Source: Anaerolineae bacterium (GTDB lineage: Bacteria > Chloroflexota > Anaerolineae > Aggregatilineales > JAFGMM01). Taken from it: a DNA stretch of 64,000 nt. The notes under the pieces are model-generated. The model was not told where the DNA came from, searched no databases, and was given only the letters and a program-made list of their open reading frames with translations. Positions 1-64,000 of this stretch are shown here, piece after piece. Every line of letters starts with the position of its first letter. Position 1 is the first letter of the stretch. Both the position numbers and the translations under genes were made by a program. Location of the stretch: NCBI GenBank assembly GCA_027494055.1, contig JAOSJO010000025.1, positions 205,262 through 269,261 on the forward strand. The letters run 5' to 3'.

Positions 1-93
1 TTTCTCAATGATTATACCGCCGTTTCAACGGCGTTTGCGCGGCGCAATCTGAAAAGCGCGTGAAGATTTCGGCCAGGGGTGCGCGCGGAGGCC

Positions 94-792
94 TCAGGGG
101 TGCAGCGTGTACGCGGGCTGACTATCGCCGGATTGCATCGCGCGCAGGCGCTCGCGCGGCGTCGGCAGGACGCGCGCCTCCTGCGCGACGAGCGCGCGCC
201 AGAACGCCGCCTGCACGTGTTCGGGGAGCGCCGACCGGGCGTGGCCGGCGAGCGCGGCGGCCACGTCGCGCGCGTCAAGGCGCGCCAGCGCCGCCGTCAG
301 GCTCTTGAGCACGCGCGCCTGCCGGTCCAGCGCGTCCAGGGGGTCGGCGCTGCGGTCCAGGTAGCGCGCCAGGCCGTGGGCATCCTGCGGCACGGCCCCC
401 AGGACGAGCGAGTCGCCGTTCAGCGGGAGGAGCGCCGCCAGCGCCTCCGTCGAAAACGTGATCGTGCCGGCCAGGTAATCGACCTCCTCCAGCAGCGCCG
501 CGACCGCGCCGCGCAGCCGGCGTTCGTCGCCGGCCGCGTAGAGGTCGGCCAGCCGCGCCGCCTCCGCCGGGGACCACGTCTCCGGCGGCAGGCCGATCAG
601 GTGCAGGCCGTCTCCGGCCGGCGACGCCACCCATACGGCGCGCAGCGCGCCGTCGCGCCCGGCGGCGAGGAGCAACACCGGCTGCGGGCGGTCGGCATTC
701 ACCCGCGTGTGGATCGCAACGCCGGTGAGCGCGCCGGCGGCCACGCACGCGCCCACGAAGAGCACGCTCAGGAGAAATGCGCCCCATTTCAT
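94..792 (-). CDS. membrane-anchored protein, possible diverged LCP-like domain
   Basis: 232 residues in one intact frame. A hydrophobic segment at about residues 5-27 should anchor the protein with its bulk outside the cell. No family is certain. Behind the anchor, VLLLAAGRDG, GLHLIGLPPETW and DYLAGTITFSTEAL occur in the same order as VLLLGVDERD, SMLSIPRDLW and DHYVLINFETF in the LytR-CpsA-Psr protein encoded at 28035-29474. The Arg and Asp residues that LCP phosphotransferases use are missing, so if related it is probably non-catalytic. It lies 61 nt downstream of another small membrane protein on the same strand, so the two are probably co-transcribed. The LCP relationship is my inference from motif order only. 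Confidence 0.55.
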   Translation of the reverse strand: MKWGAFLLSVLFVGACVAAGALTGVAIHTRVNADRPQPVLLLAAGRDGALRAVWVASPAGDGLHLIGLPPETWSPAEAARLADLYAAGDERRLRGAVAALLEEVDYLAGTITFSTEALAALLPLNGDSLVLGAVPQDAHGLARYLDRSADPLDALDRQARVLKSLTAALARLDARDVAAALAGHARSALPEHVQAAFWRALVAQEARVLPTPRERLRAMQSGDSQPAYTLHP

Positions 793-853
793 GGCATCAG
801 CGCCCGGCTGCAGCGCGCGCCTGCCGCGCGCACGTCATCGCGTCTTGCACTGG

Positions 854-1096
854 CTAATACACGTTGAGCAGGGAGAGGATCAGGTAGGTGGAAACGGTTG
901 TGGTCACGTACAGCACCAGCCCGACGATGAGCAGTGACCGCACAGTCTGCTTGTAGCGGTACAGGGCGTAGAGGCTCAGCGCGACAAACTGCCAGAAGCG
1001 CGCGTGGAGCCACTGGCTCGCCAGCGCCAGGCTGTCCCGCGTTCGCCTGCCGCCGGTCGGGCGGACGTGATAGACGCACTGATTCTGCACTTGCAT
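854..1096 (-). CDS. small single-pass membrane protein
   Basis: 80 residues. The C-terminal half carries one long hydrophobic stretch (LLIVGLVLYVTTTVSTYLIL, about residues 55-75). The N-terminal half is polar with several Arg residues, so an N-in orientation is likely. The ATG at 1096 has a purine-rich GGGGGAAA just upstream. I recognise no family. It precedes the anchored protein at 94-792 on the same strand with a 61-nt gap, suggesting an operon and perhaps an envelope role. The frame is intact, but with no homology to lean on the existence of the gene rests on the start context, hydrophobicity and neighbour spacing. Confidence 0.45.
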   Translation of the reverse strand: MQVQNQCVYHVRPTGGRRTRDSLALASQWLHARFWQFVALSLYALYRYKQTVRSLLIVGLVLYVTTTVSTYLILSLLNVY

Positions 1097-1190
1097 GTTT
1101 TCCCCCGGACGGTTTCACGGCCCCTGTCGAATGTGTATTACAGGGTGGTGCAAGATCAGTGCCAGTCCAGGGGGATGCGGGCGGGTCGTC

Positions 1191-1805
1191 CTAAGCGTCG
1201 CCCCCGCGCCGCCGCACGCGCCGCGCCACGCCGATCACGTACAGCAGCGCCAGGCCGAGCGCCGGCCACACCCACGCCAGGTCGCCAGGGCCGCCGGGTC
1301 CGCTGCGCTCCGCGACGAGCCGGATGCGCACGACCTCGTAGCCGCGGTCCAACTTCTGCACGTCCTCGTCGGAGAGCGCGGCGGGATCGACACCCTCCAG
1401 AAGGCGGGCGGCGAAGCCGCTGCGGATCAGGACGCGCCGCAACAGGCGCAGTTTCTCGCCAGGGTCGCTGACGGTTTCGGCGACGCCCGCCCACCAGCCG
1501 TCGGGCAGCCAGACCTCACAGTGCGGGTTCGCCAGCAGGTTGCGGTACCAGTGGGTGCTTTTGCCGAACCCGGCGAGGCAGTACACCGTGCGCCCCTCCT
1601 GCTCGAAGTTGACGGGCGCGCGCCGCTGCAGGCCGGTCTTGTGGCCGGTCGTGGTCAGAATCATGATGTAGCCGGCGACCGGGCTGGCGAGGAAGCGCCC
1701 CAGCCCCAACCGCCACATCAAGAGCATCCATTTATTGGCGCGCCTGAAGAGCGCACGGAGCGCGCTCAGTTCGGTGTCGCCGGTTTTCTGAACCACATCG
1801 ATCAT
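1191..1805 (-). CDS. deazaflavin (F420)-dependent nitroreductase-family protein
   Basis: 204 residues. The core resembles the Ddn/AclJ split-barrel family: ILTTTGHKTGLQRRAPVNF, then GKSTHWYRNLLANPHCEVW, a pattern shared by F420-dependent nitroreductases and quinone reductases. A hydrophobic C-terminal segment (WVWPALGLALLYVIGVA) followed by RRVRRRGGD would tether it to the membrane, which is not usual for the family. The ATG at 1805 lies 23 nt after the end of the SDR gene on the same strand, so the two oxidoreductase-like proteins are probably co-expressed. Substrate unknown; the family assignment is fairly firm, F420 use is inferred from the family. Confidence 0.75.
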   Translation of the reverse strand: MIDVVQKTGDTELSALRALFRRANKWMLLMWRLGLGRFLASPVAGYIMILTTTGHKTGLQRRAPVNFEQEGRTVYCLAGFGKSTHWYRNLLANPHCEVWLPDGWWAGVAETVSDPGEKLRLLRRVLIRSGFAARLLEGVDPAALSDEDVQKLDRGYEVVRIRLVAERSGPGGPGDLAWVWPALGLALLYVIGVARRVRRRGGDA

Positions 1806-1828
1806 GGTGGCCTCGTTGGCGCGCGCGC

Positions 1829-2463
1829 TCAGCTTTGCGGCGCGCGGCCAATCGCGATGGCCGCGCCGGTGATGTGGGTCGCCTCCACAAGGAACGCCAC
1901 CGCCCGCACCGCATCATCTCTGAGGTCCGCCTCGCTCCCCTGCCCCAGGATCACGCCGTTGACGCGCACCCCGCGCTCCTCGACCTCGGCGGCGACCGCG
2001 CGCATGAGGGCCGTCACCGCGCCGCCGACCATGCTCTGCGCGCTGGCGTAAGGGGCCGGACCCCGCGCGATGAAGATGATGGCGCTGCCGTCGTCCATCT
2101 TGGGGAGCGCGTGTTTGGCCGCCCAATAGGGGCCGTAAACGCCGGCCTCGACGGCGGCGACGAGCGGGTCGGCGGGAGTCTCCTCAATCGGCGCGGGGGC
2201 GGTCGGCAGCAGGCCGCCGCAGCTTACCAGCACGTCCACGCGCTCCAGCGGCGCGTATAACTGGCGCACGTGCGCCTCGTCCCCCATGTCGGCCAGCGCC
2301 GGGAAGGTCCGCCCCCAACCGCCGCCCTGGCGGCCTCCAGCGCCTCACGCGCGCGGTCGGCGAGGATGACCGTCGCGCCCTGTTCCGCGAAGAAGCGGGC
2401 GACGGCCTGCCCCAGGTCCGAAGCGCCGCCCGTGATGACAACGATCTTTTCCTGCCAGACCAT
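1829..2463 (-). CDS. atypical short-chain dehydrogenase/reductase (one frameshift)
   Basis: Two frames joined near 2300. The ATG at 2463 is preceded by GGAGGAGG and begins MVWQEKIVVITGGASDLGQA, a Rossmann nucleotide-binding turn of the SDR type (TGGxxxLG). The rest has VDVLVSCGGL (the NNAG strand), and the C-terminal ITGAAIAIGRAP that ends many SDRs. The catalytic YxxxK is YASAQ here and the preceding Ser strand reads IIFIARG, so both the active-site Lys and Ser appear to be replaced. It may be a cofactor-binding non-enzyme or use another mechanism. Probably heads an operon with the nitroreductase-like gene. Confidence 0.75.
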
Positions 2464-2644
2464 GAAAACGCCTCCTCCATTGCGTGATGTCAAGTATCAA
2501 AAGCGCGCCGCCGGAATCGCCGCCCCGGTTTGTGAAAAGCGCCCTGCCCGCGCCGCGCCCGGCAGAGGCGCCGCAATAGGCACAACTACCGTGCAGTGTA
2601 GTTCACGTTGGCGGGTTATTCAAGTCTGGCATGGGGCCTGGATA

Positions 2645-2805
2645 GCATGACAGAGTCCGGGAGTGGAGATGCATGCACCAGAGATTCGTAACACGAAAGC
2701 ACGAAAGATGCGAAGTCACGAAAAGGTTGGGCGCATGTTTCGCACTTTCGCGCCTTTCGTGTCTTCGTGTTTCCAATCTGCGCTGCCTCCCGGACTTCTT
2801 CATGC
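2645..2805. repeat. MITE-like palindromic repeat, copy 1
   Basis: About 161 bp, bounded by inverted ends: GCATGACAGAGTCCGGGAG on the left, and the right end read on the other strand is GCATGAAGAAGTCCGGGAG. The interior is itself an imperfect palindrome built of CACGAAAG and CTTTCGTG blocks, so the element could fold into one long hairpin. Copies 2 (23530-23681) and 3 (35880-36032) match it, in inverted orientation relative to this one. It encodes no credible protein. The remaining DNA to 2979 shows nothing I can identify. Confidence 0.85.
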
Positions 2806-2979
2806 CATGTAGGGCCAGTTTCGCGCCGGACTGGGCGAGGGAATCCGGGCGCGCGACGCCGCTAAGAAATGTCTATGTGTTTGTTTACTGCGGCGTGACT
2901 TGTTGTACACCGAAAGATGTTCCCATAAGGGTGCAGAAATGCCCCAAAGTCTTATGTAGGAGCGCCAGTGTGAGGAAGA

Positions 2980-3261
2980 ATGGGAGTCGTTGTGGGGAGC
3001 CGCAGGGCCGGCAACACACGCCCCGGCCTGCTCCGCCTGGTGGACGCAGCCAACGTGCTTATGTCGATGGCTGTCCTCTGGCCGCTCGCGGTTGTGTGCG
3101 CCATTGCCATCAGGTTGGAAAGCGGGGGGCCGGTCCTCATTAATGAGAATGGACTGCGGTTCCGGACAGTAGGGTGCGACGGCAAACTGACGCGCCTGGG
3201 CCGCTTCTTGCGCAAATCAGAGCTGGACGCGCTGCCCCAACTCTTCGTCGTCGCGCAGTAA
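2980..3261 (+). CDS. miniature bacterial sugar transferase-like protein 1
   Basis: 93 residues, one transmembrane or re-entrant hydrophobic segment (LMSMAVLWPLAVVCAIAIRL), then ESGGPVLINENGLRFRTV and LTRLGRFLRKSELDALPQL. These are the landmarks of the polyisoprenyl-phosphate sugar-1-phosphate transferase family (WcaJ/PglC): membrane helix, xxSxGPV, FRT, TRxGRFLRKxxLDxLPQL. A full enzyme is about 200 residues. Here the block that holds the KFRTM-linked Asp-Glu catalytic dyad and the C-terminal GPRP region are absent. GAGGAAG lies directly before the ATG. A second copy follows at 3514. Function unknown; a catalytically dead remnant or a regulator are both possible. Confidence 0.6.
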   Translation: MGVVVGSRRAGNTRPGLLRLVDAANVLMSMAVLWPLAVVCAIAIRLESGGPVLINENGLRFRTVGCDGKLTRLGRFLRKSELDALPQLFVVAQ

Positions 3262-3289
3262 TCACGCAGCATCGCCTGCACCGGCTTGC

Positions 3290-3315
3290 GCGCCCACCCC
3301 GCATAGGGTGGGCGC
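3290..3315 (+). terminator. hairpin after mini sugar transferase 1
   Basis: GCGCCCACCC and GGGTGGGCGC form a 10-bp perfect stem with a 6-base loop, 28 nt after the stop codon, followed by CTAGTCTTTCC. The U tract is weak, so this is a probable rather than certain intrinsic terminator. Confidence 0.55.
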
Positions 3316-3513
3316 TAGTCTTTCCCCGTGGCTGGACAAGGCGCTTAGACCCCCTGTCCAGCCCCACCCTCAGGCGCTCCCCGCCACTCTGCAGCCCCGC
3401 CACGCCGATCTTTAATGAAATTGTTCACCAACGAATGACGCGCCGTATACCACGCCGCGGTTTAATGTGGATGGTGACATTGTATATTACCGCAACCCTA
3501 TGGAGAAATCAGA

Positions 3514-3798
3514 ATGCGCGCAGGCTACACCTCTCATCACACCCACAACGCGAAATCTACGCGCCCGGTTGCCCTGCGGCTCATGCAGTGGGCGGGCCAT
3601 CTGGCGGCGCTCGCGCTGATGTGGCCGATGCTCATCGTGTGTGCAATCGCGGTCAAGCTCGACTCGGAAGGGCCGGTGCTGGTCTACACGGACGGCCCGC
3701 AGTTCCGTACCATCACTGCGAACGGGCAGGTCACGCGCCTGGGCCGGTTCATGCGCAAGGCCGGCTTCGACCGGCTGCCGGCCATGCTGGCGCTCTAA
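3514..3798 (+). CDS. miniature bacterial sugar transferase-like protein 2
   Basis: 94 residues and clearly paralogous to the protein at 2980-3261: hydrophobic segment ending VCAIAVKLDSEGPVLV, then QFRTITANG and VTRLGRFMRKAGFDRLP. As in the first copy, everything between the GPV and TRLGRF blocks that should carry the catalytic Asp-Glu dyad is reduced to about 20 residues, and the C-terminus stops just after the LP motif. TGGAGA lies 8 nt before the ATG. Both copies keep the same truncation and the same length, which argues for a maintained small protein rather than random decay. Each copy is followed by its own hairpin. Confidence 0.6.
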   Translation: MRAGYTSHHTHNAKSTRPVALRLMQWAGHLAALALMWPMLIVCAIAVKLDSEGPVLVYTDGPQFRTITANGQVTRLGRFMRKAGFDRLPAMLAL

Positions 3799-3800
3799 AA

Positions 3801-3833
3801 GACACCCACCCGGTTCCCCCCGGGGTGGGTGTC
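3801..3833 (+). terminator. intrinsic terminator after mini sugar transferase 2
   Basis: GACACCCACCC and GGGTGGGTGTC form an 11-bp perfect stem directly after the stop codon, followed by GCCTTTATT. Confidence 0.7.
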
Positions 3834-3998
3834 GCCTTTATTACTCTGCTTCAATAAACAAAGCATGAAGTCGTTCAAATTACAGGAGAGAGACCTTCAG
3901 AACAACTGATGCCAAAGTACCACGCAACGTTCGTGCGCATACAGCGGTTTAGCTGACGCCAAAGACACACCATCCTGGACATCAATGAGGAGACCGAC

Positions 3999-4456
3999 AT
4001 GCATACCCGATCCATCGTCTTCAAGACCCTGCTTGCCGCGCTACTGGCCGCTACGATGCTGACGCCCGCTTCGGTTGCGCTGGGGTACGAGCCGCCCGTC
4101 GGCTGCACGCCCGGCTACTGGAAGAACCACCCCGACATGTGGAACAAGTTCGATCCCTACACCTCAACCGTCGGCGATATGTTCTCCGCCGCCTGGGCCA
4201 GGTTCCCGCAACTGGCCGACGACCCGCTGATCGAGGCGCTGAGGTACAAGGGCGGCCCTGGCCTTGAGGGCGGCGCGCGCATCATGCTGCGGGCTGCCGT
4301 GGCCGGCGCGCTCACCAACCTGCTCCTGATTTCGACTTCAGCCTCCTGGTGCTTGGCCGCACGCAGAACGAACTCTGGTTCGGCACGCGTGAAACGATGC
4401 TCGCGTGGGCGTCGGAGGTCGATTACCACCTCAACCTGTACGAATGCCCGCTGTAA
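3999..4456 (+). CDS. secreted GYWKNHP-motif protein (one frameshift)
   Basis: GAGGAG precedes the ATG at 3999. The first 29 residues form a clear signal peptide (KTLLAALLAATMLTPASVALG). The mature protein begins with GCTPGYWKNHPDMWNKFDP, a cysteine-led motif seen in many secreted proteins of unknown function. A frameshift near 4330 is needed; after it the frame reads PDFDFSLLVLGRTQNELWF and ends YECPL at 4456, so the total is about 152 residues. A strong terminator follows 30 nt later, so it is probably a single-gene unit. The function is unknown; export from the cell is the only confident statement. Confidence 0.65.
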
Positions 4457-4485
4457 ACCACCCGCGCTGACCCAACCGACGCCAC

Positions 4486-4517
4486 GGGGCGAGGCTATGA
4501 TGAGCCTCGCCCCTTTT
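4486..4517 (+). terminator. intrinsic terminator
   Basis: GGGGCGAGGCT and AGCCTCGCCCC form an 11-bp perfect stem with a 6-base loop followed by TTTT. It ends the GYWKNHP gene. Confidence 0.85.
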
Positions 4518-4630
4518 GCGTCAGCCTCTGTTCACATGATCCGATTGGCCGCCGGCCCGTGAGATTAGCCAGGAGCAGGGATGACCCGGCGAGTTGCCAA
4601 TGCCCTGTTGCCGGCGTCTTTGCCTGCGCG

Positions 4631-4660
4631 TTGTGCCATTGGTTCCCAGAAATGTATAAT
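4631..4660 (+). promoter_or_regulatory. sigma70-like promoter for degV
   Basis: TTGTGC and TATAAT (a consensus -10) are separated by 18 nt, ending 36 nt before the DegV start codon. Confidence 0.5.
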
Positions 4661-4696
4661 CAGTGATAACGATCCTATTGCGAAAACGGAGCATTG

Positions 4697-5536
4697 ATGA
4701 CCATCCGAATTGTGACCGACAGCACGTGCGACCTGCCCGCGGCAGTGGTGGAGGCCAATGGCATTACGGTTGTCCCGCTGTTCATTAACGTGGGCGCTCA
4801 GGGCTACCTTGACGGCGTCGAGATGTCGCGCGAGGAGTTCTACGGGCGGCTGCCGACGTTCGATCCGCCGCCCACGACCGCGACCCCAAGCCCTGGGATG
4901 TTCCGCCAGGCCTACGAACGGCTGGCGGACGAGGGCGCGACCAACGTGCTCTCCATACACATCGCCGTGGGCCTGAGCGGCACCGTCGATGTGGCGCGGC
5001 TCGCGGCCAGGGGCTGAACGCCGTGCGCGTGACCGTGCTCGACTCGCGCCAGTTGAGCATGGGCACGGGCTTCCTCGTCGAGGCCGCCGCCAAGGCCGCC
5101 GCGCTGGGCCATGACCTGGGCCAGATTCTCGCCATGCTGGAGGAGCAGATCCGGCGCACGCACGTGTTCGCCGCGCTGGACACGCTCAAGTTCCTCCAGC
5201 GCAGCGGGCGCATGAGCTGGACCGTGGCGGGGCTGGGCACCCTGCTCCAGATCAAGCCGCTGCTCAAGATGTACGACGGCCAGTCCAGCGCCGAACGGGT
5301 GCGCACCCGCGACCGCGCGATCCGGCGCGTGATCGAGCTGCTGCAGGCGTGCGCGCCACTGGAGCGGGTCGCGCTGCTGCACACCAACGCGCTCGAAAGC
5401 GCCGAAGCGCTGCGCCAGCGCGCCGCGGACTCTCCTGCCCACCGCCGACATCCCCGCGATGAACATCAACCCGGTCATCGGCGCGCACATCGGGCCGGGC
5501 GCGGTCGGGTTTGCGTGCATCACTGCGCGGACGTGA
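4697..5536 (+). CDS. DegV family fatty-acid-binding protein (two frameshifts)
   Basis: About 280 residues after joining three frames, near 5015 and 5430. The start TIRIVTDSTCDLPAAVVEANGI and VVPLFINVG are typical of DegV/EDD-fold proteins. Later come VTVLDSRQLSMGTGFLVEAA, RRTHVFAALDTLKFLQRSGR, IKPLLKMYDG and a C-terminal NPVIGAHIGPGAVGFACI, in family order and at family length. DegV proteins bind a single fatty acid in a buried pocket; in Firmicutes the FakB members hand it to a fatty-acid kinase, but no FakA homologue is present in this window. The preceding TTG at 4694 is in frame, but the ATG at 4697 is the better start. Confidence 0.88.
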
Positions 5537-5554
5537 AACCAAAAGGGAGATACG

Positions 5555-6348
5555 ATGACGTTCCTTGAGACGTATGCGCTCGGTGGGCTGGCGATCGTCG
5601 CCTTCATGACGGCGATCTGGTTGCTGAGCTTGTGGCTGCGCAACGCCAGCATCGTGGACATCTTCTGGGGCGCAGGGTTCGTCCTCGTGGCGTGGCTCTT
5701 CTACGCGCTGACGCCGGAGGGCTTCGCCCGCGCAAGCTCCTCCTGTGCGCGCTCGTGACCGTCTGGGGGCTGCGGCTCTCGCTCTACATCCTGTACCGAA
5801 ACTGGGGCAAGGGCGAGGACTTCCGCTACAAGAAGTGGCGCGACGATGCCGGGCCAAAGTGGTGGTGGTACAGTTTCTTCAAGGTCTTCCTGTTGCAGGG
5901 CGTGCTGATGTGGGTGATCGCCGCGCCGCTGCTCGCCGCGCAGATCAGCGCGACTCCGGCGCAGCTCACCGTCATCGACATCGCGGCGGTGCCCGTGTGG
6001 ACGGTCGGCTTCTTCTTCGAGGCGGTGGGCGACTGGCAGCTTGCGCGCTTCAGGGCGAACCCGGCCAACAAGGGCAAGGTGCTGAAGACCGGCGTGTGGC
6101 GCTACACGCGCCATCCCAACTACTTCGGCGACGCCACGCAGTGGTGGGCCTTCTACCTCTTCGCCGCCGCGACCGGAGAGGGCGCGTTCACGATGTTCAG
6201 CCCGATCATCATGACCATCCTGCTCGTGCGCGTCTCTGGCGTAGCGCTGCTGGAGAGGTCGCTGGCCGAAAAGCGCCCCGGCTACAAGGAGTACATGGAG
6301 ACCACGAGCGCCTTCATCCCCTGGTTCCCGCGCAAGAAGGCGCCATAA
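5555..6348 (+). CDS. DUF1295 membrane protein, steroid-reductase-like (one frameshift)
   Basis: About 264 residues with a frameshift near 5730. The N-terminus carries SIVDIFWGAGFV, and the C-terminal half carries GVWRYTRHPNYFGDATQWW and RPGYKEYMETTSAFIPWFP, which are hallmarks of the DUF1295/steroid 5-alpha-reductase-like family of integral membrane proteins. Several hydrophobic helices span the sequence. Members are related to isoprenylcysteine methyltransferases and 3-oxo-5-alpha-steroid dehydrogenases, but the bacterial substrates are mostly unknown. It starts 18 nt after degV with GGGAGA before the ATG, so the two may be co-transcribed. Confidence 0.88.
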
Positions 6349-6409
6349 TCGCCTCCGTCGCGCCCGATTCGCCGCAGCCGGCGGGTTAGCGGGCCGTCGC
6401 CACAAAATG

Positions 6410-6415
6410 TATACT
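6410..6415 (+). promoter_or_regulatory. possible -10 element before the dehydratase gene
   Basis: TATACT lies 59 nt upstream of the ATG at 6475. The -35 region is poor (TTAGCG at 18 nt spacing), so the call is weak. Confidence 0.25.
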
Positions 6416-6474
6416 TGCCCTGGACCGCGCAAGGCCGTTCACCCTGAATCGCAGTTGACCCGGAGCGACACCCC

Positions 6475-7373
6475 ATGAACACGCCGATGCTCGTTCGATT
6501 CTATCACCCCGACCATGGCGTAAGGCTTGGCGTGCGCTCTGGCGATGCGGTGCACGACATCACCGAGGCTTTCCCTCGACCGGGGCGTGGCTGAAGGCCA
6601 GCGCCGGCCGCGTGACGCAGGCCATCGACGAACTGCTGGCGCACGCCGCGCCACCCGCGCCGGTGTTCGCGGCGGCGGGCTTCGACGCCGCGCCCGCGCC
6701 GGGCGCGCCCCACTGGCTGCCGCCGGTCGATGTGCAGGATGTGTGGGCCGCCGGCGTCACCTACGAGCGCAGCCGCGAGGCGCGCCAGGAGGAGGCGCTT
6801 GACGGCGGCGACATCTACGCGCGCGTGTACGTCTCGGAGCGCCCGGAGCTGTTCTTCAAGGCGCATGGCAGCCGCGTGGTCGGGCCGTTCGGGGCGGTCG
6901 GCATCCGCGCCGACGCGGCCTGGTCGGTGCCGGAGCCAGAGCTGGCGGTGGCGCTGAACCCGTCCCTGGAGGTCGTGGGCTTCGCGGTGGGCAACGACAT
7001 GAGCAGCCGCGACATCGAAGGGGCGAACCCGCCTCTACCTCCCCCAGGCGAAAATCTACGACGCCGCGTGCGCGATTGGTCCGGGGATCGTCCTCCAGCC
7101 CGCCGACCGGTGGCCTGAGGCCGCCATCCGCCTGACCGTCCGCCGCGCGGGGGCGGTCGCGTTCGCGGGCGAGACGCACACCCGCCGCCTCCGGCGCAGC
7201 ATCGGCGAGCTGGTCGGCTATCTGGGGCGCAGCGCCACTTTCCCCGACGGCGCGGTCCTGCTCACCGGGACCGGGATCGTCCCGCCGGCTGAGTTCACGT
7301 TGCAGGCGGGCGACACGGTGGAGATCGCGATTGAGGGGATCGGGGGCTGGTCAACACCGTCAAGGTGGTGTAG
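6475..7373 (+). CDS. FAH-family protein, probable 2-keto-3-deoxy-D-arabinonate dehydratase (three frameshifts)
   Basis: About 298 residues, joined across frameshifts near 6585, 7030 and 7345. From [18 protein letters not shown] through [47 protein letters not shown] and [11 protein letters not shown], the sequence follows the archaeal KdaD branch of the fumarylacetoacetate hydrolase superfamily closely (from memory of that sequence). The metal-binding Glu residues of the superfamily (PEPELA) are present. KdaD converts 2-keto-3-deoxy-D-arabinonate to alpha-ketoglutarate semialdehyde. The next gene encodes a dehydrogenase of exactly the type that oxidises this product, which strongly supports the call. 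Other FAH activities cannot be excluded. Confidence 0.75.
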
Positions 7374-7450
7374 ACACATAGTTGGACCGCGAACAACGCC
7401 AGTGCAGAAGGATGCATCACAGAGCGCGCGCTACAAGATGTCGGAGAGGG

Positions 7451-7476
7451 TAGGGGCAAGGCATGCCTTGGCCCTA
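7451..7476. repeat. short palindrome with GCAAGGCATGCCTTGC core
   Basis: A 26-bp near-perfect palindrome between the two pentose-pathway genes. The same core stands at 55923-55940. It may be an intergenic repeat or the stem of an mRNA hairpin. Confidence 0.5.
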
Positions 7477-7535
7477 CACGAAAACCTTCAGCCGGGCGAC
7501 CACCGCACCATAGCATAGGGAAAGGGAACGGAACC

Positions 7536-9129
7536 GTGACTGTGACCGGGAGCAACTTCATCGCTGGCGCGCCGAGCCGTGCCGGCAGCCAGACCTTCAC
7601 CAGCGTGGACCCGCGCACCCGGACGCCCGGCGCGGTCCCCTTCTACAACGCCACGCCGGAGGAGATCGACCGCGCGACACAGGCCGCCGCCGCCACATTC
7701 GCGGAGACGCGCCACTACCCGGCGCAACGTCTGGCCGGCTTCCTGGACCGCGTCGCCGGTGAGATCGAGGCGCTGGGCGACGCGCTGCTCGAAACGGCGG
7801 ACATGGAAACCGCGCTCGGCCTCGCCCGGCTCACGGGCGAGCGCGCCCGGACCACCGGCCAACTGCGCCAGTTCGGCAACCTGCTGCGCGAAGGTTCCTA
7901 CGTGGACGCCATCATCGACACGGCCCTGCCCGACCGCCAGCCAGCGCCGCGCCCCAGCATCCGGCGGATGCTGTTCCCCATCGGGCCGGTGGCGGTCTTC
8001 TCGGCGAGCAACTTCCCGTTCGCGTTCTCCGTCGCCGGCGGCGACACCGCCTCCGCGTTTGCCGCCGGCTGCCCGGTGGTCGTGAAGGCGCACCCCGGCC
8101 ACCCGGCGACGTCGGAGTTGTTCGCATCGGCGATCAACCGCGCGGTCAAGGCCGAGCGTTTCCCCGCCGGCTTCTTCTCGCTCCTCCAGGGCGACGGCGT
8201 GGAGGTGGGGCAGGCGCTCGTCCAGCACCCGGCCATCGAGGCGGTGGCCTTCACCGGCTCGCTGCGCGCGGGCCGCGCGATCTTCGACACGGCGGCGCAA
8301 CGCCCTAAGCCGATCCCGGTCTACGCCGAGATGGGGAGCGTCAACCCGGTGGTATTGCTGCCGGGCGCAATCGAGGCGCGCGGCGCGGAGATTGCCGAGG
8401 GGGCTGGCGAACTCCGTCACCCTGGGGGCCGGCCAGTTCTGCACCAACCCCGGCCTGATCTTCATGCTCGGCGGGCCGGGCGCGCAGCGCTTCATCGACG
8501 ACGCGAAGGCGCGCATGGAGGCGCACGCACCGGCGACGCTGCTCAACGCCAACGTCGCGCGCGGGCTGGCGCAGGCGGTCGCGGAGACGCTCCAGAACCC
8601 GGCGGTGCAGCGCGTGACCGGCGGCGCGGCTGTGGAGGGCGCGGGCTTCTGCTACGCCAACACCCTGCTGCGCACGACCGGGGCCGCCTTCCGCGCGGAC
8701 GCGCGCCTGCAGACCGAGCACTTCGGGCCGGTGACGCTGTTCGTGGTGTGTGACGACGCGGACGACCTGCGCGGGGCGCTCGAAGCGCTGCACGGCAACC
8801 TGACGGCGACGGTCCACGCGACGGATGCGGAGATGGACCTGGCGCGGTCGCTGTACGACATCCTGCGCGAGAAGGCCGGCCGCCTGATCTGGAACGGCTT
8901 CCCCACCGGGGTCGAGGTGGTGTACGCAATGCAGCACGGCGGGCCATACCCGGCCACGACCGCGCCGCTGACCACCTCGGTCGGGATGACGGCCATCAGG
9001 CGCTTCCTGCGCCCGGTCGCCTTCCAGGGCCTGCCGGATGCGCTCCTGCCGCCGGCGTTGCAGGACAGCAACCCGCTCGGCATCTGGCGCATTGTCGATG
9101 GCGAGCGCACCCGCGCGCCGGTTGGCTGA
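7536..9129 (+). CDS. NADP-dependent aldehyde dehydrogenase, alpha-ketoglutarate semialdehyde type (one frameshift)
   Basis: About 530 residues with one frameshift near 8400; GTG start at 7536. Motifs in order: FPIGPVAVFSASNFPFAFSV, GCPVVVKAHPGHP, VAFTGSLRAGRAIFD, EMGSVNPVVLLPG, GAGQFCTNPGL with the catalytic Cys, and LIWNGFPTGVEV. The NFPFAF and GQFCTNPG variants mark the 2,5-dioxovalerate (alpha-ketoglutarate semialdehyde) dehydrogenase group rather than general aldehyde dehydrogenases. The predicted reaction is alpha-ketoglutarate semialdehyde to alpha-ketoglutarate, feeding the TCA cycle. With the preceding dehydratase it forms the last two steps of Weimberg-type D-arabinose, L-arabinose or D-xylose oxidation. 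Upstream sugar dehydrogenase and sugar-acid dehydratase genes are not in this window. Confidence 0.85.
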
Positions 9130-9147
9130 TCGCAGCGGAGCAGCGCC

Positions 9148-9759
9148 ATGGCAGTGGACTTGCATGAGCCAGAGCCGCCTGAGGACGGTCGCGCGCCCCT
9201 CCTGGAGCGTTACCAGAACGTGCTCCTGGGCGTGCTTGTTGTCGCGATCTTCGTGGGGGCGGCGGCGCTGTTTGCCGGGCGGCCCGCGCCGGTGGAAATG
9301 GTCATCATCCCGCCCGCGCCCACGCCCACGCCCGGACCGACGGCGACGCACGCGCCGGTGCGCGTCTATGTGAGCGGGGCGGTGCGCGCCGCCGGCGTGT
9401 ACGCGCTGCCGTGGGGGCCGTCGCCCAGGACGCCGTCGATGCGGCGGGCGGGGCGCTTGCCTCCGCCGATCTCGCGCGCGTGAACCTGGCGCACGTACTG
9501 CGCGACGGTGACCAGATCCACGTGCCGGCGCGTGAGGAACAGGTCCGTCTTGCGACGACAAGCCCGGTCGTGAACCTCAACCACGCCACGGTGGCTGAAC
9601 TCGACACCCTGCCGGGCGTCGGGCCGGGGCTGGCGCAGCGCATCATCGACTTTCGCGAGGCGAACGGGCCGTTCACGTCAATCGAGGAGGTCATGGAAGG
9701 TGCCCGGCATCGGCGCCTCGACGTTCGAGGCGATGAAGGACCGGCTTACGGTGGAGTGA
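9148..9759 (+). CDS. comEA: ComEA-like competence DNA-binding protein (two frameshifts)
   Basis: About 203 residues joined near 9415 and 9700. An N-terminal cytoplasmic tail is followed by a membrane helix (VLLGVLVVAIFVGAAALFAG), a Pro/Thr spacer, a SLBB-type domain (VRVYVSGAVRAAGVYALP to GDQIHVP) and a C-terminal helix-hairpin-helix pair (NLNHATVAELDTLPGVGPG and RIIDFREANGPF, then VPGIGASTFEAMKDRL). This is the classic ComEA layout: a membrane-anchored receptor that binds incoming double-stranded DNA. No comEC or comF lies nearby. It starts 18 nt after the dehydrogenase gene. Confidence 0.88.
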
Positions 9760-9771
9760 GCGGGCGGGCGC

Positions 9772-10251
9772 TCAGCGCGACCAGGTGAGTTGTTCGCGAA
9801 TCTGGAGGTCGGTGTTGCGGATTTTCATCGCCAGGTCGGCGGCGAGGTTGCGCATCAGGCGGTAGCCGAGCTGGGGGTAAGTGTCGCACAGGAGGGTGAG
9901 CTTATCGCGCGGGATGACGATAAGGCGCGTGCTCTGTTTGGCGCAGCGCGCCGACGCGGAGCGGACGCCCTGGTCCACCAGCGCCACCTCGCCAAACGAC
10001 TGCCCCCGGCGCAGGGTGGCGATGGTCTTCGGGCCGGCGCTTGCGCCGGTGCCCACGAGCGCCGGGTCTACCTGTATCTGGACCTCGCCTTCGGCGATGA
10101 CATAGAGCTCGTGACCGGTGGTGTTCTCGGCAAAGATCACATCCCCCGCGTGGAAGTGCCTCTCCTCACAGATCGACGCGACGAGTTCCAGTTGGGTGGT
10201 GGAGAGTTCGTCAAAGATATCGGCCTGCTTGAGCACTGTCGTCAGCGACAT
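9772..10251 (-). CDS. stand-alone cyclic-nucleotide-binding domain protein
   Basis: 159 residues in one frame, converging on comEA. It is a single cNMP-binding beta-roll: FHAGDVIFAENTTGHELYVI, then FGEVALVDQGVRSASARC, where GE is followed by the R-S-A positions of the phosphate-binding cassette. The C-terminal helix (YRLMRNLAADLAMKIRNTDL) ends the protein; there is no helix-turn-helix, so it is not a Crp-type transcription factor. It may regulate a partner protein or sense cAMP or a related ligand. GGAGG lies 8-12 nt upstream of the ATG. Confidence 0.85.
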   Translation of the reverse strand: MSLTTVLKQADIFDELSTTQLELVASICEERHFHAGDVIFAENTTGHELYVIAEGEVQIQVDPALVGTGASAGPKTIATLRRGQSFGEVALVDQGVRSASARCAKQSTRLIVIPRDKLTLLCDTYPQLGYRLMRNLAADLAMKIRNTDLQIREQLTWSR

Positions 10252-10365
10252 GGCTGCCTGCCTCCTTGCGGAGAGTCTTGTACAATAGTGTGGAAGGGCC
10301 GAAATCCTATGTGCTGGTCATTCTAGTGCATCTGCCGGCCAAACGCAACTGAGGGGGAAAACAGG

Positions 10366-10725
10366 ATGACGACGCGACGACAGCGGCTCGGCAGGTGGGG
10401 GGAGGATCAGGCAGTCGAGTGCCTGGTGGCGACGGGCTACGAGATTGTCGGGCGCAACTGGCGCTGCCCGGCAGGCGAGATCGACATTGTGGCGCGACAC
10501 AAGAACGAGCTGGTGTTCGTCGAGGTCAAGACGCGCTGGGGCGCGCCGCCGGAGGAGAGCATCGGCCCGGAGAAGCAGGCCAAGCTCGTCGAGCTGGCGC
10601 ACCGTTACGTCCAGCTCAAGGGCGACGAAGACAGGCCGTGGCGCATCGATGTGGTGCTGGTGGAGCTGACCAACGAGGGCAAGCTGCGCCGCATCGATGT
10701 GATTGAGAGCGCAATCGGTGAGTGA
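10366..10725 (+). CDS. YraN/UPF0102 family endonuclease-fold protein
   Basis: 119 residues, intact. GRWGEDQAVECLVATGYEI, NWRCPAGEIDIVARH and LVFVEVKTRWG are the YraN signature; the E-ID-EVK residues match the PD-(D/E)XK nuclease fold catalytic pattern. Members are associated with Holliday-junction or RNase HII-linked functions, but a defined role is not established. GAGGGGGA lies upstream of the ATG. The stop codon sits inside a 41-bp tandem duplication that also contains the start of miaA. Confidence 0.9.
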   Translation: MTTRRQRLGRWGEDQAVECLVATGYEIVGRNWRCPAGEIDIVARHKNELVFVEVKTRWGAPPEESIGPEKQAKLVELAHRYVQLKGDEDRPWRIDVVLVELTNEGKLRRIDVIESAIGE

Positions 10726-10776
10726 TGCGCCGCTTCGACGTGATTGAGAGCGCAATCGGTGAGTGATGCCCCGCTT
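10695..10776 (+). repeat. 41-bp tandem duplication at the yraN/miaA junction
   Basis: Units 10695-10735 and 10736-10776 differ at only two positions. Each contains the last codons of yraN, its stop TGA and the overlapping GTG start of miaA. Only the first copy ends yraN and only the second opens miaA. Confidence 0.9.
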
Positions 10777-11674
10777 GTCGTGATCTTAGGCCCGACAGCG
10801 GTCGGGAAGACGGCCTACGCGGTCCACGCAGCGCGCGACCTCGGCGGCGAAGTCGTCAGCGCGGACAGCCGGCAGATCTATACGGGCATGGACATTGGCG
10901 CCGCCAAGCCCACGCCTGAGGAGCGCGCCGCCGTCCCCACCACCTGATTGACGTCGTCGCCCCCGACTACACCCTCACGCTCGCCGAGTACCAGCGCAGG
11001 GCCTACGCCGCCATCGACGACACCCACGCGCGCGGACGCCTGCCGCTGCTGGTGGGCGGCACGGGGCAGTACATCAGCGCCGTCATCGAGGGCTGGGGCG
11101 TGCCGGAGGTTCCACCGCACCCCGACCTCCGCGCGGAGTTCGAGGCCTACGCCGGGGAGCGCGGCGCGCAGGCGCTCCATGACTGGCTGGCGATGCTCGA
11201 TCCGGTGGCCGCCGGACGCATCGACTACCGCAACGTGCGGCGCGTGGTCCGCGCGCTGGAGGTCTGCACCGTCACCGGGAAGCCGATCAGCAAGCTCCAG
11301 GCGAAACACCCCCCGCCGTATGCCGTCCTGCTCACCGGCCTGACGCTGGACCGCGAGGCGCTGTACGCGCGCATCGAGCGCGCGTGGACCAGATGATGGC
11401 CGCCGGCCTGCTCGACGAGGCGCGCGCGCTGGGCGCGGCCTACAGTTGGGAGACGCCGGCGCTCAGCGGGCTGGGGTACGCGCAATTGGGCGCGCACCTG
11501 CGTGGCGACTGCCCGCTGGAGGCCGCGGTCGAGGCGATCAAGCGCGAGACGCGCGCCTTCGTGCGGCGGCAGTACACGTGGTTCAACGCGATGGAAGGCG
11601 TGCGCTGGTTCGACGTGGCGGAGACCGGCCCGGAGGCGTTCACGGACTTCGTGCGCGCGTGGCTCATTTCGTAA
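10759..11674 (+). CDS. miaA: tRNA dimethylallyltransferase MiaA (two frameshifts)
   Basis: About 305 residues joined near 10945 and 11390. The P-loop [49 protein letters not shown] and [14 protein letters not shown] are diagnostic for MiaA, and [16 protein letters not shown] and RRQYTWFN close the protein. It transfers dimethylallyl to N6 of A37 in tRNAs reading codons that start with U. The GTG at 10759 gives [18 protein letters not shown] and is the conserved position; in the ancestral arrangement it would have overlapped the yraN stop. The frameshifts are most easily read as sequencing errors in an essential-type gene. Confidence 0.92.
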
Positions 11675-11754
11675 GCGGTACCGACGGTAGTGACGGCTGA
11701 AGTTAATTCTTGATGTAGTGTCGAATCCGCTCTGAACGGATACCTTCTACTCTC

Positions 11755-13855
11755 TTATTGGTCTGTCAGAATCCGTTGCCACCGAATTGCATCAAAGATA
11801 ATCGCTCGACCACTCTCGCCGGTTAGATCGCTTAGAAATACGACACCTGCCGCTGGATTTGCCATCGGATCGAACTCAAAGACCTCCTAGAGAAACCCAT
11901 TGATCCCTATATTGGGCTTGATCAACTTCTATAAGGTATTCACCAGCCTGACCTTTGACAGAATGTACTTTATATCTTGCGCGATGGGTCAAGGGTACGT
12001 CAAAGTCAGGTACGAATATTGAGATCTCGTAACACCCTAATTCTGGCAGGCGTGGGTCCCAACGCGCCCAGACTTCATCTCGGACAGTCTCTGTATCGGT
12101 AGATTTGGTTAACCAGCCAAACTCGTTGCGGCTAACGGTCCAAATTTCATCAATGGGCCGTTCGGAATGAACACCATCCGCAAAGGCAGCATCTTCCGGT
12201 CTTACCACAATCGTCACACCCTCTGTCCAGACTGTGAGCAAACGAAGCTTGGTGTAAGTGGGGAGACGACTCGAAAACCAGAAACTCGCTCTGTATTAAG
12301 GGGAAAGTAATAATTCCGGAATGAGGCGCGCATAGTCCACTCACCGTTTAGGAAGGAACCCCCTCGTAACACTCGATAATAGCCATCGGATGGGCCAAGC
12401 GGGTCCAACATATCCTCACCCAAAGTACTATAAGTGCTATCATACCAATCGGCAACTCCTTCCCAGACGTTGCCCTCCATCTGTAGTGCGCCTATCCAGC
12501 TTGCACCGTCTGGATAGCTGTGTGCTGGCACTGTGTCCCTCACAGCACAGTCACTGTAGTTCGCTAGCTCACACGCTGGTGTCGCGTTACCCCAGGGGTA
12601 CATATGTCCAGCCGGTCCTCGCGCCGCATATTCCCACTGAGCCTCAGTTGGCAAAGAACCACCGATCCATTGAGCGTAGATCTTCGCTTGTTCCCAGCTT
12701 ACAAAGACAACGGGGTGATCAGCATACGCTGGATCGTCAAAATAGGTCCGATCGCTTGGCGGTCTGCATACGCTGGCGTTCACGCACTCACGGTACTGAT
12801 CGTTCGTTACCTCAGTCTGACCAATCCAGAAAGCGCTCAAGCACACCTCGTGTACTGGTTGTTCATCTCGCTCTCCGTCTTCACTACCCATCATGAAACA
12901 TCCCGCCGGCACATAGACCATCGGCAGGCTAGCGATCGTCTGCACCATTGGTATCCAATTTGGCACAACACCGGCAGGGATAGGTGTAGGCGTTACATCG
13001 GGAGTTGGGACGACTGTGGGTGTGTCTGTGGCGATTCGTGTATCCGTTGGAGCAGGCGTGTCACTCGGCGTTTGAGACGGGCTGGTTGTCACTGTTGGGG
13101 GTGGCTAGCGCTGTGGTAGGGGTGACAGCGCTCGTAGAGACAGGTCTGGTTGCAGTCGGTTGGGGTGGCTGTTCATTCAGAGTAGTTAACGTGAGGAACC
13201 AGAGAGCAAACAACACAAATAGGGCTATGAGGAGGGCAATCAGACTCACCGGAGCGCCGAGCAACCTACCTACAAGAACATCGCGTTCACGTCTAAACAG
13301 ATATACGGCAAGGGCAATAACCGCACCGATTGCTGCAATAATGGCATCGGCAAGACCTTGAGCATGGTATATTAATAGTGAAAAGGACATTCCCAAAACA
13401 ACAAGTAGTAAAACTCGGTTCAAAACCACCACGTTTAGCTTTGGCGCAGCAGGGACAGGTTGTGGATGCTCGGTCGGCGACGGCCCCGGTCGTTGCTCAC
13501 CTGCATGGTTCATGGGCTGTGGATCTGTCGGAGGCTGGCCTGACACCGACAGAGCACGTTCGAGTCTTTCAACGATGTCGTCACGAAGTTCCAGGAGTGC
13601 GGTGACGATCTTGTTCTCCGCAACTGTCCTTTCCTGATAGGTGAGGATCCCCAGCCTATAATCCTGGCCGATTTGTGTAAAACGCTTTGACAGGGTCGAG
13701 CGCTCGTTTCTCAGTTCTGAAATGCTGCCAGCACTTGGATAATCTTGCAGTTGATTGAGGACTATCTCGATTTCTTCGAGCGCTACCCGCACCTGATTAT
13801 TCGCGACTAGTTCGCCAATCCTCTCCGAAAATGCCTGTCGGTTTGGTAAAGGCAT
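11755..13855 (-). CDS. EAD11-like - membrane - FGE-sulfatase - golvesin-like fusion protein (three frameshifts)
   Basis: Read as one gene of about 700 residues: residues 5-95 match an effector-associated domain of the EAD11 type (VRVALEEIEIVLNQL, then RLGILTYQERTVAENKIVTA); then two or three membrane helices (LLLVVLGMSFSLLIYHAQGL, VSLIALLIALFVLFALWFL); a Thr/Pro linker; a FGE-sulfatase/SUMF1 fold (YVPAGCFMMGSEDGERDEQP to RVLRGGSF and SGFRVVS); and a golvesin-like carbohydrate-binding domain (CYEISIFVPDFDVPLTHRAR, QYRDQWVSLGG, then VFEFDP). Joins are needed at C runs near 13100 and 12255 and near 11890. The GGSF block lacks the active-site cysteines of true FGE, so ligand binding is likelier than catalysis. 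Base composition is visibly lower in G+C than the neighbours, suggesting transfer. Confidence 0.65.
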
Positions 13856-13965
13856 TGCTCTACCCTAAGCTTTACTTACTTGCGGATCATGTCAGAGAAG
13901 CTAAAAGCGAATGGTTTGGACTACAATGGAAATTTGTCACCTAAATAATAGTTTAACTCCTGCAT

Positions 13966-14799
13966 TCACTGCGGACAAGCCCTACCTCCCGCCCCCACCT
14001 GTGTCGCGCGCTGCCAGCCCTCCGCGAGCGCGTTCGCCGCCAGCACCGTGAGCGTGATCGCCAGGCCCGGCGCGGCCCCCGCCCACGGCGCGACCCGGAA
14101 CGCCTGCCGCGCATCGGCAAGCATGATGCCCCAATCGGGCGTGGAGATCGACCCGCCCAGGCCGAGGAAGTTGAGCGCCGCCGCGTTGAGCAGCGACCAG
14201 CTAAACGTCACCGCGCCGAACGCCACCAGCGTCGCGCCGATGTTGGGCAGGATGTGGCGCGCAATGATGCGCCCCCGCCCCGCGCCCACCGCGCGCGCCG
14301 CCTCGACGTACGGCGTACCGCGCACCTCCAGCGCGGCGGCGCGCGCCACGCGCGCATACGCCGGGAACCCCGCCAGCCCCACAGCCAGCGCGATCTGGTG
14401 CGTGCCGTAACCGAGCAGGGCCACCAGCGCCATCGCCAGCAGCAGGTTTGGGAACGCCAGCAGCACGTCCGCCGCGCCCATGAGCGCGCGGTCGAGGTAG
14501 CCGCCCCAATAACCCGCCGCCAGCCCGATCAACAGTCCGGGCACAATCGCGATCAGCGTGCCGACCAGCGCCACCGTGAGCGTGCGCTGCCCACCCCAGA
14601 GCGTGCGGCTCCACACGTCGCGCCCGAACTGGTCCGTGCCGAACAGGTGCTCCGGCGTGGGCGGCTCGTTGGCCTGCGCGGGCGCGACCGCCATCGGGTC
14701 GGCGGAGGTGAGCACCGACGCCAGCGCCGACGCCAGCGCGATGAAGAGGAGCATCGCCGCCGGCAGCGCGATGTGGCGGAGCGTCAGGCGCGCGGCCAT
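13966..14799 (-). CDS. peptide/nickel-type ABC transporter permease (DppC family)
   Basis: 277 residues, one frame. An N-terminal helix is followed by HLFGTDQFGRDVWSRTLWGG, typical of DppC/OppC permeases, several membrane helices, and the EAA loop EAARAVGAGRGRIIARHILPN that contacts the ATPase. The ATG at 14799 overlaps the stop of the DppB gene by one base (TGATG), indicating translational coupling. No ATPase genes follow in this window; they would need to come from elsewhere in the genome. The substrate is probably an oligopeptide or similar, from family only. Confidence 0.9.
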   Translation of the reverse strand: MAARLTLRHIALPAAMLLFIALASALASVLTSADPMAVAPAQANEPPTPEHLFGTDQFGRDVWSRTLWGGQRTLTVALVGTLIAIVPGLLIGLAAGYWGGYLDRALMGAADVLLAFPNLLLAMALVALLGYGTHQIALAVGLAGFPAYARVARAAALEVRGTPYVEAARAVGAGRGRIIARHILPNIGATLVAFGAVTFSWSLLNAAALNFLGLGGSISTPDWGIMLADARQAFRVAPWAGAAPGLAITLTVLAANALAEGWQRATQVGAGGRACPQ

Positions 14800-15742
14800 C
14801 ACGCAGCCTCCGGCGGCGCTTCCAGGTGCACGCGCGGGTCGGCGAGCGCGTAGAGCGCGTCGGCGAGCGCGTTCACCACGTTGTAGATCAGCGCGGCGAG
14901 CACCACCACGCCCTGCACCACCGGCAGGTCGCGGTCGAGGGTCGCGCGCAGCAGCAGCCCGCCCAGCCCGCCGCGTGCGAAGATCGCCTCGGTGATGACG
15001 GTCCCGCTCAGCAGGAAGCCGATTTGCAGCGCCACCACTGCGATGATCGGCAGCAGCCCCACGCGCAGGATGTGCCGGCCCCACACGTGAATGTCGCGCA
15101 ACCCTTTGCGCGCGCGTACTGCACGAACGCCTGGTCGCGCGCCTCAACCAGACCCGTCTGCGTCACGCGCGCGATGCTCCCCGCCACGCTGAACCCCAAC
15201 ACCGCCGCCGGCAGGACCAGGTGCCGGAAGTCGCCCGCGCCGGTCGCGGGGAACCAGCCCAACTGCACGCTGAAGAGCCAGATCGCCAGCGTGCCGGTCC
15301 AGTACACTGGCATCGCCAGCGCCAGGGTCGCCAGCCCGCTGCTGAGCCGGCGCAGCCACGCCGGGCGCGCCGCCGCGCCCGTAAACCCCAGTGCCAGCCC
15401 GATCACCAGCGCCACCACGAGCGCCGCCACAGCCAGCGACGCCGTGGACGGCAACTGCTGCGCGATGGCCTGCGCGACCGGCTGGCGGTTCAGCAGCGAG
15501 ACACCCAGGTCACCGCGCACCAGGCCCGCCATGTACGCGAGATACTGCTCCGCCAGCGGCGCGTCCAGCCCCAGGGCAGCGCGGCGGGCGGCGATCTCTG
15601 TCGCCGATGCGCCGCCCTGCGCCAGTTGCCCGGCAATGGCGTCGCCGGGGAGCACGCGCAGCGCCAGGAACGCCAGGGTCGCCGCCGCCCAGATCACGGC
15701 CAGCGCCGTAAGCAGCCGCCGGGCGAGGTAGGCAAGCATCAA
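14799..15742 (-). CDS. peptide/nickel-type ABC transporter permease (DppB family, one frameshift)
   Basis: About 314 residues with a frameshift near 15100. It begins MLAYLARRLLTALAVIWAAA, the usual DppB amphipathic start, has LRVLPGDAIAGQL, LDAPLAEQYLAYMAGLVRGD and DLGVSLLNRQPV, and the EAA-loop region QYARAKGLRDIHVWGRHILR. It forms the heterodimeric channel with the DppC gene immediately downstream. It starts 10 nt after the binding-protein gene, so the three genes make one operon. Confidence 0.9.
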
Positions 15743-15751
15743 CCGCCCGCC

Positions 15752-17364
15752 TTACTGCGCCTCCGCGCGGCGCAGGTCAGTGAGGATGGGGTAGAAGCCA
15801 TAGGCGTCGAAATGCAGCCCCTGCAGGTCCGCCGTCGCGCCGTTCAGGTTGACGTAATCGCGAATCGGGATGATGAGGGCAAGGTCCATGATGCGCCGCT
15901 GCGTCTCGCTGTAGACGCTGCGGCGGCGTTCGGGGTCGCTGGCGTGCGTCCCTTCGGCAAGCAGCAGGTCGAGGTCCAGGTCCGCCACGCGCGACCAGTT
16001 CAGCGGCGCGTTCGAGAGAAAGAACTGGTCGAGAAGGCTGGGATCCACGCCAAAGAAGTTGAGCGCAATTGCGTTGTACTCGTTCGTGTCGGCGGCGGCC
16101 TGGAGCGCGGTAAACGACGGCACCTGGACGACATGCACGTCCGCGCCGAGCGCCTCCCACTGCGCCTCAAGGAGCTGCGCCACCTGCGACAGCAGCCCCC
16201 AACTTGGGATCACCACGTCGAGCTTGAGGGGCCGGCCCTCGAAATCGAGCACCCGGTCGCCGTCGGTATCGACAAAGCCGATGCCCTCCAGCATGGCGCG
16301 CGCCTGCGCGAAGTCGAAGCGATAGCCGTCCGCCAGCGCCGGCTCGTAGTACGCGGTGACCGCCGACAGCGGCCCGTGCGCGACCTGCGAGAACCCCTGA
16401 AACACGCTGTCCACGATCTCGGCGCGGTTGGTCCCCAGGAGCAGCGCGCGGCGCACGGTCAGGTCGTTCGTGGGCCAGCGCTGCGTGTTGAGGTGGAACT
16501 GGAGCGGCTGGCCGGGGATCGGCACCGGGTAGACCTGCACGCGCGTGTTCCCCGCCATGAGTTCGGCGTCGGTGGGGAGCAACTCGCCGACGATCTGCAC
16601 GTCGCCGCTTTCGAGCGCCAGCGCGCGCGTCGGCGGGTCGGTGAAGAACCGGAACTCAATCCGCTCGACGCGCGGCACCCCCTGATTCTGGTAGATGGAA
16701 GGCGCCCAGGCATAGTCCGGGTTGCGTTCGAGCACAAGCCGGTCGGAGGGATAAGCTCGACAAAGCGGAACGGCCCGGTGCCAATCTGGTGGAACTGGTA
16801 GGTGTCGGCGTCGTGCTGGCTCAGCGCGGTGGGGCTTGCCATCCCGAAGTACACCTGCGCCAGGCTGTCGAGCGTCGGCGCGTAAGGCTCGCGCAGCGTG
16901 ATCGTGACGGTGTAGTTGTCAATAATTTCGGCGCGCTCGAAGGGCATCATGAAAGCGGCCTTCTGCGAGCCGGTCTCCGGCGCGAAGATGCGCGCAAAGT
17001 TCGCGACCACCGCCGCCGCGTCGAAGCGCGTGCCGTCGTGGAAGGTCACATCCTCGCGCAGCTTGAACGTGTACACCCTGCCGTCAGATGAGACGGTCCA
17101 TTCCAGCGCCAGGCCGGGCACAAAGCCGCCGGTGACGGGGTCGCGGTAGACCAGCGTGTCGTAGACGCTGCGCAACGGGATGCCCAACTCGGAGGAGGCG
17201 TGGACGTGCGGGTCGAAACCGGTTGGGTTCAGCGTCAGCCCGTAGACGATGCGCGGCACCGGTTCGTCGGCGGAGTGACTGACGCAGGCCGACAGGATGA
17301 GCGCGGGCAGGAGCGCTGCCAGCACGAGCACGGCATACGGTGACCTGACACGGATCGGCTTCAT
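15752..17364 (-). CDS. ABC transporter solute-binding lipoprotein, family 5 (one frameshift)
   Basis: About 537 residues with one frameshift near 16745. The signal peptide ends in the lipobox LILSAC, giving a lipid-anchored protein on the outer face of the membrane. Family 5 motifs: IVYGLTLNPTGFDPHVHASS, DGRVYTFKLREDVTFHDGTR, and AEIIDNYTVTITLREPYAPT. It delivers substrate (peptide, nickel or sugar oligomer in various members) to the DppBC channel encoded next. It is the first gene of the operon on the minus strand. Confidence 0.9.
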
Positions 17365-17501
17365 GGGCGCTAAGCTTCCTTCTCAGTCCAGCGCGGCGCA
17401 CACGCCATAACCGACCGTGGAGTATACCGCAACTCCGGGAGAGCGGAGGCCGCAGTACCGGCCTGCGAAGCGCGTGGTAGAATACTCCCTCGGAGGTGGC
17501 A

Positions 17502-18394
17502 ATGCGATTTGGACTGGACGGCGAGCGGCTGCGCCGCCCGCCGGGGGTGTGGCGCGCCGGCCCCTCATGAGCGTGCTCCTGCTGGTCGTCACGCTGGCGA
17601 TCATGCTGGTCACCAGCCTGGTTGGCCTGGAGCTGGAGGGCCTGGTGCGCGCGGCGGCCAACCTGGGCCTGCTGGCGCTGCCGCTCGTGCTATGGTGGGC
17701 GCTCTACTACCGGCCCGCGCGGCGCATGGGCCGGCTCCTGCCCCGGATGCCCACGCTGATGATCCTGGCGGCGGTGTTTGCCAACGGGGTGGCGCTGCCC
17801 ATCATCGACCAGGTGTACGAGGTGGACGCCTGGCTGCCGCACACGTCAGGCCTGACGCGCATCATCGGCTACACGTTGATCGTGGGCTTCCTGCAGGAAT
17901 ATCTGAAGTTCATCATCATCCGGTTCACCGTGTATCCCAACGCCCTGATGGAGCGGGCGGATGGCGTGGCCTATGGCGTCGCGGTGTCGCTCGGCTTCGC
18001 GGCCCTGCTGGGCCTGCGCTTCTTCATCGACGGCGGCTCCGCGCCGCTCGGCCCGGCAGCGGCCCGCGTGACCAGCATCACGCTCTCGCAGATCGCCTTC
18101 GGCGCGGTATTGGGCTACTTCTTTTCCGGGGCGCGCTTCGCGCGGCAGGAGCCGCCGGTCTGGTGGTTCGCGGTGGGGATTGCGGTCACGGCGCTGCTAA
18201 ACGGGCTGTACATTGCGCTGCGCGGCGGCCTGATCGTCGGTTCGTTTGGCATCGGCGCGACGGCCAACACCCCCTTGCTGGCGTTGCTGCTGGCGGTCGC
18301 GTTCGCGCTGGGGACGTTCGCCGTGCTCGGCTTCCTCAGCCGTCAGGCCGAAATCCGCGAGGCCGCCGTGCCCGGCGCGAGGGTGCTCCGATGA
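17502..18394 (+). CDS. PrsW-like membrane protein lacking protease residues (probable frameshift near the start)
   Basis: About 296 residues with eight or so hydrophobic helices. GFLQEYLKFIIIRFTVY and ADGVAYGVAVSLGFAALLGL sit where PrsW intramembrane proteases carry EExxK and DGxxYGxxxGLGFAxxEN. Here the first Glu is Gln, the EN pair is Leu-Gly, and the helix that should hold the catalytic His reads ITLSQIAFGAVLGYFF. So the fold is recognisable but the active site is not. The ATG at 17502 has GGAGG upstream, but its frame is lost at a GGGGG run near 17540; the ATG at 17567 is the first in the long frame. It overlaps the next gene by ATGA. Confidence 0.6.
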
Positions 18395-18993
18395 CGCTGC
18401 CTAGTATGGCGGCTGGGCCGCCGCGCGTCACAACCACGCGCCAGATGTGGTCGAACCTGCTGGCGCTTGGCGCGACGCTGCTCGCGCTGCTCGGCGGGCT
18501 GCTGCTCCGCGAGAGCGTGCGCGCCGACCTGGTGCTTTACGAAGACCCGGCAGCGGGCATCGAGGTGATGCGCCCGGCGGAGTGGCTGGTTGACACCCAG
18601 GGCGATTATGTCTTCCGGCTGCAAGACCCGGTTGTGCGCCCGTTCCAGACCACGCTCCAGGTGACGGTCATCACCATCGGCCCCGACGCCACCGGGCGCA
18701 ACGTGCTCGACACGCTGACGCTGCGCCGCTCGTCGCTGTTTGCCGGCTACCAGGTGTTGAGCGTTACCGACCCGGTTGCCACGCCCAACGGGCCGGCGGC
18801 GGAGATGCAATATGCCTTCGTCGCCGCAAACGCGAACCCCTTCCTGGCGTCTCTGCCCGTTACCGTCCGGGGCGTGGACATCGTCTACCGCAAGGGCGAC
18901 CAGGCGATCATCGCCTCGTACCATGCGGAGGCGGAGCAGTTCGAGAAGCAGTATTTCAGGTTCGAGCAGTTTCTGTCGAGTTTGCGATTCTAG
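18391..18993 (+). CDS. anchored exported protein, PsbP/DcrB-like
   Basis: 200 residues, intact. A cytoplasmic stub is followed by one membrane helix (LLALGATLLALLGGLLL), then an extracellular domain beginning YEDPAAGIEVMRPAEWLVDT and closing with YHAEAEQFEKQYFRFEQFLS. The pattern (a strand with a bulky residue at RPAEW, then a C-terminal helix reporting FxxxLxSL) is like PsbP/DcrB/Mog1-type domains, but I am not sure of the family. It overlaps the PrsW-like gene by four bases and lies 10 nt before the protease gene, so the three probably form one operon. Confidence 0.6.
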   Translation: MTLPSMAAGPPRVTTTRQMWSNLLALGATLLALLGGLLLRESVRADLVLYEDPAAGIEVMRPAEWLVDTQGDYVFRLQDPVVRPFQTTLQVTVITIGPDATGRNVLDTLTLRRSSLFAGYQVLSVTDPVATPNGPAAEMQYAFVAANANPFLASLPVTVRGVDIVYRKGDQAIIASYHAEAEQFEKQYFRFEQFLSSLRF

Positions 18994-19003
18994 GTTGAGT
19001 GCG

Positions 19004-21292
19004 ATGATGAATCACTACCGAACGCGCCCCGGTCGAGCATGGCGCGCGCGCTGGCCGCGCCGTGCGACCCTGCTTGGTATGGTGGGGCTGCTGGCGCTGC
19101 TCCCGGCGCTCGGCGTGGCGCAGGAGGGCGCGCCGGCGGGCGAACAGCCGCCGCTCGGACAGGCGCGCGCGACCGTGTTCCTGATGCAGGTCTACGAAAG
19201 CCGGGGGCGGCAATTCATCTCGTGCGTGGGATCGGGCACGCTGGTCAGCCCCGACGGCCTGATCCTCACCAACGCGCACAACGCCCAGGAGAGCCGGCGC
19301 TGCCGCGCCGACGCGATTGTGGTCGCGCTGACGGTCAACGCGGACGAGCCGCCGGTGCCGACCTACTACGCCGAAGTCGTGGTAGCCGACGCCGGCCTGG
19401 ACCTGGCCGTGTTGCGCATCGCCCGGCACCTGGACGGACGCCTGGTGCTGCAGAACGAGATCATCCTGCCCTTCGTTGAGCTGGGCGATCCGGATGCGCT
19501 GGCGGTTGGCGACCGGGTGACAATCGTCGGGTATCCGGGCATCGGGCAGGACCCGGTCGAGGCGTACACCGGCGCGGTCAGCGCCTTCATGGCGGAGGCG
19601 CGCGCGGGCGACCGCGCCTGGATCAAGACCACCGCCAGCGCCCCCGGCGTGATGAGCGGCGGCGGCGCGTATGACCGCGCGGGCCGACTTGTGGGCATCC
19701 CCACCATCGCGCCGGCGGGCGCGGGCACGCAGACCATCGACTGCCGCGCCGTGCAGGACACCAACACCGATGGCCTGATCGACTCCAACGACAGGTGCAT
19801 TCCGCTCGGCGGGTTCATCAACGTGCTGCGCCCGGTCCGGCTGGCGCGCCCGCTGGTGCGCGCGGCGCAGCTTGGCGTGCGGCCCGGCGCGTTGCGCGAC
19901 GCCCCGCCCCCGGCCAGCGGCCAGCCGGCGTTCAACCGGCTGTTCTTCGCGCCGTCGGTTGACCAGGGCGGCCAGCCCAGCACCGTGCTCGCGCAGGCGC
20001 CCTCCGGGACCAGCAGCCTCTACCTGTTTTGGGACTACCACAACATGGCCGAAGGCCTGTCCTACGAACTGCGCACCACGGTCAACGGCGTGCCAGACCC
20101 GCGCTTCAGCCTCGCGCCGGTGTTGTGGAGCGGCGGCGAATCGGGGTTGTGGTATCTGGGCAGCACCGCGCCGGTGCTTCCTGACGGCGCATACGAGTTT
20201 CTTCTCTTCATTGAAGGACAGCCGGCCGGCTCGGCGCGCATCAACGTGGGCGGCGAGGCCCCCGCGCTGAGCACCTTCACCGACCTGGTGTTCGGGGTCG
20301 AGGCCCCAGACGGCGCGCTGCTAGGGAGCGGCCATGTGCTGCCGTCGGGCATCAACGTGATCAACGCGCGCTTCGTCTACCAGAACATGGTGCCCGATAC
20401 GCCCTGGACCGAGGTCTGGTACTACGAAGGCGCGCAGCTCTACCGCAACGACGCGGCGTGGACGGACGGCGCGAACGGGGTCAAGACGCTGCGCGTCAGC
20501 AGCGACCAGGGCCTGCCCCCCTGGGCGGTACCGGCTGGAACTGCTCATCGGGGGCGGCTGGCGGACACCGGCGATTTCGCCGTGGCCGGCGGCGCAGTCG
20601 GCCCCAACACGACCATCTTCGGCCCGATCACGTTCGCCGACGAAATTGCGTCGAACGGCGCGCCGGCGGGCATCATCGCGGGGGCGGAAACGCCGGCTTC
20701 CCCGCCGGCCTGGAGCAGCTTTTCGCCTTCTTCGATTACCAGAATCTCGCCCCCGGCATCGCGTGGACGTGGCGCTGGCGCGTCGACAACGAGGTGCTGT
20801 TCACGGTCACCCAGCCGTGGAGCGGCGAGAGCGGCGGGCAGAACCGGGCGCTCAGCGTGGAGGGGGTGGATCGCTTGCCGGATGGGGTGTACCAGTTGGA
20901 GTTGTTGGTGGGTACCGAAGTGCTCCAGTCGGCGAGCGCCGTGGTCGGTTCGGGGCTGAACAGCATCCGTGCGGCGCGCGCGAGCGGCGTCCAGGTGGCG
21001 GGCGAGATTGTGGACGCGGAAACCGGGGCCGGCATCCCCGGCGCGTTGTTCATCCTGCTGCGCCCGGAGTACTCGGTCGAGGACTTCACGTGGGACAGCG
21101 CCCAGGTGCTGGCGACCTCGGTGGCGGACCAGGAAGGGTATTTCGAAATCCCCGTGCGCCTGCCGCTGGACGGAATTCTACAGTGTGGTGATCCGCGCGC
21201 AGGGCTACCTGCCCGTCAATGCGGACGCGATCCTTGTCGATGCGACCACGCCAGACCCGCTGTTCATGCGCCTGGAGATGAACAAAGACTGA
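19004..21292 (+). CDS. secreted S1C (HtrA-like) serine protease with long C-terminal region (four frameshifts)
   Basis: About 763 residues. After a signal peptide (LLALLPALGVAQ) comes a trypsin-like domain: GSGTLVSPDGLILTNAHNA with the catalytic His, DLAVLRIA with Asp, and VMSGGGAYD with Ser, then GRLVGI. There is no PDZ domain. The C-terminal 450 residues hold beta-rich repeats with an alternating YxFxxF and PDGxYxxELL theme (LPDGAYEFLLFI, LPDGVYQLELLV) and a final carboxypeptidase-regulatory-like fold (VAGEIVDAETGAGIPGALF). Frameshifts lie near 20515 (C6 run), 20555 (G5 run), 20695 and 21175. It is probably an extracellular protease in one operon with the two preceding membrane proteins. 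Confidence 0.75.
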
Positions 21293-21354
21293 ACCTGAGT
21301 CCGGCCCTGAAGGCCGCGCCGGGGGGCGCGTTGGATGGGGACGCAGGAATTCAA

Positions 21355-21386
21355 GAGCGTCACCGGTGGGGGGACCGGTGACGCTC
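21355..21386 (+). terminator. strong hairpin after the S1C protease gene
   Basis: GAGCGTCACCGGT and ACCGGTGACGCTC form a 13-bp perfect stem with a G6 loop. The following CTGTTG is only weakly U-rich. Confidence 0.7.
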
Positions 21387-21570
21387 CTGTTGAGGAGGAG
21401 AAGAAGGCGTCCGCATCATTAAGGTAGCATGAAGTCGCCATTTTTCCTATACGCTCAATCTACGCTTGCCCTACGGAATCCCTACGCTTCGTTGACCCCA
21501 CGCAGACCGGGTGCGTCTCGATTCGTGTCACGCAGGCTGGCGTATCGCGCCAATGCTGCGTGCGTCCGGC

Positions 21571-21599
21571 TTGCCGCCCCTCCTACGGGCGAGTATACT
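21571..21599 (+). promoter_or_regulatory. sigma70-like promoter for the FHA regulator
   Basis: TTGCCG and TATACT are separated by 17 nt, about 50 nt upstream of the ATG at 21651. The rest of 21387-21650 shows nothing else. Confidence 0.55.
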
Positions 21600-21650
21600 T
21601 GTAATGGGGGACAGAGAGTTGTCCGCATCTGTCAACCTTTGGGGGCGGTC

Positions 21651-22312
21651 ATGTCACAGGCTTTTGACAAACCGATTCTCATCGTGCGTGATGGCGAAGC
21701 GGCCGGCCAGCGCTGGGTGCTGCATGGCGACGATATCGTCATCGGGCGCGGGCCGGAGTGCGACATCGTGCTGCCCGAACGACAGGTCTCGCGCCAGCAC
21801 GCCCGCGTGCGCAGCGAGGGCGATCACTATTACATCGAAGACCTGGAGAGCAAGAACGGAACCCTCATCAACGGCAGGCCGCTCAAAGGCGAGATCGAAC
21901 TCCGCGATGGCGACGAGATAGAGCTGGCGCTGGCGGTCAAGCTGGCGTTCTTCGGCTCGGAAGTCACCCTGCCGGTGGAGTTCGGCGAGGCCAGCGCGCC
22001 GTCGGGCGGGCGGCTGCGCCTGGAGGAGAACACGCGCCGGGTCTTTATCGACAACATCGAACTCGACCCGCCGCTCTCGCTGCCGCAGTACCGCCTGCTG
22101 AAGCTGCTGTTCGAGGGCAGGGCCGCGTGTGCACCCGCGAGGAGGTCATCGAGAGCGTGTGGCCGGAGTCGTCGGGCGAGGGCATCTCCGAGCAGGCCAT
22201 CGACGCACTGGTGCGGCGGCTCCGCGACCGGCTGGCCGAAATTGACCCCGCCAGCCAGTACGTGGTCACGGTGCGCGGGCACGGCTTCCGGTTCGAGAAT
22301 CCACAGGGCTGA
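21651..22312 (+). CDS. FHA domain - OmpR-type winged helix regulator (one frameshift)
   Basis: About 220 residues with a frameshift near 22125. Residues 10-95 are a forkhead-associated domain with the phosphothreonine-binding set [20 protein letters not shown] and [11 protein letters not shown]. The C-terminal half is an OmpR/PhoB-type winged helix ([51 protein letters not shown]). Fusing FHA to this DNA-binding domain replaces the usual receiver and implies that transcription answers to Ser/Thr phosphorylation. The Ser/Thr kinase at 24048-26921 is the obvious candidate partner. Confidence 0.85.
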
Positions 22313-22628
22313 AGCCCTTCCCTACCACCGGGCAGACTTGGGCGCGCCCTCTGCGCCTGTGCTGCCAGACGCCTTGACGCAAAAAGGCCATTTTGCCGGC
22401 CAGCGCCCGGCCTTCCACTTCCTACCGAAAGCATTCCACCCGTGCCACGCGATAGCCGGCGCGCCGGTTGCCCCCGCCACTCACCGCGCAGACGTTGGGC
22501 CGGCGTGCGGCAACGGCTGCCCGTCCAGCGGGGACGCGCGAGCAATCTGCGCTGTCGCTGATTCGCTGCAATCCGTGAATTATGGTACAACAGTATCAGG
22601 TCCTTTCGTTTTGCATAAGGAGATTGCT
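22313..22628. other. intergenic, nothing recognised
   Basis: 316 bases between the FHA regulator and the next small gene. I see no credible ORF, no strong promoter and no convincing terminator; several GGCC-containing inverted repeats could form weak hairpins. Confidence 0.5.
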
Positions 22629-22859
22629 GTGAATGAGCTAGTAAAACTCATATCGCAAAAGACCGGTGTGGATGAGGCAACTGCGCGGGAAATCGTCCGG
22701 GTGGTCACGGAGTTCCTGGAGAAAGTCCTGCCTGCCCCGCTGAATCGGGAAGTTGACAAACTGCTTTCCGGCCAGGTCACCGACATTTCCCAGATCGCGG
22801 GGATGAGCAAGCAGGGTGGCGGGCTGTTGAACAAGCTGTTCGGCGGCGGCAGGAAGTAA
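22629..22859 (+). CDS. small conserved-looking helical protein
   Basis: 76 residues from a GTG at 22629 with AAGGAG 7 nt upstream. The protein is helical (NELVKLISQKTGVDEATARE, EFLEKVLPAPLNREVDKLL) and ends in a flexible Gly-rich tail (KQGGGLLNKLFGGGRK). The first half recalls DUF2267-like small proteins that begin with an MNELV helix. Function unknown. The upstream in-frame extension is not needed; the ribosome binding site decides this start. Confidence 0.65.
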   Translation: MNELVKLISQKTGVDEATAREIVRVVTEFLEKVLPAPLNREVDKLLSGQVTDISQIAGMSKQGGGLLNKLFGGGRK

Positions 22860-22976
22860 TCCGGCGCGCGCAAGGCTCTCTGATCGCACCAGAGCGCCTG
22901 TAGTCAATGTCGCTTTCTGATTGTCTCCCTCGCGCGTGGAGCTGGCTGTGATGGAGGGAGACAGTCGGGAGTTCGG

Positions 22977-23384
22977 CTAGAACTCAGCAGGGGGCCAATG
23001 CAGTACAAGTAAGGCGACCAGAATCGCCAGGTTGATGAGAAGGCCAATCCCGCCCTTGTCATGCAGCTTTTGCGCTTTCCCATCCCAGAACAGCGCAAAG
23101 AGAACTGCCGAAAACGCCGCCGAGGCCCCGACCACTGGACGCCACCAGTCCTGACTCGCGAAGACCCCAACCCCGCCGGCCACAAAACCAATTGCAGCCA
23201 ACACGCAAGAGACGCTGGCAAGCGTTCGGGTTGTTCGATTCCCAAGCAGTCTCGCGAACAGCCACGCGCCATCAGGCCAGACCATCCCAGGCTGAAGCGC
23301 AAACAGCCGTGCGCTCTGTCCAAAGTACAACAAGTGAACAAGGCCGTGCAGCACGAAAAAGATGCCGATCACAAACCTGAGCAT
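22977..23384 (-). CDS. four-helix integral membrane protein of unknown function
   Basis: 135 residues, intact, with four hydrophobic segments: FVIGIFFVLHGLVHLLYFG, LASVSCVLAAIGFVAGGVGV, VVGASAAFSAVLFALFW and GIGLLINLAILVALLVLHW. GGAGGAAG precedes the ATG. The GLVHLLYFGQ start and overall layout resemble small bacterial membrane proteins of the DoxX/DUF-type, but I do not assign a family. It converges with the gene at 22629 and is divergent from everything to its right. Confidence 0.65.
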   Translation of the reverse strand: MLRFVIGIFFVLHGLVHLLYFGQSARLFALQPGMVWPDGAWLFARLLGNRTTRTLASVSCVLAAIGFVAGGVGVFASQDWWRPVVGASAAFSAVLFALFWDGKAQKLHDKGGIGLLINLAILVALLVLHWPPAEF

Positions 23385-23529
23385 GGGCTTCCTCCAGTTT
23401 TGCGCGCGGGACCTTACGGCCTGGCACCACTTCCTATCCGGTGGCTTCCGGATTTGCGCCTGGAATGGAAGGCGCTTTTACGATAGTGTACTATCCCCAG
23501 GCGTAGGAGCAAATGGGAGGCTGGGCATT

Positions 23530-23681
23530 GCATGACAAAGTCTGGGAGGCAGCGCAGATTGGAAACACGAAGACACGAAAGGCGCGCGAAAATGCGCCCA
23601 ACCTTTCGTGACTTCGCATCTTTCGTGCTTTCGTGTTACGAGACTTTGGTGCGTGCATCTCCATTCCCGGACTTGTCATGC
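23530..23681. repeat. MITE-like palindromic repeat, copy 2
   Basis: 152 bp, starting GCATGACAAAGTCTGGGAGG and ending CCCGGACTTGTCATGC, so the ends are inverted repeats of each other. The interior matches copies 1 and 3. Confidence 0.85.
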
Positions 23682-24047
23682 TATCGAGGCCGGGGTTGCC
23701 GGCGAGCCGGTCCGCGACACGCGAGGTAAACAACGGCCTGGCCGGCGCGTGGCCGGCGCGCACTGCCTTCACCGTCGCGCCACCTGATGCGATAGGAGTG
23801 TGTGCGCGCGTGTAACAGTTACGCTAGAATGAGCACGGGCTTCGAGACCCATAGCCTACTTGACAGGCGCGCACGGACGGTTCAGGCACGCGCAGAACCG
23901 GATGGAGGGCGCGCCCTGGTTTCGCCTCACCCCGTCGACCCCCCTCCTCTTATATCAATGAAGCAGAAGAGGAGGGGCCGCGCGCCCACAAGTGCAGCGG
24001 GGACGAGAATTGACACCGTGCGGGCTTGAGGGAGGGGACACCGCGTT
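23682..24047. other. intergenic before the Ser/Thr kinase, nothing recognised
   Basis: 366 bases with no credible gene. GAGGGAGGGG at 24029-24038 is the ribosome binding region of the kinase gene. Confidence 0.5.
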
Positions 24048-26921
24048 GTGGAAGACCTGATCGGCGCCGTGCTCAACAATCACTACAGGATTGAGCAGTT
24101 CGTGGGTTCCGGCGGCATGGCCGAGGTCTACAAGGCCAGAGACGTGGACGCCCCCCACGACTATGCCATCAAGGTCATCCGCGAGCAGTTGCTCGAACAA
24201 CCGAGCTTCGTGCAACGCTTCCGTGACGAGGCGCAACGCCTCCGCGACCTGCAACACCCCAACATCGTCCGCTTCTACGACTTCGTCACCTCCGACGGGC
24301 TGGCCTACATCGTCATGGACTACATCGACGGCTACCCGCTCTCGCGGCTGTTGCGGCTGCGTCGCCAGCGGGGCGAGGGGCCGCTGCCGGTCGAGGAGTC
24401 GGTGCGCATCCTGGCGCAGATCGCGCGCGCGCTCTCGCGCGTCCACGAGCAGGGACTCGTCCATCGCGACGTCAAGCCCGGCAACATCCTCATCCGCCAG
24501 TCTGACGGCGCGGCCTTCCTCACCGACCTGGGCATCGCCAAAGACCTGGCGACCAGCGCGGTCACGCACACGCTGATCGGCACGTTCGCCTACCTCGCGC
24601 CGGAGCAAATCCTGCGCCAGCCGGTCAGCCCGGCGACCGACATCTACGCGCTCGGCACGGTCGCGTACCAGCTCTTCACCAACCACCGCCCGTTCGAGGG
24701 GCCAACCGACGACCTCCCCACTGCCGAGATGGAACAGCGCCTCATCGAGCAACACCTGCGGCAGCTCCCCCGCCCGCCAAGCACCCACAACCCGCGCCTC
24801 TCTACCGAGCTGGACACCGCGGTGAGCCGCGCGCTCGCCAAGCCGCCGGACGCGCGCTACCCCGACGTGATGGCGTTCATGCGCGCGGTCCACGACGCCG
24901 TGCGCCCGCTCCTCCCCGCTGACATGCAAATCCTCAGCCAGGTCGACGCCCGGCCCGTGCCGACGCGCTTCTCCGCGCGGCGCGGCCGGCGGGAGGGCGG
25001 CCGGCCGCGCGGTCTGCTCCCGGCTGTGCTCGCGCTGGCCCTGATCGGCATCGTCGCGGCGGCGCTGCTGATGCTCTCCGGGGCCATCCCGTCGCCGTTC
25101 CCGCGGCCCACGCCGTCCGACACGGCGACGCCGACCGCGACCAGTACGACGCCCGCGCCCTCCGACACGGCGACCCCGACCGCGCCACCAACCGAAACGC
25201 CCAACCTGACGACCACCGCCGGGTGGCTCACGCTCGAAGCGGAGCGCCTGGCGCTTGAGACGACGGGCACCGCCCTGGCGCTGGCGGTTGTGCCGGCGTC
25301 TGCCACCCCGACCCCGACGCCCTCGGCGACGCCCTCCCTGACGCCGTCGCGCCGACGCCGACCGCCAGCGCGACTGCGACACCCTCGCGGACGCCCTCCC
25401 GCACGCCCACGCACGTTCCGACGCCGGACCGTGACCGGACCGCCACCGCCCGCGCCAACGCAACCAGGACCGCCCTGGCGCGCGCGCGGACGCCCACGCC
25501 GACCGCCTCACGCACGCCCTCCCCGACGCGGCGCGCAGCGACGCGCACGCCCACGCGCACCGCGACCGCTACCGCGACGGCTACAGCGACCGGCACCGCG
25601 CGCCCCATCGTGACGGCCACGACCGCGCCGCTGGCGCTCTCGCCCGCCGCGTCGGACCTCCCGCCGACCCCAGAGGCGAGCGACACGCCCACCGGGACGC
25701 GCACGCCGACCCGCACAGCGCGACCTTCGGCGACGTCAACGGCGCTGCCCACAGCGACCCGGACGCCCACGCGCACACCGACCGCCTCCCCCACGCCGAC
25801 CTCGGCGGTCGTCGCCGCGCTCGCGCCGGTTGAGGCGTGGTGCCGCACCGCGAGCCTGCTCCGCGACGCCGCTGGGTTCGGCCCGTCGGGCGCGGCGGAC
25901 AACCAGGCGAATGAGGAAGCGCTGATCCAGTACCTCGTCGAGCGCGAGAACGCGCCCATCAACGCGCTGACCAACGCGCTGCCCGGCTGCATGGCGCGCA
26001 TCGACGACTGGCTCTACGCGCAGTTGATCGAGGCGGCGCGCCTGGACTACGCCAGCGCCTACACCAAGCCGCCCGCCGACGCCGCGCCCCTCGTGGACCG
26101 CGCGCGCCGCTACCTGAGCTACGCCGCCGCGCTCCAGCCGGACAGCGCCGAGGCTGCCACGCTCGGCGCGTGCGTGGATGCGCTGAGCCTGGTGGGCGAG
26201 CCGCAGGCGGCGCGGGACGCAATCGCCCGGCTGCGCGCCGGGGAGGCCGACCTCGCGATCTGCGAGCCAACCATCAGCCGGATGTGGGCAACCGCCATCA
26301 CGCCGACGCCGGCGGGGTTGCCGCACGCCAGCGTGACCCGGAGCACGCGCCTCTACGACTTCCCGGACCGGAACCCGATTGCTTTCCTGGGGCCGGGGGT
26401 GCCGGTCGCCATCGAGGGCCAGACGGACGAGATCAACGGGCGCCACTGGTTCCTGGTCGCCCTGGAGGACGGACGGCGCGGATACGTCTTGCAGCAGTAT
26501 CTCGAGTGGGACGGTGGCCTCGAGGCCGTGCCGGTTGTCTCGCCCACCCCGGTCGATGCCGGCCCGGCGCTCACCGTGACGGCGACGCTGGACGCCAACC
26601 CGACGCTCGCCGCGCCCGGCGACACGCTCGACGCGGTGTGCCGGCCTGGCCCGCTGCAACTCAACGTCTACACGGGTACGGGGCGCTGCACGGAGGGCGG
26701 CGGCTGGTCCTACTACGTGCGCATGGTCGCGCAGGGCGGCACCTGCGTCTACAACTACGCATGGCAGGACCAGCCCGTCGGCGTGGGGGTGAGCGGCAGT
26801 TTCGTGATGGAAATGCGGGGCGGGGGGCCGCGTCCCGCTCAGGGGCACGGCGCGCGTGGAATCGGGTGGCGAGTCAGCCGAGCAGACGGTCACGCTCCCG
26901 CCGGTCGCGGGGTGCGACTGA
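24048..26921 (+). CDS. PknB-like Ser/Thr protein kinase with extracellular SH3-like sensor region (frameshifts)
   Basis: About 957 residues, GTG start. Residues 12-270 are a complete kinase: VGSGGMAEVYKARD, YAIKVI, VHRDVKPGNIL, TDLGIAKD (DFG replaced by DLG, common in bacteria), APEQIL. A membrane helix (LLPAVLALALIGIVAAALLM) follows at about residue 330, then roughly 200 residues of Thr/Pro/Ala-rich linker coded by GC-rich near-repeats, an alpha-helical region, an SH3-like domain (TRLYDFPDRNPIAFLGPGVP, RRGYVLQQYL) and a C-terminal beta domain with Cys residues. Joins lie near 25350 and 26825. The likely role is sensing the wall or outside and phosphorylating intracellular targets such as the FHA regulator. 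Confidence 0.85.
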
Positions 26922-27040
26922 GATGTAGGCCTGTTCCCGACACCCGCCCCACAACCGAACAGGTGCTTGTCGAACTGCTGCGCCAGACCTCACCTCGGCA
27001 GGCAGGCGATGATTCGTTCGTCCTCAAGGAGGAGTAGTTG

Positions 27041-27265
27041 ATGAAGTACACGAGAATGGAAGTGGATCGAGAGACTATTCGTGACGAGATATTACAGTAC
27101 CTGCGTGAACACCGCGATGCACTGGTGCTTCCAAAACCAGGATCACTCATGGACGCAGCCAGATATTGGTCTGGACAGACCTTCAAAGCCGACAGACAGC
27201 TAAACAGAAGTCATCAGCGAGGTTTTCCAGAAATTGCGTTCATCTGGCAAGATGAGATGTACTGA
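27041..27265 (+). CDS. small protein of unknown function in a low-GC patch
   Basis: 74 residues from an ATG with AAGGAGGAG a few bases upstream. Helical N-terminus (VDRETIRDEILQYLREHRDA), then PGSLMDAARYWSGQTFKADR. No family recognised. The patch 27020-27980 is clearly lower in G+C than the kinase gene before it. The gene may belong with the following fragmented gene as a transferred pair, but the relation is only positional. Confidence 0.5.
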   Translation: MKYTRMEVDRETIRDEILQYLREHRDALVLPKPGSLMDAARYWSGQTFKADRQLNRSHQRGFPEIAFIWQDEMY

Positions 27266-27272
27266 TGTACCT

Positions 27273-27976
27273 GTGAGCGATAGCGGGCAAATGCAGCCTA
27301 CAACGCCTACTATCCTATTTTTGTGAAGTCCTGATCCTCGAGGAAATTGCTGAACTCGTTCGGGCTGGGGTTCTTGCAGAAGCGCGTTTCAAACGTGCAT
27401 CGCCTCATTCGTTCGATTTCGAATTCGACTTTGCGAATGGATGGGTCGTGCTAACTGAACATGGAGCCAGATTCATATCTGAAGCACAGACAAGACCTTA
27501 TTTTGCGGAACAGTATTTGGACTTACTACGCCAGGTCGCTGAACCTGACGATGTACTGAAAGGTGTCTTAGTCGAAGGCCTCGCCTGTCTTCGGAATCAT
27601 CTGAGTCGTGCTTCTGCTGTCTTGTCCGCCTCGCGGCAGAACACACTCTTGACTTACTGATTGACTCCACAATGCGCGTGATTCAGAACAAAATGAACGC
27701 AACAGCCTGCAAAGTAGAATCAGGAGGGCGGGCATCAAAATTGAGGAACGTGCTGAGGCGATTTTCAGGAAGTTGGGATCGGACAAGGACTGGTGTACGC
27801 CCAGAAGATGTAACCAACCGCTTACGTCCGCATTTCATTCCATCCGAGATTTAGGAGGACGAGCAGCCCACGAATCTTCTGTCATTTTGATCGAGGATGT
27901 CAGAAACCACTACATTCTATACGCTAGCTCGGTATATCCAATAGCGATGAAGATAATCCAAGATCAGAAGACCTAG
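27273..27976 (+). pseudogene. low-GC helix-turn-helix-like protein gene, interrupted by at least three frameshifts
   Basis: Following the protein across frames gives about 234 residues: EEIAELVRAGVLAEARF (a short helical HTH-like N-terminus), GWVVLTEHGARFISEAQTR, EPDDVLKGVLVEGLACLRN, LAAEHTLDLLIDSTMRVIQN, then GIKIEERAEAIFRKLGSD and RDLGGRAAHESSVILIEDVR to a stop at 27976. This layout, with LTEHG and a helical VEGLACLRN-like stretch, recurs in bacterial hypothetical proteins with a DUF4145/HEPN-like C-terminus, an identification I hold loosely. Frame changes are near 27315 (T5 run), 27625 and 27735. Errors in the assembly or true decay are both possible; the GTG start is a guess. Confidence 0.5.
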
Positions 27977-28034
27977 CCGAAACTCGAACTCCCGGAGCTT
28001 TTGGAAAGTGTGCTATTGAGTCGCGGGGGTGCGA

Positions 28035-29474
28035 CTAGCGCTCGGCGTCCGCCGCGCTGACCTGCGGCTGCTGGCCCGCGCCGGCGTAATCCGCGCCGAG
28101 GATAATCAGGATGTCCCAGTCGCCGGGGAACCCGCCGCGCCCCGGCTGCGCGACTTCAGGATGGATGCCAAGCAGCGACGCGGCATACCACGCGCTGTAC
28201 CAGCGCCCGGTGCGCACCCAGATGACGCTCTCCTCGTAGTTGTTGCTGTCCGCCGGCAGCACAGCGCCGACGTTCAACCCGGCGTTGCGCAGCACGTCCG
28301 CCGCGCTCGCCGCCAATCCCTCGACGCTGGTCCCGTTGGTGACCGTAATCGCCGCCCCCGCCTCGCGGCTCCGCGCGAGGCTGGCGAGTTCCTGCTGTGA
28401 CAGCGGCGGGCTGAAGAGCATCTGCACCAGCGCGCGCACCGAATCGCGCTGCGGCACCAGCACCTCCTGGCCGTCGGTCGTGCGCTCAAACGTGACGTAG
28501 TGCTGGTCGAGGATCGCCGAACGGATATTCTCCCCCGGCACCGATTGGGCCGCCAGCGCCAGGCTGATGATCTGGTCGAACGCCAGATCGGTGCGCACGC
28601 CCTCGCGCACGGCCTCCCAGACGGCCTGCGCCTGCCCGATCAGCGCCTGGATGCCGCCCACGCTCACAACCTCATCCTTGATCGCGCGGATGATCTGCTG
28701 CTGGCGCGCGGCGCGGTCGAAGTCTGAGTTGCCGTGCCGGGTGCGGGCATACTGGAGCAGCGCTTCGGCGTCCATGTCCTGGCAGCCGGCGGGGAAGTTC
28801 ACCCTGATGGTGCCGTAGCCGCCCGGCTCCGGGTACGCCGGGTCGTCGATCTCCTCCGGCACGCAGATCTCCACACCCGGCCGGCCGATTGCGCTGATGA
28901 GCGTGTCGGCCAGCGTGAGGAACGTCTCGAAGTTGATCAGGACATAGTGATCGACCGAGACTCCCAGGGTTGCCTCGACCGCGCGCATCGCCAGCACCGG
29001 GCCGCCGCCGGGGAAGTTGGTGCCATCGCCGAAGAAGTTCGCCATGTTGATCCGCGCCGGCTGGTAGCCGGGGATGTTTACCCACAGGTCGCGCGGGATC
29101 GAGAGCATCGAGACTGTGCTGCGCACCGGGTCGAACGAGAGGAGCATGATCGTGTCGGTGCGCCAGGGGCCTTCCTCGATGTCGCGCTCATCGACGCCGA
29201 GCAGCAACACCGTCACGCGCTCCGGGTCGTCGCGTGGGGCGAACTCCAGGGTGGGCGTGGGGGTGGGGCCTTCTGTGGGCGTGACGGGCGCGGCGGTCGG
29301 CGCGGAAGCCGCCAGCGCAACGGTCGGCGCGGGCGGCAGCGCGGTCGGCTGCACCACCTCACCCGACTCGACGGTCACGCGCCGCGCGGTGTCGTAGGCG
29401 AGGAACGACGCCACACCGACGAACACAAGAAAAACGGCAACAACTGCCGCAAGCACCCATTCCTGAAAGCGCAT
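28035..29474 (-). CDS. LytR-CpsA-Psr (LCP) family cell-wall glycopolymer ligase
   Basis: 479 residues in one frame. One membrane helix near the start (VLAAVVAVFLVFVGVASFLA), a Pro/Thr spacer, then the LCP domain: VTVLLLGVDERD, WRTDTIMLLSFDP, VSMLSIPRDLWVNIPG, ARINMANFFG, GVSVDHYVLINFETF and QYARTRHGNSDFDRAARQQQ. The Arg and Asp residues that bind polyprenyl pyrophosphate are present. The C-terminal LytR_C domain (ITVTNGTSVEGLAASAADVL) follows. The family transfers glycopolymers from lipid carriers to peptidoglycan. The ATG at 29474 is the sensible start, giving a short cytoplasmic tail before the helix; a longer open frame upstream has no supporting features. Confidence 0.9.
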   Translation of the reverse strand: MRFQEWVLAAVVAVFLVFVGVASFLAYDTARRVTVESGEVVQPTALPPAPTVALAASAPTAAPVTPTEGPTPTPTLEFAPRDDPERVTVLLLGVDERDIEEGPWRTDTIMLLSFDPVRSTVSMLSIPRDLWVNIPGYQPARINMANFFGDGTNFPGGGPVLAMRAVEATLGVSVDHYVLINFETFLTLADTLISAIGRPGVEICVPEEIDDPAYPEPGGYGTIRVNFPAGCQDMDAEALLQYARTRHGNSDFDRAARQQQIIRAIKDEVVSVGGIQALIGQAQAVWEAVREGVRTDLAFDQIISLALAAQSVPGENIRSAILDQHYVTFERTTDGQEVLVPQRDSVRALVQMLFSPPLSQQELASLARSREAGAAITVTNGTSVEGLAASAADVLRNAGLNVGAVLPADSNNYEESVIWVRTGRWYSAWYAASLLGIHPEVAQPGRGGFPGDWDILIILGADYAGAGQQPQVSAADAER

Positions 29475-29743
29475 GAGTCCATCCTCAGAAGCAACAGGGG
29501 CAAGACCGCCCGCTTGCCCCTGCTTTGAAATTGCGCCCGAAATTGTATCACGAAGGCCTGCAACGCACCATCCATGTTTCCGCCATGCCCGCCGCAGGCG
29601 GCGGCTGGCGCAAATCGCCGCCGGGCGCTCTGGTTCGGTATAATTTCCCCCACATGTCAATAGACTTTGGCATTGCTGGCGTATGGCATCGGCGCTATCA
29701 TGTAACCTGAACCGCGACACGCGCACAGACATAAGGCATCGCC

Positions 29744-30909
29744 ATGACACACACCGCTAATCAAGAACGGCCGCATCATCACGCCGACTGAGGTCATCGA
29801 AGACGGCTACATCGCGATTGAGGGCGCGCAGATTCGCGCGCTCGGCGCAGGCGCGCCGCCGGAGGCGCTGCAACGCGACGCGACCGCCACCATCGACGCC
29901 GCCGGGCGCTATGTCGGCCCTGGTTTCGTCGACGTGCACGTACACGGCGCGGACGGCTGCGACGCCATGGACGCCACGCCCGAAGCGCTCCAGCGCATCG
30001 CGGCGTACAAGGCGCGGCACGGCGTGACCGCCTTCCTGCCCACCACCATGACCGACACGCCGGAGGCGATCTGCGCCGCGCTGGCAAACATCGGGGCGCA
30101 CCAGGGGGCGACGGGCAACGGGGCCGAAATCCTCGGCGCGCACGTGGAAGGCCCGTACTTCGACATGGCGAAGAAGGGCGCACAGCCCGCCGCGTACATC
30201 CGCCGCGCCGACGCCGCCGAGTACGCGCAGTGGTTCGACCTGTGCACGGTCGGCATCATCAGCCTCGCGCCGGAGTTCCCGGAGAACCACGCACTCATCG
30301 AGTACGCGCGCGCGAAGGGCGCCGCCGTCTCTGTGGGGCATTCCAGCGCCACGTATGAGCAGGTGCTGGAGGCCGTGCGCCTCGGCGTGAACCACGTCAC
30401 GCACACGTACAACGGCATGATGGGCCTGGACCACCGGACGCCCGGCGTCGCCCCTGGCCGCGCTGACCGCGCCCGAACTCTACGCCGAGGTCATCGGCGA
30501 CCTGCACCACGTCCACCCGGCGATGATCGACCTGCTCGTGCGCGTCAAGGGCGTGACGCGCGTCCTGCTCATCACGGACGCGATCCGCGCGACGGGCCTT
30601 CCCGACGGCGTGTACATGCTGGGCAAGCAGACCGCCATCGTCGAGGATGGCCTGCCGCGCACGCCAGAGGGCAGCCTTGCCGGGAGCAGCCTGACGATGG
30701 ACGCCGCGCTGCGGAACGTCAAGGGCGCCACCGGGCTGCCGCTCGCTGATGTGTGGCGCATGGCGAGCCTCACGCCGGCGGAGGCCATTGGCTTCGCGGC
30801 GCGCAAGGGCAGCCTGGAAGCCGGCAAGGACGCGGACATCGTGATTCTGGATGAAGACCTGCACGTCGCGCTGACAATGGTCCAGGGGCGGGTCGTCTAC
30901 GAACAATAG
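29744..30909 (+). CDS. nagA: N-acetylglucosamine-6-phosphate deacetylase (two frameshifts)
   Basis: About 388 residues joined near 29760 and 30455. LIKNGRIITP opens the amidohydrolase fold, YVGPGFVDVHVHGADGCDAM has the metal HxH, GAHVEGPYFD the bridging Glu, SVGHSSATYEQ and HVTHTYNGM further His ligands, and LLITDAI the catalytic Asp; GSLEAGKDADIVILD closes it. It removes acetate from GlcNAc-6-phosphate in amino-sugar recycling. The ATG at 29744 precedes the first frameshift by only five codons. No nagB is in the window. Confidence 0.92.
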
Positions 30910-31123
30910 TCGCCGGCTCCTCCGGCACCCAGAGCCGGCTTGCTGCCGGACATGCTTCTCGCCCTGCGCGCGTGCGGTCACTCGTTCGTGTTTTGCGTTC
31001 AACTGAAGTGAAGATGCCGACCACAAGGCACAATCGACCTGAACCGGGAATTGACGACACAGGCGGACCCGCCCCTCACCTCGACGGCATGGCCCCGGCC
31101 GGCCCCTAGAACAGGAGACCTCT

Positions 31124-33575
31124 ATGCCCGCCGATAAATGGCGTTTGAAACCCACGCAACTGCGCCGCCGCTGCGACCCAAAGCGCTTCAAGTTCAAGAC
31201 GACGGCTGAGCTTACCGCGCTCGACGAGATCATCGGGCAGCCGCGCGGCGTGAAGGCCATCGAATTCGGGATCGACATGCGAAGCCCCGGCTACAACATC
31301 TACGTGCTGGGGCCGAGCGGCACCGGTCGCCTCACCGCCGTCGAGCGCTTCATCCGAGAGCACGCGCGCCACGGCGCGGTACCCGATGACTGGCTCTACG
31401 TGCACAATTTCGCCGCGCCGCACCGCCCCAAGGCGCTGCGCCTGCCAGCCGGCAGGGGCGACAAACTGCGCCAGGACATGAGGGCCTTCGTCGCCTACCT
31501 GCGCGAGCAGATCCCCGGCGCTTTCGAGAGCGAGGCCTACCAGGACGCGGCGCAGGCCGTTCACCACGACCTCGAGGAAAAACGCGGCGCAATCTTGCAG
31601 GCGCTCCAGGCGCAGGCCGCCAGCAGCAGCCTGGCCCTCGCCAACTCGCCTTCGGGGCTGGCGGTGGTCCCGCTGCGCGAAGATGGGCAGCTCATGGACC
31701 CCGAAAGCTACGAGAAGCTCCCGGCGGAGCAGCGCAGCGCCATCGACGCCGCGCGCGAGACGCTGGAGGACGCCCTCCGGGATCAACTGCGCGAGGTGCG
31801 CCGCCTGGAGCGCGAAACGCAGCAGGCGCTCGACACGCTGGCGCGCGAGGTGGCGGCGCACACCGTGGACGCGCATCTCGACGAGGTGAAGGCGGAGTGG
31901 GCTGAGTTCGCTGACGCCGTCGCCTACCTGGAGGCCGCGCGCGCCGACGTGATCGAAAACATCAAGGAATTCCTCGGCGACGGCGGGGACAGCAGCGCGC
32001 CGGCGCGCACCGACGACCCCTACCGCCGCTATGAGGTCAACCTGATCGTTGACAATAAGGATACCGAGGGCGCGCCCGTGGTCGTGGTCAACCAGCCCTC
32101 CTACCGGGAGCTGGTCGGGCGCATCGACCAGGAGGTGACGTTCGGCGCGCTGACCACCGACTTCACGATGATCAAGGCCGGGGCGCTCCACCAGGCCAAC
32201 GGGGGCTACCTGGTGGTCCGCGCCATCGACGTGTTCAGCCACGCCTACGCCTGGGAAGCGCTCAAGCGCGCCATGACGTCCGGCGAGATTCGCATCCGTA
32301 ACCCGGAAGCGCAGGATATCACCGCGCTCACCACGCAGACGCTCGAACCGGAGCCGATTCCGCTGGACGTGAAGGTGGTGCTGCTCGGCCACCCGTGGCT
32401 TTACTACACCCTGTACGACCAGGAAGAGGACTTCCCGGAACTGTTCAAGGTCAAGTCCGATTTCGCCGCGACGATGGAGCGGACCCCTGAGAACGAAGAC
32501 CGGATCGCGCAGTTCATCGCGGCCCGCTGCAAGGAAGACGGCCTGCCGCATTTCGACCGCACCGGCGTCGCGCGGGTGGTCGATTACGGGTCGCGCCTCG
32601 CCGAAGACCAGTACAAGCTCAGCACGCGGTTTGGCGACATCACCGACCTGATCCGCGAGGCGGCGTACTGGGCGCGTCGCAACAAGCACAAGGTCGTCAC
32701 CGGCGAGGATGTCGAGCGGGCGATCAGCGAGCGACGCTACCGGCACGACCTGGACGAAGAGCTTGCGCGCGAGCACATTGTCAACGGCACGGTGTTCGTC
32801 GATACCGACGGGGCGGTGGTCGGCCAGGTCAACAGCCTGGTCGTCACCGGTGGCCCCGACCACGAGTACGGGATGCCCAGCCGGATCACCGCGCAGGTCC
32901 ATCTGGGGCGCGATGGCGTGGTCCAGATCGACCGCGAGGTCAACCTCACCGGGCCGATCCACAACAAGGGCGTGCTGATCCTCCGGTCATACCTCGGCGC
33001 GAAGTATGCGCAGGAACGGCAGCTTTCGCTGAACGCCAGCCTGACGTTTGAACAGAGTTACGGCCACGTGGACGGCGACAGCGCCGCCTCCACCGAGCTG
33101 TACGCGCTGCTCTCGGCCCTCGCGCGCATCCCGATCAAGCAGGGCATCGCCGTCACTGGTTCGGTCAACCAGTTGGGCCACCTGCAGCCCATCGGCGGCG
33201 TCAACGAGAAGATCGAGGGCTTCTTCGACGTGTGCGCGGCGCGCGGCCTCACCGGGGAGCAGGGCGTGCTGATCCCCAACGCGAACCTCCGCGACCTGAT
33301 GCTGGAAGAGGAAGTGGTACAGGCAGTTAAGGCCGGCAAGTTCCACATCTGGGCGGTGGACACCATCGACCAGGGCATCGAGGTGCTCACAGACGTGCCG
33401 GCAGGCGCGCTACAAGTGGACAACACCTACCCCGAAGGCACGGTCAACCGCGCGGTCGTCGAACGGCTGGCCGAACTTGCCGAGAAGATGGACAAGGACG
33501 AGAATAAGGACGACGAGTCGGACGAGGACGGTAGCGAAGACGGCGAAGCGGGTCACGGCGGTGGGGAGGGGCTAG
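31124..33575 (+). CDS. Lon-like (LonC/COG1067) protease with degenerate Walker A
   Basis: About 817 residues. N-terminal AAA-like module: VLGPSGTGRLTAVERFIRE, where the Walker A Lys is Arg, a long coiled-coil insertion (residues 130-290), then HQANGGYLVVRAIDV. The C-terminal proteolytic domain has GPIHNKGVLILRSYL, GHVDGDSAASTELYALLSAL with Ser653 and PIGGVNEKIEGFF with Lys696, a Ser-Lys dyad 43 residues apart as in Lon. A Lys/Asp/Glu tail ends it. The raw frame runs on into the next gene; a TAG at 33573-33575 in the +1 frame just after a G-rich run is the likely real stop, giving the expected length. AGGAGA precedes the ATG. Confidence 0.88.
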
Positions 33576-33659
33576 CGCTACCGTCGCGGAAACGAGCAGG
33601 AGTCGCCCATTTCCAACCGAAGCGTCCCGAACTACCGGCGCTGGCTGGTCTTCACCGGG

Positions 33660-35857
33660 GTGGCGGCGACTATTGGGCTGCTGACCCTGGCGCTGCCTTC
33701 ACCCATCTCGACCGTCGTTTTTGTGGCGCTTGTCGCCGTCTCGTGGCTGGCTGCTGTATTGGTGCGCGGGTCTGGTCTGCCGCATTGGCCGTTCCTTCAG
33801 ACTGCAATCCACTTCCTGGAACACCCCAACCCAACCGATGTCAGGCGCGCCCTGTCGGCGCTCTGGGAGGCGCTGCGCGCGCCGCCGCGCGCCTACGCGC
33901 TTGCCGCGCTGGCGCTCATGGCGCTGAGCGCCTACAGCTTCAGGCCGGGCAGCTTCAACACGCTGGAAACCGGCTTCTGGCTGATGGTCATCGGCGGCAT
34001 CGCGCTCGGCGCGGCGCTCAAGGCGGCGCCGGCGCACCTCCGGCCCGCCGCTGTGACCGACAGCCCGCTCGTCCCCGCGCTCGCGCGCTGGAAGTGGGTG
34101 GGTGCGGGGGTCTTCTGCCTGTTCCTCGTCTCGGAGGCCAATGGGCAGGTGCTGGGCGTGAAGCTGCTCGACGACATGTCGCACCACCTCCAGTTCGCGC
34201 TGTTCGTGGGGGCGTTGCGCTGAGCGTGTGGGGTCTGAGCGGCGCGACCTGGCGCTGGCCGCCGCGCTGGCGGCCCGACCTCACGCGGCTTGAGGCGACC
34301 GCGCTGCTCGCCATCATCGCAGTGGCCCTTTTCCTGCGGCTGTGGGGCCTCGACGAGACGCTGCGCGTGCTGGTCGACGAGCTGCACTGGGTCGAGGGCG
34401 TGCAATACTTCTGGGAGTACGGCGATGTCCCGCTGCTGACGCCGATGACGGGCATCTCGCCCTATTCGTGGTTCTACCCGTACTGGGAGGTCGGGACGGT
34501 CGCCCTCTTCGGGCGCAACCTCACCGGCCTGCGCGCGGTCAGCAGCATCATCGGGACGCTGAACGTGCTCGCGGTCTACGGGCTGGGGCGGGCACTGTTC
34601 GACCGGAAGGTCGCGATGCTGGGCGCGGCGGCGCTGGCGTTCTTCCCGCCGCACATCCACTTCAGCCGGATTGCGATGCCCCTCATCGGCGACCCCCTCT
34701 TCGGCACGCTCGCGCTCGCCTTCACCATGCGCGCGTTCAAGACCAACCGGCGCGCGGATTACGCGCTGGGCGGGGCGGCGCTGGGCATGACGCAGTACTT
34801 CTTCGAAGGCGGGCGGCTGCTGTTCCCCCTGGTCGCGGCGGCGTGGCTGGGATATGGCTGGCTCGCCTGGCGGCCCCGCCCCCGGTGGCGCAACCTGGTT
34901 GTGCTGGCGCTGGCGGCGCTCATCGTCGGGCTGCCCTTCTATTACAGCCTCTTCGGGATCCGCGCGCCGTTCGTGCAGCGGCTGCCGGTCTCCGGCCAGG
35001 AGCCTGACGTGCTGCTGGACCAGGTCCGCGAGGGCGAGACCGAGGACTACCTGTGGCACCTCAAGTCGGCGCTGCTCTACCACGTGCACCTGGGGGAGCA
35101 ACCGGCCATCTACTACTACGACGGCGACGACCCCCTCATCCTTTCATATCTGGTCCCGTTCTTTCTGCTGGGGCTGGCCTATATCGTCTGGCGCGCGCGC
35201 GCCCCAGGCACCGCCCTGCTCGTGTGGGTTGGGCTGAACGTCATCGGGAACAGCTTCCTGTTGGGGAGCTACACCGCCGCGCGCTATATCGTGGTGCTCC
35301 CGGCGCTGGCGCTAATCATTGCCGTCGGGCTGCGGTACATTCTGGCGCTCATCTGGCCTGACGGGCAGGCGTGCGCACTGCGCCGGCTGTTTGTCGCGGC
35401 GCTGGTGGCCGCCATCGGCGTCGCACAGGTCAGCTATCACTTCGGCCCCCACCTTGAGCGCTTCAACGTCCAGGCGCGCGAGGCGCGGGACGGCGACGGC
35501 GAAGACGCCGTTTACCGCGCGCTCGGCTTCCCAGACGGGACAAACATTCACATCGTGACCTACGAATCGTTTGCGCAGGATTACGGGCGCGCGCTGCTGA
35601 GCTACCTGCGTGATGGCCTCTCGCTGGATGTCATCCCGCCGGACCAGTTCACGCCATCGTACCTGGAGCGCCTGCCGCGCCACGTCGATCACGCCTTCTT
35701 CATCCTGCAGAACGACAACACCGCCGTCCGCCGGCTCAGGGCGCGCTTCCCATCGGCGCAGTACCGGGGCCTCAGCCCGTACGACGTTCCCCTGGACAAG
35801 CAACTGGCGCTCTACTACGTCGCCCGCCTGCCCCCCGCGCAGGGCGGGTTCCCGTAA
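33660..35857 (+). CDS. GT39/ArnT-like membrane glycosyltransferase (one frameshift)
   Basis: About 732 residues with one frameshift near 34215. An N-terminal block of helices is followed by a PMT/ArnT-type catalytic region: FLRLWGLDETLRVLVDELHW with the acidic pair, PYSWFYPYWEVGTVALFG, and VYGLGRALFDRKVAMLGAAA. Further membrane helices and a soluble C-terminal domain ending YYVARLPPAQG follow. The family moves a sugar from a polyprenyl-phosphate donor to protein or lipid acceptors outside the membrane. The start is uncertain: the frame is open back to 33576 and the upstream PNYRRWLVFTGV would fit a cytoplasmic end before the first helix, but no ATG, GTG or TTG lies there; 33660 is GTG. Confidence 0.8.
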
Positions 35858-35879
35858 GGCGGCGCGGACCGGCGCCCTT

Positions 35880-36032
35880 GCCTGACAGAGTCTGGGAGAC
35901 AGCGCAGATTGGAAACACGAAGACACGAAAGGCGCGAAACATGCGCCCAACCTTTTCGTGCCTTCGCATCTTTCGTGCTTTCGTGTTACGAATCTCCGGG
36001 GCGTGCATCTCCTTTTCCGGACCTTGTCATGC
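35880..36032. repeat. MITE-like palindromic repeat, copy 3
   Basis: 153 bp in the orientation of copy 2, starting GCCTGACAGAGTCTGGGAG and ending CCGGACCTTGTCATGC. It lies just after the glycosyltransferase stop and 21 bp before the thrB promoter. Confidence 0.85.
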
Positions 36033-36053
36033 TATCGGACCAACGCGCAACCG

Positions 36054-36082
36054 TTGACGATCCGCGCAAGGTGTGCTAGCAT
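36054..36082 (+). promoter_or_regulatory. sigma70-like promoter of the thrB leader
   Basis: TTGACG and TAGCAT are 17 nt apart. The start of transcription would be near 36089, 29 nt before the leader-peptide ATG. Confidence 0.65.
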
Positions 36083-36117
36083 GGCGGTGTTACGCACAGC
36101 AACCGGAATGCAGTTTG

Positions 36118-36204
36118 ATGATCGCTGTTCTGTCCATCACCCGCACCGCGACTACCACCGGCACCGGTCCAGGGATCGGCGGTCTGCTCGCGCGTGTGCG
36201 GTGA
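36118..36204 (+). CDS. threonine/isoleucine-rich leader peptide
   Basis: 28 codons from ATG to TGA. It begins MIAVLSITRTATTTGTGPG: three Ile and six Thr codons, with Thr at seven-residue density around positions 8-16 (ITRTATTTGT). The composition mirrors the E. coli thr operon leader, which is also rich in Thr and Ile. GGA lies 9-12 nt before the ATG. It is followed by the antiterminator and terminator arms and then by homoserine kinase, so ribosome stalling at Thr or Ile codons should govern transcription of thrB. Confidence 0.8.
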   Translation: MIAVLSITRTATTTGTGPGIGGLLARVR

Positions 36205-36248
36205 TCGGGCGACAAGCGCGCACCAGCAAAGAAGGCGTGGAGCAGACC
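36180..36248 (+). promoter_or_regulatory. antiterminator of the thrB attenuator
   Basis: GGTCTGCTC at 36181-36189, inside the last codons of the leader peptide, is an exact complement of GAGCAGACC at 36240-36248, which includes the loop and the 5-prime stem end of the terminator. One further flanking pair (36180 with 36249) extends it to ten. The two structures cannot coexist. A ribosome stalled on the Thr/Ile codons would leave the first arm free; one reaching the stop at 36202 would cover it. Confidence 0.75.
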
Positions 36249-36263
36249 GGCTCCACGCTTTTT
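36235..36263 (+). terminator. attenuator terminator before thrB
   Basis: GCGTGGAGC and GCTCCACGC form a perfect 9-bp stem with loop AGACCG, followed directly by TTTTT. It ends 40 nt before the thrB ATG. Confidence 0.85.
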
Positions 36264-36302
36264 GCTATGAGGGCCACCGCGCGCCCAACGGAGGGCACAG
36301 AT

Positions 36303-37306
36303 ATGGAAAACAATCACCAGGCCGTGAAGGTGTTCGCGCTCGGCAACCATCGCCAATCTGGGGTCGGGCTTCGACGTCCTGGGCCTCGCGCTTGACCAGC
36401 CGGGGGACGTGGCGATTGCCCGCCGCTCCCAGAAGCCGGGGCTGCAACTGGAGATACTCAACGACGGCGGTCGCCTGCCGCGCGAGCCGGAGAAGAACAC
36501 CGCCGGCATCGCGGCGCTGCAGGTGCTCAAGCAGCTCGGCGTCAAGAAAGAGGGGATGTATCTCCAACTGCACAAGGGCATCCCGATGGTGGGCGGCCTG
36601 GGCAGCAGCGCCGGGAGCGCGGTCGCGGGCGCGGTGGCGGCGAACGCGCTCTTTGGCAGCCCCCTGTCGCGCGAGGACCTGATCGAGGCGTGCGTCGCGG
36701 CGGGAGGGCGTGGTGAGCGGGTTCCACGCCGACAACGTGGCGGCGGGCCTGCTCGGCGGCATCGTCATGGTCCGCGAGGGCGGGCGCAGCGTGAGCCGCC
36801 TCCCCGTGCCGACGAAGCTGGTCTGCGCCCTTGCCCTGCCCAGGGTGGACCTGCCGACCTCGGTGGCGCGCAAGGTGCTGCCGCACGACTACCCGCTGAC
36901 CGATGTCGTCACCCAGGCGAGCAATGTGGCGACGCTGGTCTCGGCGCTATACGAGAACGACGTGAAACGCTTCGCCGCCGGCATGGTGGACGTGGTCGCC
37001 GAGCCGACGCGCTCGCGCCTCATCCCCGGCTTTCGAGGCCGCGCGCCGGGCGGCGCTCGACACGGGGGCGCTGGCGTTCATCATCAGCGGGGCCGGGCCG
37101 AGCGGTGTGCGCTATGTGCGACAGCAGCCGCGTCGCCAAGCGCGCGGCCAAGGCGATGGCGGCGGCGTTCAGCAAGGCGGGCGTCGCCTGCGAGAGCCTC
37201 GTCGCCCGGCCCTCCGGAACAGGGGGCGCACGTCGTCAATGGCGAGGAGGAGAACCGGCGCAGGAGCCGCCCGCGCTCGCCACGCCGCCGCCGCCGGAAC
37301 ACATGA
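36303..37306 (+). CDS. thrB: homoserine kinase (several frameshifts)
   Basis: About 335 residues read across frameshifts near 36340, 36705, 37040, 37085 and 37215. The GHMP kinase landmarks are present: [19 protein letters not shown], the phosphate loop [53 protein letters not shown] and [14 protein letters not shown] and GGxG residues are those of ThrB. The enzyme phosphorylates homoserine in threonine and isoleucine biosynthesis, which fits the Thr/Ile leader upstream. The last 30 residues, rich in Arg, may be in the wrong frame. No thrA or thrC is adjacent. Confidence 0.88.
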
Positions 37307-37364
37307 CCTAGGCCCGCCTGTTGCGCGCAACCGCCGGGCGACCGGAGAACCGGAGAGGGAAGAG

Positions 37365-38507
37365 ATGGCCGATCTGCTCAGCTACTGCCACGACCACCTG
37401 GACGACATGCTCGACCTGCTCGCAGCGCTCGTCGCGCACGAGACGCCCTCAAGCGACAAGGCCGCGCTGGACCGGCTCGGCGGCTACGTGGCCGGCCTGT
37501 GCCGCGACCTCGGCGCGGCGGTCACGGTTGAGCCGCGCGCGGCGGCTGGCGACCTCGTCCTGGCGAAGTGGCACGACGGCGCGCCGGGCAAGCCGATTGT
37601 CGCCGTCATGCACTTGGACACGGTCTGGCCGCTGGGCACGTTGGCGCAGCGCCCGCTGCGCCGTGAAGGCGACCGGCTCTACGGCCCCGGCGTGTTCGGA
37701 CATGAAGGGCGGCATCGCGGCGGTGCTCAGCGCAATCAAGGCGCTCCACGCGCTGGACCACGTTCCGCAGCGGCCCATCTGGGCGCTCTTCACCACCGAC
37801 GAGGAAACCGGCAGCCACCACTCCGCCGACTACCTGCGCGCGGTGGCTCAGGAGGCCGGCGTGGTCCTCGTGCCAGAGCTGCCCACGCCGGACGAGGGCC
37901 TGAAGACCGCGCGCAAGGGCGTCGGCACCTTCTACGTCACCGCGCACGGGAAGTCGGCGCACGCCGGCAACGAGCCGGAGAAGGGCGTCAACGCCGTCGT
38001 CGAGATCGCGCGCCAGGTCGAGGCGATTGCCGCGCTCAGCGATTTCGAGCGCGGCACCACCGTCACGCCCACGGTGATCCAGAGCGGCGCGGCCACCAAC
38101 GTCGTCCCAGACCAGGCCACGCTCGCCGTCGATGTGCGCGCCTCCCGCGCCGAAGAGCGCGCGCGGGTCGAGCGCGCGATGGCGGGCCTCGCGCCGGCTC
38201 TTCCCGGCGCGACGCTCGACGTGCGCGGCGGCTTCAACCGCCCGCCGATGGTGCGCGACGGCGTGATGATCGCGACCTTCCAGCAGGCCGCCGCGATTGC
38301 GGCGCGGGTCGGCTGCCGCCGCTCACCGAAGGTTCGGCCGGTGGCGGCTCAGACGGCAACTTCACCGCCGCGCTGGGCGTCCCGACGCTCGACGGGCTTG
38401 GGCCGGCCGGGGCCGGCGCGCACGCCGCACACGAACACATCCTCGTGCCGGGCCTGGCGCGGCGCGCGGCGCTGATCGCGGGGATACTGCTCTACTGGCC
38501 GCAGTGA
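37365..38507 (+). CDS. M20 family metallopeptidase, carboxypeptidase G2-like (two frameshifts)
   Basis: About 380 residues joined near 37695 and 38315. [10 protein letters not shown] provides the first His/Asp metal ligands, [12 protein letters not shown] the bridging Asp, [15 protein letters not shown] the general base Glu-Glu, and [12 protein letters not shown] the last His. The dimerisation domain has [20 protein letters not shown]. This is the glutamate-carboxypeptidase branch of M20, which removes C-terminal residues from short peptides or folate-like substrates. The GGGSDGN of the active-site loop is present. AGGGAAGAG precedes the ATG. It follows thrB by 58 nt and could share its transcript. 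Confidence 0.88.
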
Positions 38508-38564
38508 GGCCGCGCAGACACGACGCCGTCTGCTACCAGAGTCAAGCGGTCCTCATACCACATG

Positions 38565-38588
38565 CTAACCAAAATCCCATTTGGTTAG
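38565..38588 (+). other. hairpin after the M20 peptidase gene
   Basis: CTAACCAAA and TTTGGTTAG form a 9-bp stem with a 6-base loop. No T run follows, so termination is uncertain. Confidence 0.4.
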
Positions 38589-38620
38589 GCCCTGCTAACG
38601 CAAATAGGCCTCTGGTCGTC

Positions 38621-38649
38621 TCAACAAAAGCGAAGTAAAAGTATATAAT
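38621..38649 (+). promoter_or_regulatory. promoter for the GAF-kinase locus
   Basis: TCAACA and a consensus TATAAT are 17 nt apart in an AT-rich patch, 224 nt before the response-regulator start. Nothing else is seen in 38508-38872 apart from the hairpin at 38565. Confidence 0.55.
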
Positions 38650-38872
38650 AGTCCTAAACTCGATATTGAATGAAGACGCCTGGTCAATCGACCCAGGCTT
38701 GTCGAGTGTGCGCGCCTTGCGGAGCGCGACACGCCGGCGAAAGCGCCCCGCGCGGGCACACTGGCGCGTCGCTTCGTTCGCATGTATCATTGAAAAATCC
38801 GCAGGACAGAAGCCGCAACAATCACCCCGTCCCTCCAACAGGGGCTGCATGCATGAGCAGGGAGGTGCGTGC

Positions 38873-39792
38873 ATGGGTAAGGCCAGGATACTGGTGGTAG
38901 AAGACGACTTCGACATCTCGAACATGCTGCGCATCTACTTCACCGGGCAGGGATACGACGTGCAGGTCGCGCCGCGCGGCGGCGATGCGCTCACGCTCAC
39001 CCGGCAGCAGTTGCCACATCTCATCATCCTCGACATCATGCTGCCCGACATGGACGGCTACGCAGTGTGCAAGGAGCTGCGCACCACCACGCGCACGAGC
39101 CACATTCCCATCATCTTCCTCACCCAGCGCGACGAGCGCAGCGACAAGATCGCCGGGCTGGAACTGGGCGCGGACGACTACATCACCAAGCCGTTCGACA
39201 TCGAAGAACTGAAGTACCGTGTCAAGAACGCCATCGACCGCAGCGAGCGCGAGAGCCTCACCGACCCCCGCTCTGGCCTGCCGAGTGGCCGCCTGATCGA
39301 AGACCAACTGCGCAGCCTCATGCGCCAGGACCGCGCCTGGGCCTACATTGACGCGAAGATCAACTACTTCGAGCCGTTCCGGGAGGTCTACGGCTTTCTG
39401 GCCGGCGACGAAGTGCTCCGGTTCACGGCCCTGCTCGTCGGCGAAGTCGTGGACGAACACGGCACGCCAGACGACTTCATCGGCCACCCTGGGGGGACAA
39501 CTTCGTCGTCATCAGCTTCGCCAACCGCCCCGAAGAACTTGCGCGCCACATCCAGGCGCGCTTCAACGAGGAAATCCTTACCCACTACAACTTCATCGAC
39601 CGCGAGGCCGGCAAGATCACGGTGGACGACGGATCGGGCGGGCAGCGCGAGGTGCCGCTCATGTCTCTCTCCGTCGGGCAGGTCTCGACGGCGACGCGCC
39701 AGTTCGCGGACATCCGCGAGGTCACCGAACTCGCTGCCGAGAGCCGCCGGCGCGGCAGCGACAGCGCCGAGGATATCGAGGCGAGCTGGTAG
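38873..39792 (+). CDS. response regulator with degenerate GGDEF domain (one frameshift)
   Basis: About 306 residues. The receiver domain is complete: ILVVEDDFD, LIILDIMLPDMDGY with the phospho-Asp, IIFLTQRDE, and DDYITKPFD with the Lys. The second half resembles a diguanylate cyclase fold (DPRSGLPSGRLIEDQLRSLM, then AYIDAKINYFEPFREVYGF) but the GGDEF signature reads GGDNF after correcting a frameshift at a G-run near 39495, and an upstream DxxxF metal site is altered. Cyclase activity is therefore doubtful; the domain may bind GTP or a partner. It is 80 nt ahead of the giant histidine kinase and is the likely receiver of its phosphate. Confidence 0.8.
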
Positions 39793-39872
39793 TGGGGAGG
39801 GCAGCGCACGGGCCGCTCGACACACGCGCATCGACGACCCTCACCGCCGCGTCCCCCGCTGCGCTTTAGAAA

Positions 39873-42800
39873 ATGGACGTAGGATTTGCACTTGTCTCTG
39901 TTGTAATCGGCCTCGGCTTGCTGCTCATGGTCTACCTGATCTTGCGCCAGCGCGCCGAGCAGGCCGCAATGGAGACGCGCCTCACCAACAGGGCCTACAT
40001 CCCCGTCAGCCTGGCCGCCGCTGACGACGCCGTCGTCGTCGCCAGGGAGGGCGGGCGTGTTGTCTTTCTCAACGACACGGCGCGCCGCTGGTTCGGCCTC
40101 GATGGCGCGGAACCGGATCTGTGGCTGATGGCGCAGCAGGCCCGCCCGGTCAACACCTTCTGGGAGCTGTTCTCTGCGCCGGGCCGCGCCACCTTCCACC
40201 TCCGGGAGCGGCAGGTCGAGGCCACCTCGCACGTCATCCAGACCGAGAGCGGGCGGCAGCTCATGGTCGTGTTCCAGGAACGCCACGCCGTGGACGCGCC
40301 GACCCAGCGCCAGCTCGACCCCGCGCGCGCGATGGTGGTCATCAGCGACATCAGCCAGACGATCAGCGCCAGCCTGCACCTGAGCGAGACGCTCAACTCC
40401 ATCCTCAGCAGCGTCGCCCGCGTCGTGCCCTATGACGCCGGCGAAATCTGCCTGTGGGACCCCGACCGCGCGACGCTGAAGCCGCGTGGCCGCATTGGCG
40501 ACCCCGACCTGCTGGAACCGCTCGACCGCGCCGGGGGCGAGTACCACATCGACGAGGGGTACACCGGCTGGCTGGCGCGCTACCGCCAGCCGTTGCTTGT
40601 CGGCGAGGTCGCCGCGCGCACCGACGTGCGCCCGAAGTTCAACAGCCCCGAAGCGCCGTTTCAGTCCTATGTCGGCGTCCCGTTGCACGTCGGCGACCAG
40701 TTCATCGGGACCCTCGAACTCATCAGCCGCGAGTTCAGCGCGTTCGACCACGACGACCTCTTCCTGCTCCAGGCCATTGCCGGGCAGGCCGCCATCGCCA
40801 TCGACAACGCGCGCCTGTACGAAGAACAGCGCGAGCGCCTCAACGAGTTGAGCGGCCTCCAGCAGATCGCCCAGACCATGGGCGCGCTGACGGACTCGCG
40901 CCAGCTCTACGCGCAACTGACGGAGCGCATCGGGCGGCTGATGAACGTCGAAATGTGCGGGGTGCTCCTCTACGACGAGGCGAGCCACGCCCTCGTCGGC
41001 CAGCCGCCGTTCTTCGGCGTCCCGGAGACGGTCGTCCGCATGTACCGCATCCCGCTCCATGACGCGCGCGTCGCGCGGGCGCTCTGGGCGACAACCCGAC
41101 CTGGTACAGCAACGACATCCAGCACGAGGCCTCGGTGCGCGACCTCGACCTGCTCAACCTGGCGACCGTCGTCGGGGTGCGGACCAGCGCCATCGCGAGC
41201 ATGACGGTGGGGACGCGCCGCATCGGCGTGGTCCAGATCGCCAACAAGCGCGATGGATCGGCGTTCTCGCGCGACGACGTGGCGCTCCTGTCGGTCTTTG
41301 CGACCCAGGCCGCCATCGTCGTGGAGAACACGCGCCTCTACGAAACCGAACAGCGCCGCGCCGAGGAGTTGAGCGGCCTGCAGCGCATCAGCCAGACCCT
41401 CGCCGCGCTCAGCGACCCCGACAAACTCTACGCCCAGCTCAACCAGCGCATCGCGCAGTTGATGGGCGTGGAGATGTGCGGCGTCCTCCGCTACGACGCG
41501 GCGCAACAGGCGCTGGTGAGCCAACCGCCGTTTCACGGCGTGGCCGACGACCTGGTGCGCGCGTACCGCATCCCGCTTGCGGAAGGCTCGCCGACCCACG
41601 ACCTGTTCACCCGCAGCGACGTGTGGTACACGAACGACGTGGGGGGCGGACGAACTGGCGCGCGCCACCGGCCTCGACAAGCTCGCGGAGGCCCTCAGCG
41701 TGGAGCAGACCGCGCTGGCGGCGCTCGCGGTGGGTGGGCGGCGGCTCGGCGTGGTGCAGGTGTCGAACAAGCGCGCCGGCGAGTTCACCGAGGCGGATGC
41801 GCGGGTGCTCGCGCTCTACGCGGGGCAGGCCGCCGTCATCATCGACAACGCGCGCCTCTACCGCGAGAGCCAGCGCCGCATTGAAGAGGCCGAAGGGCTG
41901 CGCCGCATCGCCCAGATTGCCAGCAGCGCCCTCACCCCCGACGCGATCTTCAGCCAGGTCATCGCCGAGACGGTGCGCCTGCTGGACGCGGAAAAGGCCG
42001 TCGTCATGATGGTCGATGAACCGCGCAAGCTCCTGCGCGCCGAAGCGGCCTCCATTTTCGGCGTGCCGCCGGAGGAGGCGCGCCGCCTGCGCATCGAACT
42101 CGACGCCGGCGGCATGGATCAGAGCGTCTTTCGCACGCTGCACCCGTTCCTGTCGAACCACGCCGCCACCGATACGCGCCTCATCCCGGCGTACAGGCCG
42201 CTCGTCGAACGCTACAAGATCGAGCGCATCATCAGCGCCCCGCTCGTCATTCAGGACCGGGGCGTGGGCGAAGTCCTGGTCGCCAACCGGGCCAGTGGCG
42301 ACTTCACCGAGAGCGACGTACACCTGCTGAGCACCATCGCGATGCAGTGCGCGCGGCGCGCTTGAGCGCGCCCGCCTCTATGAAGCCACCGACGAGAACC
42401 TGCGCCAGCGCCTGGAGGAGCTGAACGCGCTGGCGCACATCAGCCGCGAACTCAACGCCACCCTCGACCTGGATCGCATCCTCCAGGTCATCATCGAAGA
42501 AGCGCTCTACACCACCCACGCCGACGACGCCAGCGTGGTGCTCTTCGCGCCGGTGGACCAGTGGCCCGCCGCAGACCAGCCCGTGGTCGAGCGGCGCGTG
42601 GGGGCTGCCGGCGCGCTCGATGGCCTGGCCGAGATCGAGCGCCGCGCTGCCACAACCGGCGCGGAGGTCTGGGTGGGCGATTACGTGGAGGACGGCACGG
42701 GCGATGGCGCGGCCGGCCTGACCCCGGCCCCACCCGATGCCGCCTCTGCGCTCGCCGCGCCGATCTTCCACGATGAACGGATCGTGGGGCTGATCCACCT

Positions 42801-45800
42801 GTGGTCGCGCACGCCCCACCACTTCGAGCGCCGCGCGCGCAACTTCACGCTCTCCCTCGCCGAACAAGCCGGCATCGCGGTCGGCAACGCCGAACTCTAC
42901 CTGGAACAGATGCAGCGCAGCGAGCAGCTTCGCCAGCGCGCCGAGCAGTTGAGCCAGATTTACAGCGTGAGCCGGATGCTGCGCGGCGAGCAGCCGCTGC
43001 ACGCCATTTTGGAAGCCGTCGCCAGGAGCATCTGCGAGACGGCGGGCTTCGACACGGTGCTCATCAGCCTGCGGGACGAGGCGCAGCCAGACCGCTTCTT
43101 GCGCATGGTCAACGTCGGGCTGCCGGAGGACGTGTTCGAGGAGATGAAACGCGCGCCCGTCGCCATGGAGCGCCTCCACAGCCTGATGCTGCCGCAGTTC
43201 CAGATCAGCGCGTCGTACTTCCTGCCGGCGGAGCGTGAGGCCGAGTGGCGGCACGACGACATGGACGTCTACACGCCGCCGGACGTCGCCGGCGGCGCGG
43301 GGGCGGCGCACTGGCGGCCCAACGACCTGATGCTCATCCCCTGCGCACCATCACGGGCGAGATCGTCGGCTACATGACTGTGGACGCGCCGCGCGATGGC
43401 CTGCGCCCCACCCAGACGGACGTGGAACTGCTGGAAATCTTCGCGAGCCAGGCCGCGTTCGCGGTGGAGACGGCGCAGCTTTACGCGGGCATGGAGGAGC
43501 GCGCCAACGAACTCGCCAGGAGCCTGGCCGAACGCGAAGAGAGCTACCGGCAGCTTGACGAGGTTTCGCAGAACCTGCGGCGCAAGGACGACGAACTGAG
43601 CGCCGTCAACCGCCTGCTGGAGCTGCGCGCCGCGCGCCTGCTCGCGCTGCATCGCGTCACGGAGGCCGTCGCCTCCGCCCGCAGCGAGGGCGAAGGCGTG
43701 CTCCAGCCCATCGCCGGCGCGGTCGTTGACGGCATGGGCGTGGACCTGTGTGGCATCGCGCTGGTTGACGACGACGGCTCCTTGCGGCTGGCGGCGCTTT
43801 CGGGCCTGGTACCCGGCGACGTTGACCCGGACCTGGCGGTCGCGCCCGACGGGCCGCTGGCGCAGAGCATCCTCCGCGAGCGGCTGATCCTGGTAGACGA
43901 CGTGGCAAACAGCGCGTGGACTGAAAACCCCGCCGTGACCGGCTTCAAGCTCACCACCTTCGTCACGGTGCCGATCCGCGTCGAGAACGAACTGCGCGGC
44001 GCGCTGCTCTGCAGGAGCCGGCAGGAGGAGATGCACTACACGCGCGAGGACCTGGACCTCTTCGCCATCCTCGCGGACCAGATCGGCTACCTGTACACCA
44101 ACGCCGCGCTGCTGGATGCGCTCCACCGCGAGGCCGCCGCCACCCGGCGCGAGCGCGACCGCCTGGAAGCCCTGCACGTCGTCGCGAGCCGCACGCAGCA
44201 GGCGCGCACCGTGCCCGAACGCCTGCAGATTGTCTCCGACGGCATCAGCGCCGCCGGCTGGGCGCGCGTCATGATTACGCTGCGCGACGAGGACATGGAG
44301 TCCACCGCGCTGATTACCTCCGGGTACAGCGAAGCGGCAATCCAGAACCTTGCCGAGAGCACCACGCCGGCGGCGGTCTGGCGCGCGCGCTTCGCCAACC
44401 CCGCCTTCGAGGCGCTGCGCATCGGCCAGGCGTACTCCTGCGCCACGACCACCCCTGGGTGATGGAGAACCTGTGGGGCGGCGCGCTGCCCGCCGGCTAC
44501 GAGCCGGTTGAGGAAGGCGTGTGGCACCCGCTCGATACCGTGATCCTGCCGCTCTACGGCTCCACCCAGCAGATCATCGGCCTGATCGAGATGGCCGACC
44601 CGCACGACGGCCTGTGCCCGACCGAAGCGACGCTCCGTCCGATTGAGCTGTTCGCCGGGCAGGCGGCGTCCATCATCGAGATGACGCGCCTGGTCGTCGA
44701 GACCATGCGCACCGCCGACGAGGAAGCGCTCATCAGCGAGATCATGGAGGCCGCCACGAGTTCGCTCGACCCGATGGCGATTGCGCAGGCGGTGGCGCGG
44801 GGGCTGCGCCTGCTCGTGCCCTACACCTACATGAGCTTCGCGCTCGTCAACGTCAGCCGTACCGCTCTGGAGCAGCTCCTCATCGTCGAGGAGAAGGAAG
44901 AGGTCATCGTCACCCGGCAGGCGACCATACCTTTCGAGGGGACGGCCATTGGCCGCGCGTTCGAAGCGCAACGGACGCAGATTTACTATGCCGAACAGGA
45001 CGCGCTGGAGGCGTACCCGGACCTGCGCGACCTCCGCAACGCCGGCCTGCGCACGATCATGATTGTGCCCATGGTCGTCGGCGGCAACTCGGTGGGCAGC
45101 CTCAACGTCGCGACCGAACTGGGCAGGGCGTTCGGATTCAGCGAGCACCTGCCGCTTATCCAGCGCATCGCCAACCTGACCGGCGTCTCGCTGGAGAACG
45201 CGCGCCTGTTCCAGCAGGTGCTCGACCGCGAGAACTTCGCCGCCGACATCAACCGCCTGGGCATGGCCCTGAGCGCCACGCTGGACCTCGACGCCGTGCT
45301 CAACCTGATCGCGAAAGAAAGCCTGGCGGTGTTCGACGCGGACAACGCGTTCATTTACCTGGTCGAGGGCGATGAACTGGTCGGCGCGGCGGCGGCCGGC
45401 CCGCTGGACGGCGACTTTGCCGGCGCGCGGCTCCCCATCGCAGAGGCCGACGCGCTGGAGGCGCGCATCGTGCGCGAGCGCAGCGCGCTCATTGTCAACA
45501 ACTGTGGCGAAAACGGGACGGAGATTGCCGCGACCCGCGTCGCCGCCGCCCAGTCGGTGATGGGCGTCCCGCTGCTGCGCGAGGGGCGCGCCCTGGGTGC
45601 GCTCGTCCTCACCGACGCCGACAACCCCGCGCGCTTCGGCGCGAACGATGTCGAGAAGGTCTCGCTCTTCAGCACGCAGGCCGCAATCGCCATCGCCAAC
45701 GCCCGCCTCGTTGAGGAGACGCAGCAGCGCGCCGCCCACCTGTCCACCCTCAACGAGGTTGGCCGCGCGGTGTCGTCGCTCCTGAACGTAGAAAGCGTGC

Positions 45801-48800
45801 TCGAAGTCATCTACCAGCAGGTGCAGCGCAGCCTGTCGCTGGACACGTTCGTCGTCTGCCTCTACGATGCGAGCATCGGGATGGTGTCCTACCCGCTGAT
45901 CTACGACAGCGGCAAGCGCTACCAGGAAGGCCCCGACCTGCCGCCGCCCGGCACCGCCATCTGGCGCGTGATCGAAACGGGCGAGCCGATCATGATCAAC
46001 CGCACGCCGGAGGAACTCGCGTCGATGACGGTCAAGAGTCCGCTCGGCGATGCGTCCAGGCTCTCGGCGTCGCTGCTCTTCGTGCCGCTTGTGGCGGGTA
46101 CGGAGGTGATCGGCGCGATCTCCGCACAGAGTTACAGCCTGAACGCCTATGGCGAAGAACACCTGGCGCTGCTCAGCGGCGTCGCCAGCCAGGCGGCGAT
46201 TGCCATCGCAAACGCGCGCCTGATAGAGGCCGAGCGCCAGCGCACCACCCAGCTTGAGGCGCTCACGCAGGTGAGTTCGCAGATGACCGCCGTGCTCGAC
46301 CGCGACGCGATCATCAACGCCGTGCTCGACCAGCTTGGCCTCGTCGTGGACTTCGACAGCGTGGCGCTGTGGCTGCGCGAGGGCGACCAACTGCGCGTGG
46401 CGGCGGTGCGCGGCTTCGCCGAGGCGCAGCACCTGCTCGGCGTGACCGTTGACGTGCATGAGAGCCAGCTCTTCCAGGACATCGCCGAGAGCCGCCGCAC
46501 GTTGTGCGTCCCCGACGTGCTGGAGGATGCGCGCTTCCCCGCCGCCGAGGCGAGCGCCACGCGAAGCTGGCTCGGCGCGCCTCTTATCAGCAAGGGCGAG
46601 GTCACGGGCCTGCTCACGCTGGACAAGGTGGAGCCGCACTTCTACCAGCCGCACCACGAACAGCTCACGCTGGCGTTCGCTAACCAGGTCGCGGTGGCGC
46701 TGGAAAACGCCCGCCTCTTCGAGGAAAGCGCGCGCCGCACCGCCGAACTCGACCGCCAGGCGCAACGCCTCGCGCTGCTCAACCGCGTGTCGCAGAAGAT
46801 GGCGCAGAGCCTCGACATCGACAGCGTGCTTGAGATCGCCCTCGACGAGATGGCGCAGGCGCTGGGGGTGGACCACGCCGGCGCGCTGCTCTTCGACTTC
46901 GAGGAGGGCGTCGGCCGGCTGCGCGCCGAATTCCCGAAGCCGCCCATCCCGCAACTTGCCGCCATCCCGCTTGAGGACAACCCGGTCGTCGAGCATGTCC
47001 GCCTCGCCGGCGCGCCGCTCGCCATCGAGGACGCGCAGCACGACCCCATGCTGGAGCCGGTGCGCCCCATGATGGTTGGCGGGGGAGGTCCAGTCAACCC
47101 TGATCGTGCCGATGATCGTGGGCCAGAACATCATCGGCGTCCTGAGCCTCGACTCGGTCCGGGCGCGCCGCCGCTTCGAACCCGAACAGGTGGAACTGGC
47201 GCAGACCATCGCCAACCAGGCGGCGGTCGCGGTGCAGAACAACAGCTTCTTCGAGCAGACCGTGCAGCGCACGCACGAACTCGAAATGCTGTTCGAGGCC
47301 GGCGCGGTGACCTCCAGCACGCTGGAACTGGACGCCGTGCTCGACTCGGTCATGCAGCAGATGTTCCAGGCGCTCGGCGGCGACACCTGCACAATCTATT
47401 ACTGGAACGAGGTCAACCACCAGCTTGAGGTCGCCGCGCACACGGACCGCCGCGCAGACGCGCCCTTGCAGCTTGCGCCGGGCGCGACGCTGGACCTCAG
47501 CGATTACCCGGCGCGCAACCAGGCGCTCGTGAAGCGCGATCACTTCATCGTCTCGCGGCAAAACAGCGACGGCGACAAGCGCGAGCTGGCGCAGCTCCGC
47601 GAGCAGAAGATGCAGGGCCGCGTGATCGTGCCGCTGGTGGTGCGCGAGGAAGCGATTGGCCTGGTCGAGGTGCAGACCGCCGACCCGGTGCACACGTTCA
47701 CCCTGAGCGGCGTCCGGCTGGCGCGCACCATGGCGAGCCAGGCCGCCGTCTCGATTGAGAACGCGCGCCTGCAGGCGGAAGCGTACAAGCTCGTCGAGGA
47801 GTCGTTTGCGCTGCAGGAGATCAGCCAGCGCCTCTCGCAGGTGACGGTCAACCTCGACGCCATGTACGCCGTGCTCAAGTCGCAACTGCCCACGCTGCTG
47901 AAGGCGCAGGCGCTCTTCCTGGCGCTCTACGACAAGGGGAAGGAGCGCGTGACCTACCCGGTGGCGCTGCGCGACGGGAAACCAGAGAAGATCCGCGCGC
48001 ACAAGCTGCGCAACGACCTCGTCTCGTGGGTGATCCGCAACCGCACGCCGCTGCTCGCGGGCGGCGCGAGCGAGTTCAGCAACATCGAGGCGATCATGCA
48101 CCGCGAGGGCATCGAACGGCGCGAGGCCGGCCTTGTCGCCTACTGCGGCGTGCCCATCGCGACCGGCGGCGAGGTCTACGGCGTGCTGGCCGTGCGCGAC
48201 TTCGATAACCCCTACGCCTTCAACCTTCCAGACGTGCCGGTGCTCGAATCCGTCGCCAGCCAGATCGCCGCCACGCTGCAGAAGGCCGGCCTCCTCACCG
48301 AGCTTGAGGACCGCGTCCAGGAGCGCACCGAGGAACTCGCCAACGAGCGCGACCGCAGCGAAACCCTCTTCAGGATCACCGCCGAGCTTGGCACCACGCT
48401 CGATGTCGAACGGGTGCTGCACCAGGCGCTCGACATGATGACGCGCGCGGTCGGCGCGGAACACGCCGCCATCCTGCTCATCGATCCGGCGACGCAGGAG
48501 GTGACGCACCGGACGCAGCTCGGCCAGACCGGGACCAACGGCGCGGGGCCGAGCGACCTGGAAATGCAGCTCATGGAGTGGATCACGGCGCACCGCGAGA
48601 CGTTGCGCATCGCGGACGCGACCGCCGACGCGCGCTGGACCGTGGCCGACGGCGACCGCACGCGCGCCGTGATGGCCGCGCCGCTGCTCCAGAACGAGGA
48701 CCTGCTGGGCCTAATGGTGCTCTACAGCACCCGCCCGGCAACCTTCGACGAGGCGCATCAGAAGCTGGTGACCGCCGCCGCCGCGCAGGTCGCCTCGGCG

Positions 48801-49992
48801 GTGAACAACGCCCAGCTTTACCGCCTCACGCGCCAGCAGGCCGAGCGCCTTGCCGAGTTGTTGCGCCGCGAGCAGACCGAGGCCGCCAAGAGCCAGGCCA
48901 TCCTGGAAGGCGTCGCCGACGGGGTGATGGTCGCGGACAGCCAGGGCGAGATCCTCCTGTTCAACAGCGCCGCCGAGCGCGTTTTGGGCCTGGGTCGGGG
49001 CGAGATGGTCGGCAAGCACATCCGCCAACTGGCCGGCGTCTTTGGCGGCGCGGCGCGGGAGTGGTTCCGGGCCATCGAGGCGTGGGCGGCCAACCCGGCG
49101 AGCGTCGAACAGGACTTCCTCGAACAGCGCCTCGAACTGGGCCGGCGCTTCGTCAGCGTCCACCTCTCGCCGGTGACGATGGGCGAGAGCTTCCTCGGCG
49201 TGGTCTCGGTAATCCGCGACATCACGCGCGATGTGGAAGTGGACCGCCTCAAGAGCGAGTTTGTCTCCACCGTGTCGCACGAACTGCGTACGCCGATGAC
49301 GTCGATCAAGGGCTATGCCGACCTGCTGCTGCTCGGCGCGGCGGGCGCGGTCGAGGAGCGGCAGCGCCAGTTCCTTGAGATCATCAAGAACAACGCCGAC
49401 CGGCTGAGCATGTTGGTGAACGACCTGCTGGACATCTCGCGCATCGACCAGGGCCGCGCCAAGCTTAACCTCGCGCCCGTATCAGTCGCAGACGTCATCA
49501 ACGATGTCGTCAAGCACCTCAAGGGACGGATCGAGGACCAGAACAAGCCGATGCGCGTCAAGGTCAGCGTGCCCGGCAAGCTGCCGCCGGTGCTCGCGGA
49601 CTACGACCGCCTGACGCAGATCGTGACCAACCTGGTGGATAATGCCTTCCAGTACACGCCCGCCGAAGGTACCATCGCGGTCACGGCGTCGGTCACGGAG
49701 GACCACATCCAGGTCGATGTCGCCGATACCGGCATCGGCATCGCGCCAGAGCACCTGGAGCGCGTGTTCGAGCGCTTCTACCGGGGCGAGGACCCGCTGG
49801 TGATGGAAACGGCGGGCACAGGTCTGGGGTTGGCAATCGTGCAGAACCTGGTTGGAGATGCACGGCGGCAAGATCTGGGTTGAGAGCACGCTGGGCAGCG
49901 GTACGACGTTCTCGTTCGTGCTGCCCATCCACGGCACAGAAAAGGCGACGCGACGCGCAGGCAACAAGACGCCGGCCAAGCAGAAACGGTAA
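39873..49992 (+). CDS. giant multi-GAF sensor histidine kinase, about 3,370 residues (seven frameshifts)
   Basis: One N-terminal membrane helix (ALVSVVIGLGLLLMVYLIL), a PAS-like domain (nt 40000-40320), then by my count 16 GAF domains starting near nt 40380, 40900, 41420, 41930, 42465, 42985, 43680, 44210, 44765, 45285, 45785, 46300, 46815, 47325, 47850 and 48400. Each ends with a NARL-type helix that leads into a coiled linker. A second PAS (48895-49235), HisKA (KSEFVSTVSHELRTPMTSIK) and HATPase (NLVDNAFQYTP, DTGIGIAPEHLERVFERFY, GTGLGLAIVQ) complete a full transmitter. Seven joins, near 41085, 41645, 42350, 43340, 44445, 47085 and 49855, restore one protein. It sits between two receiver genes. 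Confidence 0.8.
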
Positions 49993-50004
49993 GTCGGGGA
50001 GAAT

Positions 50005-50382
50005 ATGGCTAAGATACTGATTGCTGAGGACGAGCGCGACATCCGGGACCTGGTGACGTTTACGCTGCAATACGCCGGCCACGAGGTCTACCAGGCGCAG
50101 AACGGCGTGGAAGCCGTCGAGATGGTGAAGAAGCACAAGCCCGAACTCATCTTGATGGACGTGCGGATGCCGAAGATGACCGGCTACGAGGCGTGCGCCG
50201 CGCTGAAGAAGAACGCCGCGCTAAGGGATATCCCGGTCGTCTTTCTCTCGGCGATGGGGCAGGATCAGGAGGTGCAGGCCGGCCTGGACGCCGGCGGCAT
50301 CGCCTACATCCTGAAGCCCTTCGCGCCGGATGAGCTGAACCGCCGCGTCAACGAGTTTTTGGAACAGGCGGCGAAGCGCTAG
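50005..50382 (+). CDS. CheY-like single-domain response regulator
   Basis: 125 residues, a receiver domain alone: KILIAEDERDIRDLVTFTL, ELILMDVRMPKMTGY with the phospho-Asp, VVFLSAMGQD and IAYILKPFAPDEL with the Lys. GGGGAG precedes the ATG, which is 12 nt after the giant kinase stop; the two are surely co-transcribed. It has no output domain, so it would act by binding another protein or as a phosphate carrier between the kinase and the GGDEF-type regulator upstream. Confidence 0.93.
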   Translation: MAKILIAEDERDIRDLVTFTLQYAGHEVYQAQNGVEAVEMVKKHKPELILMDVRMPKMTGYEACAALKKNAALRDIPVVFLSAMGQDQEVQAGLDAGGIAYILKPFAPDELNRRVNEFLEQAAKR

Positions 50383-50409
50383 CCGCCGTGCGCTGCGTTT
50401 GGGGAGCCA

Positions 50410-51270
50410 ATGAGCGCCGTAACCGTCGATAACGAACTGGTCCATTACGAGGTGCTGGGGCGAGGCCGCCCGGTCATCTTCGTGCATGGCTGGCTGGGTT
50501 CCTGGCGCTATTGGATTCCGACCATGCAGCAGCTTGCGGTCAAGTTCCGCACCTACGCCCTCGATCTCTGGGGCTTCGGCGACAGCAGCAAGTCCTTTGC
50601 CGGGGGCGAGGACCGCTATGGGCTGGAGCACCAGGTCGCGCTGCTCCGGCAGTTCATGGAGCGCATGGGCATCGAGCGCGCCGCGATGGTCGGGCACGGC
50701 CTGGGCGGGACGGTGGTGGTCAAGTACGCCGCCGGCAACCCTGGCCGAGTGCCGCGCGCCATTGCGATCAGCTCTCCGGTGATGGGCGGCTGGCTCACGC
50801 CTGACCTGAACAACCCGTCGCTGGCGCAGCTCACCAGCCTGGCGGCGCGCGCTGTCAGCGATTCCAGCGCCCAGAGCGAGCTGGAGGCCGAGATTGCCAA
50901 GGTGGACGTGCAGGCGGTGATCCGGAGCGCGCTCAACATCCGGGGCGAGGACACCGGCAACGGCGCGCCCATCGACCTGCGCCCGCTCCTCTTCGACATC
51001 CTCGACATGGACACCACGCCGCCGAACATGGTCATGCTGCTGCACGGCACGCAAGACGCGCTCGTCCGCTTCCCCGACGACGACTCGCTGGACGCACTCG
51101 ACCAGCATGACCGGTTTGTCTTCATCGAACTGGAGGACAGCCGTCACTTCCCCATGGTCGATGCAACCGCCAAGGTCACGCGGCTTATCACCGCGTTCCT
51201 GGAATTGCAGCCGGGCCAGAAGCTCAAGGACCTCCAACCCAAAGACCAGTGGCGTCGCCGGATGCGGTAG
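50410..51270 (+). CDS. alpha/beta-hydrolase-fold protein lacking the nucleophile Ser
   Basis: 286 residues, intact. PVIFVHGWLGSWRYW is the oxyanion-hole strand of the fold, YALDLWGFGDSS follows, and the nucleophile elbow AMVGHGLGGTVV has Gly97 where GxSxG needs Ser (codon GGC at 50698). An Asp candidate is in LHGTQDALVRFPDDD and the His is in DSRHFPMVD. So two-thirds of the triad is present. It starts 27 nt after the CheY-like gene with GGGGAG upstream, so it is probably in the signalling operon. Confidence 0.8.
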   Translation: MSAVTVDNELVHYEVLGRGRPVIFVHGWLGSWRYWIPTMQQLAVKFRTYALDLWGFGDSSKSFAGGEDRYGLEHQVALLRQFMERMGIERAAMVGHGLGGTVVVKYAAGNPGRVPRAIAISSPVMGGWLTPDLNNPSLAQLTSLAARAVSDSSAQSELEAEIAKVDVQAVIRSALNIRGEDTGNGAPIDLRPLLFDILDMDTTPPNMVMLLHGTQDALVRFPDDDSLDALDQHDRFVFIELEDSRHFPMVDATAKVTRLITAFLELQPGQKLKDLQPKDQWRRRMR

Positions 51271-51305
51271 CCGCCCGAAGCCAGGCGTTCACGATGCGCC
51301 ATGCC

Positions 51306-52098
51306 TCACCCGCGCGCCGGGGTTGCCGGTACGTCGATCAGCGCGGTTTGGGATTGCCACCCTCCGTCGTCGAGCGGGCTGCCGGTGTAGATGACCTCGG
51401 CGTAGACCTGACGCGCGCCCGTATCCACATAGCCAACGTTCTCCGCCAGCGCGCGTGAGGCTTCGTTGTCTTCATCAACCAGGTAGAGCGGCGTGCGCCC
51501 GTCGCGAAGCACGCGCTCGGTGCAGGCGGCGACGACGCTCTGGCCCCAGCCGCGCTGGCGCGCGCCTGGCTCGGTGTGGACGTAGATCTCCGCGAAGCCG
51601 GGCGACTGCCAGTTCACCCCCCGCGACCGCCTGCACCCCGCCGGAGCGCACCTCGTAGCGCGGCGCGCCGTCCTGCCCGGTGCGCTGCATCACCATCACG
51701 TTGATGACCGGCTTGAAGCGCGCGCGGTCGAGCCGGTAGATGCGCAGCACGCGCTCACTCTCGACCTGCACGCTGCCGCCGGCCAGCGGATACTGGCTCT
51801 CAGGCACAAAGAGGAGGTACGGGCGGCCCGGCGTCAGCGCCCTGTCGAGCAGGCGCGCGGCGCCCTCCGCCGAGGTATCCTGCGCGGGACAGCGCATCGT
51901 CACCAGCGGGCGGAAGAGGTCCAACCCGGTCTGGCAGCGCGCCACGAACCCGACCGCGCGCCCGCGCGCGTCCTCTTCGATGAAGAGCGCCGTCCGCGCC
52001 GGTGGGTGGTGCAGCGCGTAGTAGGCAGTCGGCGCGTCGGCGGCGCTGCGCTCGTCGAGCAGGCGACGGATGGCTCTACGTGTGTCCTGCAGTGTCAT
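51306..52098 (-). CDS. GNAT family N-acetyltransferase (one frameshift)
   Basis: About 264 residues with a frameshift near 51610. The C-terminal domain has the acetyl-CoA loop EPGARQRGWGQSVVAACTE, then PLYLVDEDNEASRALAENVG and Y, typical of GNAT motif A and B. The N-terminal 160 residues (YYALHHPPARTALFIEEDAR, LFVPESQYPLAG) may form a second degenerate GNAT fold, as in several two-domain members. Substrate not predictable. It converges with the alpha/beta-hydrolase gene and is followed on the minus strand by nothing close. Confidence 0.75.
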
Positions 52099-52122
52099 AG
52101 TTGTCCTGGAGTACGACGCCGG

Positions 52123-53043
52123 TCACGCCTCGCGCTGCGCGCGGGGGACCTTCAACTTGGCATCGATAAAATCACGGCGCGAGACCAACATGCTCCGGGC
52201 GACAGCGCGGATGCTCTCGACCTCCGCGCGGGAGACCTTCCCGTCGGCGGCGCACACGGCGAACAGCACGTCGAGGAAGCGCACACGCTGCGCGTAGGGA
52301 AACGTATCCACGAACTCGCGCGCCAGCCGCCACGCATCCAGGTTGGCGGTGACGTCCGCCGTCGCCGCCTCGGCCACAAAGGCCGCCTCTTCCCTGGAGA
52401 CGCCCCAGTGCTGCTGCAAGGCGTCGACAATCGCGGCGAACTCCGCCGCGTTGATCCCGCCGCTCACGCGCGCGACCTGCGCCATGATGCCGCTGGCGAG
52501 GCCCAGCCGGCGCAGCGTGTCGTCCGGGAGGAGCACGTCGCCCTCGCCCAGGTTGAGGCGGCGGCGCATCTCGTAGTACACCTTGTTCTTGAGGAAGTCC
52601 TCGAAGTGCGCCTCCCGGTTCGGCGCGTCCGCCGCCTGCGAGCGCCGCGCCACCGGGCCTTTGAACAGGCGCGCGAGCGCGCCGAAGATGCCCACGTCCG
52701 CCGAGGCAAGCGCCGCCTCGATCTCCGCCACGACGCGCTGCTCCGCCTCCGTGACCGCGCCGTCCGCCGTGACCAGATCGTTCAGCGCCGCGAGCGCCAG
52801 CGCCCGGTCTGCCGGCGAGCGGAGCGCGGCCCTGAGTTCCTCGACCAGCCGGGCGCGCTCCGCCGCATCGACGGGCGTCTCGATGTACATGTCCAGCGTC
52901 GCCCAATGGCGCGCGGTGAGGTTCGGCAGGTGGATGAGCAGGTCCTTGAGGCTGTTGACCTCGTCGTTGCTTACCGCGCCGTCGGCCCAGGCCGCCGCGA
53001 TAATTACCTTGCCGAGCGTCAGCATGAGGTCGGTGTCGGGCAT
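52123..53043 (-). CDS. TerB-like two-domain protein
   Basis: 306 residues. Two copies of the TerB pattern: AAAWADGAVSNDEVNSLKDL at the N-terminus and FAVCAADGKVSRAEVESIRA near the C-terminus, with a third partial echo LVTADGAVTEAEQRVVAEIE. Each has the acidic DGxVxxxE metal-binding loop of the tellurite-resistance TerB fold, so a divalent metal is likely. It may serve in stress response or membrane association; no ter operon neighbours are here. The ATG at 53043 has AGGAG 6 nt upstream and is preferred to the one at 53058. Confidence 0.75.
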   Translation of the reverse strand: MPDTDLMLTLGKVIIAAAWADGAVSNDEVNSLKDLLIHLPNLTARHWATLDMYIETPVDAAERARLVEELRAALRSPADRALALAALNDLVTADGAVTEAEQRVVAEIEAALASADVGIFGALARLFKGPVARRSQAADAPNREAHFEDFLKNKVYYEMRRRLNLGEGDVLLPDDTLRRLGLASGIMAQVARVSGGINAAEFAAIVDALQQHWGVSREEAAFVAEAATADVTANLDAWRLAREFVDTFPYAQRVRFLDVLFAVCAADGKVSRAEVESIRAVARSMLVSRRDFIDAKLKVPRAQREA

Positions 53044-53106
53044 GGTTGCTCCTGACATGACGACGGTCTTCTACCCTCACCCTCTTAGCATAAAGGCGTG
53101 TGGGGC

Positions 53107-53245
53107 GGACAGGCAAACGAAAGCTCAAGCGCCAGTCAACAATTCAAGGTTTATTGAAGCACAGGCATGCCCTGCGCTCAACTCTGTCCGCCCTGAACCC
53201 CTTGTGGGAGGGGGCGACCAGAAGGTCGGCAGGGGGTGAGGGGTA
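53107..53245. repeat. intergenic repeat module, copy A
   Basis: GACAGGCAAACGAAA, GCGCCAGTCAAC and CAGGCATGCCCTGC stand in the same order as GACAGGCTAACGAAA, GCGCCAATCAAC and AAGGCATGCCTTGC at 55878-55940. The end (TTGTGGGAGGGGGCGACC to GGGGGTGAGGGG) is a reversed form of the CCCTCACCCCC ... CCCTCTCCCACAGGG at 55818-55862. Confidence 0.6.
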
Positions 53246-53315
53246 CCGAGTCTACCATCACGCGGCCCCGCGCCGGTAATGCGAGGCTGAGCGCGGCGGC
53301 CATTCGGAGATTGAC

Positions 53316-53838
53316 TTACAGCCCAAGTCTGGCGGTCAGGCCGTTTGCCCAGGCGCGAATGGCATCCCAATCACGGTTATCGCTGGCGGGCAGGTTGTGT
53401 AGCGGGCTTGCCGGCAATTTGGTGAGCAGCTTATGGAAGAAACTCAACTTCGACGGGTCGTACTTGCCGACAAACAATTCGAGAGCGACCGGTTTGAGCC
53501 AGGGATACTGCGCCAGCTCCTTGTCAAGCTCCGCACGCGCGCCCTGCATCCCCTCCTCATCCGTGTCGAGGGGACCGAGCGCGAAAAGCGCCACGGGCCG
53601 CTGCGTGAGGGCCTCACGGTGCTGCGCGAGGAAACGGTGCGCGTCCTTGCGCAGCTTGCCGATGTAGAGCGGCGCTCCCATCACGACGGCGCGATAGTCC
53701 GCGAGCGTCTGCACGTCGCCCACCGGCTGAATGGCGACCTGCATGCCTCGCTCGCGCAGGGTGGACGCGATGGCCTCCGGCGACTTCCCGCGTTGACCCG
53801 TACTGCGTCGAGTACGCGACGAGTATTGAGTCTGACAT
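53316..53838 (-). CDS. flavodoxin-like protein, HemG-type (one frameshift)
   Basis: About 173 residues joined near 53790. It begins MSDSILVAYSTQYGSTREVA, the FMN phosphate loop TQYGST of flavodoxins, with VDVQ-type helices, AVVMGAPLYIGKLRKDAHRF (substrate-side loop of menaquinone-type protoporphyrinogen oxidase) and NRDWDAIRAWANGLTARLG at the end. HemG and the related flavodoxin-domain proteins oxidise protoporphyrinogen IX or act as electron carriers. The ATG at 53838 has GGGGG eight nt upstream; another ATG two codons earlier is in frame. No haem genes are near. Confidence 0.75.
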
Positions 53839-53869
53839 GCTCATTTCCCCCTTTGATCTACAGGATTGC

Positions 53870-54408
53870 TCAATGCGCGTCTGCGCAAGCCCGCGCTATT
53901 CCAATCTCACTGTCGTGCGCATGTACGCTACCCTGGTGCTCCGTTGAGTCATTGCGGAAATACTGCACCGTGCCGTTGTCCGTCCCGGTTTGCCACGCTG
54001 TCTCGGTGAAGTTGCCGCCAGTGTAGCGGCCAATCACCTTGCGCCAGAAGACCCACGCGCCGGGGTTCTGCGCGACTCCGAGATGCGCCAGCGCCCACGA
54101 AAACGGTCGAGAGTGACGGCGACCATGCCCCAATGCCTGGCCCCGAACTACCATCACAAAAACTGGTCCATGTTGATGGTCCCCACGGACGCCCCCCATC
54201 GACAATCGCAAACCCGGCCAGTTCGCCATCGACGCGGAGCAAAACACGTGCGCCAGGGTTCTGCAAAAAGGGTCAGGTCGGGTAGGCCACGCCCATCCTC
54301 CCTGACTGAGAAGCCAAGCATCTCGCTGAAATCGTAGAAGTAGAACTGGAACAGGTTGGCGAATTGCCCGGTTCGCAGCAGTCGCTTTGTGATGTCGATT
54401 TGGGGCAC
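53870..54408 (-). CDS. GNAT family N-acetyltransferase (three or more frameshifts)
   Basis: GTG start at 54408 with GGAGG seven nt upstream, about 180 residues across several frames. RLLRTGQFANLFQFYFYDFS and EMLGFSVREDG, then NPGARVLLRVDGELAGFAIV, INMDQFFVMVVRGQ, and AWVFWRKVIGRYTGGNFTE are in the order of bacterial GNAT proteins whose substrate end carries FFVM...G-G and FWRxVIxxYTGGxFxE. Joins lie near 54270, 54190 and 54080. It follows radA by 29 nt on the same strand. Substrate unknown. The decoded sequence in the middle is the least secure in this window. Confidence 0.6.
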
Positions 54409-54437
54409 GGGTCAACCTCCTGGGGGATGACCTGGGA

Positions 54438-55808
54438 TCAGTCCGGCAGCGCGGCCTTGAGCGCGTCGCGCAGGCTGCGCACACTCAGCACGTCGATGCC
54501 GTCGGGCAGGGGCGGGCCGCCGCGCCCGGCGCGGCGCGGCACCAGGCAGCGCTTGAAGCCAAGCTGCGCGGCTTCCCTAGCCGCGCCGGGAGCTGGCTCA
54601 CCGCGCGCAGTTCGCCGCTCAGGCCCACCTCGCCCACGATGGCGAGGTCGGCGGGCACGGGCGCGTCGCGCATACTCGACGCGATGGCGACCGCGACCGC
54701 CAGGTCAGCCGCCGGCTCCTCGATGCGCAGGCCGCCGACCACGTTCACGAACACGTCCTGCTCGGCCAGGCGGAAGCCGGCGCGCTTGCTCAGCACGGCG
54801 GTCAGCAGCAGCAGCCGGTTGAAGTCGATGCCGTTGGCGGTGCGGCGCGGGTTGCCGTAGGGTGTGGGGCTGGTGAGCGCCTGCACCTCCACGAGCAGCG
54901 GGCGCGTGCCCTCCATGGTCACCGCGATGGTCGAGCCGGGCGCGTTGACCATGCGCTCGGCGAGGAACGCCTCGGAGGGGGTTGGGGACCTCGACCATAC
55001 CGGCGTCGCGCATCTCGAACACGCCGACCTCGGAGGTGGGGCCAAAGCGGTTCTTGACGCCGCGCAGCACGCGGAACGCCTGGTAGGCGTCGCCTTCCAG
55101 GTAGAGCACCGCGTCAACGATGTGCTCCAGCACGCGCGGCCCGGCGATGGTCCCCTCTTTGGTCACGTGCCCGACGAGGAAGATACCCACGCCGCTGCGC
55201 TTCGCCAGCGTTTGCAGGCGGCTGGCGCACTCGCGCACCTGGCTCACGCCGCCGGGCGAGGACTCCAGGTCGTCGGTGTACGTGGTCTGGATCGAATCGA
55301 CGACGAGCAGGCGCGGGCGCACGTTCTCGACGTGGACGAGGATGCTCTCCAGGTTGGTCTCGGTGACCAGGTATAGGTCCTCGGCGTGGATGTCGAGCCG
55401 TTTGGCGCGCATCTTGATCTGCCGCGCCGATCCTCGCCGCTGACGTAGAGCACTGGGCCGCTCGTCGCGGCCATCTCGCCGGCCACCTGAAGGAGCAGCG
55501 TGCTCTTGCCGATGCCGGGGTCGCCGCCCAGGAGCACCAGGCTCCCCGGCACCATCCCGCCGCCGAGCACGCGCGCGAACTCGGCCATCGACATCGGCAG
55601 CCGGTCCACGGCCTCGGCCTCGATTTCGGTGAGGCGCTGCGGCACAGCATCGGGGCTGACGCTCGCGGCGGCGCGGGCGGCGGCGGGCTTCTCCACCACC
55701 ACCTCGACCATCGTGTTGAACTCGCCGCACTGCGGGCACCGGCCCATCATGCGCGGGGGTGGTCCGCCCGCAGTTCTGGCACACGTATTCGGTGCGGGTT
55801 TTTGCCAT
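54438..55808 (-). CDS. radA: DNA repair protein RadA (four frameshifts)
   Basis: About 455 residues with joins near 55755, 55425, 54980 and 54590. The Zn finger (YVCQNCGRTTP and GRCPQCGEFNT) leads into a RecA-like ATPase (GGDPGIGKSTLLLQVAGEM) with the RadA-specific GVKNRFGPTSEVG motif and VVDSIQTTYTDDLESSPGGV, and a C-terminal Lon-like fold: DLAVAVAIASSMRD, VGEVGLSGELRAVSQL. RadA helps branch migration and recombination alongside RecA. The two genes stand in order recA, radA on this strand, separated by about 210 nt. The ATG at 55808 is the natural start. Confidence 0.93.
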
Positions 55809-55817
55809 AGGGAAATC

Positions 55818-55975
55818 CCTCACCCCCGCCAACCGTCGGCCGGCGCTCCCTCTCCCACAGGGAAGTTGGAGGCAGACAGGCTAACGAAACTTCCAGGCGC
55901 CAATCAACCTATTCCAAGTCGAGGCAAGGCATGCCTTGCCCCTACGCGCCAAGACTCAACCCTACCTGCCCCTGA
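55818..55975. repeat. intergenic repeat module, copy B
   Basis: Between recA and radA. It contains the palindrome GGCAAGGCATGCCTTGCC (55923-55940), the CCCTCACCCCC-type block and the GACAGGC and GCGCCAATCAAC blocks shared with 53107-53245. Confidence 0.6.
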
Positions 55976-56016
55976 ATCCACAGGAGACGAGGGGAAACGA
56001 CCGGCCATGCCGCGCC

Positions 56017-57048
<1,032 letters not shown>

Positions 57049-57087
57049 AGGGCTGCCTCCCGCTGCTTCGACCCACAAGGTTCTTTT

Positions 57088-57133
57088 CTCGTCCGAACGA
57101 GCGGAGTGTACAACGAGTAGATCATTTGTGCAA
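57088..57133 (-). promoter_or_regulatory. recA promoter and possible operator
   Basis: On the minus strand TTGCAC and TACACT are 17 nt apart (57105-57133). An inverted repeat, CTCGTCCGAACGAG (57088-57101), covers the expected transcription start, where a LexA-type repressor would bind. The repeat is not a recognised LexA box, so the operator role is a guess. Confidence 0.45.
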
Positions 57134-57186
57134 TATACCTCTGTCGGGGCGCTCCCACGCAGGCGGCGCAACCTCAGGCGGCGCGT

Positions 57187-57192
57187 TATAAT
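57187..57192 (+). promoter_or_regulatory. possible -10 of ychF
   Basis: A consensus TATAAT stands 38 nt before the ychF ATG; the matching -35 is poor. Confidence 0.3.
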
Positions 57193-57224
57193 TCTGGGCG
57201 CGCGGCCACGCGACGAGGTTTCAC

Positions 57225-58295
57225 ATGCGACTTGGCATTATCGGCCTGCCCAGCAGCGGGAAAACCACCCTCTTCAACGCGCTCACCGGCGAGGCGCTGC
57301 CCACCGGCCAGCTTGTCACCGGGCGCATCGAGGTACACAGCGCCACCGTCAACGTGCCCGATGCGCGCCTTGACAGGTTAGGTCTGCTGTTCCACCCACG
57401 CAAAACCGTCTACGCCCAGGTCACGTACAGCGACATCGGCGGGGTGGACAAGGGCGTCAGCGAGGGCGCGCTGGCCGGCCCGCTCCGCAACGAACTCGCG
57501 CAGATGGACGGCTTCCTGCATGTCGTGCGCGCCTTCGAGAACGACCTTGTGCCCCATCCCTACGAGACGGTCGATCCTGCGCGCGACGTGGGCATTCTCG
57601 ACGCCGAGTTCCTGCTCAGCGACCTGATTGCGGTGGAGAACCGCCTGGAACGTCTGGACCAGGACCGCCACAAGACCGCAGACAAGGCGACGCACGCGCG
57701 CGAGCAGGCCGTCTTCGAGCGGCTGCAGGCGCACCTCACTGCGGACAAGCCCCTGCGCGACATGGAAGACCTCACCGACGAAGAGATCAAGGCCCTGCGC
57801 GGCTACGGGTTCCTCTCGCTCAAGCCGGTCCTCATCGTGCTCAACACCGACCAGCCAACCCCGCCCGCTCTCGACTACCCACACCGGCGCAGCGGCGTGG
57901 CGGCGATTCAGGCGCAGATCGAGGCGGAGATCGCGCAGCTCAATGAGGAGGACGCCGCCCTCTTCCGCGCGGAATACGGCATCGAGGAGCCAACGGCGGC
58001 GCGCATCATCCGCCGCTCTTTCGAGCTGCTCGGACTGCTCTCGTTCTTCACCGTTGGCGATGACGAGGTACGCGCGTGGATGCTGCCTGTGGGCGGGACC
58101 GCGCTCGACGCCGCCGGCACGGTGCACACCGACTTCGCGCGCGGTTTCATCCGCGCCGCCGTCACGCCGTTTGACGATCTGGCGGCGGCGGGCGGGCGCT
58201 TCGCCGAGACGCGGGCAGCAGGCAAGACGCGCATGGAAGGGCGCAACTACGTGGTGCGCGACGGGGACGTGATCGAGGTCTTCTTCAACGTGTGA
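57225..58295 (+). CDS. ychF: OBG-family ATPase YchF
   Basis: 356 residues in one frame. [19 protein letters not shown] is the P-loop, [16 protein letters not shown] stands in the G3 region, [10 protein letters not shown] the coiled coil, and [13 protein letters not shown] replaces the NKxD of GTPases (ATP preference is a YchF trait). The C-terminal TGS domain with [20 protein letters not shown] and [17 protein letters not shown] is complete. The protein binds ribosomes and influences stress responses. It is divergent from recA. Confidence 0.95.
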
Positions 58296-58302
58296 GGCAA
58301 AA

Positions 58303-58335
58303 AGCAGAGCGCCCACCGAAGTGGGCGCTCCATAG
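58303..58335 (-). terminator. terminator of flp gene 1
   Basis: On the minus strand GAGCGCCCAC TTCG GTGGGCGCTC, a stable UUCG tetraloop, is followed by TGCTTTTTG. It can also serve ychF from the other side. Confidence 0.85.
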
Positions 58336-58352
58336 GAAGACACAGGCGGTTC

Positions 58353-58499
58353 TTACAGGCTGCTGACGATCTCGGAGAAGATGTTGCCGATGGCGGGGCC
58401 GAGCAGCGCCAGGATGACGATCACGACGACGGCGACCAACACGAGGATCAGCGCGTACTCTACGAGACCCTGACCCTCTTCACGCGGAAGGTACAACAT
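58353..58499 (-). CDS. Flp/Fap-type pilin (copy 1)
   Basis: 48 residues: MLYLPREEGQGLVEYALIL, a long hydrophobic helix (VLVAVVVIVILALLGPAIGN) and IFSEIVSSL. This is the Flp pilin of Tad systems: short leader, then a Glu five residues after the GQGLVEYALI. Cleavage before or near QGLVEYALI would release the mature pilin. GGAGTG lies 10 nt upstream of the ATG. The protein is identical to copy 2. Tad secretion genes are not in the window. Confidence 0.9.
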   Translation of the reverse strand: MLYLPREEGQGLVEYALILVLVAVVVIVILALLGPAIGNIFSEIVSSL

Positions 58500-58547
58500 G
58501 GTAAACACTCCTTTGAATAGATAGAATGAAATGAATATTGTGACCTT

Positions 58548-58576
58548 AATTTATCACGACTCTGCGTTGCTGTCAA
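58548..58576 (-). promoter_or_regulatory. promoter of flp gene 1
   Basis: On the minus strand the consensus TTGACA and TAAATT are 17 nt apart, 49 nt before the ATG. Confidence 0.75.
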
Positions 58577-58664
58577 CTGGTTAAGATGCACCCAAACAAA
58601 TCTCGAACATGCCTGAAAGAAATGTGAACGCGCGGCTCATTTTCAGCCCACCGCCCAAATAGGA

Positions 58665-58690
58665 AGCGCCCACCGAAGTGGGCGCCCCTG
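58665..58690 (-). terminator. terminator of flp gene 2
   Basis: On the minus strand GCGCCCAC TTCG GTGGGCGC is followed by TTCCTATTT, the same tetraloop hairpin as after copy 1. Confidence 0.8.
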
Positions 58691-58718
58691 TTGCGAAGCT
58701 CTTGGTCGTGATCGATGC

Positions 58719-58865
58719 TTACAGGCTGCTGACGATCTCGGAGAAGATGTTGCCGATGGCGGGGCCGAGCAGCGCCAGGATGACGATCACGACGACGGCG
58801 ACCAACACGAGGATCAGCGCATACTCTACGAGGCCCTGACCCTCTTCACGCGGAAGGTACAACAT
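58719..58865 (-). CDS. Flp/Fap-type pilin (copy 2)
   Basis: 48 residues, identical to copy 1; the coding DNA differs at two synonymous positions only. The duplicated unit includes the Shine-Dalgarno and about 20 nt of leader, after which the upstream regions diverge, yet each retains a strong promoter. Two identical, separately transcribed pilins suggest a dosage requirement. Confidence 0.9.
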   Translation of the reverse strand: MLYLPREEGQGLVEYALILVLVAVVVIVILALLGPAIGNIFSEIVSSL

Positions 58866-58915
58866 GGTAAACACTCCTTTGAATAGATAGAATGAATGAA
58901 AGTTAACGCGCTAAC

Positions 58916-58944
58916 AATGTACCACAGCCGGCAACTGCTGTCAA
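58916..58944 (-). promoter_or_regulatory. promoter of flp gene 2
   Basis: On the minus strand TTGACA and TACATT are 17 nt apart, 51 nt before the ATG. Confidence 0.75.
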
Positions 58945-58960
58945 TCATTGAAGGATAATT

Positions 58961-59906
58961 GTGCACAAATCCCAAACATTAATGAAAGATAAAAATGTCG
59001 GCCCGCTGGCCGCGCGCGTGCGGCGTTGCGCCGCGCTGGGCAGCGCCGCGCTCCTTGCCCTGACCGCGCTCCTGAGCGGCGTGGCGGCGGCGCGCGCGCA
59101 GGAACCGGCGCCCACGCCTGTCGATGTCGGCACGGTGGAGGCGCTCAGCCAGGGGTTGCTGAAGATCGACGAGGGCCGGACGGGCAACCTCACGGTCGAT
59201 GCGCCGGCGCAGTGGTGGACGCTCCCGCTCAAGGCCGGCGACGCGATCTTCATCACCGCCAACGCCGAGGCCGACGCCGCGCTTTACCCCCAGCTCAGCC
59301 TGTTCGATCCGGCCGGCAACCTGCTCAGCCAGGCGGACAACGCCAGCGGGAGCACCAATGTCGTGATCCCCAACGTCACCGCCCCGCAGGACGGCAATCA
59401 CTACGTGCGCGTGACCGGGCGGTTCCAACACCATCGGCGGTTACCGGCTCCGCGCGGGCCGGCTCCCTGCCGCCTCCGCCAGCCAGCCCACGGCCACGCC
59501 GGCCGCCGCGCTGCAACCGACGGCGACCGCTGCCCCGGTCGTGGCGTCGCCGACCGCGCCGCCGGTTGAGGGCGACGCGCTGGCAATCGGCCAGTCGGTG
59601 GAGGCCTCGCTGCCGGTCGGTGGTCGCCATGCCTACACCTTCGACGCGCCCGGCGGGCTGCCGGTCGTCATCGACCTCGTGGGCCTGGGCACGCGCCCGA
59701 CCGCCCTCGACCCCTTCGTCGAACTCTACGGGCCGGGCGGCGCATTCCTCTACGAGAACGACGACGCCGACTTTGGCATGGTCGATGCCCGGCTGGCGGT
59801 CACGCTGCCAACGACCGGGACGTACACCATCATCGTCCGGGGGTATGGCGACCGCAGCGGGGGCAGCTACAGCCTGTCGCTGCGCGTTGGCGCGCTGTGG
59901 AGGTGA
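58961..59906 (+). CDS. secreted protein with two pre-peptidase C-terminal (PPC)-like domains (one frameshift)
   Basis: About 314 residues; GTG start with AAGGAT upstream. A signal peptide (SAALLALTALLSGVAAARA) leads to a beta-sandwich (WWTLPLKAGDAIFITANA, YPQLSLFDPAGNLLSQADNA, GNHYVRVTGR) and, after a Pro/Thr/Ala linker and a frameshift near 59430, a second copy (HAYTFDAPGGLPVVIDLVG, LDPFVELYGPGGAFLYENDD, TGTYTIIVRGYGDRSGGSYS). The repeated D-x-Y-x-L...D(N) pattern is that of PPC domains, which are found on secreted proteases and other exported enzymes. Here there is no catalytic domain. It is divergent from the pilin genes. Confidence 0.75.
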
Positions 59907-59912
59907 GGGCCG

Positions 59913-60200
59913 ATGGTCATCGGGGTCTGCACCATCGAACTGCACATCGCCGGCTGCGGCTCGCTGAAGGAGAAGCGCGGCATCGTCAAGTCGCTGCTTG
60001 CCCGGCTGCACCGCGAGTTCAACGTCTCGGTGGCGGAGGTCGATCTCAACGACGTGTGGCAGTCGGCGGCGATTGCGGTTGTGGTGGTCACCAACGGCAA
60101 CGCGCACGCCGAGCAGACGCTTGAGCGCATCGTCCACTGGATCGAGCATAACCGCCCTGAAGTGGAAGTCGTCGCCGAGCAGGTGGAACTTATCAAGTAG
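59913..60200 (+). CDS. DUF503 (YlxP-like) family protein
   Basis: 95 residues, intact: IGVCTIELHIAGCGSLKEKR, then LHREFNVSVAEVDLNDVWQS and VEVVAEQVELI. It is of the YlxP type, small proteins found beside ribosome-assembly genes in other bacteria. It starts six bases after the PPC-domain gene, so translational coupling with a secreted protein gene is odd and may be only spacing. Confidence 0.9.
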   Translation: MVIGVCTIELHIAGCGSLKEKRGIVKSLLARLHREFNVSVAEVDLNDVWQSAAIAVVVVTNGNAHAEQTLERIVHWIEHNRPEVEVVAEQVELIK

Positions 60201-60230
60201 CCGCCGGCCCGGTGAAGGTCGGCGCAGCGC

Positions 60231-61982
60231 CTACCCTGCCCGCTCGACCTCGGCGCGCAGGTGGGCGATTTCCTCTTCGAACGCCGCCAGCGTCGCCTCC
60301 TGCTGGCGGTAGCGCTCCGCCAGCACCCGGAGCTGACTCAGCACGGGCGCAAGGACCTGCTGCCCATATTGCAAAAAGCCGGCTGCGTTCCCGCTCGGTC
60401 AGGTCGCCCAGCGTGCGCCGGTAAGTGACCTCAAGCGCGTCGATGCGCCGGCCCAGGTCGCGCTTGGCGTCCGCGGTGAGCCGGCGCAGAAACACCGCCG
60501 CCGCCGCGCCCCCGGCCAGAAACGCGACCGGCCCCAACACAATGCCCAACCCGGAGAGCGCGCCCGCCGTCGCCGGCGCGGAAGCCAGCAGCACCGTGAG
60601 CACGCCGGCGAGCGCCACGCTCGCGCTGGTCGCCAGGCCCAGCAGGTTCCCCCGAAACTGCCCACGCAACTCCTCGGCAATCGTGGCGTCGGAGTAGGCC
60701 TTGAGCGCCGCCTCCGCCTGGTAGATCGCCTGTTGCAGCGCCGCGCGCTGGTCGGCGTACACCCCGGCGTCCACCGCGCCGATCTCGGCTTCGACCAGCG
60801 CGTCGAGCCGGTTCAGCCGGTCCAGGATGCGCCGCCAGTACAGGCGGCTGCCGTCCACAAGCGCGTTGACGTAGCTGTTCGACGCCGCCGAGATGGCATC
60901 CACCGCCTGGCCGACCACCTCTTCCTCGAACTCGCGGCGCAGCCGCTCCCGGTCGAGCGCGCGCCCGACGCGCGTCAGCCGGAGGTTCTCGTCGATGAAG
61001 CGCCCGCCGCGCGTGCGCAGGTTCTCGAACACGCGGATGATCTCAGCGAGGGTTGCGTCGCGCTGTTCGTACAGCAGGTCGGCATGCGTCTCAAGCTCCC
61101 GGCGCACCTCCTCGGCCTGCGTCGCGTCGTCGCCGATCAGGCGCAGGCGGTGGTTGACCTTTGCACGGTACTTGCCCGCCATCTGCGCCGCGAGCGCAAG
61201 CTGGGCGAGTAACTTCTGCTTGGCCGGCGGGACCTGCATGAAGCTCCGGTTGAGGTGGTTGCGCACATGCTCGACGCCGGTGTCGTTGCCACGCCGCCCC
61301 TGCCGGCTCAGCGCGTCCTTGGCCGACACCATGAACAGCGGCGGCTCCAGGTCGAGCAGCTCCTGCACCTGCCGGCGCACGAACGCCTCGACCTCGCCGC
61401 GCTCGCGCGCGTCGAGCAGGTCAACCTGGTTGACGACGAGGATCACCTTCTTGCCGAAGCTCTTCGCCAGCTCAAGGTAGAGCCGCTCGGTCTCGGCGAA
61501 CGCGCGCTTGGCCGAGATCACGAAGATCACCAGGTCTGCGCGGTGCAGGAAGGCTTTGGCCGTCTGCTCGTGCCGCTGGAACACAGACCCGCTGCCGGGC
61601 GTGTCCACGATGGCGATCCCCTCGCCGCCCGTGTTGGGGTGTCGCCACTCGCGGACCGTGTCGTCCTCGGCCTCCGGCTTCTTCGACTTGGCGCGCCCGT
61701 AGCGAACCACCTCGATCATGGCCGTCGTCGGCGTGACGCCGGTGGGGAGCAGCGCGTCGCCCAGCAGCGCGTTGATGAACGTGGACTTGCCGGCGTTGAA
61801 CTCGCCGACCACGACCAGCAGGAAGAACATCGACCGCAGGTCTTCCGCCGATTCGAGCAGGCGGCGCTTATCGGTCGCGCCGTCCTCGTCCAGCCCTCGA
61901 CCAGGCCGGCGAGCGTGTGCAGCGTCTCAATTGCGCGCTCGCGCAGGTGCGCGAGCGGCCCTTCAAGCGTGACCTGTGACAT
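60231..61982 (-). CDS. bacterial dynamin-like GTPase 1 (two frameshifts)
   Basis: About 585 residues joined near 61900 and 60385. G1 GEFNAGKSTFINALLGD, G2 GVTPTTAMIE, G3 DTPGSGS, G4 NQVDLLDA, and then a helical stalk with long amphipathic helices, a hydrophobic hairpin LLGLATSASVALAGVLTVLL and LSGLGIVLGPVAFLAGGAAA near residues 450-510 (the membrane paddle), and a closing coiled coil (EATLAAFEEEIAHLRAEVER). It should remodel or stabilise membranes. The second dynamin gene ends 83 nt upstream on the same strand, so the pair may work as a heteromer, as in DynAB or LeoABC systems. Confidence 0.85.
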
Positions 61983-62064
61983 ACCCGCTCTTCAATGCGT
62001 CGCTTCCATCGTGCCCACGAAAGCGCACCCAGCGCGCGACGTCAGCGCCGGGAGCGCGGCCTTA

Positions 62065-63903
62065 CTACTTCAGCGATTGTATCATCTGCTCCGCGCCGGC
62101 CAGCTCCTGCTGCACCTCCACCAGATCGCGGCGCACCGCCTCGATCTGCGCGGTCTGCGTCTCGACCAGGCGCGTGTACGGCTGCATCGCGTTCGCGCGC
62201 AGCTCGCGCGCGTAGGTCATGTGCCGCTGCACGGCGGCGTCGAGCACGGCGAGGAAAACGTCGCGCAGGCGCACGATGTCGTCGGTGTAGCGCCTGGAGA
62301 CGCGGATCGCCTGGAACGGCATCCAGATGAAGCCGGCCACCGCCAGCAAGAGCACGATCAACGCCCACGTCGGCCCGTCCTCTGGCCGGATGAGGCCGGC
62401 CACGCGCAGGATGATGGTCACGGCGAAGATGACCAGCTCCCACGCGGCGAGCGTCAGCAGCGCGTTGCGCACCGCCAGCTCGAGTCGGCTGCCATCGACG
62501 ACGGTCGCCTCCCGGATCACGTCGTTGAGCCTGCGCTGCGCCTGCTGGAGGTGCTCCCGCTGGTAGACAGCCGGCGCGGCGACGCGCCCGATGACCTTCT
62601 CGCGCAGCGTGTCGGGCAGGCGCTCGACCTGTGCGCGGCCATACTCCACGAGCCGGTCAATGTCCTGCAGGTCCGCGCCCTCGACGCGCGGCGCGAACCG
62701 GTTGACCTCCGCCTCCAGGTCTTCCAGGGGGCGGCGCACCTGGAACGCCTCAAGCGCCCGGTCGGCGTATGCGCCCGCCGTGAGGCGGCGCGAAAACCGC
62801 GCGAGGCCGATAAGCTCGGCCACGCCGCGCCGGAGCAGGCCCAGCGCCGCGCTGAAGCGGAACATGTTGCCGATGGCCTGCGCGCCGCGTTCGGCGGCGA
62901 GGTCGAAGGCCGGCCCGGCCATCTCGGCCAGCTCGTCCGCGACATGCTTCTGCTCCGCCAGCGCCTTGTCGGTCTGCGCCTGGAGGTTCTGCACCGCGCG
63001 CTGGTGGTCGCCCAGCTGCTCCAGGTCGTCCTGCACGAGCGCCAGCGTCTCGCGCGCGACGTGCTGCCCGATCTTGATCGGCGTCTGGAGCTTGCGCCGC
63101 AGCCGCTCCTCATCGTTCAGGCGCTCATCGATGTATTGCAGCACCGCGCCCAGGCCGCTCCGGTACCACCGGGGGTCGTCGGGGACCTGCGCCGCCGCCT
63201 CCAGCCCGGTCCGGGCGCTGACCAGCCAGATCTCAGGGACGACGCCCAGATACCGCCGGCACTCCTCCGCAATGAACGCGCGCACCTCGTCGGCCTCGCC
63301 CGGTTCGAGCAGGTCGGCCTGGTTCACGAGCAGGTTGACCGGCTTCCCGTAGTTCAGCAGGTCGCGGAGGTCGTCCATGCTGCCTCTGGGCAGCGCCTGC
63401 GTCGCGAACATGACCAGAAACACCACGTCGGCGCGGTGGAGAAAGCGGTGCGTGATCTCGTCGTGTACGGTGAAGACCGACTCCAGGCCCGGCGTATCGA
63501 CAAAGCTCACCTTTTCGAGGATCGGCGCGGGGTAAAAGCGAGTGTACACGTTGTCGCTGGTGCGGATCTCCTGGTCGTCAGGGCCGTGACGGAGGATCGT
63601 GATCCGCGTGGTTGTCGGCGTCGGCCCCATTTCGAGCACCGGCGCGCCCACCAGCGCGTTGATGATCGCCGATTTGCCCGCGCTGAAGGGACCGACGAGG
63701 ACGATGAGGAACGGGTTATCGGTGTGGAAAAGCGCATCGCGCACCTGCTCGACCGATTCTGCCGGCGCATGGTCAACGCGCTGGAGCAGATCGAGCAGGC
63801 GGCCAAGCACGGCTTGCTCGCGCAGCCGGATCGCATCGTAACGTTCATGATGATTGCCGCTCATCGCGGAAGCAAGGATACTGCCAACGGTCCTTTGCTG
63901 CAA
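62065..63903 (-). CDS. bacterial dynamin-like GTPase 2
   Basis: 612 residues, intact. The TTG at 63903 has AAGGAG at 7 nt spacing, deciding the start. G1 GPFSAGKSAIINALVGAP, G2 TPTTTRIT, G3 DTPGLES, G4 NQADLLEPG, then a long helical stalk, a pair of membrane helices (LAAWELVIFAVTIILRVAGL, WALIVLLLAVAGFIWMPF) at about 480-530 and a C-terminal helical region (YARELRANAMQPYTRLVETQ). It is related to the gene downstream, and the two probably form an operon. The function is not fixed by sequence: membrane fusion, protection from phage-induced damage, and toxin export have all been proposed for relatives. Confidence 0.85.
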   Translation of the reverse strand: MQQRTVGSILASAMSGNHHERYDAIRLREQAVLGRLLDLLQRVDHAPAESVEQVRDALFHTDNPFLIVLVGPFSAGKSAIINALVGAPVLEMGPTPTTTRITILRHGPDDQEIRTSDNVYTRFYPAPILEKVSFVDTPGLESVFTVHDEITHRFLHRADVVFLVMFATQALPRGSMDDLRDLLNYGKPVNLLVNQADLLEPGEADEVRAFIAEECRRYLGVVPEIWLVSARTGLEAAAQVPDDPRWYRSGLGAVLQYIDERLNDEERLRRKLQTPIKIGQHVARETLALVQDDLEQLGDHQRAVQNLQAQTDKALAEQKHVADELAEMAGPAFDLAAERGAQAIGNMFRFSAALGLLRRGVAELIGLARFSRRLTAGAYADRALEAFQVRRPLEDLEAEVNRFAPRVEGADLQDIDRLVEYGRAQVERLPDTLREKVIGRVAAPAVYQREHLQQAQRRLNDVIREATVVDGSRLELAVRNALLTLAAWELVIFAVTIILRVAGLIRPEDGPTWALIVLLLAVAGFIWMPFQAIRVSRRYTDDIVRLRDVFLAVLDAAVQRHMTYARELRANAMQPYTRLVETQTAQIEAVRRDLVEVQQELAGAEQMIQSLK

Positions 63904-64000
63904 ACGCTCGCTCCTTATTTCTCATAGTCCTATACGTTTTAACGGCGCAATCGGCGCACGGAGGCCGCGCCCGCCCCCCGGCCAGGGGCATTATTAGCGG

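Follow-up and report, generated by a model that had tools for sequence, protein, structure and literature searches.

In the thr attenuator of Escherichia coli (RF00506), a Thr-rich leader peptide and an intrinsic terminator precede the thrABC genes, and one arm of the antiterminator lies in the codons right past the Thr run. His leaders of Gammaproteobacteria (RF00514), and those predicted in Firmicutes (PMC9413887), follow the same logic; such lineage-specific leaders can go unrecognised by Rfam models. Outside Gammaproteobacteria, terminator control of ilvB by upstream open reading frames (uORFs) is known, and the peptides involved contain many codons for Thr and for branched-chain amino acids. 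T-box leaders (RF00230) also answer uncharged tRNA with premature termination, but they bind the tRNA directly and involve no leader translation. They are known in Chloroflexi (PMC3766115).

Leader-peptide attenuation had until 2010 been found only in Proteobacteria and Actinobacteria, to which a study of that year added a His case from Firmicutes (PMC2965389). Thr leaders were sought in Actinobacteria and none was found (PMC1262725). That attenuators may stem from Gammaproteobacteria, with few transfers, was suggested in 2013 by an Rfam survey whose genomes included five from Chloroflexi (PMC3766115). In the literature that we searched, whose coverage did not extend to one 2010 multi-group survey, we found no report of leader peptides in Chloroflexi or Chloroflexota.

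Here, we analyze an element upstream of thrB in a Chloroflexota genome and conclude with high confidence that it is a ribosome-mediated transcription attenuator that senses threonine and controls this gene. It shares its logic with the His leaders of Firmicutes and Gammaproteobacteria, which respond to a different amino acid in different phyla, and its codon composition with the ilvB systems, which differ in target gene, respond to branched-chain amino acids and include no thrB case.

A putative attenuator upstream of thrB

The stretch of DNA analyzed, henceforth termed the window, comprises 64,000 nucleotides of contig JAOSJO010000025.1 (assembly GCA_027494055.1) from an Anaerolineae bacterium. 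Between a promoter and thrB, it contains a leader ORF followed by an intrinsic terminator (Table 1). The initial annotation had proposed these three parts, and each was recovered at its place. The promoter is the sole sigma-70-like match in 700 bases, where shuffled sequences lead one to expect 0.1. Thr codons occupy positions 8, 10, 12, 13, 14 and 16 of the leader, i.e., 6 of 28 codons ahead of a Thr-pathway gene, and Ile residues occur as I2, I7 and I20. The Shine-Dalgarno sequence of the leader is weak, which counts against an attenuator.

Table 1. Features of the thrB leader region in window coordinates.
Feature	Position	Strand	Basis or detail
Sigma-70-type promoter, TTGACG (36054-36059), 17 nt spacer, TAGCAT (36077-36082), TG ahead of the -10 box	36054..36082	+	promoter scan
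Leader ORF MIAVLSITRTATTTGTGPGIGGLLARVR*, 28 codons	36118..36204	+	6 Thr and 3 Ile codons
Protector hairpin, Thr-codon region with leader end	36132..36208 (approximate extent)	+	minimum-energy folds
Antiterminator left arm CGGTCTGCTC, leader codons 21-24	36180..36189	+	10 perfect pairs with 36240-36249
Terminator hairpin GCGTGGAGC-AGACCG-GCTCCACGC, intrinsic, arms 36235-36243 and 36250-36258	36235..36258	+	perfect 9-bp stem, folds
Antiterminator right arm GAGCAGACCG, overlapping terminator 5' arm and loop	36240..36249	+	pairing
Terminator U-tract TTTTT	36259..36263	+	sequence
Shine-Dalgarno GGAGGG of thrB	36290..36295	+	7 nt ahead of ATG 36303-36305
thrB, homoserine kinase (GHMP kinase), frameshift-split	36303..37240	+	TIGR00191 and NF002288 matches, in pieces

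Among 753 distinct short ORFs in the window, only the leader and one other peptide, present in two copies, contain at least 6 Thr within 9 codons. This second frame, MLPMAGPSSARMTITTTATNTRISAYSTRP, lies at approximately 58380 and 58701, where hairpins resembling terminators are found close by on the minus strand; it may be part of a tandem repeat within a gene on the opposite strand. A further feature is a long imperfect inverted repeat at 35914-35990 (ACACGAAGACACGAAAGGCGCGAAAC ... TTTCGTGCCTTCGCATCTTTCGTGCTTTCGTGTT), located past the upstream gene and ahead of the thrB promoter, which may be an extragenic repeat.

The antiterminator helix excludes the terminator, and one of its arms lies in the leader past the regulatory codons. 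It is an exact complement, as initially described, but is one pair longer than had been noted (10 bp) and its left arm precedes the very last leader codons. When the leader was shuffled by dinucleotides, at least 10 complementary bases arose in 12 of 4000 sequences (0.3%); synonymous recoding produced them in 138 of 20000 (0.7%).

The thrB start codon follows the U-tract after 39 nt (initially counted as 40). The leader might instead affect thrB translation or mRNA stability, for example through reinitiation, in line with a hypothesis that leader ORFs near a gene may boost its translation (PMC4833913). According to the same source, reinitiation requires short distances, whereas attenuation requires at least about 40 nt. 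Here, the leader stop codon and the thrB start downstream of it are 98 nt apart and a strong intrinsic terminator separates them, which speaks against reinitiation, and we regard this account as extremely unlikely.

One convincing thrB was found in the source genome; the other listed TIGR00191 match is weak. Frameshifts split thrB as well as ilvB, hom and trpE in the source assembly. Since several conserved genes are affected, the breaks in thrB look like sequencing or assembly errors rather than decay, which is the likely origin of the frameshifts in this genome generally. Single bases are uncertain in an assembly so rich in frameshifts; the leader frame is supported by an intact copy in the relative described below.

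Conservation and distribution of the thrB element

Besides the source genome, our genome set contains a single member of the family JAFGMM01, the metagenome-assembled genome of Anaerolineae bacterium isolate Zod_Metabat.474, which is also the closest genome in the set. Promoter, leader, terminator and thrB occur there in the same arrangement, and the promoter shares TTGACGA and TGCTAGCAT with the window. The relative's leader, MTVLTFVLTTTTTTGTGCSTGSLLLRGRRR*, can be aligned to that of the window across all 28 codons with no gap; 13 residues are identical, compared with 8 matches in the other two frames. Seven of the 13, Thr codons included, are maintained through synonymous codon changes, so that both the Thr run and its reading frame are kept. 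The terminator, ACGTGGAGC-AAGCCC-GCTCCACGT, is again followed by a T run, and its outermost pair is A-U in place of the window's G-C, a compensatory change. Across the 10 pairs of the competing helix, we observed three compensatory double changes, one G-U, one broken pair (A-C) and five unchanged pairs; this covariation comes from a single sequence pair, since the thrB element occurs in two genomes only. Taken alone, the relative's thrB leader gave p = 0.073 in a duplex-energy test. The sequences show the parts, their order, their conservation in a second genus and their covariation, and the conservation in the relative removes most of the doubt that remained about the element.

Beyond this family, none of 166 thrB upstream regions from about 155 other genomes of the order and phylum combined a Thr leader with a terminator, which limits the thrB attenuator to a single family. 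Comparison of thrB upstream regions, proposed initially as a check, thus upheld the leader ORF and competing stems within the family but not in these other genomes. A pattern search for TTTGTG plus T5 in 396 genomes of the class, a sample that did not contain Zod_Metabat.474, returned the source genome and unrelated matches in three genomes. At a dozen loci of the same order, thrB often lies directly behind a PLP-enzyme-like gene or beside a threonine-synthase-like gene (names from sequence reading); in both attenuator genomes it sits behind its own promoter. Our scan recognised no leader-peptide attenuator at ilvB, hom or thrC of either family member.

At one further locus in the phylum, a terminator before thrB was rejected as a candidate: the hairpin directly follows an upstream fumarase gene and marks its end. 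Ordinary terminators of upstream genes can therefore occur before thrB, and the window might hold one of these next to a chance Thr-rich frame, with no regulation involved. However, the window terminator lies about 380 nt beyond the upstream stop codon and downstream of the thrB promoter. The gaps of 39 nt in the window and about 20 nt in the relative between U-tract and thrB cannot accommodate a further promoter. Conservation with compensatory changes, moreover, extends to the leader frame and to both helices, and the other thrB regions surveyed do not show this combination of Thr leader and terminator. A chance arrangement is thus very unlikely.

Ribosome position in folding models

We modelled folding of transcripts cut off after the terminator loop while masking the ribosome footprint codon by codon. 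With no ribosome, the predicted antiterminator probability was 0.01 in the window and 0.00 in the relative because the region is held in the protector hairpin. With a ribosome at Thr codons 8-16, the probability rose to 0.92-0.93 in the window, and one on the Thr run through Thr16 gave 0.73-0.85 in the relative; by codon 18 both had returned to 0.00. In line with the initial proposal of two states, a ribosome on the Thr run is thus predicted to favour the antiterminator, and one further along or absent is not. One value counts against an attenuator: with the ribosome parked on the stop codon, the antiterminator of the relative was still free (0.82). In the full transcript at equilibrium, the terminator was always favoured, and since it always wins once its 3' arm has been made, a real switch must be kinetic.

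As a generic measure we used the degree to which the 5' arm and loop of the terminator are sequestered, and applied the same calculation to the E. coli thr leader (from NC_000913). There, values lay at 0.65-0.70 through codon 14, fell to 0.51 at codon 15 and were 0.18-0.42 beyond. In E. coli, the window and the relative alike, the measure drops where the Thr run ends, so that the resemblance to E. coli thr suggested initially holds in the model. When the stretch from Thr run to terminator was shuffled, none of 500 sequences reached the observed change, for the window and for the relative each. By calculation, then, ribosome position would select the structure.

Which amino acid is sensed can also be addressed. 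Stalling on Thr or Ile codons had been proposed, and attenuation could respond chiefly to Ile, or to both amino acids jointly like that of the E. coli thr operon: the window leader carries three Ile codons, with Ile7 in the modelled switch-on zone. Ile20, however, falls in the off zone, and the relative has T, V and T at the three positions and no Ile codon at all, which leaves Thr as the conserved signal. Folds and conservation both support the Thr part of the proposal; Ile is probably not conserved as a regulatory signal, and a response mainly to Ile, or to Ile jointly with Thr, is unlikely.

Histidine leaders and a T-box in Chloroflexota

On the minus strand of the source genome, a leader GTG-NAQRCQHHYHAGFARTAGPVMVAVAA* containing HHYH lies about 90-170 nt upstream of hisG. 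It has a promoter (TTGACA-17-TACATT) and a terminator (GAACACCCCGG-ACCTG-CCGGGGTGTTT), and in the model its switch value of about 0.7 drops to about 0.14 where the His run ends, which makes it a candidate second leader-peptide attenuator. In the same order, 22 of the 72 hisG upstream regions examined (the source genome and 21 others) combine a His leader with a terminator. They come from families f1, f3, f4 and f8, carry three to six closely spaced His codons, and have their terminator 31-66 nt before hisG. Elsewhere in the phylum, 7 of 70 sampled hisG regions showed the combination, in other families of the class and once outside it. Rfam amino-acid leader families gave no match among ten of the His leaders searched (E up to 0.1).

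In a crude folding test, the gain in sequestration upon a His stall exceeded all 30 shuffles for 12 of the 22 order leaders and was negative for four. Over 28 His leaders, duplex energies were better than those of shuffled sequences (combined p = 2e-5), although related sequences are not independent. Given His leaders before hisG in many Chloroflexota, the thrB attenuator is not the lone case that it first appeared to be, while the suggestion that such an element was undescribed in this phylum agrees with the literature searched.

Upstream of trpE, the source genome has a T-box leader (87.1 bits, gathering 93; locus positions 803-1133), so this bacterium seems to use T-boxes and leader-peptide attenuators alike. 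A T-box or threonine riboswitch might accordingly be considered for thrB too, yet its leader yielded no match to the T-box covariance model or to a riboswitch at E up to 10, and we give this explanation virtually no weight. The best match was to Thr_leader (RF00506), at full model length, with 19.9 bits and E = 0.31, below the gathering threshold of 55; the relative's leader had no Thr_leader match in the Rfam search.

Discussion

We infer ribosome stalling, kinetic control and a physiological response to threonine as follows. RNA polymerase would start near 36089 and a ribosome would translate the leader. With ample charged Thr-tRNA, the ribosome would clear the Thr run and cover or leave the remaining leader; the arm at 36180-36189 would then be masked or held in the protector hairpin, the terminator (36235-36263) would form and transcription would stop. 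With scarce Thr-tRNA, a ribosome stalled at Thr codons 8-16 would block the protector hairpin. The freed arm could then pair with 36240-36249 before the terminator 3' arm exists, and the polymerase would continue into thrB. Very probably, then, this Chloroflexota bacterium senses threonine shortage by a stall on a Thr-rich leader that spares thrB RNA from an early end.

The element differs from the E. coli thr attenuator in that it acts on thrB alone and its Ile codons are not conserved; it also has a different sequence, a longer leader and a Chloroflexota host. The likeness between the two is likely convergence. The best reading of our data is classic attenuation in a phylum for which we found no earlier report, and the failure of Rfam models to recognise Chloroflexota leaders may be why they were missed.

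Most likely, the thrB element is real, conserved and of the classic kind, belongs to thrB alone in one family, and forms part of wider leader-peptide attenuation in Chloroflexota. We think it probable that attenuation is a widespread, independently evolved mode of control in this phylum, at hisG in several families and at thrB in one, alongside T-boxes. A Thr switch with covarying helices, together with His leaders in several families, would extend the mechanism to Chloroflexota. If so, transcription and translation would be kinetically coupled in these bacteria, and since attenuation requires a ribosome close behind RNA polymerase, such coupling becomes testable.
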